Shown here in pieces: positions 1 to 64,000 of a DNA stretch of 64,000 nucleotides (positions are counted from its first letter, which is position 1; each line of letters begins with the position of its first letter). This stretch comes from Pseudomonadota bacterium (GTDB lineage: Bacteria > Pseudomonadota > Gammaproteobacteria > Burkholderiales > JABEVD01). The position numbers were made by a program, and so were the translations under genes. The stretch covers positions 1-64,000 of the forward strand of contig JAJZQY010000006.1 of the NCBI GenBank assembly GCA_021806605.1. Direction: 5' to 3'. Below the pieces are notes generated by a model, which made no database searches, was not told the origin of the DNA, and worked only from the letters and a program-made list of their open reading frames with translations.

Positions 1-22
1 CTTTATAATGCCGGATTCGATT

Positions 23-98
<76 letters not shown>

Positions 99-105
99 CA
101 ATATC

Positions 106-133
106 AAAGGCCTGCGACAATGCAGGCCTTTTT
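106..133 (+). terminator. Rho-independent terminator of tRNA-Thr
   Basis: A perfect 10-bp stem, AAAGGCCTGC (106-115) with GCAGGCCTTT (122-131), encloses a 6-base loop and runs into a T stretch. It lies directly behind the tRNA. Confidence 0.85.
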
Positions 134-140
134 CATTTTT

Positions 141-330
141 GCCCGGGTCACGTTTTCCAGCCAGGGCAACTTCATTTCCAGCACTTCCTTGTATAGGAAC
201 AGGATGGCGCTTTTCGCCTGGTCCAGTCTGAATAGGACTGTTCGGTACGGTAACTGTAATGCTTTGCCCTAATCCTGCCCCGAACCTGTTCGAGCAGTTT
301 CGGATGATGTTCCGATTTGGTTGCGTCCAT
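141..330 (-). pseudogene. Integron integrase (IntI) remnant, internally deleted and truncated
   Basis: Read on the minus strand from the ATG at 330, the first 36 codons encode an IntI-like N-terminus including RIRAKHYSYRTEQSY and ending in SDW near 223. The frame then changes around 212-222. A second frame from 211 encodes ILFLYKEVLEMKLPWL followed by ENVTRA, which is the segment normally found about 50 residues further on in IntI tyrosine recombinases. The frame ends at 141, beside the tRNA-Thr terminator, so the catalytic R-H-R-Y part is missing. The similarity is recognised from the family pattern and not from a search. The divergent position next to an outward promoter, an attI-type core and attC-bounded cassettes strongly supports the call. 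It cannot encode an active recombinase. Confidence 0.8.
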
Positions 331-348
331 TTTCGGAGGCCATAAAAA

Positions 349-377
349 TTGAATTTCCCAAAAATTTAGATCATTAT
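349..377 (+). promoter_or_regulatory. Putative cassette promoter (Pc-like)
   Basis: A -35-like TTGAAT (349-354) and a -10-like CATTAT (372-377) are separated by 17 bases and read rightward from the integrase end into the cassettes. In integrons the cassette promoter lies in this interval between intI and attI. The motif match is moderate and the assignment rests mainly on position. Confidence 0.45.
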
Positions 378-443
378 GAGACGATTTCCAGAATAGGTGT
401 CACGCGATGTTTTTATTTCCGTCATTTCGTATGCCTACTTCAA

Positions 444-451
444 GTTAGGGC
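444..451 (+). other. attI-type recombination core (left edge of cassette 1)
   Basis: GTTAGGGC matches the GTTRRRY simple core at which IntI inserts cassettes. Its reverse complement, GCCCTAAC, is the R'' box of the first attC site. The bases 331-443 upstream hold the promoter-like motif and no recognisable gene, and are presumed to be the remainder of attI. Confidence 0.65.
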
Positions 452-466
452 CTTCACACAACCGCC

Positions 467-871
467 ATGGCCAATATCGGATTCGTTGACGCATTTGCCA
501 AGTGCAAAGCAAAGCTTGATAACCCCATGTGGGCCGTCTCTGCCATCGCAGAGGACGGTGCCTTTGTAATGAGCGGGTGGGCGCAATATTTCAAGAGCGG
601 CGGCCGTGGTGTCTTGCTGTACCAAGACAGTCTCTCTCGGTGGGTGGGAAACGACCTTGGCAACAAGTTGCTTGAGTCGCACTTGTCGAAGGCATTCTCA
701 GAGGCGCTGCCCGTGCGAATGGTGGTTGCAACGGCTGAGAACCCCGACGCCGTCGAGCGCGAGTCGGACGCAAGCAAAATCAAGAAGACATTTCACGTCT
801 TGGAGAACATGGTGGGCCGTGTCACAAAGTTCGATGGAAACAACTATGTCATTGAACTCCGCCGGCCCTAA
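467..871 (+). CDS. Cassette-encoded protein of unknown function
   Basis: This 134-residue protein starts 16 bases inside cassette 1 and its stop codon overlaps the attC R'' box, the tight fit usual for cassette genes. The protein is soluble, with no signal peptide or membrane segment. It contains a hydrophobic/aromatic core (WAVSAIAEDGAFVMSGWAQYF) interrupted by charged stretches and ends in a basic, beta-rich segment (VGRVTKFDGNNYVIELRRP, whose final residues lie in the attC). I do not recognise a named domain. There is no obvious ribosome-binding site directly before the ATG. Expression is expected from the promoter near 349-377. A single-domain cassette protein of this size could be an accessory enzyme or binding protein, but nothing in it decides which. 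Confidence 0.65.
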   Translation: MANIGFVDAFAKCKAKLDNPMWAVSAIAEDGAFVMSGWAQYFKSGGRGVLLYQDSLSRWVGNDLGNKLLESHLSKAFSEALPVRMVVATAENPDAVERESDASKIKKTFHVLENMVGRVTKFDGNNYVIELRRP

Positions 872-931
872 CCCGGCAGTCGAGCGGACCTGCGCGAAAA
901 GCCGCGCAGGCCGCTCAACTCCACGTTATGC
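865..931 (+). other. attC site of cassette 1
   Basis: It begins with R'' GCCCTAAC (865-872) and ends with R' GTTATGC (925-931). Between them is an imperfect hairpin, GAGCGG-A-CCTGCGCG opposite CGCGCAGG-CCGCTC, with one unpaired adenine on one arm. Such extrahelical bases are typical of folded attC sites and select the recombining strand. The inner sequence is nearly the same as in the second attC, as in chromosomal integrons with uniform attC families. Confidence 0.85.
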
Positions 932-1554
932 CGCATGAGATGACTACCGACGTACCCAGCCCCATTGATCTGCGCACCATGGCTGATGCCCAGGAATGGG
1001 AGCAATCGTCGATGACAAAGCGTCCTTGGCGAATCGAATTTTTCTCCGCCATTTGTAGTGAAGTTGCCGCCTCATCCTTGCCAGTAAATCGCGTCCTTGA
1101 GCTTGGTTCCGGTCCGGGGTTCTTGGCCAAGGCGTTGCTCGAATCGCTTGGTGGTATTACTTGCACATTGCTCGACTTCTCCCCCGCCATGCATGAGCTG
1201 GCCAAAGTCCGCTTGGGCACCCTGGCCCACCGTGCCGAATTCGTCGAGCGCAACTTCAAGGGACCAGTTTGGCCGGTTGGGCTCGGCAAATTCGACTGCG
1301 TTGTCACCAATCAGGCGGTACATGAATTGCGCCACAAGCGCTACGCACAAGAGTTTCACGCTCAGGTCAAAACGATACTTGTCTCCGGCGGGTTCTATCT
1401 GGTCTGCGATCACCACTCTGGCGAGGGCGGTATGCAAAACGATCAACTCTTTATGTCGGTTGCTGAACAAAGAGCAGCATTGCTTCACGCCGGTTTCACA
1501 CAGGTTCAGCAACTCATGCTCAAGAATGGGATGGTTTTGCACCGTGCGGCATAA
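928..1554 (+). CDS. Cassette-encoded class I SAM-dependent methyltransferase
   Basis: This 208-residue protein has the Rossmann methyltransferase signature: motif I VLELGSGPG near residues 57-65, and an acidic strand LLDFS (81-85) followed by AMHELA, as in small-molecule methyltransferases of the Methyltransf_25 type. The aromatic and His-rich C-terminal half probably forms the substrate pocket, but the substrate cannot be read from sequence. The start ATG lies inside the attC/R' core GTTATGC, so the start codon was supplied by the recombination site and there is no separate leader. An alternative start at residue 5 (MTTDVP) would avoid this. The frame fills cassette 2 almost completely. It is probably transcribed with cassette 1. 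Confidence 0.8.
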   Translation: MPHEMTTDVPSPIDLRTMADAQEWEQSSMTKRPWRIEFFSAICSEVAASSLPVNRVLELGSGPGFLAKALLESLGGITCTLLDFSPAMHELAKVRLGTLAHRAEFVERNFKGPVWPVGLGKFDCVVTNQAVHELRHKRYAQEFHAQVKTILVSGGFYLVCDHHSGEGGMQNDQLFMSVAEQRAALLHAGFTQVQQLMLKNGMVLHRAA

Positions 1555-1614
1555 CCCTACAGTCGAGCGGACCTGCTCGAAAAGCCGCGCCGTCTGCTCA
1601 CTTCCACGTTAGGC
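1548..1614 (+). other. attC site of cassette 2
   Basis: R'' GGCATAAC (1548-1555) and R' GTTAGGC (1608-1614) flank an inner region nearly identical to attC1 (CAGTCGAGCGGACCTGC, then CGAAAAGCCGCGC). R'' complements the left end of cassette 2 over 11 bases. The R' implies that a third cassette once started at 1609. No complementary GCCTAAC occurs in the following sequence, so that cassette is truncated or lost. Confidence 0.85.
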
Positions 1615-1635
1615 ATTTATTCTTTAGCAGGGCCG

Positions 1636-1684
1636 GGGTCAGGTCTCACAATCCAGCAAAGTATTGGATTGTGAGACCTGACCC
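1636..1684. repeat. Perfect 20-bp-arm palindrome (REP-like)
   Basis: The arms 1636-1655 and 1665-1684 are exact reverse complements around a 9-base loop. They contain the motif GGGTCAGGTCTCACAAT. Palindromes with a GGGTCAGGTCT core recur in many proteobacterial genomes and are often linked to Y1/RAYT transposases. No transposase is present here. The element lies where the third cassette should continue and may have interrupted it. Confidence 0.7.
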
Positions 1685-1922
1685 TACTGCCCCTGGTAAT
1701 TCACATCACAGGCTGAATGACCGTTGTTTGCCGTCTTTCTGACTGACGGATTTGATTCCCATCGGCCGCTCTGGACCTACGGCTGCATTCTCTTGAAACC
1801 CGCCATCTACCGTTCAACTGTCCGGATGTCTGGAACGGCTTCGCCACGAACCACGGAACCGAAAGCGCGTGCTTCCTTTTCACCATGACGTTTTTCAATT
1901 TCAACCCTGCAGTTGCACATTT
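1685..1922. other. Non-coding stretch after the integron
   Basis: I see no convincing gene in this interval on either strand. A minus-strand open frame crossing 1701-1997 has no family signature and overlaps the operator and start of the next gene, so it is not called. The interval may be the eroded remainder of a third cassette or a hybrid of inserted fragments. Confidence 0.4.
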
Positions 1923-1941
1923 TATATCACTTTGTGATATA
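1923..1941. promoter_or_regulatory. Operator-like palindrome upstream of the small HTH-type gene
   Basis: The sequence TATATCAC-TTT-GTGATATA has perfect 8-bp arms and a 3-base centre. It lies 32 bases before the next start codon. AT-rich palindromes of this form are typical binding sites of small autoregulators such as antitoxins. Confidence 0.55.
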
Positions 1942-1973
1942 TTATTCGGCATGGTCAAAACGATGGAGGAAAT

Positions 1974-2345
1974 ATGCTGCCGTATGCCGTTACGCAACAG
2001 ACGGAAGAGAATGACATCGCCAAGCTCACAGCGATCGTCGAGGAAGCGATCGGCCTGATTGCTTCGGAAACGGGCCTTTCCAGCGAAGAAACGCTGGAAA
2101 TCCTCGAAAATTTCAGCGTCGAGGATATCCGGCGTGGATCGGCAAAAACCGCCAAGCCATTCGAGACGAAGAAATTCAGCAAGGCGCTCAACATCGGAAT
2201 CAAGAACATAGCCCTGGCGACAGGGTTGAATACGTCAGGAATCAGCGCGATTTTTACCGAAAAGAAGCATGCGCTCCTGCCCGACATAGTTCTGAGGCTT
2301 CGACAGCAATCGAAGTATATCCGCTGGAACATGAGCCATTACTGA
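1974..2345 (+). CDS. Small protein with HTH-like segment, possible orphan autoregulator
   Basis: The product is 123 residues. The start is supported by a GGAGG five bases upstream. The first half is acidic and helical (EEAIGLIASETGLSSEE). Around residues 75-95 the segment IGIKNIALATGLNTSGISAI resembles a helix-turn-helix, followed by a basic helix (RLRQQSK). A 19-bp operator-like palindrome sits immediately upstream, which suggests it binds its own promoter. Its size and the palindrome recall antitoxins such as HigA/Xre types, but no toxin gene is adjacent. I do not recognise the family, so the DNA-binding role is an inference. It sits beside integron debris and may itself be acquired. Confidence 0.55.
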   Translation: MLPYAVTQQTEENDIAKLTAIVEEAIGLIASETGLSSEETLEILENFSVEDIRRGSAKTAKPFETKKFSKALNIGIKNIALATGLNTSGISAIFTEKKHALLPDIVLRLRQQSKYIRWNMSHY

Positions 2346-2368
2346 TTGCCGCCGCGCTCGATGTCCCG

Positions 2369-2977
2369 TCACGGCAGCCTTCTCGACAGGGACTGCCGCC
2401 ACTTCCAGTCGTTCATGTAAAGGGCGGCGAGCTCGGGAGAATTCTCGACCAGCAACACATTCTCTGCATTGCTCTTCTGCGCTGCAGCGCTGAAATTGAA
2501 GCTCCCCGTCAATACCGATTTTCGGTCGAAAATCATCACCTTGTTGTGCGCGATGCGCACCGAGTCGTCCACCCACACGGGAACGCCGTGGTTGCGCATG
2601 TAGGTTGCCCCGGAGTAACGCCCCCTGTCGTTGCTCTTGTCGACGATGACTTCGACATCCACCCCCCGCTCTTCCGCGCGGGCAAGCGCAGCCAGAATCG
2701 GCTTGCTGGTGAAGCTGTAGGCCTGCACCAGAATCTGGCTCCGCGCACGCCCGATCGCATCGACGACCACGCTCGTCGCCTCACCGTTCGGACTGAATGC
2801 CACGATGGCCTTGCCGTGGAGATCGACTTCCTCTGCGGCAGGAGCGGCCTGGCTGCCGGTCTCCGAATGGGAAGCGTGCCTCGGGAAAAAGTCGAATGCT
2901 GCAGCCCGGTCGGCTGCCAGATTCATGGCGAAAAACGCCAGCGCGATGCCAATTCCTGCTCTACTGGACGCAATCAA
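2369..2977 (-). CDS. Secreted phospholipase D-family nuclease (Nuc-like)
   Basis: The product is 202 residues. The first 27 form a signal peptide (hydrophobic GIALAFFAMNL, cleavage near AAA-F), so it is exported. The mature part holds one HKD motif, H144-x-K146-x4-D151 followed by GSFNFS (158-163), as in single-domain PLD nucleases such as plasmid Nuc that act as dimers on DNA. The start codon is TTG. No ATG precedes the signal peptide; the first in-frame ATG is residue 18 and would cut it in half. The gene stands alone with no partner nearby. A role in degrading external DNA is plausible from the family; lipase activity is less likely at this length. Confidence 0.8.
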   Translation of the reverse strand: MIASSRAGIGIALAFFAMNLAADRAAAFDFFPRHASHSETGSQAAPAAEEVDLHGKAIVAFSPNGEATSVVVDAIGRARSQILVQAYSFTSKPILAALARAEERGVDVEVIVDKSNDRGRYSGATYMRNHGVPVWVDDSVRIAHNKVMIFDRKSVLTGSFNFSAAAQKSNAENVLLVENSPELAALYMNDWKWRQSLSRRLP

Positions 2978-3054
2978 TTATTTTCTCTTTTGCAAGTGGC
3001 GATTTCCGAAATCGGGACTAACATTGTATCAGGAGCATTCTCTGCGGAGGCCAT

Positions 3055-3159
3055 ATGCGCATGGAGCTGGAGGATTTGAAACCGGGAGTCGCCGATCTCG
3101 TTTCGGCGACCCTCGCTGCGGCGCTCTTTTTTCTCGCCCTTTCTCTCGTCAGCGGCTGA
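3055..3159 (+). CDS. Possible 34-residue membrane peptide
   Basis: A short frame begins at an ATG four bases after a strong GGAGG (3046-3050). It encodes an acidic N-terminus (MRMELEDLKPG) and one hydrophobic helix (LAAALFFLALSLV). The ribosome-binding site and the membrane segment argue for a real small protein. The interval would otherwise be empty between two converging genes. No family is recognised. Confidence 0.4.
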   Translation: MRMELEDLKPGVADLVSATLAAALFFLALSLVSG

Positions 3160-3167
3160 CTCCGCCC

Positions 3168-3494
3168 TCAGTCGTCGTCCCCTCGGCGATAGTACCTGTA
3201 GCCGTCGTCTTCCCCCCTGTAATAAGGGGCGGCATAGACGGGGGGAGGAGCCATGTAGACCCGTCCCGGAGGCGGACCGTAGACCGGCTGGGACACCGAC
3301 TGGCCTGCGTTGAACCCGAGCACGGCCCCCAGGGCGGAGGCCGCGATTCTGCCGTTGCCCTGACCCACCTGGCTGCCGAGCAGCCCGCCTGCAACCGCCC
3401 CCAGCGCCCCACCTGCCGTGATGTCGGCTCGCGCGGGAAGAGGTGCGAAAGCCAAGGCGGACACGATGGAAAGCATTGCGATTTTTCGCTTCAT
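3168..3494 (-). CDS. Glycine-zipper envelope protein
   Basis: The product is 108 residues. A signal peptide (MLSIVSALAFAPLPARA) is followed by a glycine-zipper region (GGALGAVAGGLLGSQVGQGNG) of the 17-kDa surface antigen/YMGG type, then a proline- and tyrosine-rich tail ending in acidic residues. Glycine zippers usually insert into or associate with the outer membrane. The start at 3494 is chosen because AGGATAGAGAA precedes it and it places the signal peptide at the N-terminus; longer frames upstream add an unrelated sequence. The exact role is unknown. Confidence 0.7.
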   Translation of the reverse strand: MKRKIAMLSIVSALAFAPLPARADITAGGALGAVAGGLLGSQVGQGNGRIAASALGAVLGFNAGQSVSQPVYGPPPGRVYMAPPPVYAAPYYRGEDDGYRYYRRGDDD

Positions 3495-3543
3495 TTCTCT
3501 ATCCTTTCTTTCGAAGTTGCATAACCCGGCAATCTCCCAGGCT

Positions 3544-3846
3544 TCAAGTTCCGGCATGCTCATTTCCCGAAATGCGCTCTTTCAATTCCTTTCCGGGCTT
3601 GAAATGGGGAACGTTCTTTTCGGGAACCGAAATAGGCTCGCCAGTCTTCGGATTTCTGGCCGTTCGCGCGTTGCGGCGCGCCAGCGAAAAGCTGCCGAAC
3701 CCCCTGATCTCGGTGCGCCCGCCTCCAGCGAGGACATATCCCACTGCCCCGAGGATGAGGCCGACCGCGAGGTCGACATCCTTCTCCGTCAGGCCGGGAT
3801 GCTTCGCCGAAATGCGCGCTGCCAGTTCCTGTCTGTTCACTGCCAT
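3544..3846 (-). CDS. HU/IHF-family DNA-binding protein (IHF-beta-like)
   Basis: The product is about 100 residues and covers the whole HU/IHF fold. It has the N-terminal helices (NRQELAARIS), the GFGSF turn and the DNA-inserting arm with ARNPKTGE and the proline that kinks DNA. The C-terminus (FKPGKELKERI) is typical. The arm sequence is closer to IHF beta than to HU. The start at 3846 (MAVNRQ) gives the usual family length; an in-frame ATG at 3870 would add eight residues. It is not beside rpsA, where ihfB normally lies, so it may be an extra paralogue. Confidence 0.85.
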   Translation of the reverse strand: MAVNRQELAARISAKHPGLTEKDVDLAVGLILGAVGYVLAGGGRTEIRGFGSFSLARRNARTARNPKTGEPISVPEKNVPHFKPGKELKERISGNEHAGT

Positions 3847-3947
3847 GGCCCTTTCCCGATTCGAAAACATGTGGCCCCAATTTAATCGCGGCTGTTTCGA
3901 TGCGCAAGAGCGACCCGACATGCGGTCGATTTTCGCGCACGAGCGGT

Positions 3948-4796
3948 TCACAGGTAGTCGAGGACAATCCCCAGGAAGATCGCCCCTCCCACCCAGTTGT
4001 TGTGCAGGAACGCCCTGAAGCACCGCATCCGGTCCCGATTCCTGATCAGGGTGTAGTGGTAGAGCATCACGAAGAAAGCGGCGAGAAGCCCGCCATAATA
4101 GAACGCGCCGCGCCCGAGTTCGATCCCGACGGAAGCCAGTATGGCGAGCATCGTCGCGTAGCAGAGCATGACGGCGAAAATGTCATACTTGCCGAAGGTG
4201 AGCGCCGAAGTCCGGATGCCTATCCTGATGTCGTCCTCCCTGTCCACCAGAGCGTATTCCGTGTCATAAGCGACGGTCCAGAACAGGTTCGCGGCGAGCA
4301 TGATCCATGCGACAGCCGGAACCGATCCCGTCTCCGCCGCGAAGGCCATGGGAATGCCGAAGCCGAATGCGATCCCGAGATAGGCTTGGGGGATCGCGAA
4401 GAAGCGCTTGGTATAGGGATAGCTCGCCGCAAGAAAAAGGGCTGCGAAAGAAAGCAAGATCGCCAGGCGGTCGAGGAGAAGCGCCAGCGCGAAGGCAGCC
4501 AGGGCAAGCGCTGCGGCAAGAACCAGCGCCTCCTTCTTGGTGACCTTGCCGGAAGCCAGCGGCCTTTCCCTGGTGCGCTCGACATGCGGATCGAAATCCC
4601 GATCGGCATAGTCGTTCACGACGCACCCGGCCGAGCGCATCAATACCGTTCCCAGGACGAATACGATGAGCACGGCAGGATGTGGATGCCCGTTCGATGC
4701 GATCCACAGCCCCCACAATGTCGGCCAGAGCAGCAGCAGGGTTCCGATCGGCTTGTCGATCCGCATCAGCCTCGCATAGAGCGCCCATTTGCTCAA
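3948..4796 (-). CDS. ubiA: 4-hydroxybenzoate polyprenyltransferase
   Basis: UbiA attaches the polyprenyl chain to 4-hydroxybenzoate in ubiquinone synthesis and lies in the inner membrane. The 282-residue product has the two Asp-rich metal/diphosphate motifs (NDYADRDFD and the [12 protein letters not shown] region), the conserved RMRxDKPIG-like N-terminus and about eight membrane helices. It starts at a TTG whose last bases overlap the ubiC stop (TTGA), so the two are translationally coupled. This start aligns with E. coli UbiA, whereas the first in-frame ATG would remove eleven residues. UbiC makes its substrate. Confidence 0.93.
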
Positions 4797-5319
4797 GAGA
4801 GCCCCAGAATTTCCGGAAGAAACACTTCGGTCACCAGGATCTCGCTTCTTCCCAGCCCGAACAGGGAGCGCCTCGCCCACAGTCTCGCCGGGCGATGGGC
4901 CATGAAGCGGCAGGACTTGGCATAGAGCGGATGGCGCTTCGATATCGGCAAGAATTCCAGATCGTCCCGCTTCACCCTGGGATTCGAAAGGAAAGCGCTT
5001 CCCAGCGACTTCTGCCCAAGAGCGGCCAGATTGCGCCAGGGCCCTTTCAGGCTGGCTCTTGCGGCCACCGAATGGGCGAAAACGACGGGCTTTTCGCCGC
5101 AGCACAGATAGACCTCGCGAACCAGCGCGAATGCTTTCGGATTCACCCCTATCCTTCGGGCTTCGTCCCGATTGACCCTGGCGTAGCGGTTCGCCACATG
5201 CCTCACGCCGAAATCCCCGCACTTCGCCATGATGCGCTCGGTGAGCGAGCCCCTGTCCCTCACCCATTTCGAAAGTCCGCGCGCTGTTCCCAGCGGGCTC
5301 TTTTTCCAGTCGTTTTTCA

Positions 5320-5323
<4 letters not shown>
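4793..5323 (-). CDS. ubiC: Chorismate pyruvate-lyase
   Basis: UbiC converts chorismate to 4-hydroxybenzoate and pyruvate, the first step toward ubiquinone. The 176-residue product fits the family's size and pattern: an N-terminal SLTERI segment, [11 protein letters not shown], and a C-terminal [19 protein letters not shown] typical of UbiC. Its start overlaps the recG stop (ATGA) and its stop overlaps the ubiA TTG start, placing it mid-operon. Confidence 0.9.
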
Positions 5324-7311
<1,988 letters not shown>

Positions 7312-7713
7312 TCAGTCCTTGTCCGTATCGCCTATGCCGAGAACGAGGATGCCGTCCATTTCGACCTGCGCCCCTTTCGGAAGACTCGCCACCCCGACTG
7401 CGGCGCGGGCGGGATAGGGTTCGGTGAAATAGCTCCCCATGATCTCGTTGAGCTTGGGGAAATGGGCAAGATCGGTCATGTAGACGTTGAGCTTGACGAG
7501 ATTGCCGAGGGACCCGCCGCATGCCTTGGCGACCGCCGAGAGATTCCCGAAAACCCGGTGGATCTGCGCCTCCACCCCCTCTTCGAGCTGCATGGTGGAC
7601 GGGTCGAGCCCGATCTGTCCGGAAAGGTAAACCGTGTCCTTGGCGCGCACGGCCTGGGAATAGGTGCCGATCGCCTTGGGCGCGGCGCTTGTGCTGATGA
7701 TCTGCTTCGTCAT
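7312..7713 (-). CDS. ridA: RidA-family enamine/imine deaminase
   Basis: The 133-residue YjgF/YER057c/UK114 protein hydrolyses reactive enamines and imines made by PLP enzymes such as threonine dehydratase. Visible hallmarks are the GTYSQAV start region, SGQIGLDP, and the C-terminal [21 protein letters not shown], whose Arg binds the substrate carboxylate. The start at 7713 follows a purine-rich GGAAGAAGAA; an upstream ATG would add twelve unrelated residues. It lies between rep and recG in the same orientation. Confidence 0.93.
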
Positions 7714-7726
7714 TTTCTTCTTCCTT

Positions 7727-9703
7727 TCATGTTGATCCGTTTCCTGCAAGCGCCGACTTGAGCATGGCGAGCTTCTCGTTTCCCATCGACTTCGTGACGG
7801 TCGTGCCGGAGAACTTCAGGTCTTCCCCCAGTTCGGCGATGAACCGGCTCGGCTCGCAAACCTGGATCTCCTTCGCCCGCTTGCGCTTCTGGCAATAGCT
7901 TATGGCAAGACCCTCCCTCGCTCTCGTCACCCCCACGTACATCAGGCGCCGCTCTTCCTCGATGCCGGATTCGCTCATGGATTCCTGATGCGGCAGTATC
8001 CCCTCCTCCACCCCGACCAGGAAAACCTGTTTGAATTCCAGCCCCTTCGCGGCATGCAGCGTGGAAAGCTGCACCGCGTCGTAGTCTTCCTCCTGCCGAT
8101 CGAGCAGGTTCATGAGCGTGATCGTCTGGGTGAGTTCGACCAGATTCTTGCCCTCCTCTTCACCCTTCTTCGCGATCCAGGCAGAAAAATCCGTGACGTT
8201 TTCCCATTTCGATTTCGCCTGCCTCGGCTCATCTGAATCGAAAAGATAGGCCTCGTAGCCTATCGCCTTCAAAAGATCGTTGATGATCTCCCCTGCGGGG
8301 GCCTTTCCGGCTTCGAATTGCAGATTATTGATGAAATTGCAGAAGGCGAGCAATGGCTCCATCTGCTTTGGAGAAATCTCGTGGGCAAATCCCGCCTCGA
8401 AAGCCGCCTCGAACATGCTCGCGTGGCGCTTTCCGGCATAGCGCCCCAAGGCTTCCAGGGTCTGGTTCCCCACGCCGCGCTTCGGGGTGGTCACCGCGCG
8501 CACGAAAGCGGGATCGTCGTCCGGATTCACGAGCAGCCTCAGGTAGGCGACGATATCCTTGATTTCGCTTCGATCGAAGAAGGAAAGGCCGCCGCTGACC
8601 CGGTAGGGCACCTTCTCCTCCCGCAGATATTGTTCGAAGAGCCTCGCCTGGTGGTTGCCCCGGTAGAGGATAGCGTAGTCCGAAAACTTTCCCCTGCGTT
8701 CGAACTTGTGTGCGAGCAGCGACCTCGCCACGGTTTCCGCCTCGTGCTCTTCGTCCCTTGCCGCAACCACCCTGATCGGCTCCCCGTGCCCGAGATCCGA
8801 CCAGAGCTTCTTCTCGAAAATCTTGGGATTGTTTGAAATCAGGCTGTTGGCGGCCTTCAGTATCCTGACCGTGGAGCGGTAATTCTGCTCCAGCTTGATC
8901 ACTTCCAGATTGGGATAATCGCGGCTCAACTCGGCGATGTTCTCCTTGGAAGCCCCCCTCCAGGCATAGATCGCCTGGTCGTCGTCCCCCACCGCAGTGA
9001 ACGCTCCTCTTGATCCTGCCAGGAGCTTGATCAGGCGGTACTGGGAAAGATTGGTATCCTGGTATTCGTCTATCAGGAGATAGCGCAGCCTTCCCTGCCA
9101 CTTTTCCTGCGCCTCGCGATCGTTGGCGAGAAGCTCGACCGGCAGCCGGATCAGGTCGTCGAAGTCGACCGCCTGATAAGCCTGCAGGGTGGCCTGGTAA
9201 TCGCGGTAGACCCGCGCCATCAGGTGTTCTTCCTCGTCCCTTGCCCCGGAGAGGGCGGCATCCGGGGAGACCAGATTGTTTTTCCATCCTGAAATCCGGG
9301 AAGCGAGCGATCTCACCAGCTTCTTGTCCGTGGTCTTGAAAAGCTCCATCAGGATGCCCGATGCATCCGCGGAATCGAGGATGGAAAAGCGCGACTTGAG
9401 CCCGAGCTTTTCCGATTCGCTTCTCACCATGGCAAGCCCCAGAGAATGGAAGGTCGACAGGGTCAGTCCCTTCCCGCTTCCCTTGAGCAGCTTGCCCACC
9501 CGCTCCTGCATTTCCTTCGCTGCCTTGTTGGTGAAGGTGATCGCTGCGACATGGGAAGGGGAATAGCCGCATTCCTCGATCAGATAGGCGATCTTGTGCG
9601 TGATCACGCGGGTCTTGCCGCTCCCCGCGCCGGCAAGCACCAGGAGCGGGCCGTCGATATGCCTGACGGCTGAAGATTGCGGTGGATTGAGCTTGGAGAA
9701 CAT
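7727..9703 (-). CDS. rep: UvrD/Rep-type DNA helicase, Rep subfamily
   Basis: Rep is a 3'-5' superfamily 1A helicase that helps forks pass protein blocks. The 658 residues include Walker [12 protein letters not shown], motif Ia [12 protein letters not shown], Walker B DEYQDTN, QNYRST, and the C-terminal [10 protein letters not shown]. Length and N-terminus ([13 protein letters not shown]) match Rep (673 in E. coli) better than UvrD, which is longer. The frame remains open upstream of 9703 but without the family pattern, so the ATG at the conserved N-terminus is used. A TAGAAT-like -10 lies about 30-40 bases upstream. Confidence 0.93.
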
Positions 9704-9765
9704 GGCGGAAATCGGAAAACGGCAGACCTGAATTCTAACACCAAACGCCAGCCTCCGGCGGCGCT

Positions 9766-11001
9766 TCAGGCCATGCCATATTTCTTCAGCAGCCTGCTGA
9801 ATGTCATTCCCTGCACCGCGATGGAAAACACGGCGACGAAATAGACGCAGGGCAGAAAAACCGTCTTGATGTCCTGGCGGGTGAGCGCGAGGACCATGGC
9901 GATCGAAAGCGCGCCGCGCAATCCTCCCCAGGTCATGACTGCGCTGGTCCCCCTCTGGAAGGCATAGAACGGCCGCATCAGTTGAACCGGAATCGCGATG
10001 CTGACAAAGCGCGCAGCAAGCGCCACCGGGATGCACAAAAGACCGAGCAGCGCGGTCGACCGATCGACCTTGATCACCATCATTTCAAGCCCGATGAGCA
10101 TGAACAGCACCGCATTCAGTATTTCGTCGACCAGCTCCCAGAAGGAATCGATATGTTCCCGCTTTCTTGCCGAGAGGGCGTCCCGCCCCCTGTTGCCGAT
10201 GAGTATCCCCGACACTACCATCGCGATCGGCGCGGAGACATGCAGCTTCTCGGCAAGCAGATAACCGCCGGATGCCACAGCCAGCGTGATCAGCAGCTCG
10301 GACTGGTATGCCTCAACCCTCGCCAGCATCCTGCGCGCAATCCAGCCGATCGCCCAGCCGATCAGCAGTCCACCCCCCGCTTCCTGCAGCAGCAGCTCCA
10401 TGGCTCCGGTGAAGGTGGGTTCTGTCCTTCCCGCGATGAGCTCCAGTATCGTCAGATAGAACACGATCGCGACGCCGTCGTTGAAAAGCGACTCCCCGGC
10501 AATCTTGGTTTCTATCGCCTTGGGCGCATTCATCTTCTTGATGATGCCGATCACCGCGATGGGGTCCGTGGGGGAAAGAATTGCCCCGAAAAGCATGGCA
10601 TAGAGCAGGCTCACCCCGGGAAAGCCCATCGCCTGGGCCAGAAAGTAGAAGACCATGCCGATCAGGAGGGTGGAGATCAGCGTGCTGACCGTCGCCGTGA
10701 TCGCTATGGGGAGCTTGGCGCTTCTCAGGTCGTTCACGCTGATCTGGGAAGCCCCTGCGAAGAGCAGAAAGGACAGCATGCCGTGAAACACCGTCTCGCT
10801 GAAATCGACACGCCCCAAGAAGGCATCGACCGGGGCGATGTCGACAAGCCCCATGCCCTCGAACGCAAGCCCGATGAAACCCGCCCCCATGGCGAGCAGC
10901 ATCAGCCCGATCGAGGAGGGCAGCCTGATCCACCTGTCGTTGACATAGCTTCCGAACGCCGCGGCGCTCAGCAGTATTCCAGATATTTCGAAAAGATCCA
11001 T
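9766..11001 (-). CDS. Na+/H+ antiporter, CPA1 (NhaP) family
   Basis: The product is about 411 residues with some twelve membrane helices. The conserved ion-binding helices are present: SPTDPIAV, containing the TD-P motif, and ESLFNDGVAIVFY, containing the ND motif of CPA1 exchangers. These swap cytoplasmic Na+ (or K+) for external H+. No large C-terminal regulatory domain is attached. The start at 11001 gives MDLFEISG; an ATG nine codons upstream lies too close to the TATTAT promoter-like element at 11034-11040. It is transcribed away from the DUF4337 gene. Confidence 0.87.
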   Translation of the reverse strand: MDLFEISGILLSAAAFGSYVNDRWIRLPSSIGLMLLAMGAGFIGLAFEGMGLVDIAPVDAFLGRVDFSETVFHGMLSFLLFAGASQISVNDLRSAKLPIAITATVSTLISTLLIGMVFYFLAQAMGFPGVSLLYAMLFGAILSPTDPIAVIGIIKKMNAPKAIETKIAGESLFNDGVAIVFYLTILELIAGRTEPTFTGAMELLLQEAGGGLLIGWAIGWIARRMLARVEAYQSELLITLAVASGGYLLAEKLHVSAPIAMVVSGILIGNRGRDALSARKREHIDSFWELVDEILNAVLFMLIGLEMMVIKVDRSTALLGLLCIPVALAARFVSIAIPVQLMRPFYAFQRGTSAVMTWGGLRGALSIAMVLALTRQDIKTVFLPCVYFVAVFSIAVQGMTFSRLLKKYGMA

Positions 11002-11067
11002 TTCGCTGCCATAAGCCGGGGTGCACATTCGGTATAATAATGCAGAACACCTTCAAATGGAGACCAG

Positions 11068-11637
11068 ATGTCAGAGCACGGCTTTCACATACACGGGCCA
11101 GAAACCCACCAGATCGAGCACGAAGCCCATGGCGGCTCTTCCCTTGCCCAGCAGGTCGCGATCTTCACCGCGATCCTCGCCTCCATCGGCGCGATAGTCG
11201 GCTACCAGGGCGGCGACACGCAGGAAGAAGCGATGCTGTTCAAGAACGAGGCCGTATTGAAAAAAACCCAGGCTTCCGACCAGTGGAACTATTATCAGGC
11301 AGTGAGCAACAAGGGCCATTTGATGGAGCTCGCTTCCGATCTCGCAGACCCTCAAAAGGCTGACCATTACAGGAAGCAGATCGAAAAATACAAGACTGAG
11401 AAAAAGGACATCAAGCAGAAGGCCGATCAGCTCGAAGAAGCGTCCAGCCAGGCCAACGAGAAAAGCGAGCAGCTGATGCGTCCCCGCCGCAGGCTCGCCC
11501 AGGCCATGACCCTGATCCAGATCGCCATTTCGCTGGCATCGATCACCGCACTCACCAGGAAGAAATGGCTTTTCGTCCTGGCCATCGTTTCCGCGCTGGG
11601 CGGCACGGTCATGTGGGCGACGGCACTCGCCGGATGA
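11068..11637 (+). CDS. DUF4337-family membrane protein
   Basis: The 189-residue protein is recognised as DUF4337 by its layout: a His-rich N-terminus (HGPETHQIEHEAHG), a membrane helix with AILASIGAIVGYQGGD, a long charged coiled-coil (about residues 75-140, EKYKTEKKDIKQKADQLEEA), and two C-terminal membrane helices. The function of the family is unknown. Its stop overlaps the start of the PAP2 phosphatase by ATGA. A TATAAT sequence at 11033-11038 could be its -10 element. Confidence 0.8.
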   Translation: MSEHGFHIHGPETHQIEHEAHGGSSLAQQVAIFTAILASIGAIVGYQGGDTQEEAMLFKNEAVLKKTQASDQWNYYQAVSNKGHLMELASDLADPQKADHYRKQIEKYKTEKKDIKQKADQLEEASSQANEKSEQLMRPRRRLAQAMTLIQIAISLASITALTRKKWLFVLAIVSALGGTVMWATALAG

Positions 11638-12245
11638 AGGCCATCCTCTACGACTGGGGGGGCGCCAATATCTGGCTCTTCCATGCCATCAACGGCATCC
11701 ATACCGCCTTCACCGACAGGTTCATGATGCTCGGCACGCTGCTCGCCGGACACGGCAATTTCCCGGTCTATCTCGGCTTCGCCTGCCTTTTCGCAATCGG
11801 AAGCCTGTCCGGCGCGGGGCAGGAGCATCCCGACATGGCGAGGAAAAAGGCGGTGCGCTGGCTCGTGACGATCTCGGTATTTTGCATCGCCTACATGCTG
11901 GACGGACAGATGCTCGGCCTCGTAAAGCCCTGGCTCGATTTTCCCAGGCCTTTGCTCGCTCTGCCGCCCTCTTCCGTGCATGTTTTCGGAAGGCCTGAAT
12001 ACCACCACAGCTTCCCTTCCGGCCACGCTTCCTTCGCGATGCTCGCCATAGCCAGCCTCTGGCCGATGCTGAACCGGAACTTCAGGCGATTCGGAGTGTT
12101 TTTCGTGGCCTGGGCAGGACTTTCGCGAATTTCCCTGGGCGCGCATTTTCCCGCCGACGTCCTGGCAGGCTGCCTTTCTGCGCTGCTCATCGTGCTGATC
12201 GTGCGCCGCATCCTCGTATCCACGCTTGCCGCCCATCTGGATTGA
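11634..12245 (+). CDS. PAP2-superfamily membrane phosphatase
   Basis: The 203-residue integral membrane protein has all three acid-phosphatase motifs: K98-PWLDF-R105-P, PSGH (128-131), and SR-x5-H-x3-D (SRISLGAHFPAD). Enzymes of this family dephosphorylate membrane lipids such as phosphatidylglycerol phosphate or undecaprenyl pyrophosphate at the periplasmic face. The substrate cannot be told from sequence. Translational coupling to the DUF4337 gene (ATGA) suggests a shared envelope function. Confidence 0.85.
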   Translation: MKAILYDWGGANIWLFHAINGIHTAFTDRFMMLGTLLAGHGNFPVYLGFACLFAIGSLSGAGQEHPDMARKKAVRWLVTISVFCIAYMLDGQMLGLVKPWLDFPRPLLALPPSSVHVFGRPEYHHSFPSGHASFAMLAIASLWPMLNRNFRRFGVFFVAWAGLSRISLGAHFPADVLAGCLSALLIVLIVRRILVSTLAAHLD

Positions 12246-12248
12246 CGC

Positions 12249-15200
12249 ATGAAGGAAAGGCATCCGCCAGTCCCGACATTCGATGAAGCGCTTCCCGTCG
12301 TTCAGCTGAAGGACGAAATCGGAAGCATGATCCTGCAAAATCAGGTCGTCGTCGTGTGCGGCGAAACGGGTTCCGGAAAAACCACGCAGATCCCCAAGAT
12401 ATGCCTCGCAATCGGCCGCGGCAGGGCAGGCATCATCGGCCACACCCAGCCCAGGCGGGTGGCCGCGCGAAGCATCGCGGGAAGGATCGCGAAGGAGCTC
12501 AAATCCGAGCTAGGGCAGCATGTCGGCTACAAGGTCAGGTTCACCGACAGGATGAGCGAAGGCGCCTCCATCAAGCTCATGACAGACGGGATACTGCTCG
12601 CCGAGACGAGGTCCGACAAACTGCTGCGGGCCTACGACACCCTGATCATAGACGAAGCGCACGAGCGCAGCCTCAACATCGACTTCATCCTCGGCTACCT
12701 GAAAACGCTTCTCCCGAAGCGCCCAGACCTCAAGGTGATCGTGACTTCCGCCACCATCGATGCGGAGCGCTTTTCACGCCATTTCGGGGGCGCCCCGGTG
12801 ATCGAGGTATCCGGAAGATCCCATCCCATCGAAATCCGCTACCGGCCGATCGAGGAAGAGGAAGATCCGGACATGGAAGCCGCCATCCTCGCCGCAGTGG
12901 ATGAAGCCGACAAGCATCCGGGCGACATCCTGGTTTTTCTCCCTGGAGAGCGCGAAATCAGGAATGCGGCCGAGGCGCTGCGCAAGCATGCCCACAGGGA
13001 TATCCTCCCCCTATATTCCCGCCTTTCCGTTGCCGAGCAGGAAAGGGTCTTTTCGACAGGGGGGAAAAGGCGCATCGTGCTCGCCACCAATGTCGCGGAA
13101 ACTTCGCTGACCGTTCCCAACATCGGCGTCGTGATCGACCCCGGGCTCGCCAGGATCAGCCGCTACAGCTACCGGAACAAGGTCGAGCAGCTCCATGTCG
13201 AGAAAATTTCCAGGGCCTCGGCCAACCAGCGCGCCGGGAGAAGCGGGCGGGTGATGCAGGGGTTGTGCATCCGGCTCTATGCCCAGGCCGATTTCGAATC
13301 GAGGCCGGAATTCACCGACCCGGAAATCCTGAGATCCTCCCTCGCATCGGTCATACTCAAGATGGAAAGCACGATGCTGGGCGCAATCGAGGATTTCCCT
13401 TTCATCGACCCGCCCTCGCCGCGCATGATCGCCGACGGCTACCAGCTCCTTCACGAACTGGGCGCAGTGGACGAGAAGCGAAAAATCACCAGAACCGGGC
13501 TCAAGCTGGCGGCGCTCCCCTGCGACCCGAGGATGGGCCGCATGATCCTGGCATCGGGCAGCGCCCTCTCCGAAGTGCTGATCATCGCTTCCGCGCTTGG
13601 CATCCAGGACCCGCGGGATGTGCCCTCCGACAAGCGCGAGGCCGCCGAAATCGCGCATCAGCCGTTTCGCGACGAGCGCTCCGACTTCATGGGCTATCTG
13701 AAGCTCTGGGCGCATTTCAATGAATTGTCGAAGAAACTCTCCAACAGGAAGCTCATCCAGGAATGCAGGAAGCAATTTCTTTCGCTCCCGAGGCTCAGGG
13801 AATGGCGCGACCTGCACGGGCAGCTCCATGCGCAGATCTCTGAAATGGGGCTGCGCATGAACGAAGTTCCGGCGAACTACGAAGCCATCCACAGAGCCCT
13901 GCTCGCGGGGCTTCTGGGAAACGTTGGCTTCAAGACGGAAGACGGCTACCTGGGCGCAAGGGGCATCAGGTTCAGAATCTTTCCGGGATCGAAAGTCAGG
14001 AAGAAGCCGAAATGGCTGATGGCGTCCGAAATCACCGAAACCTCCAGGCTCTATGCAAGGACCGTGGCCGAGATCGACCCTTCCTGGATAGAAAAGGCCG
14101 GCGAGCATCTGCTGAAGCGCCATTATCTCGATCCCCACTGGGAGAAGAAATCCGCCCAGGTCACAGCCTTCGAACAGATCACCCTCTACGGCCTGATCGT
14201 CGTCCCCAGGCGGCGAGTGCATTACGGTCCCATCGACCCCGAAGCATCCCGCGAGATTTTCATCCGCGGCGCGCTGGTGGCAGGAGAATTCGAAACGCGC
14301 GCGCCTTTTTTCGAACACAATCGCAATCTCCTCGATGAAATAGCGGAACTCGAGCACAAGTCCCGACGCAGCGATGTGCTGGTCGACGAACACCGTCTCT
14401 TCGAGTTTTATTCGAGCCTGATTCCGCAAGGCATCTTCAACGGAGCCGCCTTCGAGAAGTGGCGTCGGGACGCCGAAAAAGACCGTCCGAGGCTGCTATT
14501 TTTGACCAAGGAATACCTGATGAAGCACGAGGCCGAGGGCGTGACGCTCGACCGGTTTCCGGACAGCATGCTTGTCCGGGGAGCGAAGCTTGCGCTCACC
14601 TACCGCTTCGAACCGGGGCATGTCATGGACGGAGTCACGGTGTCGATCCCCCTGCATCTGCTCAACCAGATGGAAGCATCGGACTTCGACCGCCTGGTGC
14701 CCGGCTTCATCCGGGAGAAGATCACTTTCCTCATCAAGTCCCTGCCCAAGGCCGTGAGGACGAAGCTGATCCCGGTATCGGAAAGCGTGAACAGGTGCAT
14801 GGACGCCAGCGGGCCGCTGCTGGAAGCGATGCGCGAGGCATTGAAAATCGAAATCGATTCCTGGCCGGAACTCCCTCCCCACCTCAGGATGAATTACCGG
14901 ATAGTCGATGCCGAAGGCGAAGAAGCCGCCATGGGACGCGAGCTGGATGCCCTGAAAAATCAGCTGGGCAAGGCTGCCGAGGAAGACTTCGGAAAAGCCG
15001 TGGCCTTCGAGAAGAAGGGGTTGACCGGCTGGGACTTCGGCGAGCTTCCGGAAAGCATCACTTTCGAGCAGAACGGGCAGAATGTGACGGGGTATCCCGC
15101 CCTGATCGACGAGGGCTCCGCGGTTTCCCTGCTCCTTGCGGACACCCCGGAAAAAGCCCGGAATCAGACCCGATCCGGGCTGTCCAGGCTTTTCAGGCTG

Positions 15201-15815
15201 GAACTCAAGGCCCAGTTCCAGCAGCTCGAAAAAGGCATCGGGAATGCCTTGTGCATGCGCTATTCCTCCCTCGGCAGCGCCGCAGAATTCAGGGAGCAGG
15301 CGTCCAATCTGCTCGCTGCAACCTGCCTGGATTTTCCTCGCTCGAAGCAGGAATTCGCGGATGCGATCGAAAAAGCGAAGCCAGAACTCCATGCGAGGCT
15401 CGTCGAAATCCTGAAACTGCTGGACGCAATTCTGAGCCTTTACAGCGAAGTTAAATCGCAACTGGAAAAAATCCCCGCAGGCCCGGCCTGCTCCGACATG
15501 AAGGAGCAGCTCTCCCGCCTCGTTTATCCCGGATTCGTCGGCACTGCAGGCTACGCTCGCCTGAAGCATTACCCGCGCTACCTGAAAGCGATGCTGACGC
15601 GACTCCAGAAGCTGCCCAATCCCAGGGACGCTCAGCTCCAGGCGGAAATTTCTCCACGATGGCAGCGCTTCCTGAAGCAGGAAGACCGCCCCGATCTGGA
15701 GGAATACCGCTGGCTGATCGAGGAACTCAGGGTTTCTCTTTTCGCCCAGGAACTCAGGACGCCCATGCCGGTTTCCGGAAAGCGCCTCGACAAGCTCTGG
15801 GATGAGCTGAAATGA
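12249..15815 (+). CDS. hrpA: ATP-dependent RNA helicase HrpA
   Basis: The 1188-residue DEAH/RHA helicase has Walker A GETGSGKT (38-45), DEAH at 135-138, TSATIDAERF, and the QRAGRSGR motif VI, followed by HA2 and OB-type domains and the long C-terminal extension (DUF3418) of bacterial HrpA. In E. coli HrpA (1300 residues) rescues stalled ribosomes and processes mRNAs. The protein is about 110 residues shorter than the E. coli one but has no missing motif. The ATG follows the PAP2 stop by three bases, and its own stop overlaps pabB. Confidence 0.93.
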   Translation: MKERHPPVPTFDEALPVVQLKDEIGSMILQNQVVVVCGETGSGKTTQIPKICLAIGRGRAGIIGHTQPRRVAARSIAGRIAKELKSELGQHVGYKVRFTDRMSEGASIKLMTDGILLAETRSDKLLRAYDTLIIDEAHERSLNIDFILGYLKTLLPKRPDLKVIVTSATIDAERFSRHFGGAPVIEVSGRSHPIEIRYRPIEEEEDPDMEAAILAAVDEADKHPGDILVFLPGEREIRNAAEALRKHAHRDILPLYSRLSVAEQERVFSTGGKRRIVLATNVAETSLTVPNIGVVIDPGLARISRYSYRNKVEQLHVEKISRASANQRAGRSGRVMQGLCIRLYAQADFESRPEFTDPEILRSSLASVILKMESTMLGAIEDFPFIDPPSPRMIADGYQLLHELGAVDEKRKITRTGLKLAALPCDPRMGRMILASGSALSEVLIIASALGIQDPRDVPSDKREAAEIAHQPFRDERSDFMGYLKLWAHFNELSKKLSNRKLIQECRKQFLSLPRLREWRDLHGQLHAQISEMGLRMNEVPANYEAIHRALLAGLLGNVGFKTEDGYLGARGIRFRIFPGSKVRKKPKWLMASEITETSRLYARTVAEIDPSWIEKAGEHLLKRHYLDPHWEKKSAQVTAFEQITLYGLIVVPRRRVHYGPIDPEASREIFIRGALVAGEFETRAPFFEHNRNLLDEIAELEHKSRRSDVLVDEHRLFEFYSSLIPQGIFNGAAFEKWRRDAEKDRPRLLFLTKEYLMKHEAEGVTLDRFPDSMLVRGAKLALTYRFEPGHVMDGVTVSIPLHLLNQMEASDFDRLVPGFIREKITFLIKSLPKAVRTKLIPVSESVNRCMDASGPLLEAMREALKIEIDSWPELPPHLRMNYRIVDAEGEEAAMGRELDALKNQLGKAAEEDFGKAVAFEKKGLTGWDFGELPESITFEQNGQNVTGYPALIDEGSAVSLLLADTPEKARNQTRSGLSRLFRLELKAQFQQLEKGIGNALCMRYSSLGSAAEFREQASNLLAATCLDFPRSKQEFADAIEKAKPELHARLVEILKLLDAILSLYSEVKSQLEKIPAGPACSDMKEQLSRLVYPGFVGTAGYARLKHYPRYLKAMLTRLQKLPNPRDAQLQAEISPRWQRFLKQEDRPDLEEYRWLIEELRVSLFAQELRTPMPVSGKRLDKLWDELK

Positions 15816-17164
15816 TCGCTGAAATGCCCTATCCCGAAAGCGTCCCGGACGTATTCGAGGCGATTTCGGATCTGCCCTGGCCGGTTTTTCTCGACAGCGC
15901 GGGCCTCGGGCGTTACGACATCCTTGCCGCCGCGCCTTGCGCCACCCTGGTCACGAAGAACGGCAGAACGGAAATTTCTGACAGGGACGGCAAAACGCTT
16001 TCCGCGGAAGATCCCTTCGATCTGCTCAGAAAGAGGCTGCTTCCCCTCGAAGCGGAAAACCCGCTTCCCTTCATGGGCGGGGCCATCGGCTATTTCGGGT
16101 ACGACCTGGGATTTGCGCCAAGCGGCATCGACAAAACCGGAAAGAACATCGATTTTCCCGATCTTGCGGTGGGAATCTACGACTGGGCAATAGTCGTCGA
16201 TCATCTCAAAAAAACCATGCATCTTGCTTCCAACTGCCGCGATATGGAGACAAAAGGAATCTGGAATGGGCTGCGCGAAAGGCTTTCCTCTCCTCTCAGA
16301 CATCCTCGGAAAGCGCCTTTCAGGCTGACCGGTAAAATCGAGGCCGCGCCATCGCTCGACGAGTATGGCATCGCTTTCGCGAAAATAAAGGAATACATCG
16401 CCTCCGGAGACTGCTATCAGGTTAATCTGGCGCAATGCTTCGAAGCCCCGTTCACGGGAGACCCCTGGACGCTCTATCGAACCTTCCGGGCGGCGAGCCC
16501 TGCGCCCTATTCTGCCTATTTTTCCAACCCGCACTGCCGGATATTGAGCGCCTCCCCGGAATGCTTTCTGGAACGCCAGGGCAACCGGGTGCAAACCAGA
16601 CCCATCAAGGGAACCCGCCCGAGGTCGAGCGACCCTGCTGAAGATGCGCGCCTCGCCCGGTCTCTTGCGGAAAGCCCCAAGGATCGGGCGGAAAACCTCA
16701 TGATCGTCGATCTTCTGAGAAACGACCTGGGAAAAGTCTGCGCAACCGGGACGGTCAGGGTCGAGAAGCTCTTCGAAATCGAACACTTCGCCTCTGTGCA
16801 CCACATGGTCAGCACAATAAGCGGTCAACTCGACGCATCGCATGACGCCCTCTCCCTCCTGAAAAGCGCCTTTCCGGGAGGCTCGATCACCGGCGCCCCG
16901 AAAATCCGGGCCATGGAAATCATAGAAGAACTCGAGCCATTCAGGCGCGGCCCCTATTGCGGCGCCATGGCCAGAATAGGCTTCGACGGGAACATGGACA
17001 GCAGCATCATGATCAGGACCCTGGCCGCATCCGCAAACAAAATCAGGCTTTGGGCCGGAGGCGGAATCGTCGCGGATTCCGAGCGGGATGCCGAATACCA
17101 GGAAATACGCCACAAGGCGAATGTTTTGCTCTCCCTCATGGAATCGACCCTCCCGCCATGCTAG
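15812..17164 (+). CDS. pabB: Aminodeoxychorismate synthase component I
   Basis: PabB converts chorismate plus ammonia to 4-amino-4-deoxychorismate for folate. The 450-residue protein carries the chorismate-binding fold with PIKGTRPR (catalytic Lys), KDRAENLMIVDLLRNDLG, and GSITGAPKIRAMEIIEELE. The N-terminal domain resembles the anthranilate synthase I type. It is not fused to pabC, and no pabA glutaminase is adjacent. Its start overlaps the hrpA stop (ATGA). Because anthranilate synthase component I (TrpE) is related, the assignment relies on the PIKGT motif and overall pattern. Confidence 0.88.
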   Translation: MIAEMPYPESVPDVFEAISDLPWPVFLDSAGLGRYDILAAAPCATLVTKNGRTEISDRDGKTLSAEDPFDLLRKRLLPLEAENPLPFMGGAIGYFGYDLGFAPSGIDKTGKNIDFPDLAVGIYDWAIVVDHLKKTMHLASNCRDMETKGIWNGLRERLSSPLRHPRKAPFRLTGKIEAAPSLDEYGIAFAKIKEYIASGDCYQVNLAQCFEAPFTGDPWTLYRTFRAASPAPYSAYFSNPHCRILSASPECFLERQGNRVQTRPIKGTRPRSSDPAEDARLARSLAESPKDRAENLMIVDLLRNDLGKVCATGTVRVEKLFEIEHFASVHHMVSTISGQLDASHDALSLLKSAFPGGSITGAPKIRAMEIIEELEPFRRGPYCGAMARIGFDGNMDSSIMIRTLAASANKIRLWAGGGIVADSERDAEYQEIRHKANVLLSLMESTLPPC

Positions 17165-17198
17165 ACTAGAAAAACATCAGACAGGACGGAAAAACCCC

Positions 17199-17558
17199 AT
17201 GCCCATCAAGGAATTGAGCCCGCACGGCCTCGAACACGAAATCGTCAGCAACGACATCGTCATCATCCAGTTCTATGCGTCGTGGTGCGACGTCTGCAAA
17301 TCCTTCGCCCCGGTGTTCGAAAGCGCGGCGGAGCGCTTCCCGGAAATCTATTTCGGGAAAGTCAATGCGGACCGGGAGCCCGATCTCGCCCGCGAATTCG
17401 AAATCAAGGCGGTTCCCTCCCTGCTGGTGTTCCGCGAGAAGATTCTGGTATTCAAGGAGGCGGGAGCGCCGCCTCCCCCGATCCTGGAAGACGTCCTCAG
17501 GCAGGCGAAATCGCTCGACATGAATGACGTGAGGCAGGATATCGGGAGCGGAGCATGA
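17199..17558 (+). CDS. Thioredoxin-family protein
   Basis: The 119-residue single-domain protein has the active site W29-C30-D-V-C33 and the cis-proline segment KAVPSLLVF. The active site differs from the classical WCGPC: the DV dipeptide should change the redox potential, so the protein may not be the general thioredoxin. The C-terminal end is extended and proline-rich (AGAPPPP). Its stop overlaps the pirin start (ATGA), tying it to that redox-gene group. A GGACGGAAAAACCCC leader precedes the ATG. Confidence 0.85.
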   Translation: MPIKELSPHGLEHEIVSNDIVIIQFYASWCDVCKSFAPVFESAAERFPEIYFGKVNADREPDLAREFEIKAVPSLLVFREKILVFKEAGAPPPPILEDVLRQAKSLDMNDVRQDIGSGA

Positions 17559-18247
17559 TCGTCGTGCGCAAGAGCGGGGAAAGGGGGCATGCCATGCACG
17601 GCTGGCTGGAAAGCTACCACAGCTTTTCATTCGCCGATTATTTCGATCCGGAACAAATGGGCTACGGCGATCTGCGCGTCATCAACGACGACCGGGTTGC
17701 GCCGGGACAGGGATTCGGCACGCATCCCCACAACAACATGGAAATCATCAGCTACGTGCTGGAGGGCGAGCTCGCCCATCAGGACAGCATGGGCAACGCT
17801 TCGACCATCAGGAGAGGAGACGTTCAGCGCATGAGCGCCGGAACCGGTGTATTGCACAGCGAATTCAATCCCTCCAGCACCGACCCCGTGCATTTTCTGC
17901 AGATCTGGATACTTCCGGAGGCAAAGGGACTCGCTCCGGGCTACGAGCAGAAGCATTTTCCCATTGAGGAAAAGCTGAACCGGCTCCGCCTCGTCGCCTC
18001 CAGAACCGGCAGGGACGGCTCGGTCTCGATCAACCAGGATGCCGACGTTTACGCTGCCCTGCTCGACAAGGCCGCAGTCACGCACGAATCGGGGATCGGC
18101 AGGATGGCCTATCTGCATGTGGCACAAGGCAATATCAGCTTGAACGGCATCGCCATGTCGACAGGAGACGGCGCAAGAATCAGCGGGGAAGACGAAATCC
18201 GCCTCGAAGGGTCGGGAGAAGCGCTTCTTTTCGATTTGAAGGGCTGA
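17555..18247 (+). CDS. Pirin-family cupin protein (YhhW-like)
   Basis: The 230-residue bicupin has the pirin signature: HGWLESYHSFSFADY, the metal-binding HPHNNMEIISYVLEGELAHQD (two His and the Glu), and RMSAGTGVLHSEFN (third His). YhhW-type pirins are reported to have quercetin 2,3-dioxygenase activity in vitro; the physiological substrate is unknown. Overlap with thioredoxin upstream and a one-base gap to the flavin oxidoreductase downstream place it in a redox operon. Confidence 0.88.
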   Translation: MIVVRKSGERGHAMHGWLESYHSFSFADYFDPEQMGYGDLRVINDDRVAPGQGFGTHPHNNMEIISYVLEGELAHQDSMGNASTIRRGDVQRMSAGTGVLHSEFNPSSTDPVHFLQIWILPEAKGLAPGYEQKHFPIEEKLNRLRLVASRTGRDGSVSINQDADVYAALLDKAAVTHESGIGRMAYLHVAQGNISLNGIAMSTGDGARISGEDEIRLEGSGEALLFDLKG

Positions 18248-18248
18248 C

Positions 18249-19355
18249 ATGACGAACCTTTTTTCTTCCCTCCAACTGGGAGAGCTTACGCTTCCAAACC
18301 GCATCGTCATGGCGCCGATGTCCCGCACCCGGGCTGACGAGGAAGGCGTGATGGGAAACCTCAATGCACAGTATTATGCCCAGCGTGCCACTGCGGGGCT
18401 GATCGTCTCCGAAGGCGTCTGGGTTTCCACGATGGGCAAGGGACTCGAAAACTCGCCAGGGCTCCGAAGCGAAGCCCAGATCGAAGGCTGGAAGCGCGTC
18501 GCGGATGCCGTGCACGAAAAGGGCGGGAAGATATTCGCCCAGCTCTGGCATTGCGGCAGGGTATCCAGCCCATATCTTCTCGGCGGAAAACTTCCGGTCG
18601 CGCCCTCGGCCATCGCCGCACTCGGCAGGATCAAAACGCCCGATGGATTCCAGAAATTTCCCGTGCCGAGAATGATCGAGACCGGGGAAGTCGCGCAGAT
18701 CGTTGCCGAATTTGCGATTGCCGCGAAGAATGCAAAGGACGCCGGCTTCGACGGGGTCGAGATCCATGCCGGAGGAGGCTATCTCATCGACCAGTTCCTG
18801 CAGACGGGGAGCAATGTCAGGCGCGACCAGTACGGCGGTCTCAGCGCGAACCGATGCAGGTTTCTGTTCGAGGTTGCCGAAGCGGTGTCGGAAATCTGGG
18901 GAGCGGACCGGGTCGGCGTCAAGCTCTCCCCTTCGAACCGCGATTTCGGCATGATCGACGCCGACCCCATGATCGTCTTCACCAAGGCCGTATCGGGCCT
19001 CTCCGAAATGGGCATCGCCTATGTCCACATGGTCGAACCGCTGGAAGACGACCTCAAGGAAGGCGACGTGCTGAAGGACAATGCGCAGCGCTTCAAGCCG
19101 CACTTCAAGGGAAGAATGATCGCAGGCGGCAGGTTCGATCTCGCGAAGGCGGAAATGATTCTGGAAAACGAAGGCGCCGATCTGATTTCCTTCGGGCGGC
19201 TCTTCATCGCCAACCCCGATCTCCCGGAACGCTTCAGGCTGGGAAAACCGCTCAACGAACCCGATCCAGGAAGCTTCTACGGGGATGGTGCGGCGGGCTA
19301 CACCGACTACCCGGCACTCGAACCCCATCCCTACCTGCGACTCATCGAAAGCTGA
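18249..19355 (+). CDS. Old-yellow-enzyme-family NADH:flavin oxidoreductase (NemA-like)
   Basis: The 368-residue FMN enzyme has the (beta/alpha)8 barrel typical of NemA/OYE, with LPNRIVMAPMSRTRA, QLWHCGRVSS, and the C-terminal FMN-phosphate site ISFGRLFIANPDLP. Such enzymes reduce electrophilic alkenes, nitrate esters and nitroaromatics with NAD(P)H. One feature is unusual: the substrate-anchoring pair is normally H-x-x-N or H-x-x-H, but here the motif reads EIH173-A-G-G176-G-Y178, so the second ligand is Gly. The Tyr proton donor is kept. This may alter substrate choice. The nitroreductase gene follows. Confidence 0.88.
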   Translation: MTNLFSSLQLGELTLPNRIVMAPMSRTRADEEGVMGNLNAQYYAQRATAGLIVSEGVWVSTMGKGLENSPGLRSEAQIEGWKRVADAVHEKGGKIFAQLWHCGRVSSPYLLGGKLPVAPSAIAALGRIKTPDGFQKFPVPRMIETGEVAQIVAEFAIAAKNAKDAGFDGVEIHAGGGYLIDQFLQTGSNVRRDQYGGLSANRCRFLFEVAEAVSEIWGADRVGVKLSPSNRDFGMIDADPMIVFTKAVSGLSEMGIAYVHMVEPLEDDLKEGDVLKDNAQRFKPHFKGRMIAGGRFDLAKAEMILENEGADLISFGRLFIANPDLPERFRLGKPLNEPDPGSFYGDGAAGYTDYPALEPHPYLRLIES

Positions 19356-19366
19356 AAGGAATTCCC

Positions 19367-19966
19367 ATGCAAAAGCCGGCAAAAACCCTGCATCCCGTCA
19401 ACGAAATCATCGCGAAGCGCTGGAGTCCGCGCGCCCTGGATGCATCCAGGCCTGTCTCAAGAAGCGATCTGCTTTCCCTGATGGAAGCAGCGAGATGGGC
19501 ACCTTCCTGCTTCGGGGACGAGCCCTGGCGCTACATCGTGTGGGACAAGTTCGAAGACCAGGCTGCCTGGCAGAAGGCTTATGAATGCCTGGTTCCGGGA
19601 AACCAGGTCTGGGCGCAGAACGCCCCGATTCTGATGATTTCCCTCGCCGACACGCTGTTCGAGTTTAACGATTCTCCCAACCGCTTCGGGCAATATGACA
19701 CGGGAGCGGCTTCCGAAAACCTGGTTCTGCAGGCGGCCGCCCTGAATCTTTCCGCCCATCAGATGGGCGGATACGATGCCGAAAAGGCCAGGAAGACCTT
19801 TTCCATTCCCGAGCGCTATGTCTGCATGTCGATGATCGCGGTGGGGCATCCCGCCTCTCCCGACATCCTCGATGCGGCATTGAAGGAGAAGGAACTCGCG
19901 GACAGATCGAGAAAGCCCATGGAGTCGCGCTTTTTCGAGGGAAGCTGGGGAAACCCGGTCAGGTAA
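19367..19966 (+). CDS. Nitroreductase-family FMN oxidoreductase
   Basis: The 199-residue single-domain protein has the conserved N-terminal RWSPRALDASRPVS, the FMN-binding ARWAPSCFGDEPWRY, and the dimer-contact GAASENLVLQAAALNLSAHQMGG. Family members reduce nitro compounds, quinones or flavins with NAD(P)H. AAAGGA precedes the ATG at an ideal distance, and the gene is 11 bases after the old-yellow-enzyme stop. Together they form a detoxifying reductase pair. Confidence 0.88.
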   Translation: MQKPAKTLHPVNEIIAKRWSPRALDASRPVSRSDLLSLMEAARWAPSCFGDEPWRYIVWDKFEDQAAWQKAYECLVPGNQVWAQNAPILMISLADTLFEFNDSPNRFGQYDTGAASENLVLQAAALNLSAHQMGGYDAEKARKTFSIPERYVCMSMIAVGHPASPDILDAALKEKELADRSRKPMESRFFEGSWGNPVR

Positions 19967-20058
19967 GCGCGATATTCAAGACCGGGCACCAGAAATGCGC
20001 GCCTTGACGCGGCGCGAAATGCCGGGGTAGATTGAGCCATCCCACAACAGGAAGAGCC

Positions 20059-21345
20059 ATGGCCGATGACCTCATGGATCGGGCGATGAGACTGCATCTC
20101 GCGGGGCGCCATGCCGAGAGCGAGGCGCTTTACCGGCAGATTGCAGCGCACCATCCCGATTCGGCCAAGGCGAAGCATTACCTGGGATTTCTGCTGCAGC
20201 AGACGGGACGTCTGGAAGAAGCGCTCGAACTCATCGAAGCCTCCCTGCTGCACGACAATTCCCATTCGGAATGGCACTACAACCACGGGATCGTCCTCGA
20301 CAGGATGGGCCGCTGCGACGAGGCCATTGCGGCCTTCGAGCATTCCCTGAAGCTCGCCCCCGGCAACTATTTCTGCAAAACCAGTCTCGGCGCGCTGTTC
20401 GAAAAGACCGGAAAAATCGACAGGGCGGAAGAGCTCTATAGGGAAGCGTCGCAAATCGACCCGCACTGCCCGGATGCCCATTACCTGCTCGCAGCCCTCC
20501 TCGTCGCGCAAGGAAGGTTTCCTGAAGCGCGGCATTTCAACAGCCTGGGACTCATCGCCGATCCCGCCAGTGACAAGTCGAAAATCAAGCTGGGCATCGC
20601 ATACTGCGAAGTCGGGGAAAAAGACAGGGCGATTGCCCTCATGGAAAACTGGCTGCTCGAAGAACCGGGAAACCCCGTCGCAAGCCACATGCTTGCGGCA
20701 TTCAGGGGGGATTTGCCGGAACGCTGCTCCGAGCGCTATGTCGAGGCCGCTTTCGACAGGTTCGCAGCGCAATTCGATTCCATACTGACGAGACTCGAAT
20801 ATGCCGGCCCCCGCTTGCTCCGGGAACAATTGCAGCGGCTGGGCCTTGCCCGAAACAGCCTGAAAGCGCTGGATCTGGGCTGCGGCACAGGGCTCAACGG
20901 ACAGATCCTGAAATCCGTTGCGCTCACCCTGACCGGAGTGGACATCAGCCAGGCGATGCTGGATGCAGCCGGAAAGCGGCAGTGCTACGATTTTCTGGTC
21001 AAATCCGAGATATGCGAATTTCTCGGCGACGGCAAAGACCGCTACGATCTGGTCGCCTGCATGGACACGCTGATCTATTTCGGGAACCTCGAACCGGTTT
21101 TCTCGGGAATCTCTGCGCGCCTCGCCCCGGGCGGGCAATTCGTTTTCACGACGGAGAAACTCGCTTCGGACTCCAAGAGTTACGAGCTCGGCATCACGGG
21201 AAGATACCGCCACAGCGAGGTTCATGTCGCAAGGCTGCTCGATGAAGCCGGATTCGATCCGCCACATGCGGGCAACGCCGCCATCCGCAAGGAAAGCGGA
21301 CAGCCCGTCGAAGGCCAGCTCTTTAGCGCCCGAAAACGACGATAA
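20059..21345 (+). CDS. TPR-repeat protein fused to SAM methyltransferase
   Basis: The 428-residue protein begins with about six tetratricopeptide repeats (residues 1-230, for example AIAAFEHSLKLAPGNYFCKTSLG) and ends with a Rossmann methyltransferase (about 245-428; motif I LDLGCGTGLNG, then VDISQAML). This architecture is known from family members of unclear function, where the repeats likely bind the substrate protein or partner. The start at 20059 is preceded by AGGAAGAG; the upstream ATG at 20032 lacks this. It is in the same orientation as its neighbours but 92 bases apart. Confidence 0.82.
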   Translation: MADDLMDRAMRLHLAGRHAESEALYRQIAAHHPDSAKAKHYLGFLLQQTGRLEEALELIEASLLHDNSHSEWHYNHGIVLDRMGRCDEAIAAFEHSLKLAPGNYFCKTSLGALFEKTGKIDRAEELYREASQIDPHCPDAHYLLAALLVAQGRFPEARHFNSLGLIADPASDKSKIKLGIAYCEVGEKDRAIALMENWLLEEPGNPVASHMLAAFRGDLPERCSERYVEAAFDRFAAQFDSILTRLEYAGPRLLREQLQRLGLARNSLKALDLGCGTGLNGQILKSVALTLTGVDISQAMLDAAGKRQCYDFLVKSEICEFLGDGKDRYDLVACMDTLIYFGNLEPVFSGISARLAPGGQFVFTTEKLASDSKSYELGITGRYRHSEVHVARLLDEAGFDPPHAGNAAIRKESGQPVEGQLFSARKRR

Positions 21346-21401
21346 GGCGCGATTGAGGTACAATTCGAAGATTCCTCGAACCACCCTCACTTCGACCGTC
21401 C

Positions 21402-22661
21402 ATGAAAAAACTCAACGGAATGCGCCTCGACCTGACTGTCGAAGCGCTGCGCAGGATTCTTCCCCTGAGGGAGCCCGCGGACGTGGCCCTGCGCTTCTTT
21501 TTCCGCGACCATCCGAAAATCGGGCGCTCCGAGCGCGCCTTCGTCGCGGAAACCGTGTTTTCCGTCCTGAGAAGGAAAAGCTTCATCGACCATGTCATAC
21601 AGCAAGCCGACGGCAATGCAGGCACGCCCAGGAAAATCGCGCTCGCCCATCTCTCCAGAATCGAAGGCATGAACCTCCGGGAACTCAAGCCCTATCTTTC
21701 CGAATCCGAGGAGAAATGGCTCAATGCGGTCAAGGCCGTCCCGGCGGATGCGCTGCCCCTAGAAGTCAAGGCGGAGCTTCCGGAATGGGTCGTCTCGAAG
21801 CTCAAGCCCGCCATGAACGACGAGGCCATCCTTTCCCTGGGAAGGGCCATGCAGCAGAAGGCGCCGCTCGATCTGAGAGTGAACACGATCAAGGCCAGGC
21901 GCGAGGAAGTGCTGGAAAGGCTCGGCGGGGAGGCGACGCGATGGTCTCCTTCCGGCGTGCGCATCCAGGACAAATTCGCGCTCAACGAGCACGACCTCTT
22001 CCTGGAGGGCAAGGTGGAAGTCCAGGACGAGGGAAGCCAGCTGCTGGGCTATCTCCTCGCACCCAAGCGGCGCGAAATGGTGGTCGATTTCTGCGCCGGG
22101 GCCGGCGGGAAAACCCTGATGCTCGGCGCGCTGATGCATTCCACGGGCAGAATCTACGCTTTCGACATATCGGAAAAAAGACTGGAAAAGCTGGGGCCGA
22201 GGCTCAAGCGCTCCGGACTCAGCAACGTCAATCCGCAACTGATCCAGAACGAGAACGACATCAAGGTGAAGCGCCTGTCCGGAAAAATCGACAGGGTGCT
22301 GGTGGACGCCCCGTGCAGCGGGCTCGGCACGCTGCGCAGGAATCCCGACCTGAAATGGCGCCAGTCGGAAGCCAGCCTCGAAGAACTCAAGACGAAGCAG
22401 GCCGCGATACTCGCGGGGGCTTCCGTGCTGGTAAAGCCCGGAGGGCGCCTCGTTTACGCAACCTGCAGCATCCTGCCGGAAGAAAACCGGGAAATCGTGT
22501 CGAAATTCCTGGAGTCGCATCCGGACTTCAGCCTGCTCGACGCTTCGGAAATACTGAAAGCCCAGCACATCGATCTGGATACCGGCAAATATCTCGAGCT
22601 GCGACCGGACATCCACGGCACGGACGCCTTCTTCGCCGCAGCCATGGAAAGAACCTCCTGA
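21402..22661 (+). CDS. RsmB/NOP-family rRNA cytosine-C5 methyltransferase
   Basis: The 419-residue protein has a NusB-like N-terminal region and a methyltransferase core with VDFCAGAGGKT (SAM binding), VDAPCSGLGTLRRNPDLKW (catalytic cysteine region) and YATCSILPEEN (second cysteine), the paired Cys motifs of RNA m5C enzymes. RsmB methylates C967 of 16S rRNA in E. coli. The gene is not in the fmt-rsmB context, so it may be a paralogue with another rRNA site, and no symbol is assigned. Confidence 0.87.
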   Translation: MKKLNGMRLDLTVEALRRILPLREPADVALRFFFRDHPKIGRSERAFVAETVFSVLRRKSFIDHVIQQADGNAGTPRKIALAHLSRIEGMNLRELKPYLSESEEKWLNAVKAVPADALPLEVKAELPEWVVSKLKPAMNDEAILSLGRAMQQKAPLDLRVNTIKARREEVLERLGGEATRWSPSGVRIQDKFALNEHDLFLEGKVEVQDEGSQLLGYLLAPKRREMVVDFCAGAGGKTLMLGALMHSTGRIYAFDISEKRLEKLGPRLKRSGLSNVNPQLIQNENDIKVKRLSGKIDRVLVDAPCSGLGTLRRNPDLKWRQSEASLEELKTKQAAILAGASVLVKPGGRLVYATCSILPEENREIVSKFLESHPDFSLLDASEILKAQHIDLDTGKYLELRPDIHGTDAFFAAAMERTS

Positions 22662-22704
22662 TTGCAGGATGCGGCACGAACTTGCATAATCCCCTTTCGA
22701 GGGG
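22662..22704 (+). promoter_or_regulatory. Sigma-70 promoter and leader hairpin of the c-di-GMP operon
   Basis: TTGCAG (22662-22667) and CATAAT (22685-22690) are separated by 17 bases, immediately after the upstream stop codon. Directly behind the -10 is CCCC-TTTCGA-GGGG (22691-22704), a small hairpin at the expected start of the transcript. The 44-base leader also carries a CCGG-rich stretch before the ATG at 22735. Confidence 0.55.
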
Positions 22705-22734
22705 TGGTTTTCCTGCGGGCCGGTCACAACACTC

Positions 22735-25700
22735 ATGCCTTACAAAAGAAGCTTCAAGCTGCGGATATCCGCAACGCATTTCATCATCCTGGCGCTCCTT
22801 TTCGGGTTCGGGATGGCAGTCGTTTCGACCATAGCAAGCCTTCAGTCCATCTCCCGCGACCTCTACGCCCACCCTTTCAGGGTCAGCAACACCGCGATGG
22901 ATGCGCAAGCCAAGATCCTCGCGATGCGCGACGACATGGTGGAGATGGCCCTGGACCCAGCGAACCAGGCGGAGCTTGCTCGCGAGGTATCCGTCCTGGA
23001 TGCCGGGGTCAGGTCGGATTTGACGCTGATCCATTCTTCCTTCCTCGGGGACATGAGCCGGGTGGACGAGATCGACCGCCAGATGGCGATCTGGCAGCAG
23101 CTCAGATCGAAGGTCATCGACCTCATCCGGCAGGGCGACCTGGCTGAGGCGAAGCGCCTGATGGCAGGCCCAGGAGAGCAGCTCTTCAGGCAGATCCTCG
23201 GCAATACCGGTTACGTCGTCGATTTCGCCAGAAAAAAGGCCGGATTCTTCGCCAAGGAAGCGTCTACCGCATCTGCATCCAGGGTGCGCGAAATCTGGTG
23301 GCTGCTGGGAGGGCTGGCGCTTCTGATCAGCCTGCTGGTTTTCCTGGTCACGCGCCGCATCCTTGCCGAATTCCGCAGGAACGAGGCATTCACCGAAAAA
23401 CTGATGGAAAGCGAGCAGAAGTTCCAGCGCCTGTTCGAGGAAGCCAACGACTGCATCATGCTGCTATCGACAGAGGGAGTCATCGTCGACATCAACCGCG
23501 CCGGCCATGAAAGACTGGGCTACTCCAAGGCAGAAATGGTGGGCAGGCGCATCGCCGAGTTCGACACCGCCGAGCATGCGACCAGGGTCCGGGAAAGGGT
23601 AGCAAATGTCATGAGGACAGGCTTCGCTTCGTTCGAAGCGGCGCATGTATGCAAGGACCGCCTGGTGATGCCCGTGGAAATCAACGCCAGCCTCATCGAA
23701 ATGAACGGAAAAGAGCTCATCCTCAGCGTGGTTCGCGACATATCCGAACGCAAACGCATGGAAAGCGAACTGGCAGACAAGGAATCGCGCTACCGAAGCA
23801 TCATCGAAACCTCACCGGAAGGTTTCTGGATGGTGGACATGCAGGGGCGTCTTCTCGAAGTCAACGACTCCTATGTGGCGCTCTCGGGCTACAGCCGGGA
23901 GGAGCTGCTCGCCATGAGCATCCCCGACCTGGAAGCGAAGGAAAATCCCGAAGAGACCGCTGAGCACATCGAGAACGTGATGAAGAACGGATACGACCGC
24001 TTCGAAAGCCTGCACAAAACCAGGGAGGGAAAAATCTGGCCTGTCGAAGTGACCGTCAGCTTCTGGCCGATGGAAGGAGGGCGTTTATTCGTCTTCTGCA
24101 GGGACATCACCGAGCGCAGGCGCAGGGAAGAAGAGCAGCGGCTGGCCATGACGGTGTTCCAGAATATCGGCGAGGGAATGACCGTGACCGATTCCGAGAA
24201 CCGCGTCGTCGCCGTCAATCCGGCCTTCACCCATCTGACCGGCTACAGCGCAGAAGAAATGATCGGCAAGAATCCCAACCTGCTGAGCTCCGGGCACCAC
24301 GACGGCGAATTCTACCGGCAGATGTGGCAAGCGCTGGAAGAGACCGGACAATGGCAGGGCGAGGTATGGGACCGCCGCAAGGACGGGGAACTGATCGCCA
24401 AATGGCTGACCATCAGCACCATCTACGACGAAGCAGGATCGGTGCATCAGCGGGTGGCGCTTTTTTCCGACATTACCCAGAAGAAGCAGTCGGATGAAAT
24501 GCTCTGGCGGCAGGCCAACTTCGATCCCCTCACCCAGCTTCCCAATCGCCGCATGTTCCGCGAACAACTGGAGCAGCAGATCAGGAAGGCGCAGCGCAGC
24601 AGGGATTCCCTGGCGCTTTTCTTCATCGACCTGGACCGCTTCAAGGAAATCAACGATACGCTCGGGCACCATGTCGGAGACGAACTGCTGATGGAAGCGG
24701 CAAAGCGCATCAAGTCCTGCGTGCGCGAATCGGACACCGTGGCCCGTCTCGGCGGCGACGAATTCACCGTGATCCTTGGGGAATTGTCCGACAAGGCCCG
24801 CATCGATCATGCAGCGCAGAACATCCTCGCCCGGCTGGCTGAACCCTTCCAGCTGGGCAGCGAAATCGCCTATGTTTCCGCCAGCATCGGCATCACCCTC
24901 TATCCGGACGATGCGGACAGCGCGCACAACCTGATCAAGCATGCAGATCAGGCCATGTACGAAGCCAAGAGTCGGGGCCGCAGCCGCTTCAGCTATTTCA
25001 CTCCGCAGCTTCAGGAAGAAGCCATGAAGCGCCTCAAGCTGACCACCGACATGCGCAATGCGCTTGCCAAGAAACAGTTCAGAGTCCATTTCCAGCCCAT
25101 AGTCGATCTTGCGACAGGCCGCATTCACAAGGCGGAAGCCCTGCTGCGCTGGCAGCATCCCGAGCAGGGCATGGTCAGCCCGATGGATTTCGTTCCGCTC
25201 GCCGAAGAAACCGGCATGATCAACGAGATCGGCGACTGGGTTTTCCGCGAAGCGGCGAGCCTGACGAAACAGCTTCAGGCACTTTCTCCCGACTTCCAGA
25301 TCAGCGTCAATGCCTCTCCGGTGCAATTCCACAGCACTCTGGATCATTTCGGCGAATGGCCGAATTACCTGAAACGGCTCGGCCTGAACGGCAGCAGCAT
25401 CGCCGTGGAAATCACCGAAGGGCTGCTGCTGGAAACGAATAGCAGCGCAACGGATCGGCTTCATGCCATGCGGAAGGCCGGACTGCAGATATCGCTCGAC
25501 GACTTCGGCACGGGTTACTCGTCGCTTTCCTATCTCAAGCAATACCCTATCCAGTATCTCAAGATCGACCGCTCCTTCGTCCGTGACATGACGACCGACC
25601 CCAACGACGAAGCCCTTTGCGAAGCCATCGTGGTCATGGCGCACAAGCTGGGCCTGAATGTCATCGCAGAAGGCGTTGAAACGATGCAGCAGCGCGACCT

Positions 25701-25797
25701 GCTTCTTGCCATGGGCTGCGATTACGCCCAGGGCTATCTATTCTCGAAAGCATTGCCGGCCGAAGCATTCGCAAAACTCATGACGGAGGGGAACTGA
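22735..25797 (+). CDS. Membrane-bound PAS-GGDEF-EAL c-di-GMP enzyme
   Basis: The product is 1020 residues. Two membrane helices (about 12-32 and 183-203) flank a periplasmic four-helix sensor region. Three PAS domains follow (about 220-340, 345-465, 470-590), then GGDEF (about 600-755, motif GGDEF at 673-677) and EAL (about 780-1015, E801-A-L, DDFGTGYSS, EGVET). Both catalytic motifs are intact, so it could make and break c-di-GMP, with one activity usually dominant. The sensor region likely detects an extracellular signal. It heads an operon with a GNAT and an EAL-CZB protein. Confidence 0.92.
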   Translation: MPYKRSFKLRISATHFIILALLFGFGMAVVSTIASLQSISRDLYAHPFRVSNTAMDAQAKILAMRDDMVEMALDPANQAELAREVSVLDAGVRSDLTLIHSSFLGDMSRVDEIDRQMAIWQQLRSKVIDLIRQGDLAEAKRLMAGPGEQLFRQILGNTGYVVDFARKKAGFFAKEASTASASRVREIWWLLGGLALLISLLVFLVTRRILAEFRRNEAFTEKLMESEQKFQRLFEEANDCIMLLSTEGVIVDINRAGHERLGYSKAEMVGRRIAEFDTAEHATRVRERVANVMRTGFASFEAAHVCKDRLVMPVEINASLIEMNGKELILSVVRDISERKRMESELADKESRYRSIIETSPEGFWMVDMQGRLLEVNDSYVALSGYSREELLAMSIPDLEAKENPEETAEHIENVMKNGYDRFESLHKTREGKIWPVEVTVSFWPMEGGRLFVFCRDITERRRREEEQRLAMTVFQNIGEGMTVTDSENRVVAVNPAFTHLTGYSAEEMIGKNPNLLSSGHHDGEFYRQMWQALEETGQWQGEVWDRRKDGELIAKWLTISTIYDEAGSVHQRVALFSDITQKKQSDEMLWRQANFDPLTQLPNRRMFREQLEQQIRKAQRSRDSLALFFIDLDRFKEINDTLGHHVGDELLMEAAKRIKSCVRESDTVARLGGDEFTVILGELSDKARIDHAAQNILARLAEPFQLGSEIAYVSASIGITLYPDDADSAHNLIKHADQAMYEAKSRGRSRFSYFTPQLQEEAMKRLKLTTDMRNALAKKQFRVHFQPIVDLATGRIHKAEALLRWQHPEQGMVSPMDFVPLAEETGMINEIGDWVFREAASLTKQLQALSPDFQISVNASPVQFHSTLDHFGEWPNYLKRLGLNGSSIAVEITEGLLLETNSSATDRLHAMRKAGLQISLDDFGTGYSSLSYLKQYPIQYLKIDRSFVRDMTTDPNDEALCEAIVVMAHKLGLNVIAEGVETMQQRDLLLAMGCDYAQGYLFSKALPAEAFAKLMTEGN

Positions 25798-25802
25798 ACA
25801 TC

Positions 25803-26336
25803 ATGACCCCCTCCCTGTACACGGAGCGGCTCGAATTGCGCCCCCTGAAAAAGGAGGACGGCGAAGACTTCCTGGCGATTTTTTCCAATCCCGAGGTGAC
25901 GCGGTATTACGAAGTCGAAACCATGACCAAACTTTCGGAGGCGAGCATCCTGCTCGATCATTTCATTGCCATCGGGCGGCTCGGGATCTGCCTGAAGGGA
26001 AATTCCAGAATCATCGGCAGCTGCGGGCTTTTCGCCCTCAACGCGGAATACTTCTCCGCATCCCTGGGCTACGATCTGGCGCGGGAATGCTGGGGGAGGG
26101 GAATCATGACCGAGGCGCTCAGAGCCCTGCTCGGCTTCGGCTTTTCATCGCTGGGGCTCAACCGGATCAATGCCTTGACCTATCCCGACAATGCCGCCTC
26201 GATCAGGGTGCTGGCGGGCCTGGGCTTCAGAATGGAAGGGACCATGCGCGAATTCGGCTTCTGGAAGGGCAGCTTTCACGACATGGCCCTGCACGCCCTG
26301 CTGCGCAGCGAATGGCGCTTCCGACAGGATGCCTGA
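25803..26336 (+). CDS. GNAT N-acetyltransferase (RimJ/RimL type)
   Basis: The 177-residue single GNAT domain has TERLELRPL at the N-terminus and the acetyl-CoA-binding segment YDLARECWGRGIMTEAL, followed by NxxSIRVLAGLGFRMEGTMRE, typical of RimJ/RimL relatives that acetylate ribosomal or other protein N-termini. It is placed five bases after the GGDEF-EAL gene and overlaps the EAL-CZB gene by eight bases (ATGCCTGA), so its expression is locked to c-di-GMP turnover. Whether it modifies one of those proteins is speculation. Confidence 0.85.
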   Translation: MTPSLYTERLELRPLKKEDGEDFLAIFSNPEVTRYYEVETMTKLSEASILLDHFIAIGRLGICLKGNSRIIGSCGLFALNAEYFSASLGYDLARECWGRGIMTEALRALLGFGFSSLGLNRINALTYPDNAASIRVLAGLGFRMEGTMREFGFWKGSFHDMALHALLRSEWRFRQDA

Positions 26337-27504
26337 CGTGAAGCTGCATGAACTGGAATCCGCTGTCGAGAACGGCGAATTCGTCTATTACTACCAGCCC
26401 AAGATCTCCCTCGTCACAGGCAGAATCAGCGGGGCGGAAGCCCTGATACGCTGGATCAGAACCGACGGCGAAATCGTTCTGCCGAACAGGTTCATTCCTC
26501 TGGCCGAATCGACCGGATTCATCACCGAAATCAGCCTGGCGATGTTCCCGAAGCTGGTCACCGACGCCCTGATCGTCAACGACGTCAACGCGAAGCTGGT
26601 CACTGCATTCAATCTCTCGGCAAAGGATTTCGAGAACAGGCATCTCCTTCATGCCATCCAGGACGCTTCTGGCCGGATCGATCTGGCTCGACTGGGGGCG
26701 GAACTGACTGAGGCGTCGGTGATCGGCCTGGGCAACAGCAGCGCCCTCGGCAACCTGAGGGAACTGGCCGAAAGCGGAATCCGCCTGGCGATGGACGATT
26801 TCGGCACGGGATATTCCTCGATCGACACGCTGAGCCGCCTGCCTTTCGACATCATCAAGCTCGATCAGGGGCTGATCAGCCGCATGTCCGATTCCGAAAG
26901 GAGCGCAACCATCGTCCTGGCGAGCATCCGCATGGCCCACCAGCTCGGCATGGAAATCGTGGCCGAAGGCATAGAAACCGCCTCCGCCTACGACTTCCTG
27001 CTTCACGCGGGATGCAGCGAAGTTCAGGGTTTCTGGATTGCGAAGCCGATGCCTCTGGACGATTACCTGGCGTTCATCCGCAAGGACCAGATCTGGACGG
27101 GGCTGCCCACCGGACTCATCCACATGGCGATTCTCGACCATGTGCAATGGCGCCAGCAGCTCATCTCCAGGGTGACTTCGCTCGCCTTCAATGGCAGGGT
27201 CGATGAGGCAGCGATACGCGCCTCCGATGTGGAAGTGGATCACCATCAATGCAAGCTGGGGAGATGGTACTACGGCGTGGGCCAGGCATTTCGCGGGCAC
27301 CCGGTTTTCGACCGGCTCGAAGAGCCGCACCGGCTCCTGCACCAGGCAGGATTCGATCTGCTCGAATCGGCCAGGCAGGGCCTGTCCAGAAGCGAGCTGA
27401 CACGGCAGATGCGCATGCTGACGCACCAGTCGTCGCGCATCATCGAACTGCTTCAGGAACTGGAAAGCGAGGCGATGATCGACCTTTCCTTGAAGCGCGT
27501 CTGA
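26329..27504 (+). CDS. EAL phosphodiesterase with C-terminal zinc-binding CZB domain
   Basis: The product is 391 residues. The EAL domain (about 5-250) retains the catalytic set E37-A-L, N95, E125/E128, DD156-157, K177 and E213, so c-di-GMP hydrolysis is expected. The C-terminal part (about 262-390) is a CZB domain: H271, C308 in HHQCKLGRWYYG, and H334-x3-H338, matching the 3His-Cys zinc site of DgcZ. CZB usually partners diguanylate cyclases and chemoreceptors, so an EAL-CZB fusion implies zinc or hypochlorite-sensitive degradation of c-di-GMP. It has no membrane segment. It overlaps the GNAT gene by eight bases. Confidence 0.88.
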   Translation: MPDVKLHELESAVENGEFVYYYQPKISLVTGRISGAEALIRWIRTDGEIVLPNRFIPLAESTGFITEISLAMFPKLVTDALIVNDVNAKLVTAFNLSAKDFENRHLLHAIQDASGRIDLARLGAELTEASVIGLGNSSALGNLRELAESGIRLAMDDFGTGYSSIDTLSRLPFDIIKLDQGLISRMSDSERSATIVLASIRMAHQLGMEIVAEGIETASAYDFLLHAGCSEVQGFWIAKPMPLDDYLAFIRKDQIWTGLPTGLIHMAILDHVQWRQQLISRVTSLAFNGRVDEAAIRASDVEVDHHQCKLGRWYYGVGQAFRGHPVFDRLEEPHRLLHQAGFDLLESARQGLSRSELTRQMRMLTHQSSRIIELLQELESEAMIDLSLKRV

Positions 27505-27507
27505 ATC

Positions 27508-28140
27508 TCAGGAGAACGGCTTCTCGCGCGCATCCCTCAGCGTCTTCACCACTTGCGCATCCTCGATCTGGGGAAAATCCCTGTAGAACTGGCCGACAGC
27601 CTGGAAACATTCCGGGACTTCCAGGCAAACGGTTTCGTCGGCAAGCGGCCTTATTTTCTCCAGCGCCTCGGGGGGGGAAACCGGAACCGCGCAGATCAAC
27701 TTCGAGGGATTTCTCGAACGCAATGCGTGAAGCGCCGAGATCATGGTCGAACCGGTAGCGAGTCCGTCGTCGATGACGATGGCGATCCGTCCTTCTGGGT
27801 CGATCGGGGGCATGTATCCGGCGCGCCTTTTGGCAATGACTTCGAGCTGCGCCGCCTTTTCGCGCTCGATGTATGCCGGCCCCGCGCCCTCGGCCGCAGC
27901 ATAATCCGCGACATAACACCAGCCGGATTCGTCCACCGATCCTACCGCGAATTCCGGGCTGTAGGGCGAGCGCAGCTTTCTCACCAGAACGACGTCGAGA
28001 TCCCCCTGCAGCTCCGCGGCGATGATTCTGCCCATGGGAACGGCGCCGCGCGGAATGGCGAGTATCAGCGGATGCCTGCCCCTGTAATGCGCCAGCCTTT
28101 TCGCAAGCAGCCTTGCGGCTTCCTCCCTGTCAGCGAACAT
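27508..28140 (-). CDS. Phosphoribosyltransferase-domain protein
   Basis: The 210-residue type I PRTase fold has the PRPP loop IAIVIDDGLATGSTM and upstream LAIPRGAVPMG, as in the stand-alone 'predicted phosphoribosyltransferase' family with the FADREEAARLLAKRL N-terminus. The base substrate is unknown. The start at 28140 has GGGGGAATC before it and matches the family start. It is last in the oxyR-rubrerythrin-rubredoxin-reductase row, so it may be co-transcribed, though the link in function is unclear. Confidence 0.8.
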   Translation of the reverse strand: MFADREEAARLLAKRLAHYRGRHPLILAIPRGAVPMGRIIAAELQGDLDVVLVRKLRSPYSPEFAVGSVDESGWCYVADYAAAEGAGPAYIEREKAAQLEVIAKRRAGYMPPIDPEGRIAIVIDDGLATGSTMISALHALRSRNPSKLICAVPVSPPEALEKIRPLADETVCLEVPECFQAVGQFYRDFPQIEDAQVVKTLRDAREKPFS

Positions 28141-28174
28141 GATTCCCCCTGTCTCTTTCCAGCATAGCAAACAA

Positions 28175-29284
28175 TCAGGAAAGGACGGCGGGAAGCTCCT
28201 TCGCAAGCAGATTCTTTTCGGATACCGCCTTGCCGCAAAGCGCGAATCCGAGCATCTTCCCGTCTTCGCCCAGAAAAACCGATTTCACGCCTTCGGCATC
28301 GGCTTCAGTATGCCAGGCGCCCTTCGAACCCGCTTTCGGCGGGGAAACCACAGCCGGACAGGAAGGCGTTTTGACGACCACGGGCATCGCAGGGTAAACG
28401 AGAGATTCCCTTTCTCCCAGCACATTCCGGGCGAGTATTTTGGATGCGTGCATGATGGGCATCACGAAGGGCAGAACCTGCCCCTCGATTTCCATGCAGT
28501 CCCCTATTGCGTAGACATCCCGTGCGCTCGTCTCCAGTTGCCGGTTGACCAGAATTCCCCTCGCGCATTCCAGTCCCGCATCCTGCGCAAGCCCGATCCT
28601 GGGCTTCAGCCCCACTGCGGAAAGAACGATATCGGCCTGGAAAGCGCTGCCGTCTTCGAGGAGGATGCTTCCCTTTTCGATTTTCGCGATCTTCACCCCC
28701 CAATGCCAGGCGATTCCCTTCATGGCCTTCTCCATCCACTTCCCGCATTCTGGCGTCACCAGCCGGCCCAGCGGCTGACTCGCGATGTCGAAAACGTCGA
28801 CTTCGAATCCGCTTGATGAAAGATCGTCGGCGAATTCGCAACCGACCAGGCCCGCACCGATTATTGCAACCCTTTTCTTCCCTTCCAGCGCTTTCCTGAA
28901 TCCGGCATAGCCGGACAGGTCATTGACTGAAAGCGCGTCCGCATGAAGACGCAGCGGGTCCGCGCCGAGGGCGAGCACGAGCCTGGCATAGCGCAGCTTC
29001 TCCCCATCTATCGAAATTTCGTGATCGCCGGGGAAAATCGCATCCACGCGGACATCCGTCCTGATTCTGGCATCCAGCTCCGCCGCCATCTGGGCGGCGC
29101 TCTTGATGACGAGCGAACCCGGGTCTTTCCCCGAGGAGAATGCGTTCGAGAGCATGGGCTTGGAATAGAAATCCCCCGAATCCATCGAGACCAGAAGAAG
29201 CGGGACTTCCCTGTCCAGCCTTCTGATCTCCTTAGCGCTCTGGTAGCCTGCGAGCCCGCTCCCCACGATCACGACCGGATCCAT
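28175..29284 (-). CDS. FAD-dependent rubredoxin reductase
   Basis: The 369-residue pyridine-nucleotide-disulfide-type oxidoreductase has the FAD site VVIVGSGLAGYQSA at the N-terminus, a second NAD(P)H site VAIIGAGLVGCEFADDL (about 140-156), and the FAD-closing DVYAIGDC. There is no active-site CxxxxC, as expected for rubredoxin-NAD+ reductases (RubB/AlkT type). The gene lies four bases behind the rubredoxin gene, which is its probable electron acceptor. The chain NADH to reductase to rubredoxin to rubrerythrin would reduce H2O2. Confidence 0.88.
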   Translation of the reverse strand: MDPVVIVGSGLAGYQSAKEIRRLDREVPLLLVSMDSGDFYSKPMLSNAFSSGKDPGSLVIKSAAQMAAELDARIRTDVRVDAIFPGDHEISIDGEKLRYARLVLALGADPLRLHADALSVNDLSGYAGFRKALEGKKRVAIIGAGLVGCEFADDLSSSGFEVDVFDIASQPLGRLVTPECGKWMEKAMKGIAWHWGVKIAKIEKGSILLEDGSAFQADIVLSAVGLKPRIGLAQDAGLECARGILVNRQLETSARDVYAIGDCMEIEGQVLPFVMPIMHASKILARNVLGERESLVYPAMPVVVKTPSCPAVVSPPKAGSKGAWHTEADAEGVKSVFLGEDGKMLGFALCGKAVSEKNLLAKELPAVLS

Positions 29285-29288
29285 GATC

Positions 29289-29453
29289 TCAGACCTCGAC
29301 CATCTCGAAATCCGATTTCGCCACGCCGCAATCCGGGCAGTTCCAGCTCTCCGGAATGTCTCCCCATTTCGTTCCGGCGGCTATCCCCTCTTCGGGCATG
29401 CCGACAGCTTCGTCGTAAACGAATCCGCAAACCACGCATTGCCATTTCTTCAT
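29289..29453 (-). CDS. Rubredoxin
   Basis: The 54-residue protein has the two iron-binding knuckles C6-x-x-C9 (CVVC) and C39-x-x-C42 (CPDC) and the conserved tail DFEMVE. One Fe(SCys)4 centre carries single electrons. Its ATG overlaps the rubrerythrin stop (ATGA) and the reductase follows closely, so three linked parts of a peroxide-reducing chain are encoded together. Confidence 0.96.
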
Positions 29454-29929
29454 GACTTTCTCCCGGTTGAAATTCTTTCGAGCGCCTCGCGGTAGTGTGC
29501 GGCATGCCGCTCCTCCACCTTCGCCAATGCCGAGAAGCGCTTCGCCGCTTTCTGCAAGGTGGCGATGAACCTTTGCGCATGTTCCTTCGATTCGGCTATC
29601 TGCTCGTCCATTTCGGCAAGCGCATCGATTCTTCCCTCCTCCTCGGCTTCCTTCCTGAAGGAAGGGTACATCTCGGTATATTCGTAAGTTTCCCCGGCTA
29701 TCGCCATTTCCAGGCATTTTTCCGGCGTCGTCTCCTCCGCAGGATGGAGCAGTTCGAGATGGCCGAAGGCATGCAACACTTCCTGGGCTGCTGTTTCCTC
29801 GAACACCTTTGCGGTTTCGATATCCCCGGCCCTGCGGCACTGCCTGGCGAAATAGAGGTATTTGATATGGGCCATCGACTCGCCCGCGAAGGCGGATTCG
29901 ATGTTCCTGACGGTCGGCGATGATTTCAT
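29450..29929 (-). CDS. Rubrerythrin (without fused rubredoxin domain)
   Basis: The product is 159 residues and corresponds to the ferritin-like di-iron domain only. Predicted iron ligands fall at E17, E50-x-x-H53, E80, E83 and E139-x-x-H142, in the order of the rubrerythrin family. Canonical rubrerythrins have a C-terminal rubredoxin domain; here it is a separate overlapping gene. The protein reduces hydrogen peroxide in the cytoplasm. The start at 29929 has AAAGGAG before it. Confidence 0.92.
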
Positions 29930-30033
29930 CTCGGTCTCCTTTGCATGCACAAGAGCAAACGCTCAGGGACCATGTTACAAAGGAGAAATAGCCTAGTCCA
30001 ATTGATTGTTTATGCCGTATCGATAGAAACTGG

Positions 30034-30978
30034 TTATGATCCTGCGGTTTTCCCGTCGAGCGGAACGATGCCGGGAAGGTTGCAGTCCAGAATCGACTGC
30101 CTGACCGCCTCGACTGCCTGAGGCCTGTAGAAGCTCTTGCGCCAGGCGAGCACGACGCGCCTCGATGGCACCGGAGAGGAAAACGGCCGGATGGCTATCA
30201 GGGCATTTCTCGATTCTTCCGCATCCGCTGCGGTTGCAGGCAGCACGGTGATCCCGGCGCCGGATGCGACCATGTAGCGGATCGTCTCCAGGGAGCTGCC
30301 TTCCACGGTTTTCTGCAGGCCAGAGGAAGCCGCGATGGCGCGGCTCAGGGCGGAACTCGCCTGCAGCACCTGATCCCTGAAGCAGTTTCCCGCCGCGAGC
30401 AGGAAAAGGTTGTCCTGGGCAAGCTGGGAAGCCGAAATGCTGGCTTTGGCAACCCATTTGTGATTGACGGGCAACGCCACGCGGAAGGGCTCTTCATAGA
30501 CTTCCTGCGTCACGATCCCGGGCTCCGAAAACGGGGTGGAAAGGATCGCGACATCGAGTTCGCCGCGCTTCAGGAGATCGGCGAGGCGGTTGGTGAAATT
30601 CTCCTGGATCAGAAGCGGCATGAGCGGCGCCCTGTCGTGCAGCACCGGGATCAGCCTGGGAAACAGGTAGGGGGCGATGGTATAGATCGCGCCTATCCTG
30701 AGTGAGCCGTTCAGCTGCTCCTTCCCCTTGTGCACCATCTGCCTGATCGCAGTCGCCTCTTCCAGGACGCGCTTTGCCTGGACCACGACCTGCTCCCCTA
30801 TCGGCGTCACGGAAACGTCGCTCATGCCGCGCTCGAAAAGCGTAACGCCGAGTTCGTCCTCGAGTTTCCTCACCGCCACGCTCAGGGTGGGCTGGCTGAC
30901 GAAGCAGGACCTCGCAGCCCTGCCAAAATGCCGCTCTCGCGCCAATGCAACGATGTATTTGAATTCCGTGAGTGTCAT
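30034..30978 (-). CDS. oxyR: OxyR-type LysR regulator lacking the resolving cysteine
   Basis: The 314-residue protein has a LysR winged HTH (1-60; [19 protein letters not shown]) and the OxyR sensor domain with AAGNC199FRDQ and [20 protein letters not shown]. Peroxidatic Cys199 aligns exactly with E. coli, but position 208 is Ser (QAS208SAL) where E. coli and most betaproteobacterial OxyR have the disulfide partner Cys. Other cysteines (C25, C299) are distant. The usual C199-C208 switch is therefore impossible and another oxidation state would have to signal. It lies 104 bases upstream of the rubrerythrin operon in the same direction and is its likely regulator. Confidence 0.87.
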
Positions 30979-31064
30979 GGTTCCTCTTGCCGAGCCGATA
31001 CAACGGACTTACCAGAACTGCTCAATATAGTCAAAATCCATTTTCTTGACAAGAAAACAGCCTG

Positions 31065-32816
31065 TCAGTTGCCGAACAGCCCTTTCAGGAGCCGCTCCTT
31101 CACCTTGTCCTTGACCTCGGCTTTCTTGCGCTCGACTTTCGCCTTCAGCGCACCGGACGCCATGGAACCGATATCCAGAGAGTAATGCAGCGAATCGAAC
31201 GGGCCCGATATGCGGACCGGGACGGTCACGCCCCTGAGCGAGGAAAGATCGGCCCCGCCCTGTCCCTGCAGGGTCGCGACCACGGAAACTCTGGCGAGAT
31301 AATTCATGGCGCTCCTGCCGATGTCGATATCCCCCTCGCCGCCCAGCCTGAAGAGAGGGGATTTCGCCGTCAGGTCGCTGTTGTGGGCGATGCCGTTCCT
31401 GATGTCGAAAGTGGCGGAAAGCTCCGAGAAGTCGGTCTTTTCGGAAGCATTCGCAGCCCCGCTTTGCGCCCCTCCTATTTTCGACTGGATGCCGCGCAGC
31501 GCTGCTGCCAGATCGACCCCCCTCACCGCGCCATCGGTGAGGCGCAGCGAAGCTTTGCCTGCCAGGGTTTTCCTGAGGTCCCCGACGAGATTGCCGGATG
31601 CCGCCAAATCGACCGAAACTGCCCCCCTGCCTTCGAGAATGTCCTTCTTCGTCATGTCCCTGATCAATGGCCCCACGCTGATCCCGGAGAAATTCTCCTT
31701 CAGCCTGAATTTGGGCACGACAAGCGCTTCCACCGCCGCGCTTCCGGCCGATTTTCCCTGATAGAGATCGGCCTTGATGGGGGCGAGAGTCAGCCTGGAG
31801 CCAGCCGCATGGATGCCGAGAGCGACCTTCGACAATTGCAGCCCGTAAACTTTCAGCGCGCCTATCGCGAGATTGCCGCTCGCATCCAGCTTCCTGAGGA
31901 AGGCAAGATCGAAAGGCTTCTCGGGACTGGAATCCTTGGATCCCGCTAGGTAGCGATCCGCATCCAGCCTGTCGATGTCGACATCGAAACGGTAGGCGGG
32001 AGACGCAAAACCCTTCACGGCAAGCTTCGCCCTGACGTGGCTGTCGTCGAATTTCGAAGACAGATCGGCTGAAGCAGACTGTTTCTCCATCTCGATTTCG
32101 GCAGAGCCTTTCACGGCGACAACATGTTTCTCCCCGGAAAATTCGAGATCGATTCCGTCCAGCGCGTAGCTTTCAGGTCCGGGCAGCAGCCCGCTTTTGA
32201 GCGACAGCTTCGACTCCCCGCCGGCATCCTTCATGACCAATCCTAGGGAAAAATCGGTATGAACCCCTTCCTTCAATCTTCCCGTCGCAAGCGAAATGCC
32301 GTCGAACACCCTTTTGCTGCCAGTCTTCTCATCTTCCAGGGAAACCGAACTGTTCGCAACCATGATACCGCCGATGTCGAATTCGGGCTTCTTTGCATTT
32401 CCCGCTTTCCCGCTCGCCAGATCGTCGTAATTGGTCGTGCCGTCGGGATAGCGCACCAGAGCGACGTGCAAGCCATCTATGACTATCCTGTCCACCTTCA
32501 GTCCGCCGTGAAGCAGAGGCAGCCATGCCATATCCAGCATTGCATTGTCCATCGAGGCGAATTGCCCTTTGCCTTGCGGGCCGCTCAGGGAAGCCTTGCC
32601 GAGATTCAGTCCTATCCGGGGAAAGAGCTTCAGACCGATTTTTCCCTCCAGATTCAGGGTGCGCCCGGTTTCGTCCCTGACGAAAGCCACGATCTGCGGC
32701 TTGTAGTCGTTCGGATCGACCTCGATTGCGACATAGGCGAGAAACAGCAAAAACGCCGCGAACAGGACGGCAATCGCGAGAAGCGCATATTTGAGGATCT
32801 TTTTCATTTTGGCCAT
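31065..32816 (-). CDS. AsmA-family envelope protein
   Basis: The 583-residue protein has one N-terminal membrane helix (about 8-29) and a long periplasmic, beta-strand-rich body. AsmA-like markers are DPNDYKPQIVAFV and RTLNLEGKIGLKLFPRIGLNLG in the first 70 residues, and VRGVDLAAALRGIQSKIGG and SLRGVTVPVRISGPFDSLHYSLD near the C-terminus. AsmA proteins form bridge-like or groove structures that move phospholipids toward the outer membrane or affect its assembly. It is divergent from the histidine kinase across a palindrome and 86 bases beyond the start of oxyR. Confidence 0.86.
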   Translation of the reverse strand: MAKMKKILKYALLAIAVLFAAFLLFLAYVAIEVDPNDYKPQIVAFVRDETGRTLNLEGKIGLKLFPRIGLNLGKASLSGPQGKGQFASMDNAMLDMAWLPLLHGGLKVDRIVIDGLHVALVRYPDGTTNYDDLASGKAGNAKKPEFDIGGIMVANSSVSLEDEKTGSKRVFDGISLATGRLKEGVHTDFSLGLVMKDAGGESKLSLKSGLLPGPESYALDGIDLEFSGEKHVVAVKGSAEIEMEKQSASADLSSKFDDSHVRAKLAVKGFASPAYRFDVDIDRLDADRYLAGSKDSSPEKPFDLAFLRKLDASGNLAIGALKVYGLQLSKVALGIHAAGSRLTLAPIKADLYQGKSAGSAAVEALVVPKFRLKENFSGISVGPLIRDMTKKDILEGRGAVSVDLAASGNLVGDLRKTLAGKASLRLTDGAVRGVDLAAALRGIQSKIGGAQSGAANASEKTDFSELSATFDIRNGIAHNSDLTAKSPLFRLGGEGDIDIGRSAMNYLARVSVVATLQGQGGADLSSLRGVTVPVRISGPFDSLHYSLDIGSMASGALKAKVERKKAEVKDKVKERLLKGLFGN

Positions 32817-32833
32817 CCCCGGTCGTATAATTG

Positions 32834-32857
32834 ATTAGGGCGTTAACATGCCCTAAT
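32834..32857. promoter_or_regulatory. Operator-like palindrome between asmA-type gene and histidine kinase
   Basis: ATTAGGGC-GTTAACAT-GCCCTAAT has perfect 8-bp arms around an 8-base centre that itself contains GTTAAC. It lies in the 61-base divergent gap, so one bound protein could control both genes. Confidence 0.45.
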
Positions 32858-32877
32858 TCTATGCCAAAGGGGAGCAC

Positions 32878-33969
32878 ATGGTAGGAAAGCCCGAAAGCGA
32901 CGGCATGTACCGTGCCGCGATCGAAGCCCTGGCCGACGGAATCGTCCTGCTGGATCCGGAGGGCACCGTCATCGACTGCAATCCCGGAGCGGAATCCATT
33001 CTGGGCGTATCCTGCGAAGCGATGCTCGGCAATAAATTTACCGGTATCGGACTCGATTTCGTCCAGGAGAACGGTGCCCCCTACCCGAAAAAAAGGCTGC
33101 CTCATGCGATCACGCTCGGCACGGGCAAGACCTGCAGAAACGTCGTCATGGGGCTTTCCAGGCCAGATAGCGACACGACCTGGATCAGGGTCGATTCGGA
33201 AATTCTTTCCAGCGGGGGGCACCCCTTCGCCATTCTGGTTTCCTTTTCCGACATCAGCCTGCGCAAGAGGCACCAGGAAGAACTCCAGCACTCCTACAGC
33301 GCATTGCGCGAGCTTTCATTCAGGCTGCAGCATGCCCGTGAAGTGGAAAGGGCGAGCGTCGCACGGGAAATCCACGACGAGCTGGGCTCCGTCCTCACCT
33401 CGATCAAATTCGACCTGAGCTGGGCCGTCGAGAAGCTGGACGGCAAGGGACAGTTCGAGGAGATATTCAAGGCGCTGGATGGCGCCATCCAGAGCGTCAA
33501 GAAAATCTGCACCGACTTGCGGCCTGCCATCCTGGACGACCTGGGACTGCTCGCCGCAATCGAATGGCAGTTGGGAAAATTCGGCAGGAAAACCGGCATC
33601 CGCTGCAAAATCGAGACCAGGGGCAGCGAGCCCGCCGTCCCGCAGGACGTCGCCACCGGCATCTTCCGCATCTTCCAGGAAACCCTCACCAACATCGCCC
33701 GCCATGCCGATGCGGCGAACGTGCGGGTCAGGTTCCAGGCGAACGAAAAGGATATTTTGCTGACGGTGAACGACGACGGCAAGGGGATCGATCCCAAAAG
33801 CAGCGCAGGCTCGAAATCTCTGGGGATTCTCGGCATGGCGGAGCGAGCCCAGGCACTGGGCGGGGCGCTTGTCGTGCATCCGGCAAAGCCGAGGGGAACG
33901 AAGGTGGAACTCTCCATCCCGCTGGAGCGGCGGACATCCAGAAGGGCTATCGCCTCCAGTATCCCCTGA
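32878..33969 (+). CDS. Orphan cytoplasmic sensor histidine kinase (NarL/UhpB type)
   Basis: The 363-residue protein has no membrane segment. A PAS domain (about 10-130) is followed by a HisKA_3 dimerisation domain with the phosphoaccepting His166 in REIHDELGS and a C-terminal ATPase domain (HADAANVRV, NDDGKGID, LGILGMAERAQALGG). HisKA_3 kinases partner NarL/FixJ-type regulators, but no response regulator gene is nearby. AAGGGGAG supports the start. The 3' end overlaps the converging aldolase gene by 23 bases. Confidence 0.9.
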   Translation: MVGKPESDGMYRAAIEALADGIVLLDPEGTVIDCNPGAESILGVSCEAMLGNKFTGIGLDFVQENGAPYPKKRLPHAITLGTGKTCRNVVMGLSRPDSDTTWIRVDSEILSSGGHPFAILVSFSDISLRKRHQEELQHSYSALRELSFRLQHAREVERASVAREIHDELGSVLTSIKFDLSWAVEKLDGKGQFEEIFKALDGAIQSVKKICTDLRPAILDDLGLLAAIEWQLGKFGRKTGIRCKIETRGSEPAVPQDVATGIFRIFQETLTNIARHADAANVRVRFQANEKDILLTVNDDGKGIDPKSSAGSKSLGILGMAERAQALGGALVVHPAKPRGTKVELSIPLERRTSRRAIASSIP

Positions 33970-34582
33970 ATTTTTCCATCACCTCATTCATCTCGGCATC
34001 CGAAAGGATATTGGGCTCTCCGATCTGTAGCGCACGCCAGTATTGCTCGCAAAGCGACTCCACCTCGACGGCAAGCCCCAGCGCCTCATCCAGATCGCGT
34101 CCTGCGGCGATCATGCCGTGATTGGCGAGCAGGCAGGCGCGCCTGTCATGGAGCGCGGCAAGGGCATGATCCGACAGCGCCTGCGTGCCGAAAAGCGCAT
34201 AGGGAGCGCAGCGTATCGAGGTTCCGCCTGCAGCTGCGATCATGTAATGGAAAGGCGGCACCTCCCTGCCCAGGCAGGCGAGCGTCGTGGCGAAAGGGGA
34301 ATGGACATGGACGACCGAGCCGATCTCGGGGCGGCTCGCGAGGATATCCCTGTGAAAGCGCCATTCGCTCGACGGCCTCTCGCCCGTGACGACTTTGCCG
34401 GAAAAATCCATGAGCACCATGTCTTCGGGATGCATGGCTTCGGGCAGCAACGCCGAAGGGGTGATCAGGAAATGCTTTCCATGCCGCAGCGAAAGGTTTC
34501 CCGCAGCCCCCCGGTTCAATCCCAGCTCGACCAGGCGCAGGGAGGCTGCGACCAGCTTCTGCCGGAAAGCGTATTCCGTCAT
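33947..34582 (-). CDS. Class II aldolase/adducin-family protein
   Basis: The 211-residue protein resembles L-fuculose-phosphate aldolase and methylthioribulose-1-phosphate dehydratase. The catalytic acid E73 and zinc ligands H92, H94 (HVHSPF) and H154 (NHG) fall at almost the same positions as in FucA. The start at 34582 overlaps the stop of the preceding Rap1a-type gene (ATGA), which favours it over the ATG four codons upstream. No other sugar or methionine-salvage gene is adjacent, so the substrate is unknown. Confidence 0.86.
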   Translation of the reverse strand: MTEYAFRQKLVAASLRLVELGLNRGAAGNLSLRHGKHFLITPSALLPEAMHPEDMVLMDFSGKVVTGERPSSEWRFHRDILASRPEIGSVVHVHSPFATTLACLGREVPPFHYMIAAAGGTSIRCAPYALFGTQALSDHALAALHDRRACLLANHGMIAAGRDLDEALGLAVEVESLCEQYWRALQIGEPNILSDAEMNEVMEKFRGYWRR

Positions 34583-34935
34583 TTCTTCCTGCATGGATAG
34601 GCCTCTTCCAGCGCCTGCCTAACCAGCAGGCTGGCAGCCATTTTCCGCTTTCCCGCATGGGATTCGAGGTAGCTTCCGACGATTTCCTCGGCGTGCGAGG
34701 CGGAAAGCTTTTCCGGAATGCAGAGAACGCCGGTGAGCGCCTCGGTCGCCCCCTGCACGTAGCCGATGTAGAAGCCCGCATCGATGGCATCCGTGGCAAG
34801 CTGCTGGCCGGAATCCTGGACCATTCTTTCTTTCGCCTGGTATCTCTGGAAAAGCTTGTTGCCGTCCAGATAGCCGTCGGCACAAGCGGCAGTTGCATAG
34901 AGCGCCAGAACCAGCGCCGAAATCGTCTTCAGCAT
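34579..34935 (-). CDS. Rap1a/Tai-family immunity-like periplasmic protein
   Basis: The 118-residue protein has a signal peptide (MLKTISALVLALYATAACA) and the features of Rap1a/Tai immunity proteins: DAGFYIGYVQGATEAL, CIPEKLSASHAEEIVGSYLE, and SLLVRQALEEAYPC with two conserved Cys. Such proteins neutralise peptidoglycan amidases delivered by type VI secretion. No effector or T6SS gene is in the window, so it is an orphan, or the fold serves another job. It is coupled to the aldolase by a four-base overlap. Confidence 0.75.
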   Translation of the reverse strand: MLKTISALVLALYATAACADGYLDGNKLFQRYQAKERMVQDSGQQLATDAIDAGFYIGYVQGATEALTGVLCIPEKLSASHAEEIVGSYLESHAGKRKMAASLLVRQALEEAYPCRKK

Positions 34936-34993
34936 GTCTTCTCCGATTGGCAGATGCCCGATTTTCCGTTCATGGCTTCCCCGGCAGACGGCC

Positions 34994-36358
34994 TCACAGC
35001 TCGAAAGACTCGTTGAGGGAAGGCATCACGACCTTGCCCTTCACCAGGGAGGCGAACTGACTCATGCACGCTTCCTCGCCATGCACGAGGAAAGTCGTCC
35101 TGACTCCCCCTATTCCCTCATGCCATTTCAAGAGTTCGGCCTGGTCGGCATGGGCGGAGAAGCCGTTGATGGTATGGATGCGGGCGCGCACCGGCACTTC
35201 CCTGCCGTAGATGTGCACCTCCTTCGCCCCGTCGATGATCCTGCGGGCAAGCGTTCCGTTCGCGGCATAGCCGACGAAAACGACGCTGCAGTTTTCCTTT
35301 CCCAGGCTGTTCTGGAGATGGTGCCTGATCCGCCCCCCGGTACACATCCCGGCACCCGCCATGATCACTGCGCCGCCGCTGATCCGATTGATCGCGATCG
35401 AATCCGCCGTCTCGCGCGTGAAATGCAGTCCCTGCAGATGGAAGGGATCGCGCCCCTTGCGGAACATCTCGGCGGTTTCCGGCGCATAGCATTCCGGGTG
35501 CTTCCCGAAAATTTCCGTGGCTGAAATCGCCATCGGCGAATCCAGGAAAACCTGGGTGGTTCTGGAAAACCGCCCCGACTCGACGCCCTCCCTCAAGAAA
35601 TACAGCAGTTCCTGCGCCCGCTCCAGCGCGAAGGTCGGAATGATCACGTTGCCGCCTCGCCCGAAGGTGTCTTCCACGACCTCGTAGAATTCCTCGACGG
35701 AAGGCTCGAAGGACCTGTGCAGGCGGTCGCCGTAGGTGGTTTCCATGACCACGAAATCCGCGCTTTCCGGAGTAACAGGGCTCCTCAGGATGGGCCTTCC
35801 CGAGTTGCCGATATCGCCGGAAAAAAGCACGGAACGCTTTTTCCCCTTTTCCTCCAGTTCGAGAAGAATGCTGGCCGAGCCCAGGATATGGCCCGCATCC
35901 AGAAAAGTCGCCCTGATGTTCGGGGCAAGCTCCAATGGCCTGCCGTAATTCGCCGTGCGGCCGAAAAAATCGAGGGCGTAGAAGGCGTCCATCAGGGAAT
36001 AGAGCGGGACCGAAGGGCCGTGATTGCGGCGGTGGTGGACCTCCTCTTCCTGGAGATGGGCGGCATCGAGCATCACGAGGCGCGAGAGTTCGCGGGTTGC
36101 GGCAGTGGTCACGATCTCTCCCCTGAAACCCCGCTTCACCAGGAGCGGCAGTCTGCCGCAATGGTCGAGATGGGCGTGGGTGAGCAGAACGCAGTCGATC
36201 TGCGCGGGATCGAATCCGAAGGATTCCGCGTTCTCCTCCTCGATCTCGCGCCCGCCCTGATAGAGGCCGCAGTCGATCAGGATTTTCTTGTCCCCGCATT
36301 CGATCATGTGGCAGGAGCCGGTGACTCCCCTGTCCGCGCCGTGGAAAGAAATCTTCAT
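34994..36358 (-). CDS. MBL-fold beta-CASP ribonuclease/exonuclease
   Basis: The 454-residue protein has the metallo-beta-lactamase motif THAHLDHCG, DAGHILGSASILLE, and the beta-CASP region with METTYGDRLH and RVRARIHTINGFSAHADQ, followed by FLVHGEEAC. It belongs to the family of bacterial RNA-processing metallo-hydrolases similar to CPSF73 and archaeal aCPSF. The start at 36358 has GGAGG five bases upstream. The substrate is probably RNA. Confidence 0.88.
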   Translation of the reverse strand: MKISFHGADRGVTGSCHMIECGDKKILIDCGLYQGGREIEEENAESFGFDPAQIDCVLLTHAHLDHCGRLPLLVKRGFRGEIVTTAATRELSRLVMLDAAHLQEEEVHHRRNHGPSVPLYSLMDAFYALDFFGRTANYGRPLELAPNIRATFLDAGHILGSASILLELEEKGKKRSVLFSGDIGNSGRPILRSPVTPESADFVVMETTYGDRLHRSFEPSVEEFYEVVEDTFGRGGNVIIPTFALERAQELLYFLREGVESGRFSRTTQVFLDSPMAISATEIFGKHPECYAPETAEMFRKGRDPFHLQGLHFTRETADSIAINRISGGAVIMAGAGMCTGGRIRHHLQNSLGKENCSVVFVGYAANGTLARRIIDGAKEVHIYGREVPVRARIHTINGFSAHADQAELLKWHEGIGGVRTTFLVHGEEACMSQFASLVKGKVVMPSLNESFEL

Positions 36359-36374
36359 GTGGCCTCCCTCATTC

Positions 36375-37073
36375 TCAGAACAATCCCCTGATCGCGCTTC
36401 CCGCCTTTTCCAGGGTTTTCCCCGCGGACCTTGCCAGAGCATCGAAGCTCACTGCGGATTCGAGCTTCGCCTTCAGGGCTCCCGCCACTTTCTGTCCCAG
36501 CTCTCCGGGAGTGACTCCACCCTCGGCCTTGCCGATGTCGTTCAGGGTGATGTCGGGCAGCTTCACCGAAACCGTCCTGCCGTTCATGAATCCGGCGCTC
36601 GCTTGCGCTTTGGCATCCCGGATGGCAAGCTCCCCGACGATCAGCTTCTTGCCGCTCTTCTGAGCCCCAGAGGAGCCGGCTTGATCCACGATATGTTTCT
36701 GGATGGCATCGAAATTGGTCGCACCGTTTGCCTTCTCGTAAATGACGTCGGGGGAGTCAACGGCGATCTTGTCGATGCGGACCACGGGTTTTGCGATGCT
36801 GGATGCGTCGAGCACCATCTCGATCTCGCCGACTTTCAGGGCGTAAGGCGTACTGAAGCCGGAAGGGTTGCCCACGACGAGGCCGCGCACGATCCCCGTT
36901 CCCTGCGCAGCCCTGATTTCGACCGAAGCCACCTGCACCTTGGTTCCGGTCATCTCGCTGCCGTATTTCTCGATGGCGGTTCTGACGAGGCTGTCCATAT
37001 TGCCGTGCAGCCAGAAAAGCATGCCCGCCACGGCAACCAGGAGCACAAGGAGTGCGATGCCTGCCTTTTTCAT
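36375..37073 (-). CDS. AsmA-like membrane-anchored protein
   Basis: The 232-residue protein has one N-terminal membrane helix (about 4-22) and a periplasmic domain with AsmA/DUF748-like strands (VEIRAAQGTGIVRGLVVGNPSGF, ALKVGEIEMVLDASSI). It is a short relative of the AsmA family protein at 31-33 kb. The terminal domain is Ala/Lys-rich and helical. It lies 16 bases upstream of the MBL RNase gene in the same orientation. The function is not known. Confidence 0.7.
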   Translation of the reverse strand: MKKAGIALLVLLVAVAGMLFWLHGNMDSLVRTAIEKYGSEMTGTKVQVASVEIRAAQGTGIVRGLVVGNPSGFSTPYALKVGEIEMVLDASSIAKPVVRIDKIAVDSPDVIYEKANGATNFDAIQKHIVDQAGSSGAQKSGKKLIVGELAIRDAKAQASAGFMNGRTVSVKLPDITLNDIGKAEGGVTPGELGQKVAGALKAKLESAVSFDALARSAGKTLEKAGSAIRGLF

Positions 37074-37314
37074 TGTTTTCCCTCCCTGCCCCCGATGATA
37101 TCAGGGATCGCGCCTGGCAGTCACGCCTCCAATCGAATCTGTCCATTCCCCGTGAAATCGCCTTCCCGGGGCGCGCGGCATCGCGTTCCGATTGGACCGG
37201 AAGGCGATCAAGATCGCCGAATCAGGAATGCGCGGCAGCGTTCCAGCCGCCGCACGACTGGCTGATCCCTCACGCATGGTTTAAAGTGAAGGCAGGAGTC
37301 AACGGGACAGCATC

Positions 37315-39738
37315 GTGAACCAGACATCGCGGCCGAGTTTGGACCAAGTCATTTTCGAGCACAGCATGGATGCAGTGCTGCTGACTGCGCCCGACGGCAC
37401 GATCTTCAGGGCGAACCCCGCAGCGTGCCAGATGTTTCTTCGGTCCGAAGAAGAGATCTGCAGGCTAGGCCGCGCCGGAGTTGTCGATCCCGCTTCCCCG
37501 AAGCTTCAGGAATTCCTGGAAACGCGCGCACGGACGGGCCGGGTCCGCTCCGAACTCGTTTATCTGCGGGGGAACGGATCGCGCTTTCTCGGGGAAGTGA
37601 GTTCAGCGCAATTCGAGAATGACCGAGGCGAATTGAGGACTGTCCTGGTCATTCGCGACGTCAGCGACAGAGTGCGCATGGAGGAAATGCTGAAGGATGC
37701 GCAGCGCATCGCTCATTTGGGCAGCTGGCATCTGGACATGGCAACCGGCCAGGTGGTTTGGTCCGAAGAGCTTTACAAGATGTACGGGTTCGATCCTGCG
37801 CGCCCTCCTCCGCCTTACGCCGAGCACATGAAATTGTTCGTCCCTGAAAGCTGGGAAAGGCTGAGCGCTGCCCTGGCCAATACGCTGGAAAGCGGGGCAC
37901 CCTATGAACTCGAGCTCGAAATGATTCGCGAGGATGGCAGCCGCGGCTGGATGTGGGTGCGCGGAGAACGGGTGAATGATGCCGGCGGTACAGCCATTGC
38001 CTTGAAGGGCATCGCCCAGGACATTACCGAACACATGAACACGCTGGAAGCGCTGAAGAGCAGCGAAGCCTGGTTGCGCAGCATTCTGGACAATACCAAC
38101 ACCTGCATTGCCTCGACTGACCGGCAGGGGCAGGTCACGAGCTTCAACGAGGCGTTCCGCGTCCTGCTCGGCTACGATGCAGAATCGCTCAGAAAGATGA
38201 ATTTTGCCGATTTCACGCATCCGGAGGACTTGAATGTCGAAAATGTCTTTTTCAATGAAATCCTCGCAGGAAAACGCAACAGCTACCACATCAACAAGCG
38301 CTACCTCCACAGGGACGGCCATGCCATTTGGGTCGATCTTTCGACAGGCGTCATCCGGGACGAGAAGGGGAATGTCTCGAACTTCGTCGCCGTCATCCGG
38401 GACATTTCCGACAGGAAGGCGGCAGAAAGCGAGATCACCCAACTGGCCTTCTATGATCCCCTGACCGGGCTCCCCAACCGGCGCCTGCTGCTTGATCGCC
38501 TCAGGCAGGCGATGGCTTCCAGCGCGAGGAGCGGGCTGGACGGCGCGCTGTTCCTGATCGACCTCGACAACTTCAAGGGACTCAATGACACGCTGGGCCA
38601 CGACATAGGCGACCTGCTCCTGCAGCAAGCGGCTGGACGCCTGCAGGCATGCGTACGGGAAGCGGATACTGTGGCCCGCCTGGGCGGGGACGAATTCGTC
38701 GTGATACTGAACGGCCTGGACGAAGGCGCGCTCGAAGCTGCCTCGCACGCAGAAGCCGTGGGAGAGAAGATCCTGTCCAGTCTCGCCCTGCCCTACAGGC
38801 TCGCAGCATACGAATATCAGAGCACGGCAAGCATAGGCATCACCCTTTTCAACGAATCCAGAATGATCGAAGAACTGATGAAGCAGGCCGACATCGCCAT
38901 GTACCAGGCCAAGCAGGACGGGAGAAACACGCTCAGGTTCTTCGACAAGCAGATGCAGGAAAAAGTGGCCGCCCGAGTCGAGCTGGAAGCCGAATTGCGC
39001 AAGGCGATCGAGAGGATGCAATTCCAGCTTCATTACCAGATCCAGGTCGACGCCTCGAACAGGCCAATCGGCGCGGAAGCGCTGATTCGCTGGCTCCACC
39101 CCGCCATGGGATTTGTTTCTCCTGCCGAATTCATTCCCCTGGCGGAGGAGACAGGAATGATACGCCCGATAGGAGAATGGGTGATCGAGACTGCCTGCGC
39201 CCGGATCAAGGCTTGGGAAGGCACGCACCAGGCCCGCGATCTGACGCTTGCCGTGAACGTGAGCGCCAGGCAATTCAGGCAACCCGGGTTCGTGCTCAAG
39301 GTGAAAGAGATCGTCGAGCGCCACGCCATCAATCCGAGAAAGCTCAAGCTTGAATTGACGGAAGGCACGCTGCTCGAAAACGTCGAAGAGACGATTTCGA
39401 CCATGAATGCATTGAGCGAAATCGGCATTCAGTTCTCCCTGGACGACTTCGGTACCGGCTATTCTTCATTGCAGTATCTCAAGCGGCTTCCGCTCGATCA
39501 GCTCAAGATCGATCAGTCTTTCGTCCGGGACATCGGCTCCGACCCCAGCGACAAGGCGATCGTGCATACCATCATTGCCATGGCGAGAAGCCTCAGCCTG
39601 GACGTCATTGCAGAAGGCGTCGAAACGGCAGAGCAGATGCAACTGCTACACGAGCGTGGCTGCATCCACTATCAGGGATACCTTTTCGGCAAGCCCCTCC
39701 CTCTCGATGAGTTCGAGGCTTCCCTGAACCGGAAATGA
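37315..39738 (+). CDS. Soluble PAS-PAS-PAS-GGDEF-EAL c-di-GMP enzyme
   Basis: The 807-residue protein is without membrane helices. Three PAS domains (about 9-125, 128-240, 245-370) are followed by GGDEF (about 375-545, motif 457-461) and EAL (about 560-805, E588-A-L, DDFGTGYSS, EGVET). Both active sites are intact. The second PAS resembles the PAS_3 type (HLGSWHLDMATGQVVWSEELYKMYGFDP), which often binds small ligands or redox cofactors. The start is GTG with only a weak ribosome-binding site. It stands alone after a 241-base gap. Confidence 0.92.
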   Translation: MNQTSRPSLDQVIFEHSMDAVLLTAPDGTIFRANPAACQMFLRSEEEICRLGRAGVVDPASPKLQEFLETRARTGRVRSELVYLRGNGSRFLGEVSSAQFENDRGELRTVLVIRDVSDRVRMEEMLKDAQRIAHLGSWHLDMATGQVVWSEELYKMYGFDPARPPPPYAEHMKLFVPESWERLSAALANTLESGAPYELELEMIREDGSRGWMWVRGERVNDAGGTAIALKGIAQDITEHMNTLEALKSSEAWLRSILDNTNTCIASTDRQGQVTSFNEAFRVLLGYDAESLRKMNFADFTHPEDLNVENVFFNEILAGKRNSYHINKRYLHRDGHAIWVDLSTGVIRDEKGNVSNFVAVIRDISDRKAAESEITQLAFYDPLTGLPNRRLLLDRLRQAMASSARSGLDGALFLIDLDNFKGLNDTLGHDIGDLLLQQAAGRLQACVREADTVARLGGDEFVVILNGLDEGALEAASHAEAVGEKILSSLALPYRLAAYEYQSTASIGITLFNESRMIEELMKQADIAMYQAKQDGRNTLRFFDKQMQEKVAARVELEAELRKAIERMQFQLHYQIQVDASNRPIGAEALIRWLHPAMGFVSPAEFIPLAEETGMIRPIGEWVIETACARIKAWEGTHQARDLTLAVNVSARQFRQPGFVLKVKEIVERHAINPRKLKLELTEGTLLENVEETISTMNALSEIGIQFSLDDFGTGYSSLQYLKRLPLDQLKIDQSFVRDIGSDPSDKAIVHTIIAMARSLSLDVIAEGVETAEQMQLLHERGCIHYQGYLFGKPLPLDEFEASLNRK

Positions 39739-39913
39739 TGGCTTCAGGGCGGCCAGGAAAAGAACGGGGCTGTAAACGCGCCTTGCGACTATTGATACCT
39801 GACTGCTGCGGCAAGCGAACTCGGAACCCGTGGAAATGTGCTGAATTTTGTCACATTCCTGGCACACCGGAAAATGAAAACGGCCCAGTATCTCTACTAA
39901 GCCATTGAATTCA

Positions 39914-39989
39914 TGGTGGGTCGTGACAGGATCGAACTGTCGACAAACGGATTAAGAGTCCGCTGCTCTACCGGCTGAGCTAACGACCC
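39914..39989 (-). tRNA. tRNA-Lys (anticodon CTT)
   Basis: On the minus strand it begins GGGTCGT and ends ACGACCC-ACCA with a perfect 7-bp acceptor stem. The anticodon loop is CTCTTAA, giving CTT. The T loop has GTTCGATC. The encoded CCA is at 39914-39916. Confidence 0.95.
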
Positions 39990-40035
39990 ATCGGTGCAAT
40001 CGGGGCGGAAAGGGGGGAAAACCCTTTCCTGATAC

Positions 40036-40111
40036 TGGTAGGTCGTGCCAGATTCGAACTGGCGACCAACGGATTAAAAGTCCGCTGCTCTACCGGCTGA
40101 GCTAACGACCC
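40036..40111 (-). tRNA. tRNA-Lys (anticodon TTT)
   Basis: It shares almost the whole 5' half with the neighbouring tRNA-Lys and differs in the anticodon loop CTTTTAA (TTT) and T arm. The acceptor stem ends in a G-T wobble pair (GGGTCGT with ACGACCT). It lies 46 bases before the CTT gene and 37 bases behind queC, so all three may be transcribed together. In E. coli a tRNA-Lys cluster also follows cpoB. Confidence 0.95.
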
Positions 40112-40148
40112 GGGGAAACGTGGAATTATACCTTGCAGGATCGCGATG

Positions 40149-40829
40149 TCAATCCTGGAAGTAGCGCGTCGGGTCGGGCAGCCCCGCGGACAGAAAGCCT
40201 TCCCGCCGCAATCGGCAGGAGTCGCATCTGCCGCAGGCGCGCCCCTCCGAATCGGCCTGATAGCAGGATACGGTCAGGGAATAGTCCACCCCGAGCCCTG
40301 TGCCGAGCTTCACGATTTCGGACTTGGAAAGATGGATCAGCGGCGCGTGCAGCGCGAGCCTTTTTCCTTCCACCCCGGCCTTCGTGGCAAGATTCGCCAT
40401 CGCCTCGAAGGCCCTGACATATTCCGGCCTGCAGTCGGGATAACCGGAATAGTCGACCGCGTTCACGCCGATGAAAATGTCCTTCGAATCCAGCACCTCC
40501 GCCCAGGCAAGGGCGAGGGAAAGCATGATGGTGTTTCTCGCCGGAACATAGGTGACCGGAATGCCGTTCGACGCTTCTTCCGGAACGGCGATCGATGCGT
40601 CGGTGAGCGCCGAGCCGCCGAACAGGGTGAGATCGAGCTTCACGGTCTTGTGCTCAAGTGCGCCCAGCATCCTGCAGACCTTTTCCGCAGCCGCAAGCTC
40701 GGACCTGTGGCGCTGGCCGTAGTCGAGGCTCAGGGCGTAACAGGAGAAGCCTTCGCGCTTGGCAAGCGCCAGGGTCGTCGCCGAATCCAGTCCTCCAGAG
40801 ACGAGGACTACCGCGTTCCTAGTGTCCAG
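40149..40829 (-). CDS. queC: 7-cyano-7-deazaguanine synthase
   Basis: QueC converts 7-carboxy-7-deazaguanine to preQ0 for queuosine. The 226-residue model contains the PP-loop [23 protein letters not shown], and the zinc cysteines [20 protein letters not shown]. No ATG, GTG or TTG lies in frame before the PP-loop; the best start is CTG at 40829, seven bases after GGGGG, giving [13 protein letters not shown]. An internal ATG (40670) would cut off the ATP-binding loop, so it is not accepted. The start overlaps the end of queE. Confidence 0.88.
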
Positions 40830-41460
40830 GCTCGTTCCCCCATATCAGCTTGTGCAGCTGGATCTGCATCCTGACATTCAATCCGTCTTCGAGAATCCAT
40901 TCCGCAAGATCCTTGGAACTCAGCTTTCCCTGAACAGGGGAGAAGAGAACCGGCGATTTCGATGAAAGTTCTCTTTCCTCGAAAACACGCTTCGCCCATT
41001 CGTAGTCGGCCCGGTTCATGAGAACGAACTTGATCTCGTCCCTCTGGTTCAGGAAATCCAGGTTCGACCAGAGATTCTTCTGCTCTTCCATCGAGCCCGG
41101 CGTCTTGATGTCGACTATCCTGGAAACCCGCGAATCCACTTTCGAGATATCCAGCGCTCCGCCCGTCTCAAGAGACACGGAATAGCCCGCATCGCAAAGC
41201 GCTTCCAGAAGGGCGATGCAGTGCTTCTGCGCGAGCGGCTCCCCTCCCGTCACGGTGACGTATCGCGTGGGGTATTTTGCGACCTCGGACAGGATGGCGC
41301 CGAATTCCAGGGTTTTTCCGTCATGGAAAGCGTATTCCGTGTCGCAGTAGCTGCAGCGCAGGGGACATCCCGTGAGCCTGACGAAAACGGTGGGCAGCCC
41401 CGCCCGGCTGGTTTCCCCCTGCAGGGAAAAGAATATCTCGTTGATCTTGAGGATGGGCAC
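40819..41460 (-). CDS. queE: 7-carboxy-7-deazaguanine synthase
   Basis: The radical-SAM enzyme converts 6-carboxytetrahydropterin to 7-carboxy-7-deazaguanine. The 213-residue protein has the cluster motif C-x3-C-x2-C (CPLRCSYC), GGEPL and ETGG. It starts at a GTG whose first base is shared with the cpoB stop. It forms a pair with queC. Confidence 0.93.
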
Positions 41461-42269
41461 TACTTCAGGCTGTTCAGGCGCTGTTTGGCCTTGGCAGCAG
41501 CATCGGACGAAGGATATTTGGAAACGATGGACTTGAGCGTCTTCCTCGCCTCCTTGGTCTTCCCGAGCTCCTGCTGGCTGCTCGCGATGTTGAGGAAGGC
41601 GTCCGGCGCCTTGGGGCTATCCGGATATTTCGAAATCACCACCTTCTGGGCGGAAATCGCGCTCTTGAAGTCGCGCGTGGCGAAATAGGCATTGCCGATC
41701 CAGTACTGGGCGGAAGGCGCATAGCTGCTGGCAGGATGGGCTTTCAGGAAATCCTCGAATCCAGAAATCGCCCCGGCATAGTTGCCGATCTTGAAAAGGC
41801 CGAAGGCCGCCTCGTATTCTGCCGCCTCTCCTGCGGGCTTCGCTTCCGGAACAGGGGCTGCGGCAGGGGCTGATGCCGGAACCGGGGCGGTGACCGCGGC
41901 GGGGGCGGAGGCCGGTTCTGGCGCGGATGCAGCCTGGGGTTCGAGACGCCTCAGCCGGGTGTCCAGATCCACATAGAAGTCCTTCTGGCGCTTCTGGGCG
42001 GTGTCGAGCCCGTTGCCGAGCTCCTCGATCCTGCCGCGCAGGGCTGCGATGTCCGCGCTCTGCGACTGGATCTGGCTCGCCATGTCGACCAGGCTGCCCT
42101 GCAGCTTCTGGACCATGGCTTCGAGCTTTTGTATTTCCTGCTGGTTTTCGACGATCTTCTGGCGAGCCACATCGTCGTCGAACAACCCGGCATGGGCCTG
42201 GGACGCAAGCAGGAAAAGAAATGGGGGGAACCGCCTCAGGAGGCGGTTCCAGTTCGCCTCAAACAGCAA
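41460..42269 (-). CDS. cpoB: Cell-division coordinator CpoB (YbgF)
   Basis: The 269-residue periplasmic protein has a signal peptide (PFLFLLASQAHA), an N-terminal trimerising coiled coil (QQEIQKLEAMVQKLQGSLVDM), a proline/alanine linker, and three TPR-like repeats (AFGLFKIGNYAGAISGFEDFLKAHP). CpoB links peptidoglycan synthesis and Tol-driven outer-membrane constriction through PBP1B and TolA. The start is a TTG directly after the pal stop; no ATG is available before the signal peptide. Confidence 0.9.
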   Translation of the reverse strand: MLFEANWNRLLRRFPPFLFLLASQAHAGLFDDDVARQKIVENQQEIQKLEAMVQKLQGSLVDMASQIQSQSADIAALRGRIEELGNGLDTAQKRQKDFYVDLDTRLRRLEPQAASAPEPASAPAAVTAPVPASAPAAAPVPEAKPAGEAAEYEAAFGLFKIGNYAGAISGFEDFLKAHPASSYAPSAQYWIGNAYFATRDFKSAISAQKVVISKYPDSPKAPDAFLNIASSQQELGKTKEARKTLKSIVSKYPSSDAAAKAKQRLNSLK

Positions 42270-42767
42270 TTATTCGCTCTGATAGACGATGTCGGTGCGG
42301 CGGTTCTGCGCCCAGGCTTCTTCGTTGTGACCGGCGGCGCGGGGCTTTTCGGAGCCGTAGCTGACCGTCGACACCTGCGCTGCTGGAACGCCTGCAGCTT
42401 CCATCAGCTGCTTGACGCTGTCGGCACGGCGCTGGCCGAGGGCGAGGTTGTACTCGCGGCTGCCGCGCTCGTCGCAGTTACCCTGGAGCTGCACCTTGGC
42501 GCTCGCATGGCCGACCAGGTACTCGGAATGGGCCTTGACCATCGGCTTGTACTCGTCCTTGACGATCGACTTGTCGAAATCGTAGTACACGCTGCGGTGC
42601 GACAGGATGTTGTTCGGGTCATTGAGCGGGTTGACAGCGACCGGCTTGGTTGCAGCGGCAGCTGCAGGAGCTTTCTGCTCGGGAGCCTTCGCGGCTTCCT
42701 TGGTCGGCTGGCTTCCGCAGGCAGCAAGCAGGCTCACGAGCAGCGAGCTGAGCATCAGTTTTTTCAT
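42270..42767 (-). CDS. pal: Peptidoglycan-associated lipoprotein Pal
   Basis: The 165-residue lipoprotein has lipobox LLAAC and Cys17 as the new N-terminus, a Pro/Ala linker and an OmpA-like domain with YYDFDKS, QGNCDERGSREYNLALGQRRAD (diaminopimelate-binding residues) and NRRTDI. It is held in the outer membrane and binds peptidoglycan and TolB. The typical order tolB-pal-cpoB is kept. Confidence 0.96.
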   Translation of the reverse strand: MKKLMLSSLLVSLLAACGSQPTKEAAKAPEQKAPAAAAATKPVAVNPLNDPNNILSHRSVYYDFDKSIVKDEYKPMVKAHSEYLVGHASAKVQLQGNCDERGSREYNLALGQRRADSVKQLMEAAGVPAAQVSTVSYGSEKPRAAGHNEEAWAQNRRTDIVYQSE

Positions 42768-42800
42768 GGTTATCTCCTTTATTAGTTTAAAAACAAAATA

Positions 42801-44060
42801 CTACTTCAAAAACGGCCCCCAGGCAGGCTCGCGAATGTCCCCGGACTGCATGGTCAAGCGTTGTTTGATTCTACCATCTGTCGATACGATGGCTAATATA
42901 CCACGTCCGTTGTAAATGGAAGCATACAAAATGAGCTTCCCGTTGGGCGCGAAAGTCGGCGATTGGTCCAGATCTCCGTCGGTCAGAAGCTGGGACTGGC
43001 CGGTGGCAAAATCCTGCTCGGCGACATTGAAGTGTCCGCTGTTGCGCTCGAGATAGATGAAGCTCTTGCCGTCCGGGCTGTAGTGCGGCGAAACGTTGTA
43101 GTTCCCCTCGAAAGTCAGGCGCTCCGCAGGCCCGCCGGCCACGGCGATGCGGTAGATCTGGGGGGACCCCCCTCTGTCGGAGGTGAAGATGATCTGCTGC
43201 CCGTCGGGAGAGAAGCTGGGCTCGGTGCTGATTCCCGGGGATGCCTCGACCAGCCTGGGGTTTCCTCCGGCCTCGTTCACGATGTGGATTCTGGAATGCC
43301 CGTCCCGGCTCAGGGTGAAGGCGATATCCTTCCCGTCAGGCGACCATGCCGGCGCGCTGTTGCTTCCCCTGTAGTTCGCCACGATATGCCGCTTGCCCGA
43401 AAGGAGATCCTGGACATAGACCACCGCCTTGCCCTGCTCGAAGGAAACATAGGCGATCTTGGTGCCGTCAGGCGACCATGCCGGGGAGATGATGGGAGAG
43501 GCGACCGAAACCACGGCCTGCGCCCCATAGCCGTCGGCGTCGGCCACCTGCAGTTCGAAACGCTTTGCCCGCTTCATGATGTAGGCGATCTTGGTGCTGA
43601 ACACCCCCTGGTCCCCTGTCATCTGCTGGTAGATGACATCGGCAATCCGGTGCGCTGTCTGCCTGAACTGGTCTTTGGACACCGTATAGCTGAATCCGGC
43701 GAGTTGGACCTGCTTGGCGACGTCGAGCAGCCTGAAGCGCACTTCGAACTGCCCTCCGGCCGCAGGATAAATGCCGCCGATGACGAGCGCATCCGCCCCC
43801 TTTGCCTTCCAGTCAGGGAAACTGACCTGGGCGATATCGTGGGTCTGATCGCTGCCGGAGTCGATCATCTTGAACATGCCGCAGCGCGCAAGGTCGGCCG
43901 CGATCACGCTGGAGACTCCAGGCGCATCGGATTCGAAGGGAACCACGGCTATCGGGATCTGGTTCTCTCCCCCTCCCACGATCTCGATGGAAAGCGCAGC
44001 CACCGCCGGCCTGCAGAGCACGCAAAAAAGAAAGACGACCCAGCTTGCAAATTTTTTCAT
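42801..44060 (-). CDS. tolB: Tol-Pal system beta-propeller protein TolB
   Basis: The 419-residue periplasmic protein has a signal peptide (MKKFASWVVFLFCVLCRPAVA), an N-terminal alpha/beta domain and a six-bladed propeller with repeated AWSPDG/SFSPDG/HYSPDG blades. TolB connects Pal and TolA. The 65-base gap to tolA holds a GCCCGCG-A-CGCGGGC hairpin (44075-44089), which may tune translation or transcript stability. The start at 44060 is chosen to place the signal peptide at the N-terminus. Confidence 0.95.
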   Translation of the reverse strand: MKKFASWVVFLFCVLCRPAVAALSIEIVGGGENQIPIAVVPFESDAPGVSSVIAADLARCGMFKMIDSGSDQTHDIAQVSFPDWKAKGADALVIGGIYPAAGGQFEVRFRLLDVAKQVQLAGFSYTVSKDQFRQTAHRIADVIYQQMTGDQGVFSTKIAYIMKRAKRFELQVADADGYGAQAVVSVASPIISPAWSPDGTKIAYVSFEQGKAVVYVQDLLSGKRHIVANYRGSNSAPAWSPDGKDIAFTLSRDGHSRIHIVNEAGGNPRLVEASPGISTEPSFSPDGQQIIFTSDRGGSPQIYRIAVAGGPAERLTFEGNYNVSPHYSPDGKSFIYLERNSGHFNVAEQDFATGQSQLLTDGDLDQSPTFAPNGKLILYASIYNGRGILAIVSTDGRIKQRLTMQSGDIREPAWGPFLK

Positions 44061-44125
44061 GTCATTACCGTCATGCCCGCGACGCGGGCCATTGAATTTT
44101 AAAGCAGATTGCTTACGCCATTCTT

Positions 44126-44911
44126 TCATTCGTTGGGCTTGAAATGCAAGTCCAGCGTCCTGAATTCCTCGAAAAGCGAGGCATCGGGCGGAAGCGGCAG
44201 GGGGGATGCCCTCAAAATAGCCCGCTCGACCGCCGCGTCATAGGCGGGATAGCCGCTCGATTTCACCAGGGTCGCCTTCAGCACCTCTCCGTCAGGCAGC
44301 AGCACCACAGTGAACTCCGCTTCGGGATTGCCTTTCAAATCCGGAGGAACCACCACGAAGCGCTTGATCTTGTTGTGGATCATCGCCTTGTACTTGTCGA
44401 TCAGGCCAGCCTTCGCCGAGGCCGCCCTTTGCTGCATCATCTTGTTCAGGGCGTCGACCTTCTCCTGCTGCGCCTGACGCATCTGCTTCTCCAGCTTCTG
44501 CTTTTCGAGCTTCTGCTTCTCGAGCTTCTGCTTCTGAAGCGCTTTCTGTTTTTCCAGTTCCTTCTGCTTCTCGATCTCTTTCTGCTTCTCCAGCTCCTTC
44601 TGTTTTTCTTCCTTCTGCTTCTCCTGCTTCAGCTTTTCCTCGCGCGCCTTCTTCAGCGCAATGTCGGGCTTTTCGACTTCGGGCTTTTGCACGGGAAGCG
44701 GCGCCGGCTCAGGCACGGGTTTCGGGACGGGCTTCGGGGCAGGGGCAGGCGGAGGCGGCGCCTCTTGCGCGGAAGGCATGTCCTGCCAGATATCCGCCTG
44801 CAGCACCACGGGCTCGCTCTCCTGCCATCTGAATCCGAATACCAGCACGGCAAGGAGGATCAGGTGGACCGTCACGGCAAGAATCGCCGCGGGGATTTTC
44901 CGATCCGTCAT
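44126..44911 (-). CDS. tolA: Tol-Pal system protein TolA
   Basis: The 261-residue inner-membrane anchored protein has one helix (about 6-26), a proline-rich stretch, a long Lys/Gln/Glu coiled coil (about 85-150, [19 protein letters not shown] repeats) and a C-terminal TonB-like domain ([26 protein letters not shown]). The coiled coil spans the periplasm and transmits the proton-motive pull of TolQR. The gene starts at an ATG overlapping the tolR stop (ATGA). The repeated codons make this a visually striking low-complexity segment. Confidence 0.94.
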
Positions 44912-45333
44912 TTCGTATAGGGTTTGGCGAGCAGGCCGACTTTCTTCACCTGCTGCCCTTCGAGGATGTCCATGACCTTGATCACCTCCTCGTAGCGCAC
45001 GGACTTGTCGGCCGATATCACGACCGGCTGATCCGGGTTTTCCTCCTGCTTCCGCTTGATTTCGGAGACCAGTTCGTCCTTGGTCATGGCCTCGATAGCG
45101 CCGGATTTGGCCCTGTCCCTGAGGGCGAGCGAGGAATCCGCCTTGATGATCACTTCCAGCGGAGAAACCGGCGTCTTGAGCGATTGCCCGACTTTCGGCA
45201 GATCGATCTCGCCGGGATTGATCATGGGCGCGGTGACCATGAAGATCACGAGCAGTACCAGCATCACGTCGATGTACGGCACGACGTTGATCTGGTTCAT
45301 CTGGCGGCGCGGCCGCCTCGCTGCGATGCTCAC
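44908..45333 (-). CDS. tolR: Tol-Pal system protein TolR
   Basis: The 141-residue ExbD-family protein has the N-terminal [24 protein letters not shown] helix, where the essential Asp (PYID) takes part in proton flow, and a periplasmic C-terminal domain. It forms the motor with TolQ. It starts at GTG overlapping the tolQ stop (GTGA). Confidence 0.95.
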
Positions 45334-46013
45334 GACCTTCCCGCCTGGCGCTGCAGCACGTTGGAAAGCTCTTCCATGAAGCTGTCGAAGCGGCTGGCGA
45401 GCCGGTCGACTTCATGGGAATAGCGATTGTAGGCAACCACCGCGGGAATCGCCGCGAACAGGCCGATGGCGGTGGCGATCAGGGCTTCGGCAATTCCCGG
45501 GGCGACATGCGCGAGGGTCGCCTGAGCCACGTTGGCGAGCCCCCTGAATGCGTTCATGATTCCCCAGACCGTGCCGAACAGGCCGACATAGGGACTCACC
45601 GAGCCCACGGTGGCGAGGAAGGGAAGGTTGGCTTCGAGGCTGTCCATCTCCCGCTGGTAAGTCGCGCGCATCGCGCGCCGCGTGCCTTCCATCACGGCCC
45701 CGCTTTCCATGCCGGGTTGCCTTTTCAGCTTCATGAATTCCCTGAACCCGGATTCGAATATCCGCTCCATGCTGCCCGTCTCGTGCCGACCCGAGGATGC
45801 GCCCTGGTAGATGGCGTTGAGATCGGAGCTGCTCCAGAATTCCCGCTCGAAATTGTCGGACTGCCTGTAAGCCTGCCTGATCGAGAACATCTTCATGAAG
45901 ATATGCCACCACGACATCAGGGACACCAGAAGCAGCAGGGCGAGAATGATCTGAACGACGACGCTGGCGTTCGCGATCATGCCGATGAAAGACAAATCCT
46001 TGGTGATTTCCAT
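45330..46013 (-). CDS. tolQ: Tol-Pal system protein TolQ
   Basis: The 227-residue ExbB/MotA-type protein has three membrane helices and the conserved [24 protein letters not shown] and [19 protein letters not shown] segments that line the proton channel with TolR. The start ATG at 46013 lies two bases after the ybgC stop. Confidence 0.95.
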
Positions 46014-46015
46014 GT

Positions 46016-46411
46016 TCAGTTTTCCAGTTTTGACCTGATCGCGCGCGGCACGCTGACAGGCTTGAATGTATCGGTAGCGGCGCAGACCAGGGTGACCCTG
46101 GCGCTCGCCAGGACATCCTCGCCGCGCTTCACGTCCTGCCTGAAAACCATCAGGCTTCTCCCGGTTTTCTCGATCTCGACGCCCACATCGAGCAGATCGT
46201 CGAGAACGGCAGGCCTGAAGTAGGTGACTTCGAGGGCGCGCACCACGAAAAAGATCTGATGCTCTTTCATCAGTCCTGCGTTCGTGAAACCCAGGCTTCT
46301 CAGCCATTCCGATCTCGCCCGCTCCAGAAAATCGATGTAGCTGGAGTGGAACACCACTCCTCCCGCATCGGTATCCTGGTAATAGACCCTCACCGGAAGC
46401 ACGAAATTCAA
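46016..46411 (-). CDS. ybgC: Tol-Pal-associated acyl-CoA thioesterase
   Basis: The 131-residue hotdog protein has [30 protein letters not shown], with the catalytic Asp of the 4HBT family. In E. coli YbgC hydrolyses short acyl-CoA or acts on acyl-ACP and heads the tol operon, as here. The start is TTG overlapping the ruvB stop (TTGA); no ATG suits the conserved N-terminus. Confidence 0.92.
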
Positions 46412-47424
46412 AGCAACGTCCCCTCGGCAGCGGTCAGCCCGAAATGGCTGTAGGCGGAGAGCGTCGCGATTCTACCACGCGAGGTTCTCTGGATGTAACC
46501 CTGCTGGATGAGGTAGGGCTCGATCACATCCTCGATCGTGTCGCGCTCTTCCCCGATCGCAGCGGCGAGATTGTCGACGCCCACCGGCCCCCCCGAAAAT
46601 TTCTCGATGATGGCAAGGATCAGCTTCCTGTCCATCACGTCGAAGCCGACAGGGTCGACATCGAGCATGGAAAGCGCGGCATCCGCCACTTCGGCCGTCA
46701 CATTGCCGTCCGCCTTCACTTCGGCGTAATCGCGCACCCGCCTCAGGAGCCGGTTCGCGATCCTGGGGGTGCCGCGCGAGCGGCGCGCAATTTCGATCGC
46801 CCCGTCTAGGGACATGCTGACGTTCAAAAGCGCCGCGGACCTTGCCACGATCTTCGCGAGTTCCTCCACCGTATAGAATTCCAGCCGCGCGACGATGCCG
46901 AAGCGGTCGCGCAGCGGATTGGTGAGCATGCCGGCGCGCGTGGTCGCCCCCACCAGGGTGAAGGGGGGAAGATCCAGCTTGACCGAGCGCGCAGCCGGCC
47001 CTTCCCCGATCATGATGTCGAGCTGGAAGTCTTCCAGCGCAGGATAGAGGATTTCCTCGACCACCGGGCTCAGCCTGTGGATTTCGTCTATGAAGAGCAC
47101 GTCGTGGGGCTCGAGGTTGGTGAGGAGCGCGGCAAGGTCCCCGGCGCGCTCCAGGACAGGCCCCGAAGTCTGCCTGAGATTGACCCCCATCTCCCGGCTG
47201 ATGATGTGCGCAAGGGTCGTCTTGCCGAGACCCGGCGGACCGAAGAGCAGCACATGGTCGAGCGTCTCGCCGCGCAGCCTGGCCGCCTCGATGAAGATCT
47301 GCAGCTGTCCTCTGATCCTTTCCTGCCCGACATATTCGTCCAGCAATTTGGGGCGCAGCGCCCGCTCGATCACTTCTTCCTGCGAGGAAGCCGAGCCCGA
47401 TATCAGCCTGTCCGATTCGATCAT
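46408..47424 (-). CDS. ruvB: Holliday junction branch-migration ATPase RuvB
   Basis: The 338-residue AAA+ motor has Walker A GPPGLGKT, Walker [24 protein letters not shown] and the winged-helix C-terminus. It drives branch migration on RuvA-bound junctions. Its ATG overlaps the ruvA stop and its stop overlaps ybgC, so DNA repair and Tol genes are chained in one transcript. Confidence 0.96.
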
Positions 47425-47990
47425 GCTGCCCCCCTGGAAAGGAGCTTGAGCCCCATCCTGATGCCTTCCTCGGCAGATGCGGCAGGATCGATCTGCTTCA
47501 CCGCCTGGGCCGCTTCCTTCTCGCTGTAGCCGAGCGAAATCAGGGCATTCAGGACATCGCTGGTCGCTCTCGACGGCAGCGCAGCAGGCCCTTCGAGCTT
47601 GTCGCGCAATTCGAGCAGCAGCCGCTCTGCGGTTTTCTTGCCCACGCCCGGAATCCTGGTGAGGCGCCCCGCCTCCCCGGACTGCACGGCGCCGGCAAGC
47701 TCAGCGATGGAAAGCCCGGAGAGCACCGCAAGGGCGAGCTTCGGCCCCACGCCCGAAATCTTCAGAAGCTGCCTGAATACGCGGCGCTCTTCCTGGGTCG
47801 AAAAACCGTAAAGGACATGGGCATCCTCCCTGACGGCAAGATGGGTGTAGAGGGAGACCGCTTCGCCTGAGGCAGGAAGGATGTAGAAAGTGCTCATGGG
47901 CACGTCGATTTCGTAGCCCACGCCGTTCACATCGACGAGGATCAGGGGGGGGTGCTTCTCGATCAGCTTTCCGGAAATCCTGCCTATCAT
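47421..47990 (-). CDS. ruvA: Holliday junction DNA helicase subunit RuvA
   Basis: The 189-residue protein has the OB fold ([29 protein letters not shown]), two helix-hairpin-helix motifs ([19 protein letters not shown] and [19 protein letters not shown]), and a C-terminal domain that contacts RuvB. The ATG shares one base with the ruvC stop (TGATG). Confidence 0.95.
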
Positions 47991-48475
47991 CACCTTCTCC
48001 TTCCGTAGACCAGATTCCCCGTGTGCGCATGGCAGATCGCGCAGGCGAGCGCATCGGCCGCATCGGCCTGGGGCACGCCGCCGAGATTCAGGAGCCTTTT
48101 CACCATTTCCTGAACCTGCTCCTTGGCGGCATGTCCCTGTCCCACGACAGCCTGCTTCACCTGGAGCGCGGTATATTCGGAAACGGGCAGATCTTTCGAT
48201 ACTGCGGCACAAATCGCAGCCCCCCTCGCCTGGCCGAGAAGGAGCGTGGACTGCGGATTGACGTTGACGAACACCTTCTCCACCGAAACTTCCATGGGAG
48301 CGTGAAGCGCGATCACTTCCAGAAGTCCCTCCAGTATCGACTTCAGCCGCTCCGGCAGTTCGCCGTCAGGCGTCCTGATGCAGCCGCTCGCGACATAGTC
48401 GAGCTTCGAACCGTGCTTGTCCAGGATGCCGAAACCCGTCACCCTGAGCCCCGGATCGATCCCCAGGATGCGCAT
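47990..48475 (-). CDS. ruvC: Crossover junction endodeoxyribonuclease RuvC
   Basis: The 161-residue RNase H-fold resolvase has [14 protein letters not shown] with catalytic Asp7, VEKVFV with the second acid, and the C-terminal [12 protein letters not shown] acids. It cleaves Holliday junctions moved by RuvAB. It is one base downstream of yebC. Confidence 0.95.
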
Positions 48476-48476
48476 C

Positions 48477-49202
48477 TCAGTCCTCGATCACCGCCGTGGT
48501 GTAGACTTCCTGCACATCGTCCAGGTTCTCGAGGGCATCGAGCAGCTTCTGCATCCTGACCGCATCCTCCCCCGAAAAAACCGTTTCGTTCTCCGGGCGC
48601 ATCGTCACATCCGCATGCTCGGGCCTGATTCCAGACGCTTCGAGCGCCGCCTTCACCGCCCCGAAATCCTGCGGGGAAGTGATCACCTCGAAACTGCCGT
48701 CATCGTGGCTCATCACGTCTTCCGCCCCGGCATCGAGCGCGACTTCGAAAAGCTTTTCCTCAATCGTTTCGGGGGAAAAGATCATCTGTCCGCAATGCTT
48801 GAAGAGAAAGGCAACCGACCCGTCCGTGCCGAGGTTCCCCCCGTATTTCGTGAAGGCGTGGCGCACGTCGGCAACCGTCCTCACCCGGTTGTCGGTCAGG
48901 CAGTCGACCATCACGGCAGCCCCGTTGATGCCGTAGCCCTCGTAGCGGATTTCCTCGTAATTGACGCCTTCCATGTCGCCCGTGCCGCGCTTGATGGCGC
49001 GCTCGACATTGTCCTTGGGCATGTTGTTGTCGTAAGCCTTGTCGACCGCCAGCCTGAGCCTCGGGTTGGAAGCAATGTCGCCCCCTCCGAGCTTCGCCGC
49101 AACGGTGATTTCCTTGATGAGCCGGGTGAATATCTTGCCGCGCTTGGCGTCGGTTGCCGCCTTCTTGTGCTTGATGTTCGCCCATTTGGAATGTCCTGCC
49201 AT
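48477..49202 (-). CDS. yebC: YebC/PmpR-family protein
   Basis: The 241-residue protein has the family N-terminus [26 protein letters not shown], followed by [16 protein letters not shown] and [19 protein letters not shown]. Members act as DNA-binding regulators or, as shown for the TACO1/YebC group, help ribosomes translate proline-rich stretches. Its place before ruvC is widely conserved. The start at 49202 matches the family start and has GGGAAAG before it. Confidence 0.93.
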
Positions 49203-49253
49203 GATGCTTTCCCGAATCAAAATTCGATTTTACCACCTTTGCCCTGCAGGGGC

Positions 49254-50276
49254 TCAGGCCGAAATGCGCCAGGCGATCTTCCCCCCGGCCCTGAGCGGGA
49301 CGAGGCGCTCGCCGCCGAAAGGATAGGATTCCGGCACATCCCAAGCCTCCCGGAAGAGTGCGATATTTTTCCCGTTTCTCGGCAGGCCGTAGAAATCCGC
49401 GCCGTGAAAGCTGGCGAAGGCTTCCAGCCGGGGAAGCGCGCCGGCCTCTTCGAAGGCTTCCGCGTAGAACTCGATCCCTCCGTGGGACGTGTAGATTCCG
49501 GCGCAGCCGCAGGAAGATTCCTTGGCGGATTTCGAATGCGGGGCGCTGTCCGTGCCGAGGAAGAATTTCGGACTCCCTGAAATCGCAGCTTCCAGCAATG
49601 CCTGCCTGTGGGTTTCCCGCTTCAGCACAGGCAGGCAGTAATGGTGCGGCCTGACCCCACCCTGAAACAGCGCGTTCCTGTTCATCAGCAGGTGATGCGC
49701 CGTGACGGTTGCGCCCATGCCGTTTTCCTTCACGTATTCGACCGCATCCCTGGTGGTGATGTGTTCGAAGACGACTTTCAGTTTCGGATGGCGCTGCATG
49801 AGCGGGCCGAGCACCCGGTCGATGAATGCCTTTTCCCTGTCGAACACGTCGACCTGGCTGTCGGTGACTTCCCCGTGGACGAGAAGCGGCATGCCGCATT
49901 CTGCCATGGCTTCGAGAACGTCGTGGCATTTGCGGATGTCGGTGACGCCCGAATCGGAATTGGTGGTCGCCCCTGCGGGATAGTATTTCACGCCATGGAC
50001 GACGCCGCTCTTCTTCGCCCTGCCTATTTCTTCCGGGGAAGTGTTGTCGGTAAGGTAGAGCGTCATCAAGGGCTCGAAATCCGACCCTTGCGGCAGCGCA
50101 TCGATTATCCTTTGCCTGTAGGCGAGCGCATCCGAAGTATTCAACACGGGCGGCCTCAGGTTCGGCATGATGATGGCGCGGCCGAAGCGGCTCGCGGTGT
50201 GCTGCAGCACGTCCCGCATTGCGGATCCGTCCCGCAGGTGGAGGTGCCAATCGTCGGGCTGGGTGAGGGTCAGCAT
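49254..50276 (-). CDS. pyrC: Dihydroorotase
   Basis: The 340-residue class II dihydroorotase has the metal-binding [10 protein letters not shown] (H11, H13), the carbamylated Lys97 in [30 protein letters not shown] and GTDSAPHSK with the catalytic Asp. It catalyses the third step of pyrimidine synthesis. It starts the minus-strand run yebC-ruvCAB-tol but is separated by 51 bases from yebC. Confidence 0.95.
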
Positions 50277-50348
50277 TGCGCTTCTCCGGCAGAAAGCCCC
50301 ATTCTACTACATCACGGTTCTGCCCGACCTCGCTCCGTCACGCGCGCC

Positions 50349-50377
50349 TTGACATTCTCCGGCATGTAGCGTAAAAA
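50349..50377 (+). promoter_or_regulatory. Putative promoter of the cold-shock gene
   Basis: A consensus -35 TTGACA (50349-50354) is followed after 17 bases by a weak -10 TAAAAA (50372-50377). It would give a leader of about 110 bases before the cold-shock ATG, and long leaders are typical of csp genes. Confidence 0.4.
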
Positions 50378-50491
50378 ACCAATGTGCTCAGCTTCAAGGT
50401 TTTATGCGGTCTTTGTCGTATGCGGTCTTGAAACTTGGTCATCTATTCGGGTTTCTCCCGGTTTTTTTATTACGGCAAGGATATAAAAGTC

Positions 50492-50695
50492 ATGGCAACA
50501 GGTACAGTAAAGTGGTTCAACGATTCCAAGGGCTTCGGTTTCGTGACCCCGGACGACGGCAGCGAAGATCTTTTCGCGCATTTTTCCGCAATCAACATGG
50601 ACGGCTTCAAGACGCTCAAGGAAGGACAAAAAGTGAGCTTCGAGGTCACCCAGGGCCCCAAGGGCAAGCAGGCTTCCAACATCAGGGCAGCCTGA
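50492..50695 (+). CDS. CspA-family cold-shock protein
   Basis: The 67-residue single cold-shock domain begins [18 protein letters not shown], contains the RNP1 (KGFGFV) and RNP2 (LFAHFS) nucleic-acid-binding motifs and ends in [11 protein letters not shown]. It acts as an RNA chaperone. A long leader and an own terminator make it monocistronic. Confidence 0.95.
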
Positions 50696-50714
50696 CCTTC
50701 CGGGTCTGGAATGA

Positions 50715-50746
50715 AGCCCGCCACCTGAAAAGGTGGCGGGCTTTTT
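50715..50746 (+). terminator. Rho-independent terminator of the cold-shock gene
   Basis: The perfect 12-bp stem AGCCCGCCACCT/AGGTGGCGGGCT with the tetraloop GAAA is followed by TTTT, 20 bases after the stop codon. Confidence 0.92.
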
Positions 50747-50817
50747 AACAGGCCACGCCGGGGAGAGCAACCATCATCCAGAATCGAATCACCACGCAAT
50801 GGCTTTTCGGGGCATCC

Positions 50818-51819
50818 GTGCTGCTCCTTGCGCTCTGGCTGATCCACAATTACCTTGCCGCCCTCGCCTGGGCAGGCATCATCGCCCTTGCAAGCTGGCC
50901 GCTCTACGGCAGGTTCGTCTCCCGCCTGCCATCGAAGGCGAAGCACTGGGCGCCGCTCCTTTTCACCTCGCTCGTTGCGCTGCTGTTTCTCGGCCCGCTT
51001 GCCTACATCCTGCTGGTTCTGGGGGGCGAGGCGAGCCTGCTCGCCAGGCTGCTTCTGGAAGCGCAGACGCATGGTCTGGCTCCGCCAGACTGGGTAGAGC
51101 GCATCCCCTTCGCCGGGAAATCGATACTCTCCTGGTGGAACGGGGTTCTGGCGAACCCGGGAGGCTTCGCCACCTGGTTCCAGAAGATCGGACAGGGCGC
51201 CGTCCTCGGCTGGATCAGGCTGTTCGGTGCGGAAATGCTGCACCGCTCCCTCATCCTGCTGTTCGCCCTGCTCACGCTCTATTTTCTCTACCGCGACGGC
51301 GAAATGCTCGCCATGCGCCTGCTCTCCCTGATCCAGAAACACCTCGGACAGCCCGGAACGAATCATGCGAAGCGCGCGGTGGACACCATACGCGGCACGG
51401 TCAACGGGCTCATCCTGGTGGGACTCGCCGAAGGCATCCTGCTGGGTCTGGCCTACTGGATTGCAGATATCCCTTCCCCGGCGCTCTGGGGCGCGCTCAC
51501 GGGACTGCTGGCCGTCATTCCTTTCGGCATGCCCGCGCTTTACGGTGCAGCCTCCCTGATTCTGTTCGCCCAGGGGAACCAGACTGCGGCGCTCGCCATC
51601 CTGATCTGGGGAACGCTGGTCATGCTGGTTTCGGACCATGTGGTGAGGCCCATGCTGATCGGCGATTCGGCGAAGCTTCCCCTTATCTGGATACTTCTCG
51701 GCATACTGGGCGGAATAGAGACGCTCGGCCTGCTGGGCATCTTTCTCGGACCTGTCGTCATGGCGACGCTGGTATCGCTCTGGCGCGAATGGACCCATGT
51801 TCGAGATCATCCTGTTTGA
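50818..51819 (+). CDS. AI-2E-family transporter (PerM/TqsA-like permease)
   Basis: The membrane protein of about 333 residues has eight helices and the C-terminal family pattern (GLAEGILLGLAYWIADIP, LIWGTLVMLVSDHVVRPMLIG, LGIFLGPVVMATL). Family members export diverse small molecules; AI-2 transport is shown only for some. The GTG at 50818 falls inside the first helix. The frame remains open upstream through NRITTQWLFGAS, with GGGGAG at about 50760-50765, yet no ATG, GTG or TTG is in frame there, so the true start is unclear. The end overlaps trmL by 23 bases. Confidence 0.83.
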   Translation: MLLLALWLIHNYLAALAWAGIIALASWPLYGRFVSRLPSKAKHWAPLLFTSLVALLFLGPLAYILLVLGGEASLLARLLLEAQTHGLAPPDWVERIPFAGKSILSWWNGVLANPGGFATWFQKIGQGAVLGWIRLFGAEMLHRSLILLFALLTLYFLYRDGEMLAMRLLSLIQKHLGQPGTNHAKRAVDTIRGTVNGLILVGLAEGILLGLAYWIADIPSPALWGALTGLLAVIPFGMPALYGAASLILFAQGNQTAALAILIWGTLVMLVSDHVVRPMLIGDSAKLPLIWILLGILGGIETLGLLGIFLGPVVMATLVSLWREWTHVRDHPV

Positions 51820-52261
51820 ACCGGAAATCCCGCCCAACACCGGCAACATCATCAGGCTCTGCGCCAATTCGGGAACGGCCCTCAACCTGGTCGAGCCGCT
51901 CGGCTTCAGGCTCGACGACAGGCAGTTGAGAAGGGCCGGACTCGACTACCACGAATTCGCAAACATCAGGGTCCACCCCAGCTGGGAAGGCTGCATGGCG
52001 CATTTCTCGGGAAGGCGGCTTTTCGCATTGACCACCAAGGGGAAAGTGCGCCATGACCGCGTCTCCTACCAGCCGGGGGACGTGTTCGTTTTCGGCCCGG
52101 AATCGAGGGGACTGCCGGAATCCGTGCTCGATTCATTCCAGGACGCACACCGCATCAGGATTCCGATGCTTCCCCACAGCCGCAGCCTCAACCTTTCCAA
52201 CTCGGCAGCGGTAGTGATTTTCGAAGCATGGCGCCAAACGGGTTACGCAGGGGGGGGATGA
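51797..52261 (+). CDS. trmL: tRNA (cytidine/uridine-2'-O)-methyltransferase
   Basis: The 154-residue SPOUT protein has LFEPEIPPNTGNIIRLCAN, FGPESRGLP and LNLSNSAAVVIFEAWRQ, the knotted SAM-binding site. TrmL methylates the wobble base of tRNA-Leu. Its start overlaps the permease end. In E. coli the gene (yibK) is also close to gpsA. Confidence 0.93.
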   Translation: MFEIILFEPEIPPNTGNIIRLCANSGTALNLVEPLGFRLDDRQLRRAGLDYHEFANIRVHPSWEGCMAHFSGRRLFALTTKGKVRHDRVSYQPGDVFVFGPESRGLPESVLDSFQDAHRIRIPMLPHSRSLNLSNSAAVVIFEAWRQTGYAGGG

Positions 52262-52351
52262 CCATCGCCCATCCGGGTTATTTTCCCGTTCAAATGAAAG
52301 GACTACAGTCAATCCGATGGGACTTTACACCCACCTTCGAACGGGGATCAA

Positions 52352-53254
52352 ATGAGCGCGATATGGAAAGGTTTTGCAGGACTTTTGCTGGCACTGGGGC
52401 TCGGAGCGGCGCACGCCGACGATGCGCTTTTGAAGCCCTTCATCCTGGGCTCCAAGGGGCCGGGGGAGGTCGCCGCAAAAGCGGATGCGGCGAAAAATGC
52501 GCTGGCAGCCCAGGGCTTCACCCTGGTCGGCAGCTACACGCCCTATTCCGACACCACGATACTGGTGGTGACGAATGACGAACTCAAAAAGAATGCGGCC
52601 CAGTCCGAGCACGGCGGCTTCGGCGCCATGGAGCGCATTTCCGTCGTCAAGACCGGAGGAGAAGTGCAGGTTTCCTACACCAACCCGGTGTACATGGCGA
52701 ATGCGTACCGCATGCAGAGCGACCTCAGGGATGTCGCCGCAAAAATGCAGGCGGCTCTCGGCAGGATGGAGGAGTTCGGGGCGAAAGGACTCACCGCAGC
52801 GCAATTGCGCAAATACCATTACATGTTCGGCATGGAATATTTCAACGAGCCGAGCACGCTTGCCGAATACGGCAGCTACAATGATGCGGTGAAGGCCGTG
52901 GAAGCCGGGCTTGCCGCGGGCAGGGGCGGCGTCACCAAGGTCTACCGGATCGACATCCCGGGCAAGGAAGAATCGGTTTTCGGCGTGGCGATGAAGGGCG
53001 CCGGGGACAACAGGGCCATGGACGACCGGTACATCATGAGCGAGATCGACTTCAAGGATCTCAAATCGGCCGCGCATCTTCCCTACGAAATGCTGGTATC
53101 CGGAAACAAGGTTTATGCGCTCTATGCGCGCTTCAGGATCGCGATCGACTTCCCCGATCTTTCCATGATGGGAGCCCACAGCTTCGTGAACATCATGAGT
53201 TCTCCGGAAGCGATCAGGAAAGCGCTCGCTCTGGCCGCAGGGGGCCAGCCTTAA
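52352..53254 (+). CDS. Periplasmic protein of unknown function
   Basis: The 300-residue protein has a clear signal peptide (GFAGLLLALGLGAAHA). The mature part has alternating alpha/beta segments, including AAKNALAAQGFTLVGSYTPYSDTTILVVTN, which resembles the DUF302-like ferredoxin-type fold, and a middle segment with several Met and Tyr. I do not recognise a named family with certainty. It stands alone between trmL and gpsA, and converges with gpsA over an inverted-repeat region. Confidence 0.7.
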   Translation: MSAIWKGFAGLLLALGLGAAHADDALLKPFILGSKGPGEVAAKADAAKNALAAQGFTLVGSYTPYSDTTILVVTNDELKKNAAQSEHGGFGAMERISVVKTGGEVQVSYTNPVYMANAYRMQSDLRDVAAKMQAALGRMEEFGAKGLTAAQLRKYHYMFGMEYFNEPSTLAEYGSYNDAVKAVEAGLAAGRGGVTKVYRIDIPGKEESVFGVAMKGAGDNRAMDDRYIMSEIDFKDLKSAAHLPYEMLVSGNKVYALYARFRIAIDFPDLSMMGAHSFVNIMSSPEAIRKALALAAGGQP

Positions 53255-53269
53255 GGCGCCCGTTTGCCT

Positions 53270-53289
53270 AAGCGGGGCATGCCCCGCTT
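53270..53289. terminator. Palindrome in the convergent gap, possible terminator
   Basis: AAGCGGGGCATGCCCCGCTT is a perfect 20-base palindrome, 15 bases after the stop of the preceding gene. There is no T run, so it would be a weak or structure-only terminator. Confidence 0.45.
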
Positions 53290-53291
53290 CG

Positions 53292-53373
53292 GGAACCACT
53301 GATTTATTCCGCGCGGAGTGCGTTGCTGGGAAAATCGACGTGTCGCACCCGTGAGGAATAAATCAGTGGTTCC
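53292..53373. repeat. 82-bp inverted repeat with 19-bp ends (MITE-like)
   Basis: GGAACCACTGATTTATTCC (53292-53310) is repeated exactly in reverse complement at 53355-53373, separated by 44 bases. The right arm ends one base before the gpsA stop codon. Its terminal-repeat form resembles a miniature insertion element. No clear target duplication is seen. Confidence 0.6.
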
Positions 53374-54360
53374 TCAGCTCTCGGGCTTGGGATCCCGCTT
53401 CATGAGTTCTTCCACCGCATCCCTGGCAGAAACCCCCTCATAAAGCACGGAACATACCGCCCGGGTGATGGGCATGTCGACCCCGAGGCTTTGCGCAAGG
53501 CTTGCGACCTCCCTCGCGGTATAAACGCCCTCCGCAGTCGAGCCGAGTTCTGCCAGTATGACATCCAGCGGCTTCCCGCCGGCGAGGAGCATGCCCACCG
53601 TCCGGTTCCTGGAAAGCTCCCCGGTGCAGGTCAGAGTCAAGTCGCCCACGCCCGACAGGCCCAGAAAGGTTTCGAGCCTGCCGCCGAGCTTCAGCCCAAG
53701 GCGGGTGATTTCGGCAAGCCCGCGAGTGATCAGCGCCGCGCGCGCATTGGCGCCCAGCCCCAGTCCGTCGGAAATGCCCGATGCGATCGCCATCACGTTC
53801 TTGACCGCTCCGCCGACTTCCACCCCGACCAGATCCGGACTGGAATAGACCCTGATGCGCTGACTGTGCAGCGCTGCCGCCATGTCCGATGCGAATCCGG
53901 AATCGTTCGCGGCCAGCGTCAGCGCAACCGGCAGCCCTTGCGCCACCTCCCTGGCAAAGCTGGGACCGGAAAGGGTGCCGACGGGGGCGATGTCGTCGTA
54001 TTCCTCGATGGCGACCTGATGCGGGAGCTTGGAAGTGCCGGCCTCGAAGCCCTTGGAAACCCATATCACGGGAAGCTTCAGACGGGATGCGGCAAGCTTC
54101 CTGAAGGTATCCCTGAGGCCGGCCATAGGAACGGCGACGAGGACAAGATCGGCATTTTCGATCGCCTCGCTCAGCTCGTTCGAAAGGAGAATGCTTGAGG
54201 GCAATACGAAGGGATCGAGATTGCGTCTGTTGATCCGGGTCGAAACCATATCCCGGTAATGGGCGGCGCTCCTGACCCAGAGCGTCACTTGATGATGGGA
54301 AGAAAAGCCGATCGCGAGGGCCGTTCCCCATGCGCCGGCCCCGAGAATGGCGATCCTCAT
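53374..54360 (-). CDS. gpsA: NAD(P)H-dependent glycerol-3-phosphate dehydrogenase
   Basis: The 328-residue protein has the Rossmann motif ILGAGAWGTALA, SGPSFAREVAQGLP, GGAVKNVMAIASGISDGLGLG (catalytic Lys) and GLSGVGDLTLTCTGELSRNRTVG. It makes sn-glycerol-3-phosphate for phospholipids. It is the last gene of the minus-strand run that includes secB and grxC, as in E. coli. Its start overlaps the SH3 gene (ATGA). Confidence 0.95.
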   Translation of the reverse strand: MRIAILGAGAWGTALAIGFSSHHQVTLWVRSAAHYRDMVSTRINRRNLDPFVLPSSILLSNELSEAIENADLVLVAVPMAGLRDTFRKLAASRLKLPVIWVSKGFEAGTSKLPHQVAIEEYDDIAPVGTLSGPSFAREVAQGLPVALTLAANDSGFASDMAAALHSQRIRVYSSPDLVGVEVGGAVKNVMAIASGISDGLGLGANARAALITRGLAEITRLGLKLGGRLETFLGLSGVGDLTLTCTGELSRNRTVGMLLAGGKPLDVILAELGSTAEGVYTAREVASLAQSLGVDMPITRAVCSVLYEGVSARDAVEELMKRDPKPES

Positions 54361-54791
54361 CCGCCCCAGACCTGACTCGCCTTCACAAAACCGCCCTGGC
54401 CGCCCTGATGCTGCACGCCGACCCAGCCATTGGCGGGCGCCGCAGTGATTTCGAGCAGAACCCCGTTTCTGGCCTGAAACACCAGCGGCGAGTCATCGGA
54501 TGCAGCCTGCCTGATGTCCGCAACCGGAACCGAAACCAGCGCGTAATGCTTGTCCCCGAGCATGGATTTCTCCACCCAGAACAGCTTGCCGCTCTTGTCC
54601 CGCACCTTCACCCAGTTTTTCAGGACCACCATCTTTTCGAGCGGATAATGCGGGCTCAGCACGAAAAGCCTGTTCGCCTTCATGGAAGGCGCATCGTAGA
54701 GTATCGCAGGCTGGTCGCCGACGGAAACGAAATCCTGGGCAAACACCGCCCCGCAGAATCCGAACAGGAGCAGGAAAACGATGCGGCTCAT
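54357..54791 (-). CDS. Secreted SH3-domain protein
   Basis: The 144-residue protein has a signal peptide (MSRIVFLLLFGFCGAVFA) and two bacterial SH3-like repeats (AILYDAPSMKANRLFVLSPHYPLEKMVVLKNWVKVRDKSGKLFWV, and a second ending GWVGVQHQGGQGGFVKASQVWG). Such domains bind peptidoglycan or other envelope parts. It sits between secB and gpsA, a place empty in E. coli. Confidence 0.82.
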   Translation of the reverse strand: MSRIVFLLLFGFCGAVFAQDFVSVGDQPAILYDAPSMKANRLFVLSPHYPLEKMVVLKNWVKVRDKSGKLFWVEKSMLGDKHYALVSVPVADIRQAASDDSPLVFQARNGVLLEITAAPANGWVGVQHQGGQGGFVKASQVWGG

Positions 54792-54792
54792 C

Positions 54793-55254
54793 TCAATGCG
54801 TTTTTTGCTCTTGCTGGGCCTCGGCCTGGGCCTGCTGGCGCTGCTGGTAGAGCGCTTCGAAGCTCATCGGGCTCAGGATGACCGGCAGGAAGCCGGCGCG
54901 CGTAATGACGTCGGAAACCGTTTCCCTCGCATAGGGGAAAAGGATGTTGGGGCAGGTGATGCCGAGTATCGGCTCGACATCGCCAGCGGGGACATTCTGG
55001 ATCTGGAAGATGCCGGCCTGCGCGACTTCGACCAGGAAAAGCGTCTTTTCGGTAAGCTTCGCCGTGACGGTGACGGTCAGGATCGCCTCGTAAATGTTCT
55101 CTGCAACCGGCTTGCCCTCGGTATGCAGCTGGATGTCGATCTGGGGCGATTCGCGCTCCAGGAAGATCTGGGGGGCATGGGGGATTTCGAGGGAGAGATC
55201 CTTGACGTAAATCTTCTCGATCGCAAATACGGGTTGCTGTTCTTCGCTCATCAT
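54793..55254 (-). CDS. secB: Protein-export chaperone SecB
   Basis: The 153-residue tetrameric chaperone holds preproteins unfolded and delivers them to SecA. The pattern [54 protein letters not shown] is diagnostic. The first base of the ATG is shared with the grxC stop codon. A second ATG three bases later is equally possible. Confidence 0.96.
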
Positions 55255-55520
55255 TATTCCTGTTCTAGCAGTTCGTTTAATTTTCCGGCACGGTCGAGCG
55301 CCGCGAGATCGTCATAACCGCCGACATGATAATCCATGATGTAGATCTGCGGAACGGTGCGCCTGCCGGTTTTTTCCATCATTTCAGCCCTGACCGCAGG
55401 ATCGAGATCGACCCTGATCTTTTCGATCTCGGCCACGCCCTTCGATTTCAGAAGGCGCTCTGCCATCGAGCAATAGGGGCACACGGCAGTGCAGTACATC
55501 CTGACCTTGGGCATGCTCAT
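55254..55520 (-). CDS. grxC: Glutaredoxin 3
   Basis: The 88-residue protein has the dithiol active site C14-P-Y-C17, the cis-proline TVPQIYI and the [15 protein letters not shown] glutathione site. It reduces mixed disulfides and ribonucleotide reductase. The start overlaps the rhodanese stop (ATGA) and is preceded by GGTGGAGAA. Confidence 0.94.
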
Positions 55521-55927
55521 TTCTCCACCGGAAGTTTGGCACCCTCCCAGGAGAGAATTCCCCCCTTGAGGTTGTGGACCTTGCCGAAACCCCGCTTCGA
55601 CAATAACACACAAACGCTGGACGATCTAGCGCCGCTTCTGCAATAGACGACGATCGGCTTGTCCTTGAGATTCTCGATCTCGCCGATTCGCTCGTCCACC
55701 TGCCCGGACGGAATATGCCTGGCATTGTACAGATGCCCGGCGGCATATTCGTGGTGCTCGCGCACGTCGAGGATGGCAGCATCCTGATGGTTGATCAGGT
55801 TGACCGCTTCGACGGTGTCGATCTCCGGAAAATTGACGAACAGTTTTCTGAAATAGGGCCAGAGCAGCATGAGCCCGCTGCCCAATGCCGCCAGAAAAAG
55901 CGGCAGATTACTGGTGATGAAATGCAA
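55517..55927 (-). CDS. Membrane-anchored rhodanese-domain protein (YibN-like)
   Basis: The 136-residue protein has an N-terminal membrane helix (about 8-24) and one rhodanese domain with active Cys96 in VVYCRSGARSS, where persulfide can form. E. coli YibN has the same size and place before grxC-secB. The start is TTG, supported by AAGGAG eight bases upstream, and overlaps the pglL end by 20 bases. A role in sulfane-sulfur handling fits the nearby ArsR regulator. Confidence 0.9.
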   Translation of the reverse strand: MHFITSNLPLFLAALGSGLMLLWPYFRKLFVNFPEIDTVEAVNLINHQDAAILDVREHHEYAAGHLYNARHIPSGQVDERIGEIENLKDKPIVVYCRSGARSSSVCVLLSKRGFGKVHNLKGGILSWEGAKLPVEK

Positions 55928-57644
55928 AGTTTCGCTCCTTCAGTTTCAGGTTCACTTCCTCGACGAGCGGCTCGAATTTCCCCGGTTCCTTCTCGGCCAG
56001 ATCCGAATAAAGATCCCGGGCATCTTCGAGCAGATCGGGGTCGGACCAAGCCGCCCGTCGGATTTCAAGCTTCGCCGCGCCTTCCCTGCCGGCAAGCGTG
56101 AGCAGCGCCGCGCGCCGGTAGACAAGCATTCCGGAAGGCGAAAAATGCAGCGCCCGACGGCTCAGCCTGAGCTTGCCGTCGAGGTTTGTTTCATCGACAG
56201 GCAGCATCTCGGCCATCGGGTATTCGACATAGGGAACGAGCAGCGTTCCCTTCCTGAAGCGGTAAAGCGCATCGTAAAGCGCCGCCGGCTTGAGGGGAGG
56301 CTTTCCGTTATGATAACTTGGGTAGAGCAATCCTTCCAAATCGAGATAATCCCTCATCAATCCCGCCATCAGGTAGCTTCCGGCGGCCAGGAGCAGAATC
56401 GTGACTCCCGGTGCGCCAGGCAGGCGCAGCGAGCGGGACTCCCCCATGCCGAGAAAAAGCATGAAAATCCCGAGAAAATGCGCATACCAGAGAGGATATT
56501 CGTCCAGACTGTGCAGTGCGAGGACCAGCAGCACCGCGAAAAGCCACCAGGCATGGATGTCGAATGCGATGTCGATGCGCCTCGCCCAGAAGAAAATGCC
56601 CCCGAATACCAGCAGGACTCCCGCAAGCCCCGTCTCGGCAAGCAGATGGAATGCAATGTCATGGGCATTGCTGTAAAGCCCTGTGATCTGCGGATCGTTG
56701 AATACCGGACCGTATCCGAAATGATGCCAGGCGAACTGCCCGAATCCGACCCCGAGCAGGGGCGCCTTGAGGAACATCATCCAGGCTTCGCGCCAGAGGT
56801 AGAACCGGATGCCGCTGTCCCGCCCGATGACGAGCAGCCTGTCCCCGGAAGTCATGGTGCCGTGCCCGCCCAGAAAAGAGAAGTGGGCCAGAAACTGCAT
56901 CAGGGCAAAAGCAGGCACCAGGAGCAGCGCAGCGATCAGCAGCACCCCGTTTCTTTGCCGCCCATGCAGGAGCAGCGCAAGCAATGTCAACGCAGCGAGA
57001 TAGAGCCAAGCGCTTCTGGAACCGCTCAGGGCAAGCATGAACAGCAGAAAACCGCCGAGCGGCAATGCCGCGAGCCGATGGATTTTTCCGGATGCTGCAA
57101 GATAGAGCAGGGACGCTATGGCAAGCGTCATGTAATCCGAGAAATGATTCTGCTGGGCAAGGTTGCCGTAAACCCCCCCGGAGGCATCGGGCGTGACAAA
57201 GACACCGAAGGCGGCGTGATCGAAATAGTGCTGCAGCACAGCGGCGACTCCGCTCGCCAGCCCCCCAGCAAGAATGAACCATGCCAGGGTCCGAACGATT
57301 TTTTCCAGCCCGAATTCACCTTTGAGGGCATATCCCAGCATGGCGAGCAGGGCCCCCCAGACGAGATAAAGCGTGGCCAGGGCAGCCTGCTGGGGATAGG
57401 TTATCCTGCCGAGCAGGAACTGCAGCCAGATGAGCAGCATCAGGGCAAGCGGAACGAGCGACACCAGAGGAAGCCTCGAAAGCCGCCTGCAATTGCAGGC
57501 GAGGGCGCAAATCCCCAGGAAAGCTGCGACCCACTCGGTATAGAAATCGGTGATGGGATAATAATGCTTCCATTGCAGGAAGGGCACAACCCCCATCAAC
57601 CCGACGAAAATCAGGCTGAGGCGCGACCAGGAAACCTGGTTCAA
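55908..57644 (-). CDS. PglL/Wzy-type O-oligosaccharyltransferase or O-antigen ligase
   Basis: The 578-residue polytopic protein has about eleven membrane helices and the Wzy_C/PglL layout: SGSRSAWLYLAAL, a large periplasmic loop with GFGQFAWHHFG and the catalytic-type SNAHDIAFHLLAETG (His), and a hydrophilic C-terminal domain ending in HHQ. PglL enzymes move lipid-linked glycans to Ser/Thr of proteins; WaaL transfers O-antigen to lipid A. Which one this is cannot be decided without neighbouring glycan genes, and none is present. The TTG start overlaps the DUF2892 stop (TTGA). Confidence 0.8.
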   Translation of the reverse strand: MNQVSWSRLSLIFVGLMGVVPFLQWKHYYPITDFYTEWVAAFLGICALACNCRRLSRLPLVSLVPLALMLLIWLQFLLGRITYPQQAALATLYLVWGALLAMLGYALKGEFGLEKIVRTLAWFILAGGLASGVAAVLQHYFDHAAFGVFVTPDASGGVYGNLAQQNHFSDYMTLAIASLLYLAASGKIHRLAALPLGGFLLFMLALSGSRSAWLYLAALTLLALLLHGRQRNGVLLIAALLLVPAFALMQFLAHFSFLGGHGTMTSGDRLLVIGRDSGIRFYLWREAWMMFLKAPLLGVGFGQFAWHHFGYGPVFNDPQITGLYSNAHDIAFHLLAETGLAGVLLVFGGIFFWARRIDIAFDIHAWWLFAVLLVLALHSLDEYPLWYAHFLGIFMLFLGMGESRSLRLPGAPGVTILLLAAGSYLMAGLMRDYLDLEGLLYPSYHNGKPPLKPAALYDALYRFRKGTLLVPYVEYPMAEMLPVDETNLDGKLRLSRRALHFSPSGMLVYRRAALLTLAGREGAAKLEIRRAAWSDPDLLEDARDLYSDLAEKEPGKFEPLVEEVNLKLKERNFAFHHQ

Positions 57645-57850
57645 CAAGCATCCTTGACGCCGAACTTCCTGAGGATGTTCTCCAGGGGACAGAAGCGGGA
57701 GAAGCCGCTCTGGAACAGGTTGAATCCGACGAAAGCGGTGAACCAGAGCCATTTCGAGTTCATGAAAAGCGGGCTGCCCTCCGCGCCAAGCGCCAGGGAC
57801 AGCATGACGAAAAATCCGGCGACAATTCTAACGATTCGGTTGGTGTTCAT
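57641..57850 (-). CDS. DUF2892 small membrane protein
   Basis: The 69-residue protein with two membrane helices has the DUF2892 pattern (RIVAGFFVMLSLALG, WFTAFVGFNLFQSGFSRFCPLENILRKFG). In E. coli YgaP this domain is fused to rhodanese, and YgaP is controlled by YgaV, an ArsR relative. Here DUF2892, a rhodanese and a YgaV-like repressor are separate genes in one block. AAGGAG precedes the ATG; a TTG one codon upstream is also possible. Confidence 0.88.
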   Translation of the reverse strand: MNTNRIVRIVAGFFVMLSLALGAEGSPLFMNSKWLWFTAFVGFNLFQSGFSRFCPLENILRKFGVKDAC

Positions 57851-57865
57851 CAATATGGCTCCTTG

Positions 57866-60800
57866 TTAAATTTTATCAATTTTCCTGTAGGACAGGGCGT
57901 AATACAGCACCGGGATCACGACCAGGGTGAGGATGGTCGAAACCAGTATGCCGAAAATCAGGGAGATGGCGAGTCCGTTGAAGATGGGATCGTCCAGGAT
58001 GAAGAAGGCCCCTATCATCGCGGCAAGCCCAGTCAGCAATATGGGTTTGGCGCGCGTCGCTGCGGCGGAGATCACCGCCTCCTGGAAATCCACTTCCTCG
58101 GCGACCTGCAGGTTGACGAAATCGACCAGCAGTATCGAATTCCTGACGATGATGCCGGCGAGCGCGATCATGCCTATCATCGAAGTCGCGGTGAATTGGG
58201 CGCCCAACAGGGCATGCCCCGGCATCACGCCGATGATGGTGAGCGGAATCGGCGCCATGATCACGAGCGGAACGAGATAGGACCTGAACTGCGCCACGAC
58301 CAGGAGATAGATGAGCACGAGTCCGACGCCGTAAGCGATGCCCATGTCCCTGAAAGTCTCATAGGTGACCTGCCATTCGCCGTCCCATTTCACGGCATAG
58401 CCGGCATAGGGGTCCCCTGGCTGGCGGATGAAATATTCCTTCAGCGTGCCGCCTTGCGGGAGCTTCATGCCGAGAATTTTCGAGCGGATATCGAACATGC
58501 CGTAGAGCGGACTGTCGATCTTGCCGGCCATGTCCCCGACCACGTAAACCACGGGAAGCAGGTCCTTGTGGTAAATCGTCTTCTCGCGCGGCACATGAAC
58601 CACCGCGACAAGGTCGGACAGGGGAATCATCTCGCCGCTTCTCGATCGCACTTCCAGCTTGAGGAGGTCGTCGAGATTGCCCTTTCTGTCCGAGGGCAGC
58701 GCCACCCTGACGGGAATCTCGTACTTCGCATTCAGACTGTGCACGGGCGTCACGTTCTCGCCGGAGAGCCCCATCTTCATCACCTCGACGACATCCTTCT
58801 GCGCAACGCCTCGCAAGGCCGCCTTGTTCTGCAGCACCTTCAGGGTGACTTTCCCGGCATCGGCATCGACGCTGTCGTCTATCCCGACGATGCCGGGGGT
58901 TTGCGCGAATGCGGCCTTGATTTTTTCGGCCACCGCGATCTGCCCGGCATAATCCGGGCCGTAAACTTCGGCAACCAGCGGGGACATGACCGGGGGCCCC
59001 GGCGGCACTTCGACGATCTTGGTCTTTGCGCCGTATTTCTTGGCGATTTGCGCAATCGGGGCGATCACGCTTGATGCGATCTCGTGGCTCTGCCTGCTGC
59101 GCTTGTGCTTGTCCAGGAGATTGACCTGGAGGTCGCCGTATTCCGGGCCGTCCCTGAGATAATACTGGCGCACCAGTCCGTTGAAATTGATCGGCGCGGC
59201 AGTGCCCGCATAGGCCTCGTAATCGGTGACTTCGGGAACCCTGGCGATATAGGCGCCTATCTCGTGCAGCACTTTGGCGGTATCCTCGAGAGGGGTTCCT
59301 ACAGGCATGTCGACCACGACCTGGAACTCCGACTTGTTGTCGAAAGGCAGCATCTTGAGCACGACGAGCTTCACGGCGGCCAGCGATACCGCGAGCAGGA
59401 TCAGGACCACGATCCCGATCAGGAGGAGCTTTCTGTTCCTGCTTCCCTCCTCCCTCCTCAAGAAAGGCGTGAGCCTGGAAGAAAAGAAGGCGCCGATCTT
59501 GCCGGATCCCGATTCCTGATGCACATGCTTGCCCGCGAGCCTGAAGGCGAGCCAGGGCGTCACGATAAAGGCGATGGCCAAGGATATCAGCATGCCGATG
59601 CTCGCGTTGATCGGTATCGGGCTCATGTAGGGGCCCATCAGCCCGGTCACGAAAGCCATGGGCAGGAGCGCCGCAATCACGGTCAGGGTGGCGAGGATGG
59701 TGGGGCCGCCCACTTCGTCCACCGCCTCGGGAATGATCTCCGACAAGGGGGCTTCCGAAAGAAGCCGCCTTCTGTGAATGTTCTCCACCACCACGATCGC
59801 ATCGTCGACCAGGATGCCTATGGAAAAAATCAGCGCGAACAGGGAAACCCGGTTCAGGGTGAAGCCCCAGGCCCAGGATGCGAACAGCGTGGCGAACAGG
59901 GTGAGCATCACCGCGACGCCGACGATCACGGCTTCGCGGCGGCCCAGCGCGAGCCATACCAGCACCACCACGGACGTGGTGGCGAAGATCAGTTTCTCGA
60001 TCAGCTTGATCGCCTTGTCATTGGCCGTCACGCCGTAATCGCGCGTCACCGTGACTTCCACGTTGGAGGGAATCACGCTGCCCTTGAGCTGCCCGATTCT
60101 TTCGATCAGCTGCTTCGCCACCTTGACCGCATTTTCGCCGGGCTTTTTCGAAATGGCGAGGGTCACCGCGGGATGCTCGCCCGGTTTGCCGCCTATCCAC
60201 ACGTAATGCTCCGGCTGGTCAGGGCCGTCCACGACCTGCGCCACATCGCCCATGAAAATCGGCCTGCCGTCCTGCACGCCGACCACGAGGCGCCTCACGT
60301 CGTCGCTGGACGTGAGGAAGGTGCCGGTCTGGACCAGCACTTCCCGATTGTCCCTGATCAGATTCCCGGAGGGCTGGGAGGCATTGGAAAACTGCAGCGC
60401 ATCCCTCAGGTCTTCCGCCGAAAGATGGTAAGCGTTCATCCTGTCCGCATCCATCAGCACCCTGATCACGTGCCTGGGGCCTCCTATGGTCCTGACCTCC
60501 CTGACGCCTGCCACGCGCTTCAGTTCGATTTCCGCGGAATGCGCCACCTGCTCGAGCTCGAAGGCCCCCTCGTTGCTGTTTCTGGTCCAGAGCGTGAGGG
60601 TCAGGATGGGAACATCGTCTATCCCTATCGGCTTGATGATCGGCTTGGAAACGCCCAGATAGGGGGAAACCCAGTCTTCATGCGAATTGATCGTGTCGTA
60701 CAGCTTGACGAGCGACTGTATCCTGTCCTCGCCGACCTTGAACTGCACGGTGAGAACGGCCATCCCGGGGCGGGACACCGAATAGACATGATCGATCCCC

Positions 60801-61033
60801 GCGATCTGGGAAAGCACCTGTTCGGCGGGAGTGGCGACGAGGTGTTCGACGTCGCGCGTGGAAGCCCCGGGAAAGGGAATGAACACGTTCGCCATGGTGA
60901 CGTTGATCTGCGGCTCCTCTTCCCGCGGCGTCACGATCACGGCAAAAAGCCCGAGCAGCACCGCGACCAGCGCGATCAGCGGGGTCAGCTGGGAATGCAG
61001 GAAAAATTTGCTGATGCGGCCCGATATGCCCAT
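57866..61033 (-). CDS. RND-superfamily efflux permease
   Basis: The 1055-residue permease has two symmetric sets of membrane helices and two large periplasmic loops. The proton-relay Asp pair of helix 4 is in SIGILVDDAIVVVENIHRR. The porter-domain motif PFPGASTRDVEHLVATPAEQ shows an HAE/AcrB-like type. It exports hydrophobic or ionic substrates with a membrane-fusion subunit, whose gene precedes it by one base. No outer-membrane channel gene is adjacent, so a TolC-type protein from elsewhere would be needed. The substrate is unknown. Confidence 0.93.
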   Translation of the reverse strand: MGISGRISKFFLHSQLTPLIALVAVLLGLFAVIVTPREEEPQINVTMANVFIPFPGASTRDVEHLVATPAEQVLSQIAGIDHVYSVSRPGMAVLTVQFKVGEDRIQSLVKLYDTINSHEDWVSPYLGVSKPIIKPIGIDDVPILTLTLWTRNSNEGAFELEQVAHSAEIELKRVAGVREVRTIGGPRHVIRVLMDADRMNAYHLSAEDLRDALQFSNASQPSGNLIRDNREVLVQTGTFLTSSDDVRRLVVGVQDGRPIFMGDVAQVVDGPDQPEHYVWIGGKPGEHPAVTLAISKKPGENAVKVAKQLIERIGQLKGSVIPSNVEVTVTRDYGVTANDKAIKLIEKLIFATTSVVVLVWLALGRREAVIVGVAVMLTLFATLFASWAWGFTLNRVSLFALIFSIGILVDDAIVVVENIHRRRLLSEAPLSEIIPEAVDEVGGPTILATLTVIAALLPMAFVTGLMGPYMSPIPINASIGMLISLAIAFIVTPWLAFRLAGKHVHQESGSGKIGAFFSSRLTPFLRREEGSRNRKLLLIGIVVLILLAVSLAAVKLVVLKMLPFDNKSEFQVVVDMPVGTPLEDTAKVLHEIGAYIARVPEVTDYEAYAGTAAPINFNGLVRQYYLRDGPEYGDLQVNLLDKHKRSRQSHEIASSVIAPIAQIAKKYGAKTKIVEVPPGPPVMSPLVAEVYGPDYAGQIAVAEKIKAAFAQTPGIVGIDDSVDADAGKVTLKVLQNKAALRGVAQKDVVEVMKMGLSGENVTPVHSLNAKYEIPVRVALPSDRKGNLDDLLKLEVRSRSGEMIPLSDLVAVVHVPREKTIYHKDLLPVVYVVGDMAGKIDSPLYGMFDIRSKILGMKLPQGGTLKEYFIRQPGDPYAGYAVKWDGEWQVTYETFRDMGIAYGVGLVLIYLLVVAQFRSYLVPLVIMAPIPLTIIGVMPGHALLGAQFTATSMIGMIALAGIIVRNSILLVDFVNLQVAEEVDFQEAVISAAATRAKPILLTGLAAMIGAFFILDDPIFNGLAISLIFGILVSTILTLVVIPVLYYALSYRKIDKI

Positions 61034-61034
61034 G

Positions 61035-62045
61035 TCATTGCGCGCTTCTGCTTATTCCGGCCCTGATCGGGTCGAGCGCGACGGTTTCCCCCTCGACCAG
61101 CCCCGCCAGGATCTCGACCTCGCTTCCCGAAGGCTCGCCGAGCCGCACCTGGCGCAACTCATACTGGCCGCCCGGCCGGACCACGTAAACTGCGGTGACT
61201 TCGCTGCGCCTCAGCACGGAGGACGCCGGAACCAGGAGCTTCCTCGCGCGGCCGATGTCGAACTGCGCCCTGGCGAACATCCCGGGATAAATGCCTTCCG
61301 TATCCGGGGGAAACTGCAGCCTGACCTGGGTGGTATGGGTCAGCACATTGGCCGCAGGCAGCACCGTGACGGATGCGGCCTTCACTCTCCTTCCCTCTTC
61401 AAGGAGAATCAGCGCGCCGTCCTTCAGGTTGCCCCTTACCACATCCAGCTTATCCTGGGGAATGCTCACCGTGAGCCGGAGCTCCCGGGGATCGAACCCC
61501 GTCATGAGCTGCTTCCCGGGATATGCCATTTCCCCGATTTCGACGTGACGGGCAGCGACAACTCCGCTGTAGGGCGCGACCACCGTGGCATAGCTCTCGG
61601 TATTGGCGGCTATGCCGACGTTGGCGCGGCGCGCATCGACCCTGGATTTCGCGGCCTCGAACTCGGCCTTCGCCTTGTCGAGCGCAGCCTGGCTCACGAA
61701 CTTGCGTTCGAAAAGATGCCGGGTGCGCTCGTAGGTAGCCTTGGCATTCTCGAACGAAGCCTGCGCTTCGGCAAGCTGGGCGCGGCTCTCGTTGAGGGCA
61801 TGACTGACTTCGGTTGCGTCGATTTTGACGAGGACTTGGCCCTTCCTGACCCTTTCCCCGACATCGAAATTGACTGCGGCAACCCTGCCGGAAATCTGCG
61901 CGGAAACGGTAGCCTGCCTGGCCGCCTCCACCACGCCTTCCGCAGAATAGGTCAAGGGCACGTCGACATAACGGGCCTGAACGGTCTCCTCCGCATGGAC
62001 GGAAGAAGCCAGAAAAAAAAGCAGGAAGAAGAACGATCTGATCAC
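61035..62045 (-). CDS. RND efflux periplasmic adaptor (membrane fusion protein)
   Basis: The 336-residue protein has a signal peptide (FFFLLFFLASSVHA), a split lipoyl-like domain (ATVSAQISGRVAAVNFDVGERVRKGQVLVKID), a helical hairpin (RAQLAEAQASFENAKATYERTRHL), and beta-barrel and membrane-proximal domains. It links the RND pump to an outer-membrane channel. The start is GTG with AAGGGGG seven bases upstream. The gene is the first of the run controlled from the operator at 62066-62087. Confidence 0.92.
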   Translation of the reverse strand: MIRSFFFLLFFLASSVHAEETVQARYVDVPLTYSAEGVVEAARQATVSAQISGRVAAVNFDVGERVRKGQVLVKIDATEVSHALNESRAQLAEAQASFENAKATYERTRHLFERKFVSQAALDKAKAEFEAAKSRVDARRANVGIAANTESYATVVAPYSGVVAARHVEIGEMAYPGKQLMTGFDPRELRLTVSIPQDKLDVVRGNLKDGALILLEEGRRVKAASVTVLPAANVLTHTTQVRLQFPPDTEGIYPGMFARAQFDIGRARKLLVPASSVLRRSEVTAVYVVRPGGQYELRQVRLGEPSGSEVEILAGLVEGETVALDPIRAGISRSAQ

Positions 62046-62065
62046 GCAAGCACCCCCTTCGAATG

Positions 62066-62087
62066 AATATTAGTATAATCTAATATT
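62066..62087. promoter_or_regulatory. ArsR-type operator overlapping the efflux promoter
   Basis: AATATTAG-TATAAT-CTAATATT has perfect 8-bp arms and a 6-base centre. On the minus strand the sequence TATACT inside it forms a good -10 element for the adaptor gene, so a bound repressor would block transcription. It lies between the arsR stop and the adaptor start, as expected for the target of the adjacent ArsR. Confidence 0.65.
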
Positions 62088-62120
62088 TAGGGATCTACAA
62101 CAGGAAGCGCCCCTGGAGCT

Positions 62121-62447
62121 TTATGCCGCCATATTGCAGAAAACGTCTCGCATCATCTTGATCAACTGAAGAACCCGGGCGTCCCCAATCCGATAATAGA
62201 CCTTGTTGGCATCCTTACGCGTCTTGAGAACGCCCTTGTCCCTCAGGATGGCAAGATGCTGCGAGATGTTGCTTTGCGAGGTTCCGACGCTTTCAACAAT
62301 GTCCTGCACGCTGACTTCCTGCTCTCCGAGAATGCACAGTATCTTGAGGCGCAGGGGATGGGATATGGCCTTCATGGAGCGAGAAGCCTGCTCGATCACC
62401 TCGTCCTGCCCCATCATTTCGTGAAGGAAATCAATCTGGCTTTTCAT
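62121..62447 (-). CDS. ArsR/SmtB-family repressor of the BigR/YgaV/SqrR type
   Basis: The 108-residue winged-HTH repressor (AISHPLRLKILCIL; VGTSQSNISQHLAILRDKGVLKTRKDANKVYYRI). It has only two cysteines beyond the usual fold positions, C38 in the second helix and C104 at the end (DVFCNM), 66 residues apart. This is the same spacing as the persulfide-sensing pair C41/C107 of SqrR, and it resembles the LILC / VYC positions of YgaV. Metal-binding ArsR motifs (ELCVCDL) are absent. It should release DNA when the pair forms a polysulfide or disulfide link. A GTG four codons upstream is an alternative start. The targets are probably the adaptor-RND operon and its own gene. Confidence 0.85.
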   Translation of the reverse strand: MKSQIDFLHEMMGQDEVIEQASRSMKAISHPLRLKILCILGEQEVSVQDIVESVGTSQSNISQHLAILRDKGVLKTRKDANKVYYRIGDARVLQLIKMMRDVFCNMAA

Positions 62448-62520
62448 GAGAATGCCCACGCTAGTGTATGATCAACGAAATAGCATAAAATAAAGATTTT
62501 CAACCGTCCAGAGAAATAGA

Positions 62521-64000
62521 TGAGCCTATCGAAGAAACTTGCGCAGAACGAGGCGATGACGCCGGTTCTGCTTCTGATACTGGATGGGATCGGTTGCCGT
62601 GCGGAGCAGGAGGACAACGCAGTCGCGCTTGCAAAAAAACCCAATCTGGACAGGCTGTGGGCGGATTACCCGCATACCCGCCTGCAGGCATCCGAATCCT
62701 CCGTCGGTCTTCCCAAAGCCCAGATGGGCAATTCGGAGGTCGGGCACCTCAACATCGGGGCAGGGCGCATCGTCCATCAGGAACTGACCCGCATCGATCT
62801 TGCCATCGAAAACGGCGAATTCTTCGCCAATCCCGCCCTCAGGAATGCGATCGACGCCGCCCTCGAAAGGGGAAGCGCGCTGCACATCATGGGACTGCTC
62901 TCGCCGGGCGGGGTTCACAGCCACGAGGCTCACATTCACGCCATGCTGGAGATGGGCGCGAAAGCCGGAGTCGGGCAGATCTACCTGCACGCCTTCCTGG
63001 ACGGCAGGGATACCCCGCCCAAGAGCGCGGCATCTTCGCTGCAAGCTTTCGAGGAAAAATGCAGAGCGCTCGGCAAAGGAAAAATCGCTTCCATCATCGG
63101 ACGCTATTACGCGATGGACAGGGACAAGCGATGGGAGCGGGTGAGCATCGCCTACGACCTCATCACCCAGGGCATCGCGGAATATCATTTCGACGATTCC
63201 GCAACCGCGCTGAAAGCCGCCTACGAGCGCGGCGAAACCGATGAATTCGTGCACGCGACCGCCATCCACCGAAACGGTGAGAATCCGGTCAGGATGATGG
63301 ACGGCGATGTCGTCATCTTCATGAACTACCGCGCAGACAGGGCAAGGGAACTCACCAGCTGCCTGACCGCGCAGGACTTCCGGGGATTCGAGCGCAGCTA
63401 TTTTCCCAGCGTCTCGTTCGTCATGCTGACCCATTACGGTGACGAATTCCCTCTCTCCACCGCCTTCCCCCCCGAGCGCATCGAGAACTGCTTCGGCGAA
63501 TATCTGTCCAATCAGGGACTCGCCCAGCTCAGGATCGCCGAAACCGAGAAATATGCGCATGTCACCTACTTCTTCAACGGCGGGAGGGAAGAACCCTATT
63601 CTGGAGAGGACCGAATCATGGTCCCTTCTCCGAAAGTCGCGACCTACGATCTCAAGCCTGAAATGAGCGTTTTCGAAGTGACGGAAAAACTCGAAGAAGC
63701 CATCGCCAGCCGCAAATATCAAGCGATCATCTGCAATTTCGCCAACGGCGACATGGTCGGACATACCGGAAACCTGGGCGCTGCAATACGCGCGGTGGAA
63801 GCGATGGATGCATGCATCGGCCGCGTCGTCGACGCGATGCAGGCGATCGGAGGAGAAGTGCTGATCACGGCAGACCACGGCAATGCGGAAATGATGCAGG
63901 ATCCGCTCACCAAGCAGCCGCATACCGCGCATTCCCTGAACCTGGTTCCCTTCCTTTATATCGGAAAGCGCGCTTCCAACATCCGGGACGGGGGCGCGCT
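62521..64000 (+). CDS. gpmI: 2,3-bisphosphoglycerate-independent phosphoglycerate mutase (3' end outside window)
   Basis: The first 493 codons are present. The protein has PVLLLILDGIG with metal Asp22, the phospho-Ser site QMGNS72EVGH, LLSPGGVHSH, FLDGRDTPPKSA, MNYRADRARELT, NFANGDMVGHTG and ITADHGNAEMM. It interconverts 3- and 2-phosphoglycerate with Mn. It is divergent from arsR over 73 bases. The ATG at 62521 is chosen, but the ribosome-binding site is weak and an ATG at codon 13 is possible. In E. coli the homologue is also divergent from the rhodanese-grxC-secB-gpsA genes. Confidence 0.95.

Follow-up and report, generated by a model that had tools for sequence, protein, structure and literature searches.

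Introduction

In the two-cysteine OxyR proteins, such as those of Escherichia coli, Pseudomonas aeruginosa and Neisseria meningitidis, the textbook switch is an H2O2-induced disulfide between the peroxide-reactive Cys199 and the resolving Cys208. In the reduced neisserial protein, a helix is described as starting at C199, with C208 placed between two helices and 18 Å away (PMC2881104). Whether this disulfide is needed, or one modified thiol is enough, is disputed, and both sides are cited in the reports that we draw on (PMC2881104, PMC2225504).

The label "one-cysteine OxyR" is already known. Deinococcus radiodurans DR0615, which has one of the two redox cysteines left, is described as a working H2O2 sensor acting by sulfenic acid (PMC2225504), but the cysteine it keeps is the equivalent of C208 (C210), and C199 is missing (PMC2881104). 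The combination of C199 with a replaced Cys208 is reported for the mutants C208S, C208Y, C208G and C208A of E. coli, Vibrio natriegens and Neisseria, all of them recent and in a two-cysteine background. Mycobacterial OxyS is another LysR-type oxidative-stress regulator, in which Cys25 is reported to matter and is the only regulatory cysteine (PMC3260234). Of a natural OxyR that keeps C199 only, we found no description in the open-licence PubMed Central literature.

The window analysed here, 64,000 nucleotides of contig JAJZQY010000006.1 from a bacterium of the Burkholderiales (assembly GCA_021806605.1), encodes such a protein. It has the length, fold and DNA-binding domain of the two-cysteine proteins, as well as their C199 with its surroundings, and differs from them in having Ser at 208 and no C199-C208 disulfide. 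It is the reverse of the Deinococcus case, since C199 is the cysteine kept. Unlike the mutants, it carries Ser208 genus-wide and has diverged while keeping C199, and unlike OxyS, it has C199 and its surroundings intact.

Results

The gene and the two codons concerned are:

30034..30978, minus strand: oxyR, 314 aa, LysR-type, with Ser208 (open reading frame; PDB and fold matches to OxyR)
30382..30384, minus strand: Cys199 codon TGC, the peroxide-reactive cysteine of OxyR (translation and E. coli alignment)
30355..30357, minus strand: Ser208 codon AGT, replacing the resolving Cys208 (translation and E. coli alignment)

The translated frame contains cysteines at positions 25, 199 and 299 only. 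Numbering is identical at both sites when the protein is aligned with E. coli K-12 OxyR, E. coli C199 falling on C199 and C208 on S208, so that the original prediction of a Cys199 at the E. coli position and a serine (AGT) at 208 is borne out. The range it gave, 30334-30390, does correspond to residues 197-215, but the range it suggested for reading the codons, 30360-30390, narrowly misses codon 208. Judging by the translated protein, an H2O2-induced C199-C208 disulfide is impossible here, as had been claimed.

The identification of the gene as OxyR also held. The Pfam HTH_1 and LysR_substrate domains were both found, and the top NCBIfam model was OxyR, scoring 233 bits where the cut-off is 329; the Cys208 protein of Sulfuricella likewise falls under this cut-off (234.7 bits). 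The closest solved structures are OxyR of P. aeruginosa and N. meningitidis, the top PDB matches being P. aeruginosa 4x6g and 4y0m, both with Cys at position 208. An AlphaFold2 model built from 36 sequences (mean pLDDT 87) ranked OxyR first in a fold search, and 4y0m and 3jv9, both reduced regulatory domains, matched it with a target-normalised TM of about 0.9. In the model, helices span residues 199-207 and then 209-217, and this predicted layout is the reduced arrangement of neisserial OxyR.

Ser208 was then followed across the genus and its relatives. Cys199 and Ser208 were present together in the full-length orthologues of eight genus genomes, the window's included, and also in a ninth, partial copy (L038), hence in 9/9 genomes. 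The serine codon is AGT or AGC depending on the genome, and the four nearest relatives have TGC. Occurrence in all nine genomes and this codon variety rule out a sequencing or assembly error, the check that had been proposed; the homologues with Cys208 all lie outside the genus. The 22/22 best matches examined in other genera of the order have Cys208, as do the nearest outside relatives, Sulfuricella (the nearest named one) and its kin, so that Ser208 goes beyond background variation. Among 80 loci from named genomes, Cys208 was found in 74 and Ser208 in six, all six belonging to this genus and coming from metagenome-assembled genomes whose label goes no further than Proteobacteria or Burkholderiales bacterium. 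An order-wide search with the motif GN/H-C-F-R-D-Q-V, which detects only genes matching it exactly, returned a codon 208 not beginning with T in 9 of 399 sampled genomes, precisely the nine of the genus; this arm of the search is blind to Tyr, Phe, Trp, TCN-Ser and TTR-Leu at 208. The same motif with Cys208 occurred in 153 genomes, none from the genus.

A protein tree of 83 rows was computed with column 208 removed, leaving out the partial L038 and the six named loci that duplicate genomes of the genus (L041-L045, L050). In this quick tree, which has a long E. coli branch, the Ser208 proteins form a single clade (SH-aLRT 100) adjoining the Sulfuricella-type Cys208 proteins (support 81), and a single change at position 208 is needed. 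The substitution is thus confirmed as real and fixed in the genus. As no sampled member has Cys208, there can be no textbook disulfide switch, and OxyR of this genus must be either a sensor by another route or no switch at all.

The gene has been kept under strong purifying selection, with dN/dS of 0.033-0.098 over 28 pairs from eight genus genomes; values of 0.03-0.10 rule out a pseudogene or a drifting gene. Residues 197-207 are identical in 9/9 genus genomes at the aligned positions listed. The window's protein has T100, T129, R201 and D202, which we take to be the pocket residues of C199, and T100 and T129 are unchanged in the 8/8 full-length genus proteins. Among genus-specific features are F192, where 74/74 relatives have Leu, and Y284, where they have Pro or Thr, and position 209, Pro in 72/74 relatives, is Ser in 5/9 genus genomes. 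Activating substitutions elsewhere in the protein were considered and rejected, as the genus has no specific change at the positions compared, which are presumably the sites of activating mutations in E. coli OxyR. The genus genomes showed no second, normal OxyR (completeness 82% for the window's genome and 99% for three other members), the other LysR matches listed being below 30% identity.

Downstream of oxyR, on the same strand, lies a conserved block with oxyR first, followed by genes for rubrerythrin, rubredoxin and rubredoxin reductase (rbr-rd-rdr):

29450..29929, minus strand: rubrerythrin without the C-terminal rubredoxin-like domain (profile matches; ATG start read)
29289..29453, minus strand: rubredoxin, 54 aa, overlapping the rubrerythrin stop
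28175..29284, minus strand: rubredoxin reductase (pyridine nucleotide-disulfide oxidoreductase with a rubredoxin-binding C-terminal domain)
27508..28206, minus strand: phosphoribosyltransferase-domain gene, start uncertain, the conserved next gene in the genus

The three products of the block likely make up an NADH-driven peroxide reductase. The original prediction noted neither this block nor the operator-like site, nor the extent of the trait. Sulfuricella and several further Cys208 relatives have the same gene order, so oxyR and the block were already linked when Cys208 was lost. Among the genus genomes, the G007 locus showed no rdr next to oxyR, and two loci, L037 (G005) and L038 (G002), lack rbr, rd, rdr and the operator beside oxyR, the phosphoribosyltransferase gene adjoining instead. 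Both of these genomes retain C199 and S208, the G002 gene being cut by the contig end, and their OxyR must act on other targets or serve another role. Just past the block, at 26191-27504 on the plus strand, lies a gene whose product combines an EAL domain with a C-terminal CZB zinc-binding domain; it is conserved beside the block in one close relative.

Between oxyR and rbr, and before oxyR, we found the following candidate regulatory sites:

29988..30037, minus strand: OxyR-operator-like site before rbr, in two overlapping registers (11 and 12 of 16 bases)
29972..30001, minus strand: possible rbr promoter TTGGAC-N18-TAACAT, weak, read by eye from the alignment
31024..31052, minus strand: sigma-70-like oxyR promoter TTGTCA-N17-TATATT (consensus scan, 10/12 matches)

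The reference motif was ATAG-N7-CTAT-N7-ATAG-N7-CTAT, the OxyR motif of PMC8787470. The window's 12/16 register is the best of 127928 positions on both strands, a figure that counts each place twice, the motif being palindromic. Four Cys208 relatives have 14/16 motif bases between oxyR and rbr, against 10-13/16 at the aligned place in seven genus members. Three of the latter (G004, G007, G008) have equal scores elsewhere in the locus, and for these the argument for an operator depends on the aligned CTAT...ACAATCAATT. The genus has thus retained the putative operator, in a weaker form than the Cys208 relatives. The first hexamer of the possible rbr promoter, which the consensus promoter scan missed, abuts the operator-like site.

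Genes with a bearing on thiol and peroxide chemistry were sought in the nine genus genomes (G000-G008). Glutathione synthetase was present in 9/9, eight of them over cut-off, and glutaredoxin in 9/9. AhpC/TSA-family proteins are many, and were left unsorted. Members of the genus differ in their peroxide and sulfur genes: katG, sought as an expected OxyR target, was found in 1/9 genomes and soxB over cut-off in 5/9. The window itself holds a glutaredoxin-family gene at 55323-55502 on the minus strand. Two of its long open reading frames, 55869-57869 and 5692-7761, both on the plus strand (666 and 689 aa), have no Pfam match at 1e-10 and may be spurious, the opposite strand also having long frames.

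A census of the class covered 369 genomes, with the C199 motif matched in 119. It tests the second base of codon 208 and is blind to Phe, Leu, Val, Ile and Met codons. The TG-ending matches that were read as protein (n=29) all had Cys208. Seven places lacked the TG ending, and the six outside the window were read: four were chance matches and two were OxyR genes with Tyr208, both belonging to one family (f104). All 40 sampled genomes of this family have OxyR. In the 30 loci read from them (among L161-L162 and L167-L196), C199 is present and Cys208 absent in 30/30, residue 208 being Tyr in 17 and Phe in 13. T100, T129 and R201 are unchanged in all 30 loci and D202 in 29. The oxyR neighbourhood was read in two f104 genomes, and neither showed a rubrerythrin block there.

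Discussion

The retention of C199 and its surroundings in two lineages that lack Cys208 suggests that C199 still does chemistry. Our main reading is that OxyR of this genus is a one-thiol sensor acting on C199, through a sulfenic acid or a mixed disulfide, to which we give a probability of roughly 0.5. Peroxide would oxidise Cys199 in its intact pocket, and without Cys208 as a trap the C199 sulfenic acid itself could be the signal. Alternatively, the signal could be a mixed disulfide formed from the sulfenic acid and a small thiol such as glutathione; with glutathione synthetase and glutaredoxin in the genus, both the mixed disulfide and its reduction are possible. The modified residue would shift the C199 helix, located at the dimer-dimer interface, and so alter the seating of OxyR on operators such as the site preceding rubrerythrin. 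The outcome would be an adjusted expression of the NADH-rubredoxin-rubrerythrin peroxide reductase, with glutaredoxin or thioredoxin resetting the regulator. All these chemical and regulatory steps are what we infer from the genes and the protein. That one cysteine with a sulfenic acid can serve is reported for the Deinococcus OxyR (PMC2225504). The purifying selection on oxyR, the failure to find a second OxyR in the genus, and the retained gene block and operator-like site also speak for this reading. Against a one-thiol sensor stand the weaker putative operator in the genus, the two genomes without rbr-rd-rdr beside oxyR, and the reported behaviour of the C199 and C208 mutants described below.

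A serious rival is a regulator blind to redox state. Here the loss of Cys208 would have loosened the reduced tetramer, leaving OxyR partly or fully locked on, or else a fixed repressor, with its targets at a set level; C199 would persist as a requirement of the fold or of DNA binding. The rival is serious because C208Y is reported to be constitutive (Kullik 1995, as cited in PMC7038661) and C208G, which arose in evolved E. coli and Vibrio natriegens, is postulated to be so (PMC7038661), and Tyr or Phe occupies position 208 in f104. In the neisserial protein, C208A is reported as repressing without being able to activate, and C199S as neither repressing nor activating, which counts against taking the conservation of C199 as a sign of a redox role (PMC2881104). 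The E. coli C208S protein is reported to lose the response to H2Sn (PMC6831875). The weaker operator and the rarity of katG point the same way. However, this reading does not readily account for a stretch 197-207 identical throughout the genus with its surroundings kept, nor for the lack of genus-specific change at the other presumed positions of activating mutations, and serine is a mild replacement where Tyr or Gly is not. We regard a redox-blind protein as possible, though less probable than the one-thiol sensor.

Another way to preserve a disulfide would be for C199 to pair with C299, with C25 or with the C199 of a neighbouring subunit. Both C25 and C299 are present in the 8/8 full-length genus proteins, and mycobacterial OxyS is reported to sense through Cys25 (PMC3260234). 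However, the two residues are common to the Cys208 relatives, C25 occurring in 79/80 and C299 in 54/80 of the named-genome loci (genus included), and thus neither arose in exchange for Cys208. A replacement cysteine gained within the genus can be ruled out, the proteins having only C25, C199 and C299, with an extra C256 in one genome. In the f104 loci, position 299 is Cys in 0/30, and another C-terminal cysteine, the neisserial C305, is described as lying on the face opposite C199 (PMC2881104). The use of another cysteine, one of the options in the original prediction, thus appears the less likely from the sequences compared, and we consider it quite improbable.

Finally, C199 could be persulfidated by sulfane sulfur, the persulfide staying unresolved without Cys208, as might suit a sulfur-oxidising cell; H2Sn is reported to persulfidate E. 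coli C199 with no detectable C199-C208 link, the nearest named Cys208 relative is Sulfuricella, and SoxB is over cut-off in 5/9 genus and 39/40 f104 genomes, but the E. coli response to H2Sn needs Cys208 (PMC6831875), the genes linked to oxyR are of the peroxide type, and SoxB is also over cut-off in 20/40 Cys208 control genomes, which, with only two lineages compared, shows no association with Cys208 loss, so that we hold this reading to be very unlikely.

Returning to the one-thiol sensor, a broader proposal would be that natural OxyR proteins with C199 alone form a recurring class, which became fixed on two or more independent occasions (once with Ser208, once with Tyr or Phe208). In this class the disulfide signal would give way to one state of a single thiol, possibly a mixed disulfide or a persulfide of a kind that suits sulfur-oxidising cells. 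We offer this generalisation as a speculation, and a rather doubtful one. Laboratory mutants cannot fully settle the dispute on whether OxyR needs its disulfide, because the mutant protein is not adapted to the loss. The two natural lineages with a constrained C199 and no Cys208 provide ready-made proteins for that question, and the putative rubrerythrin operator would be a natural target promoter on which to ask it.
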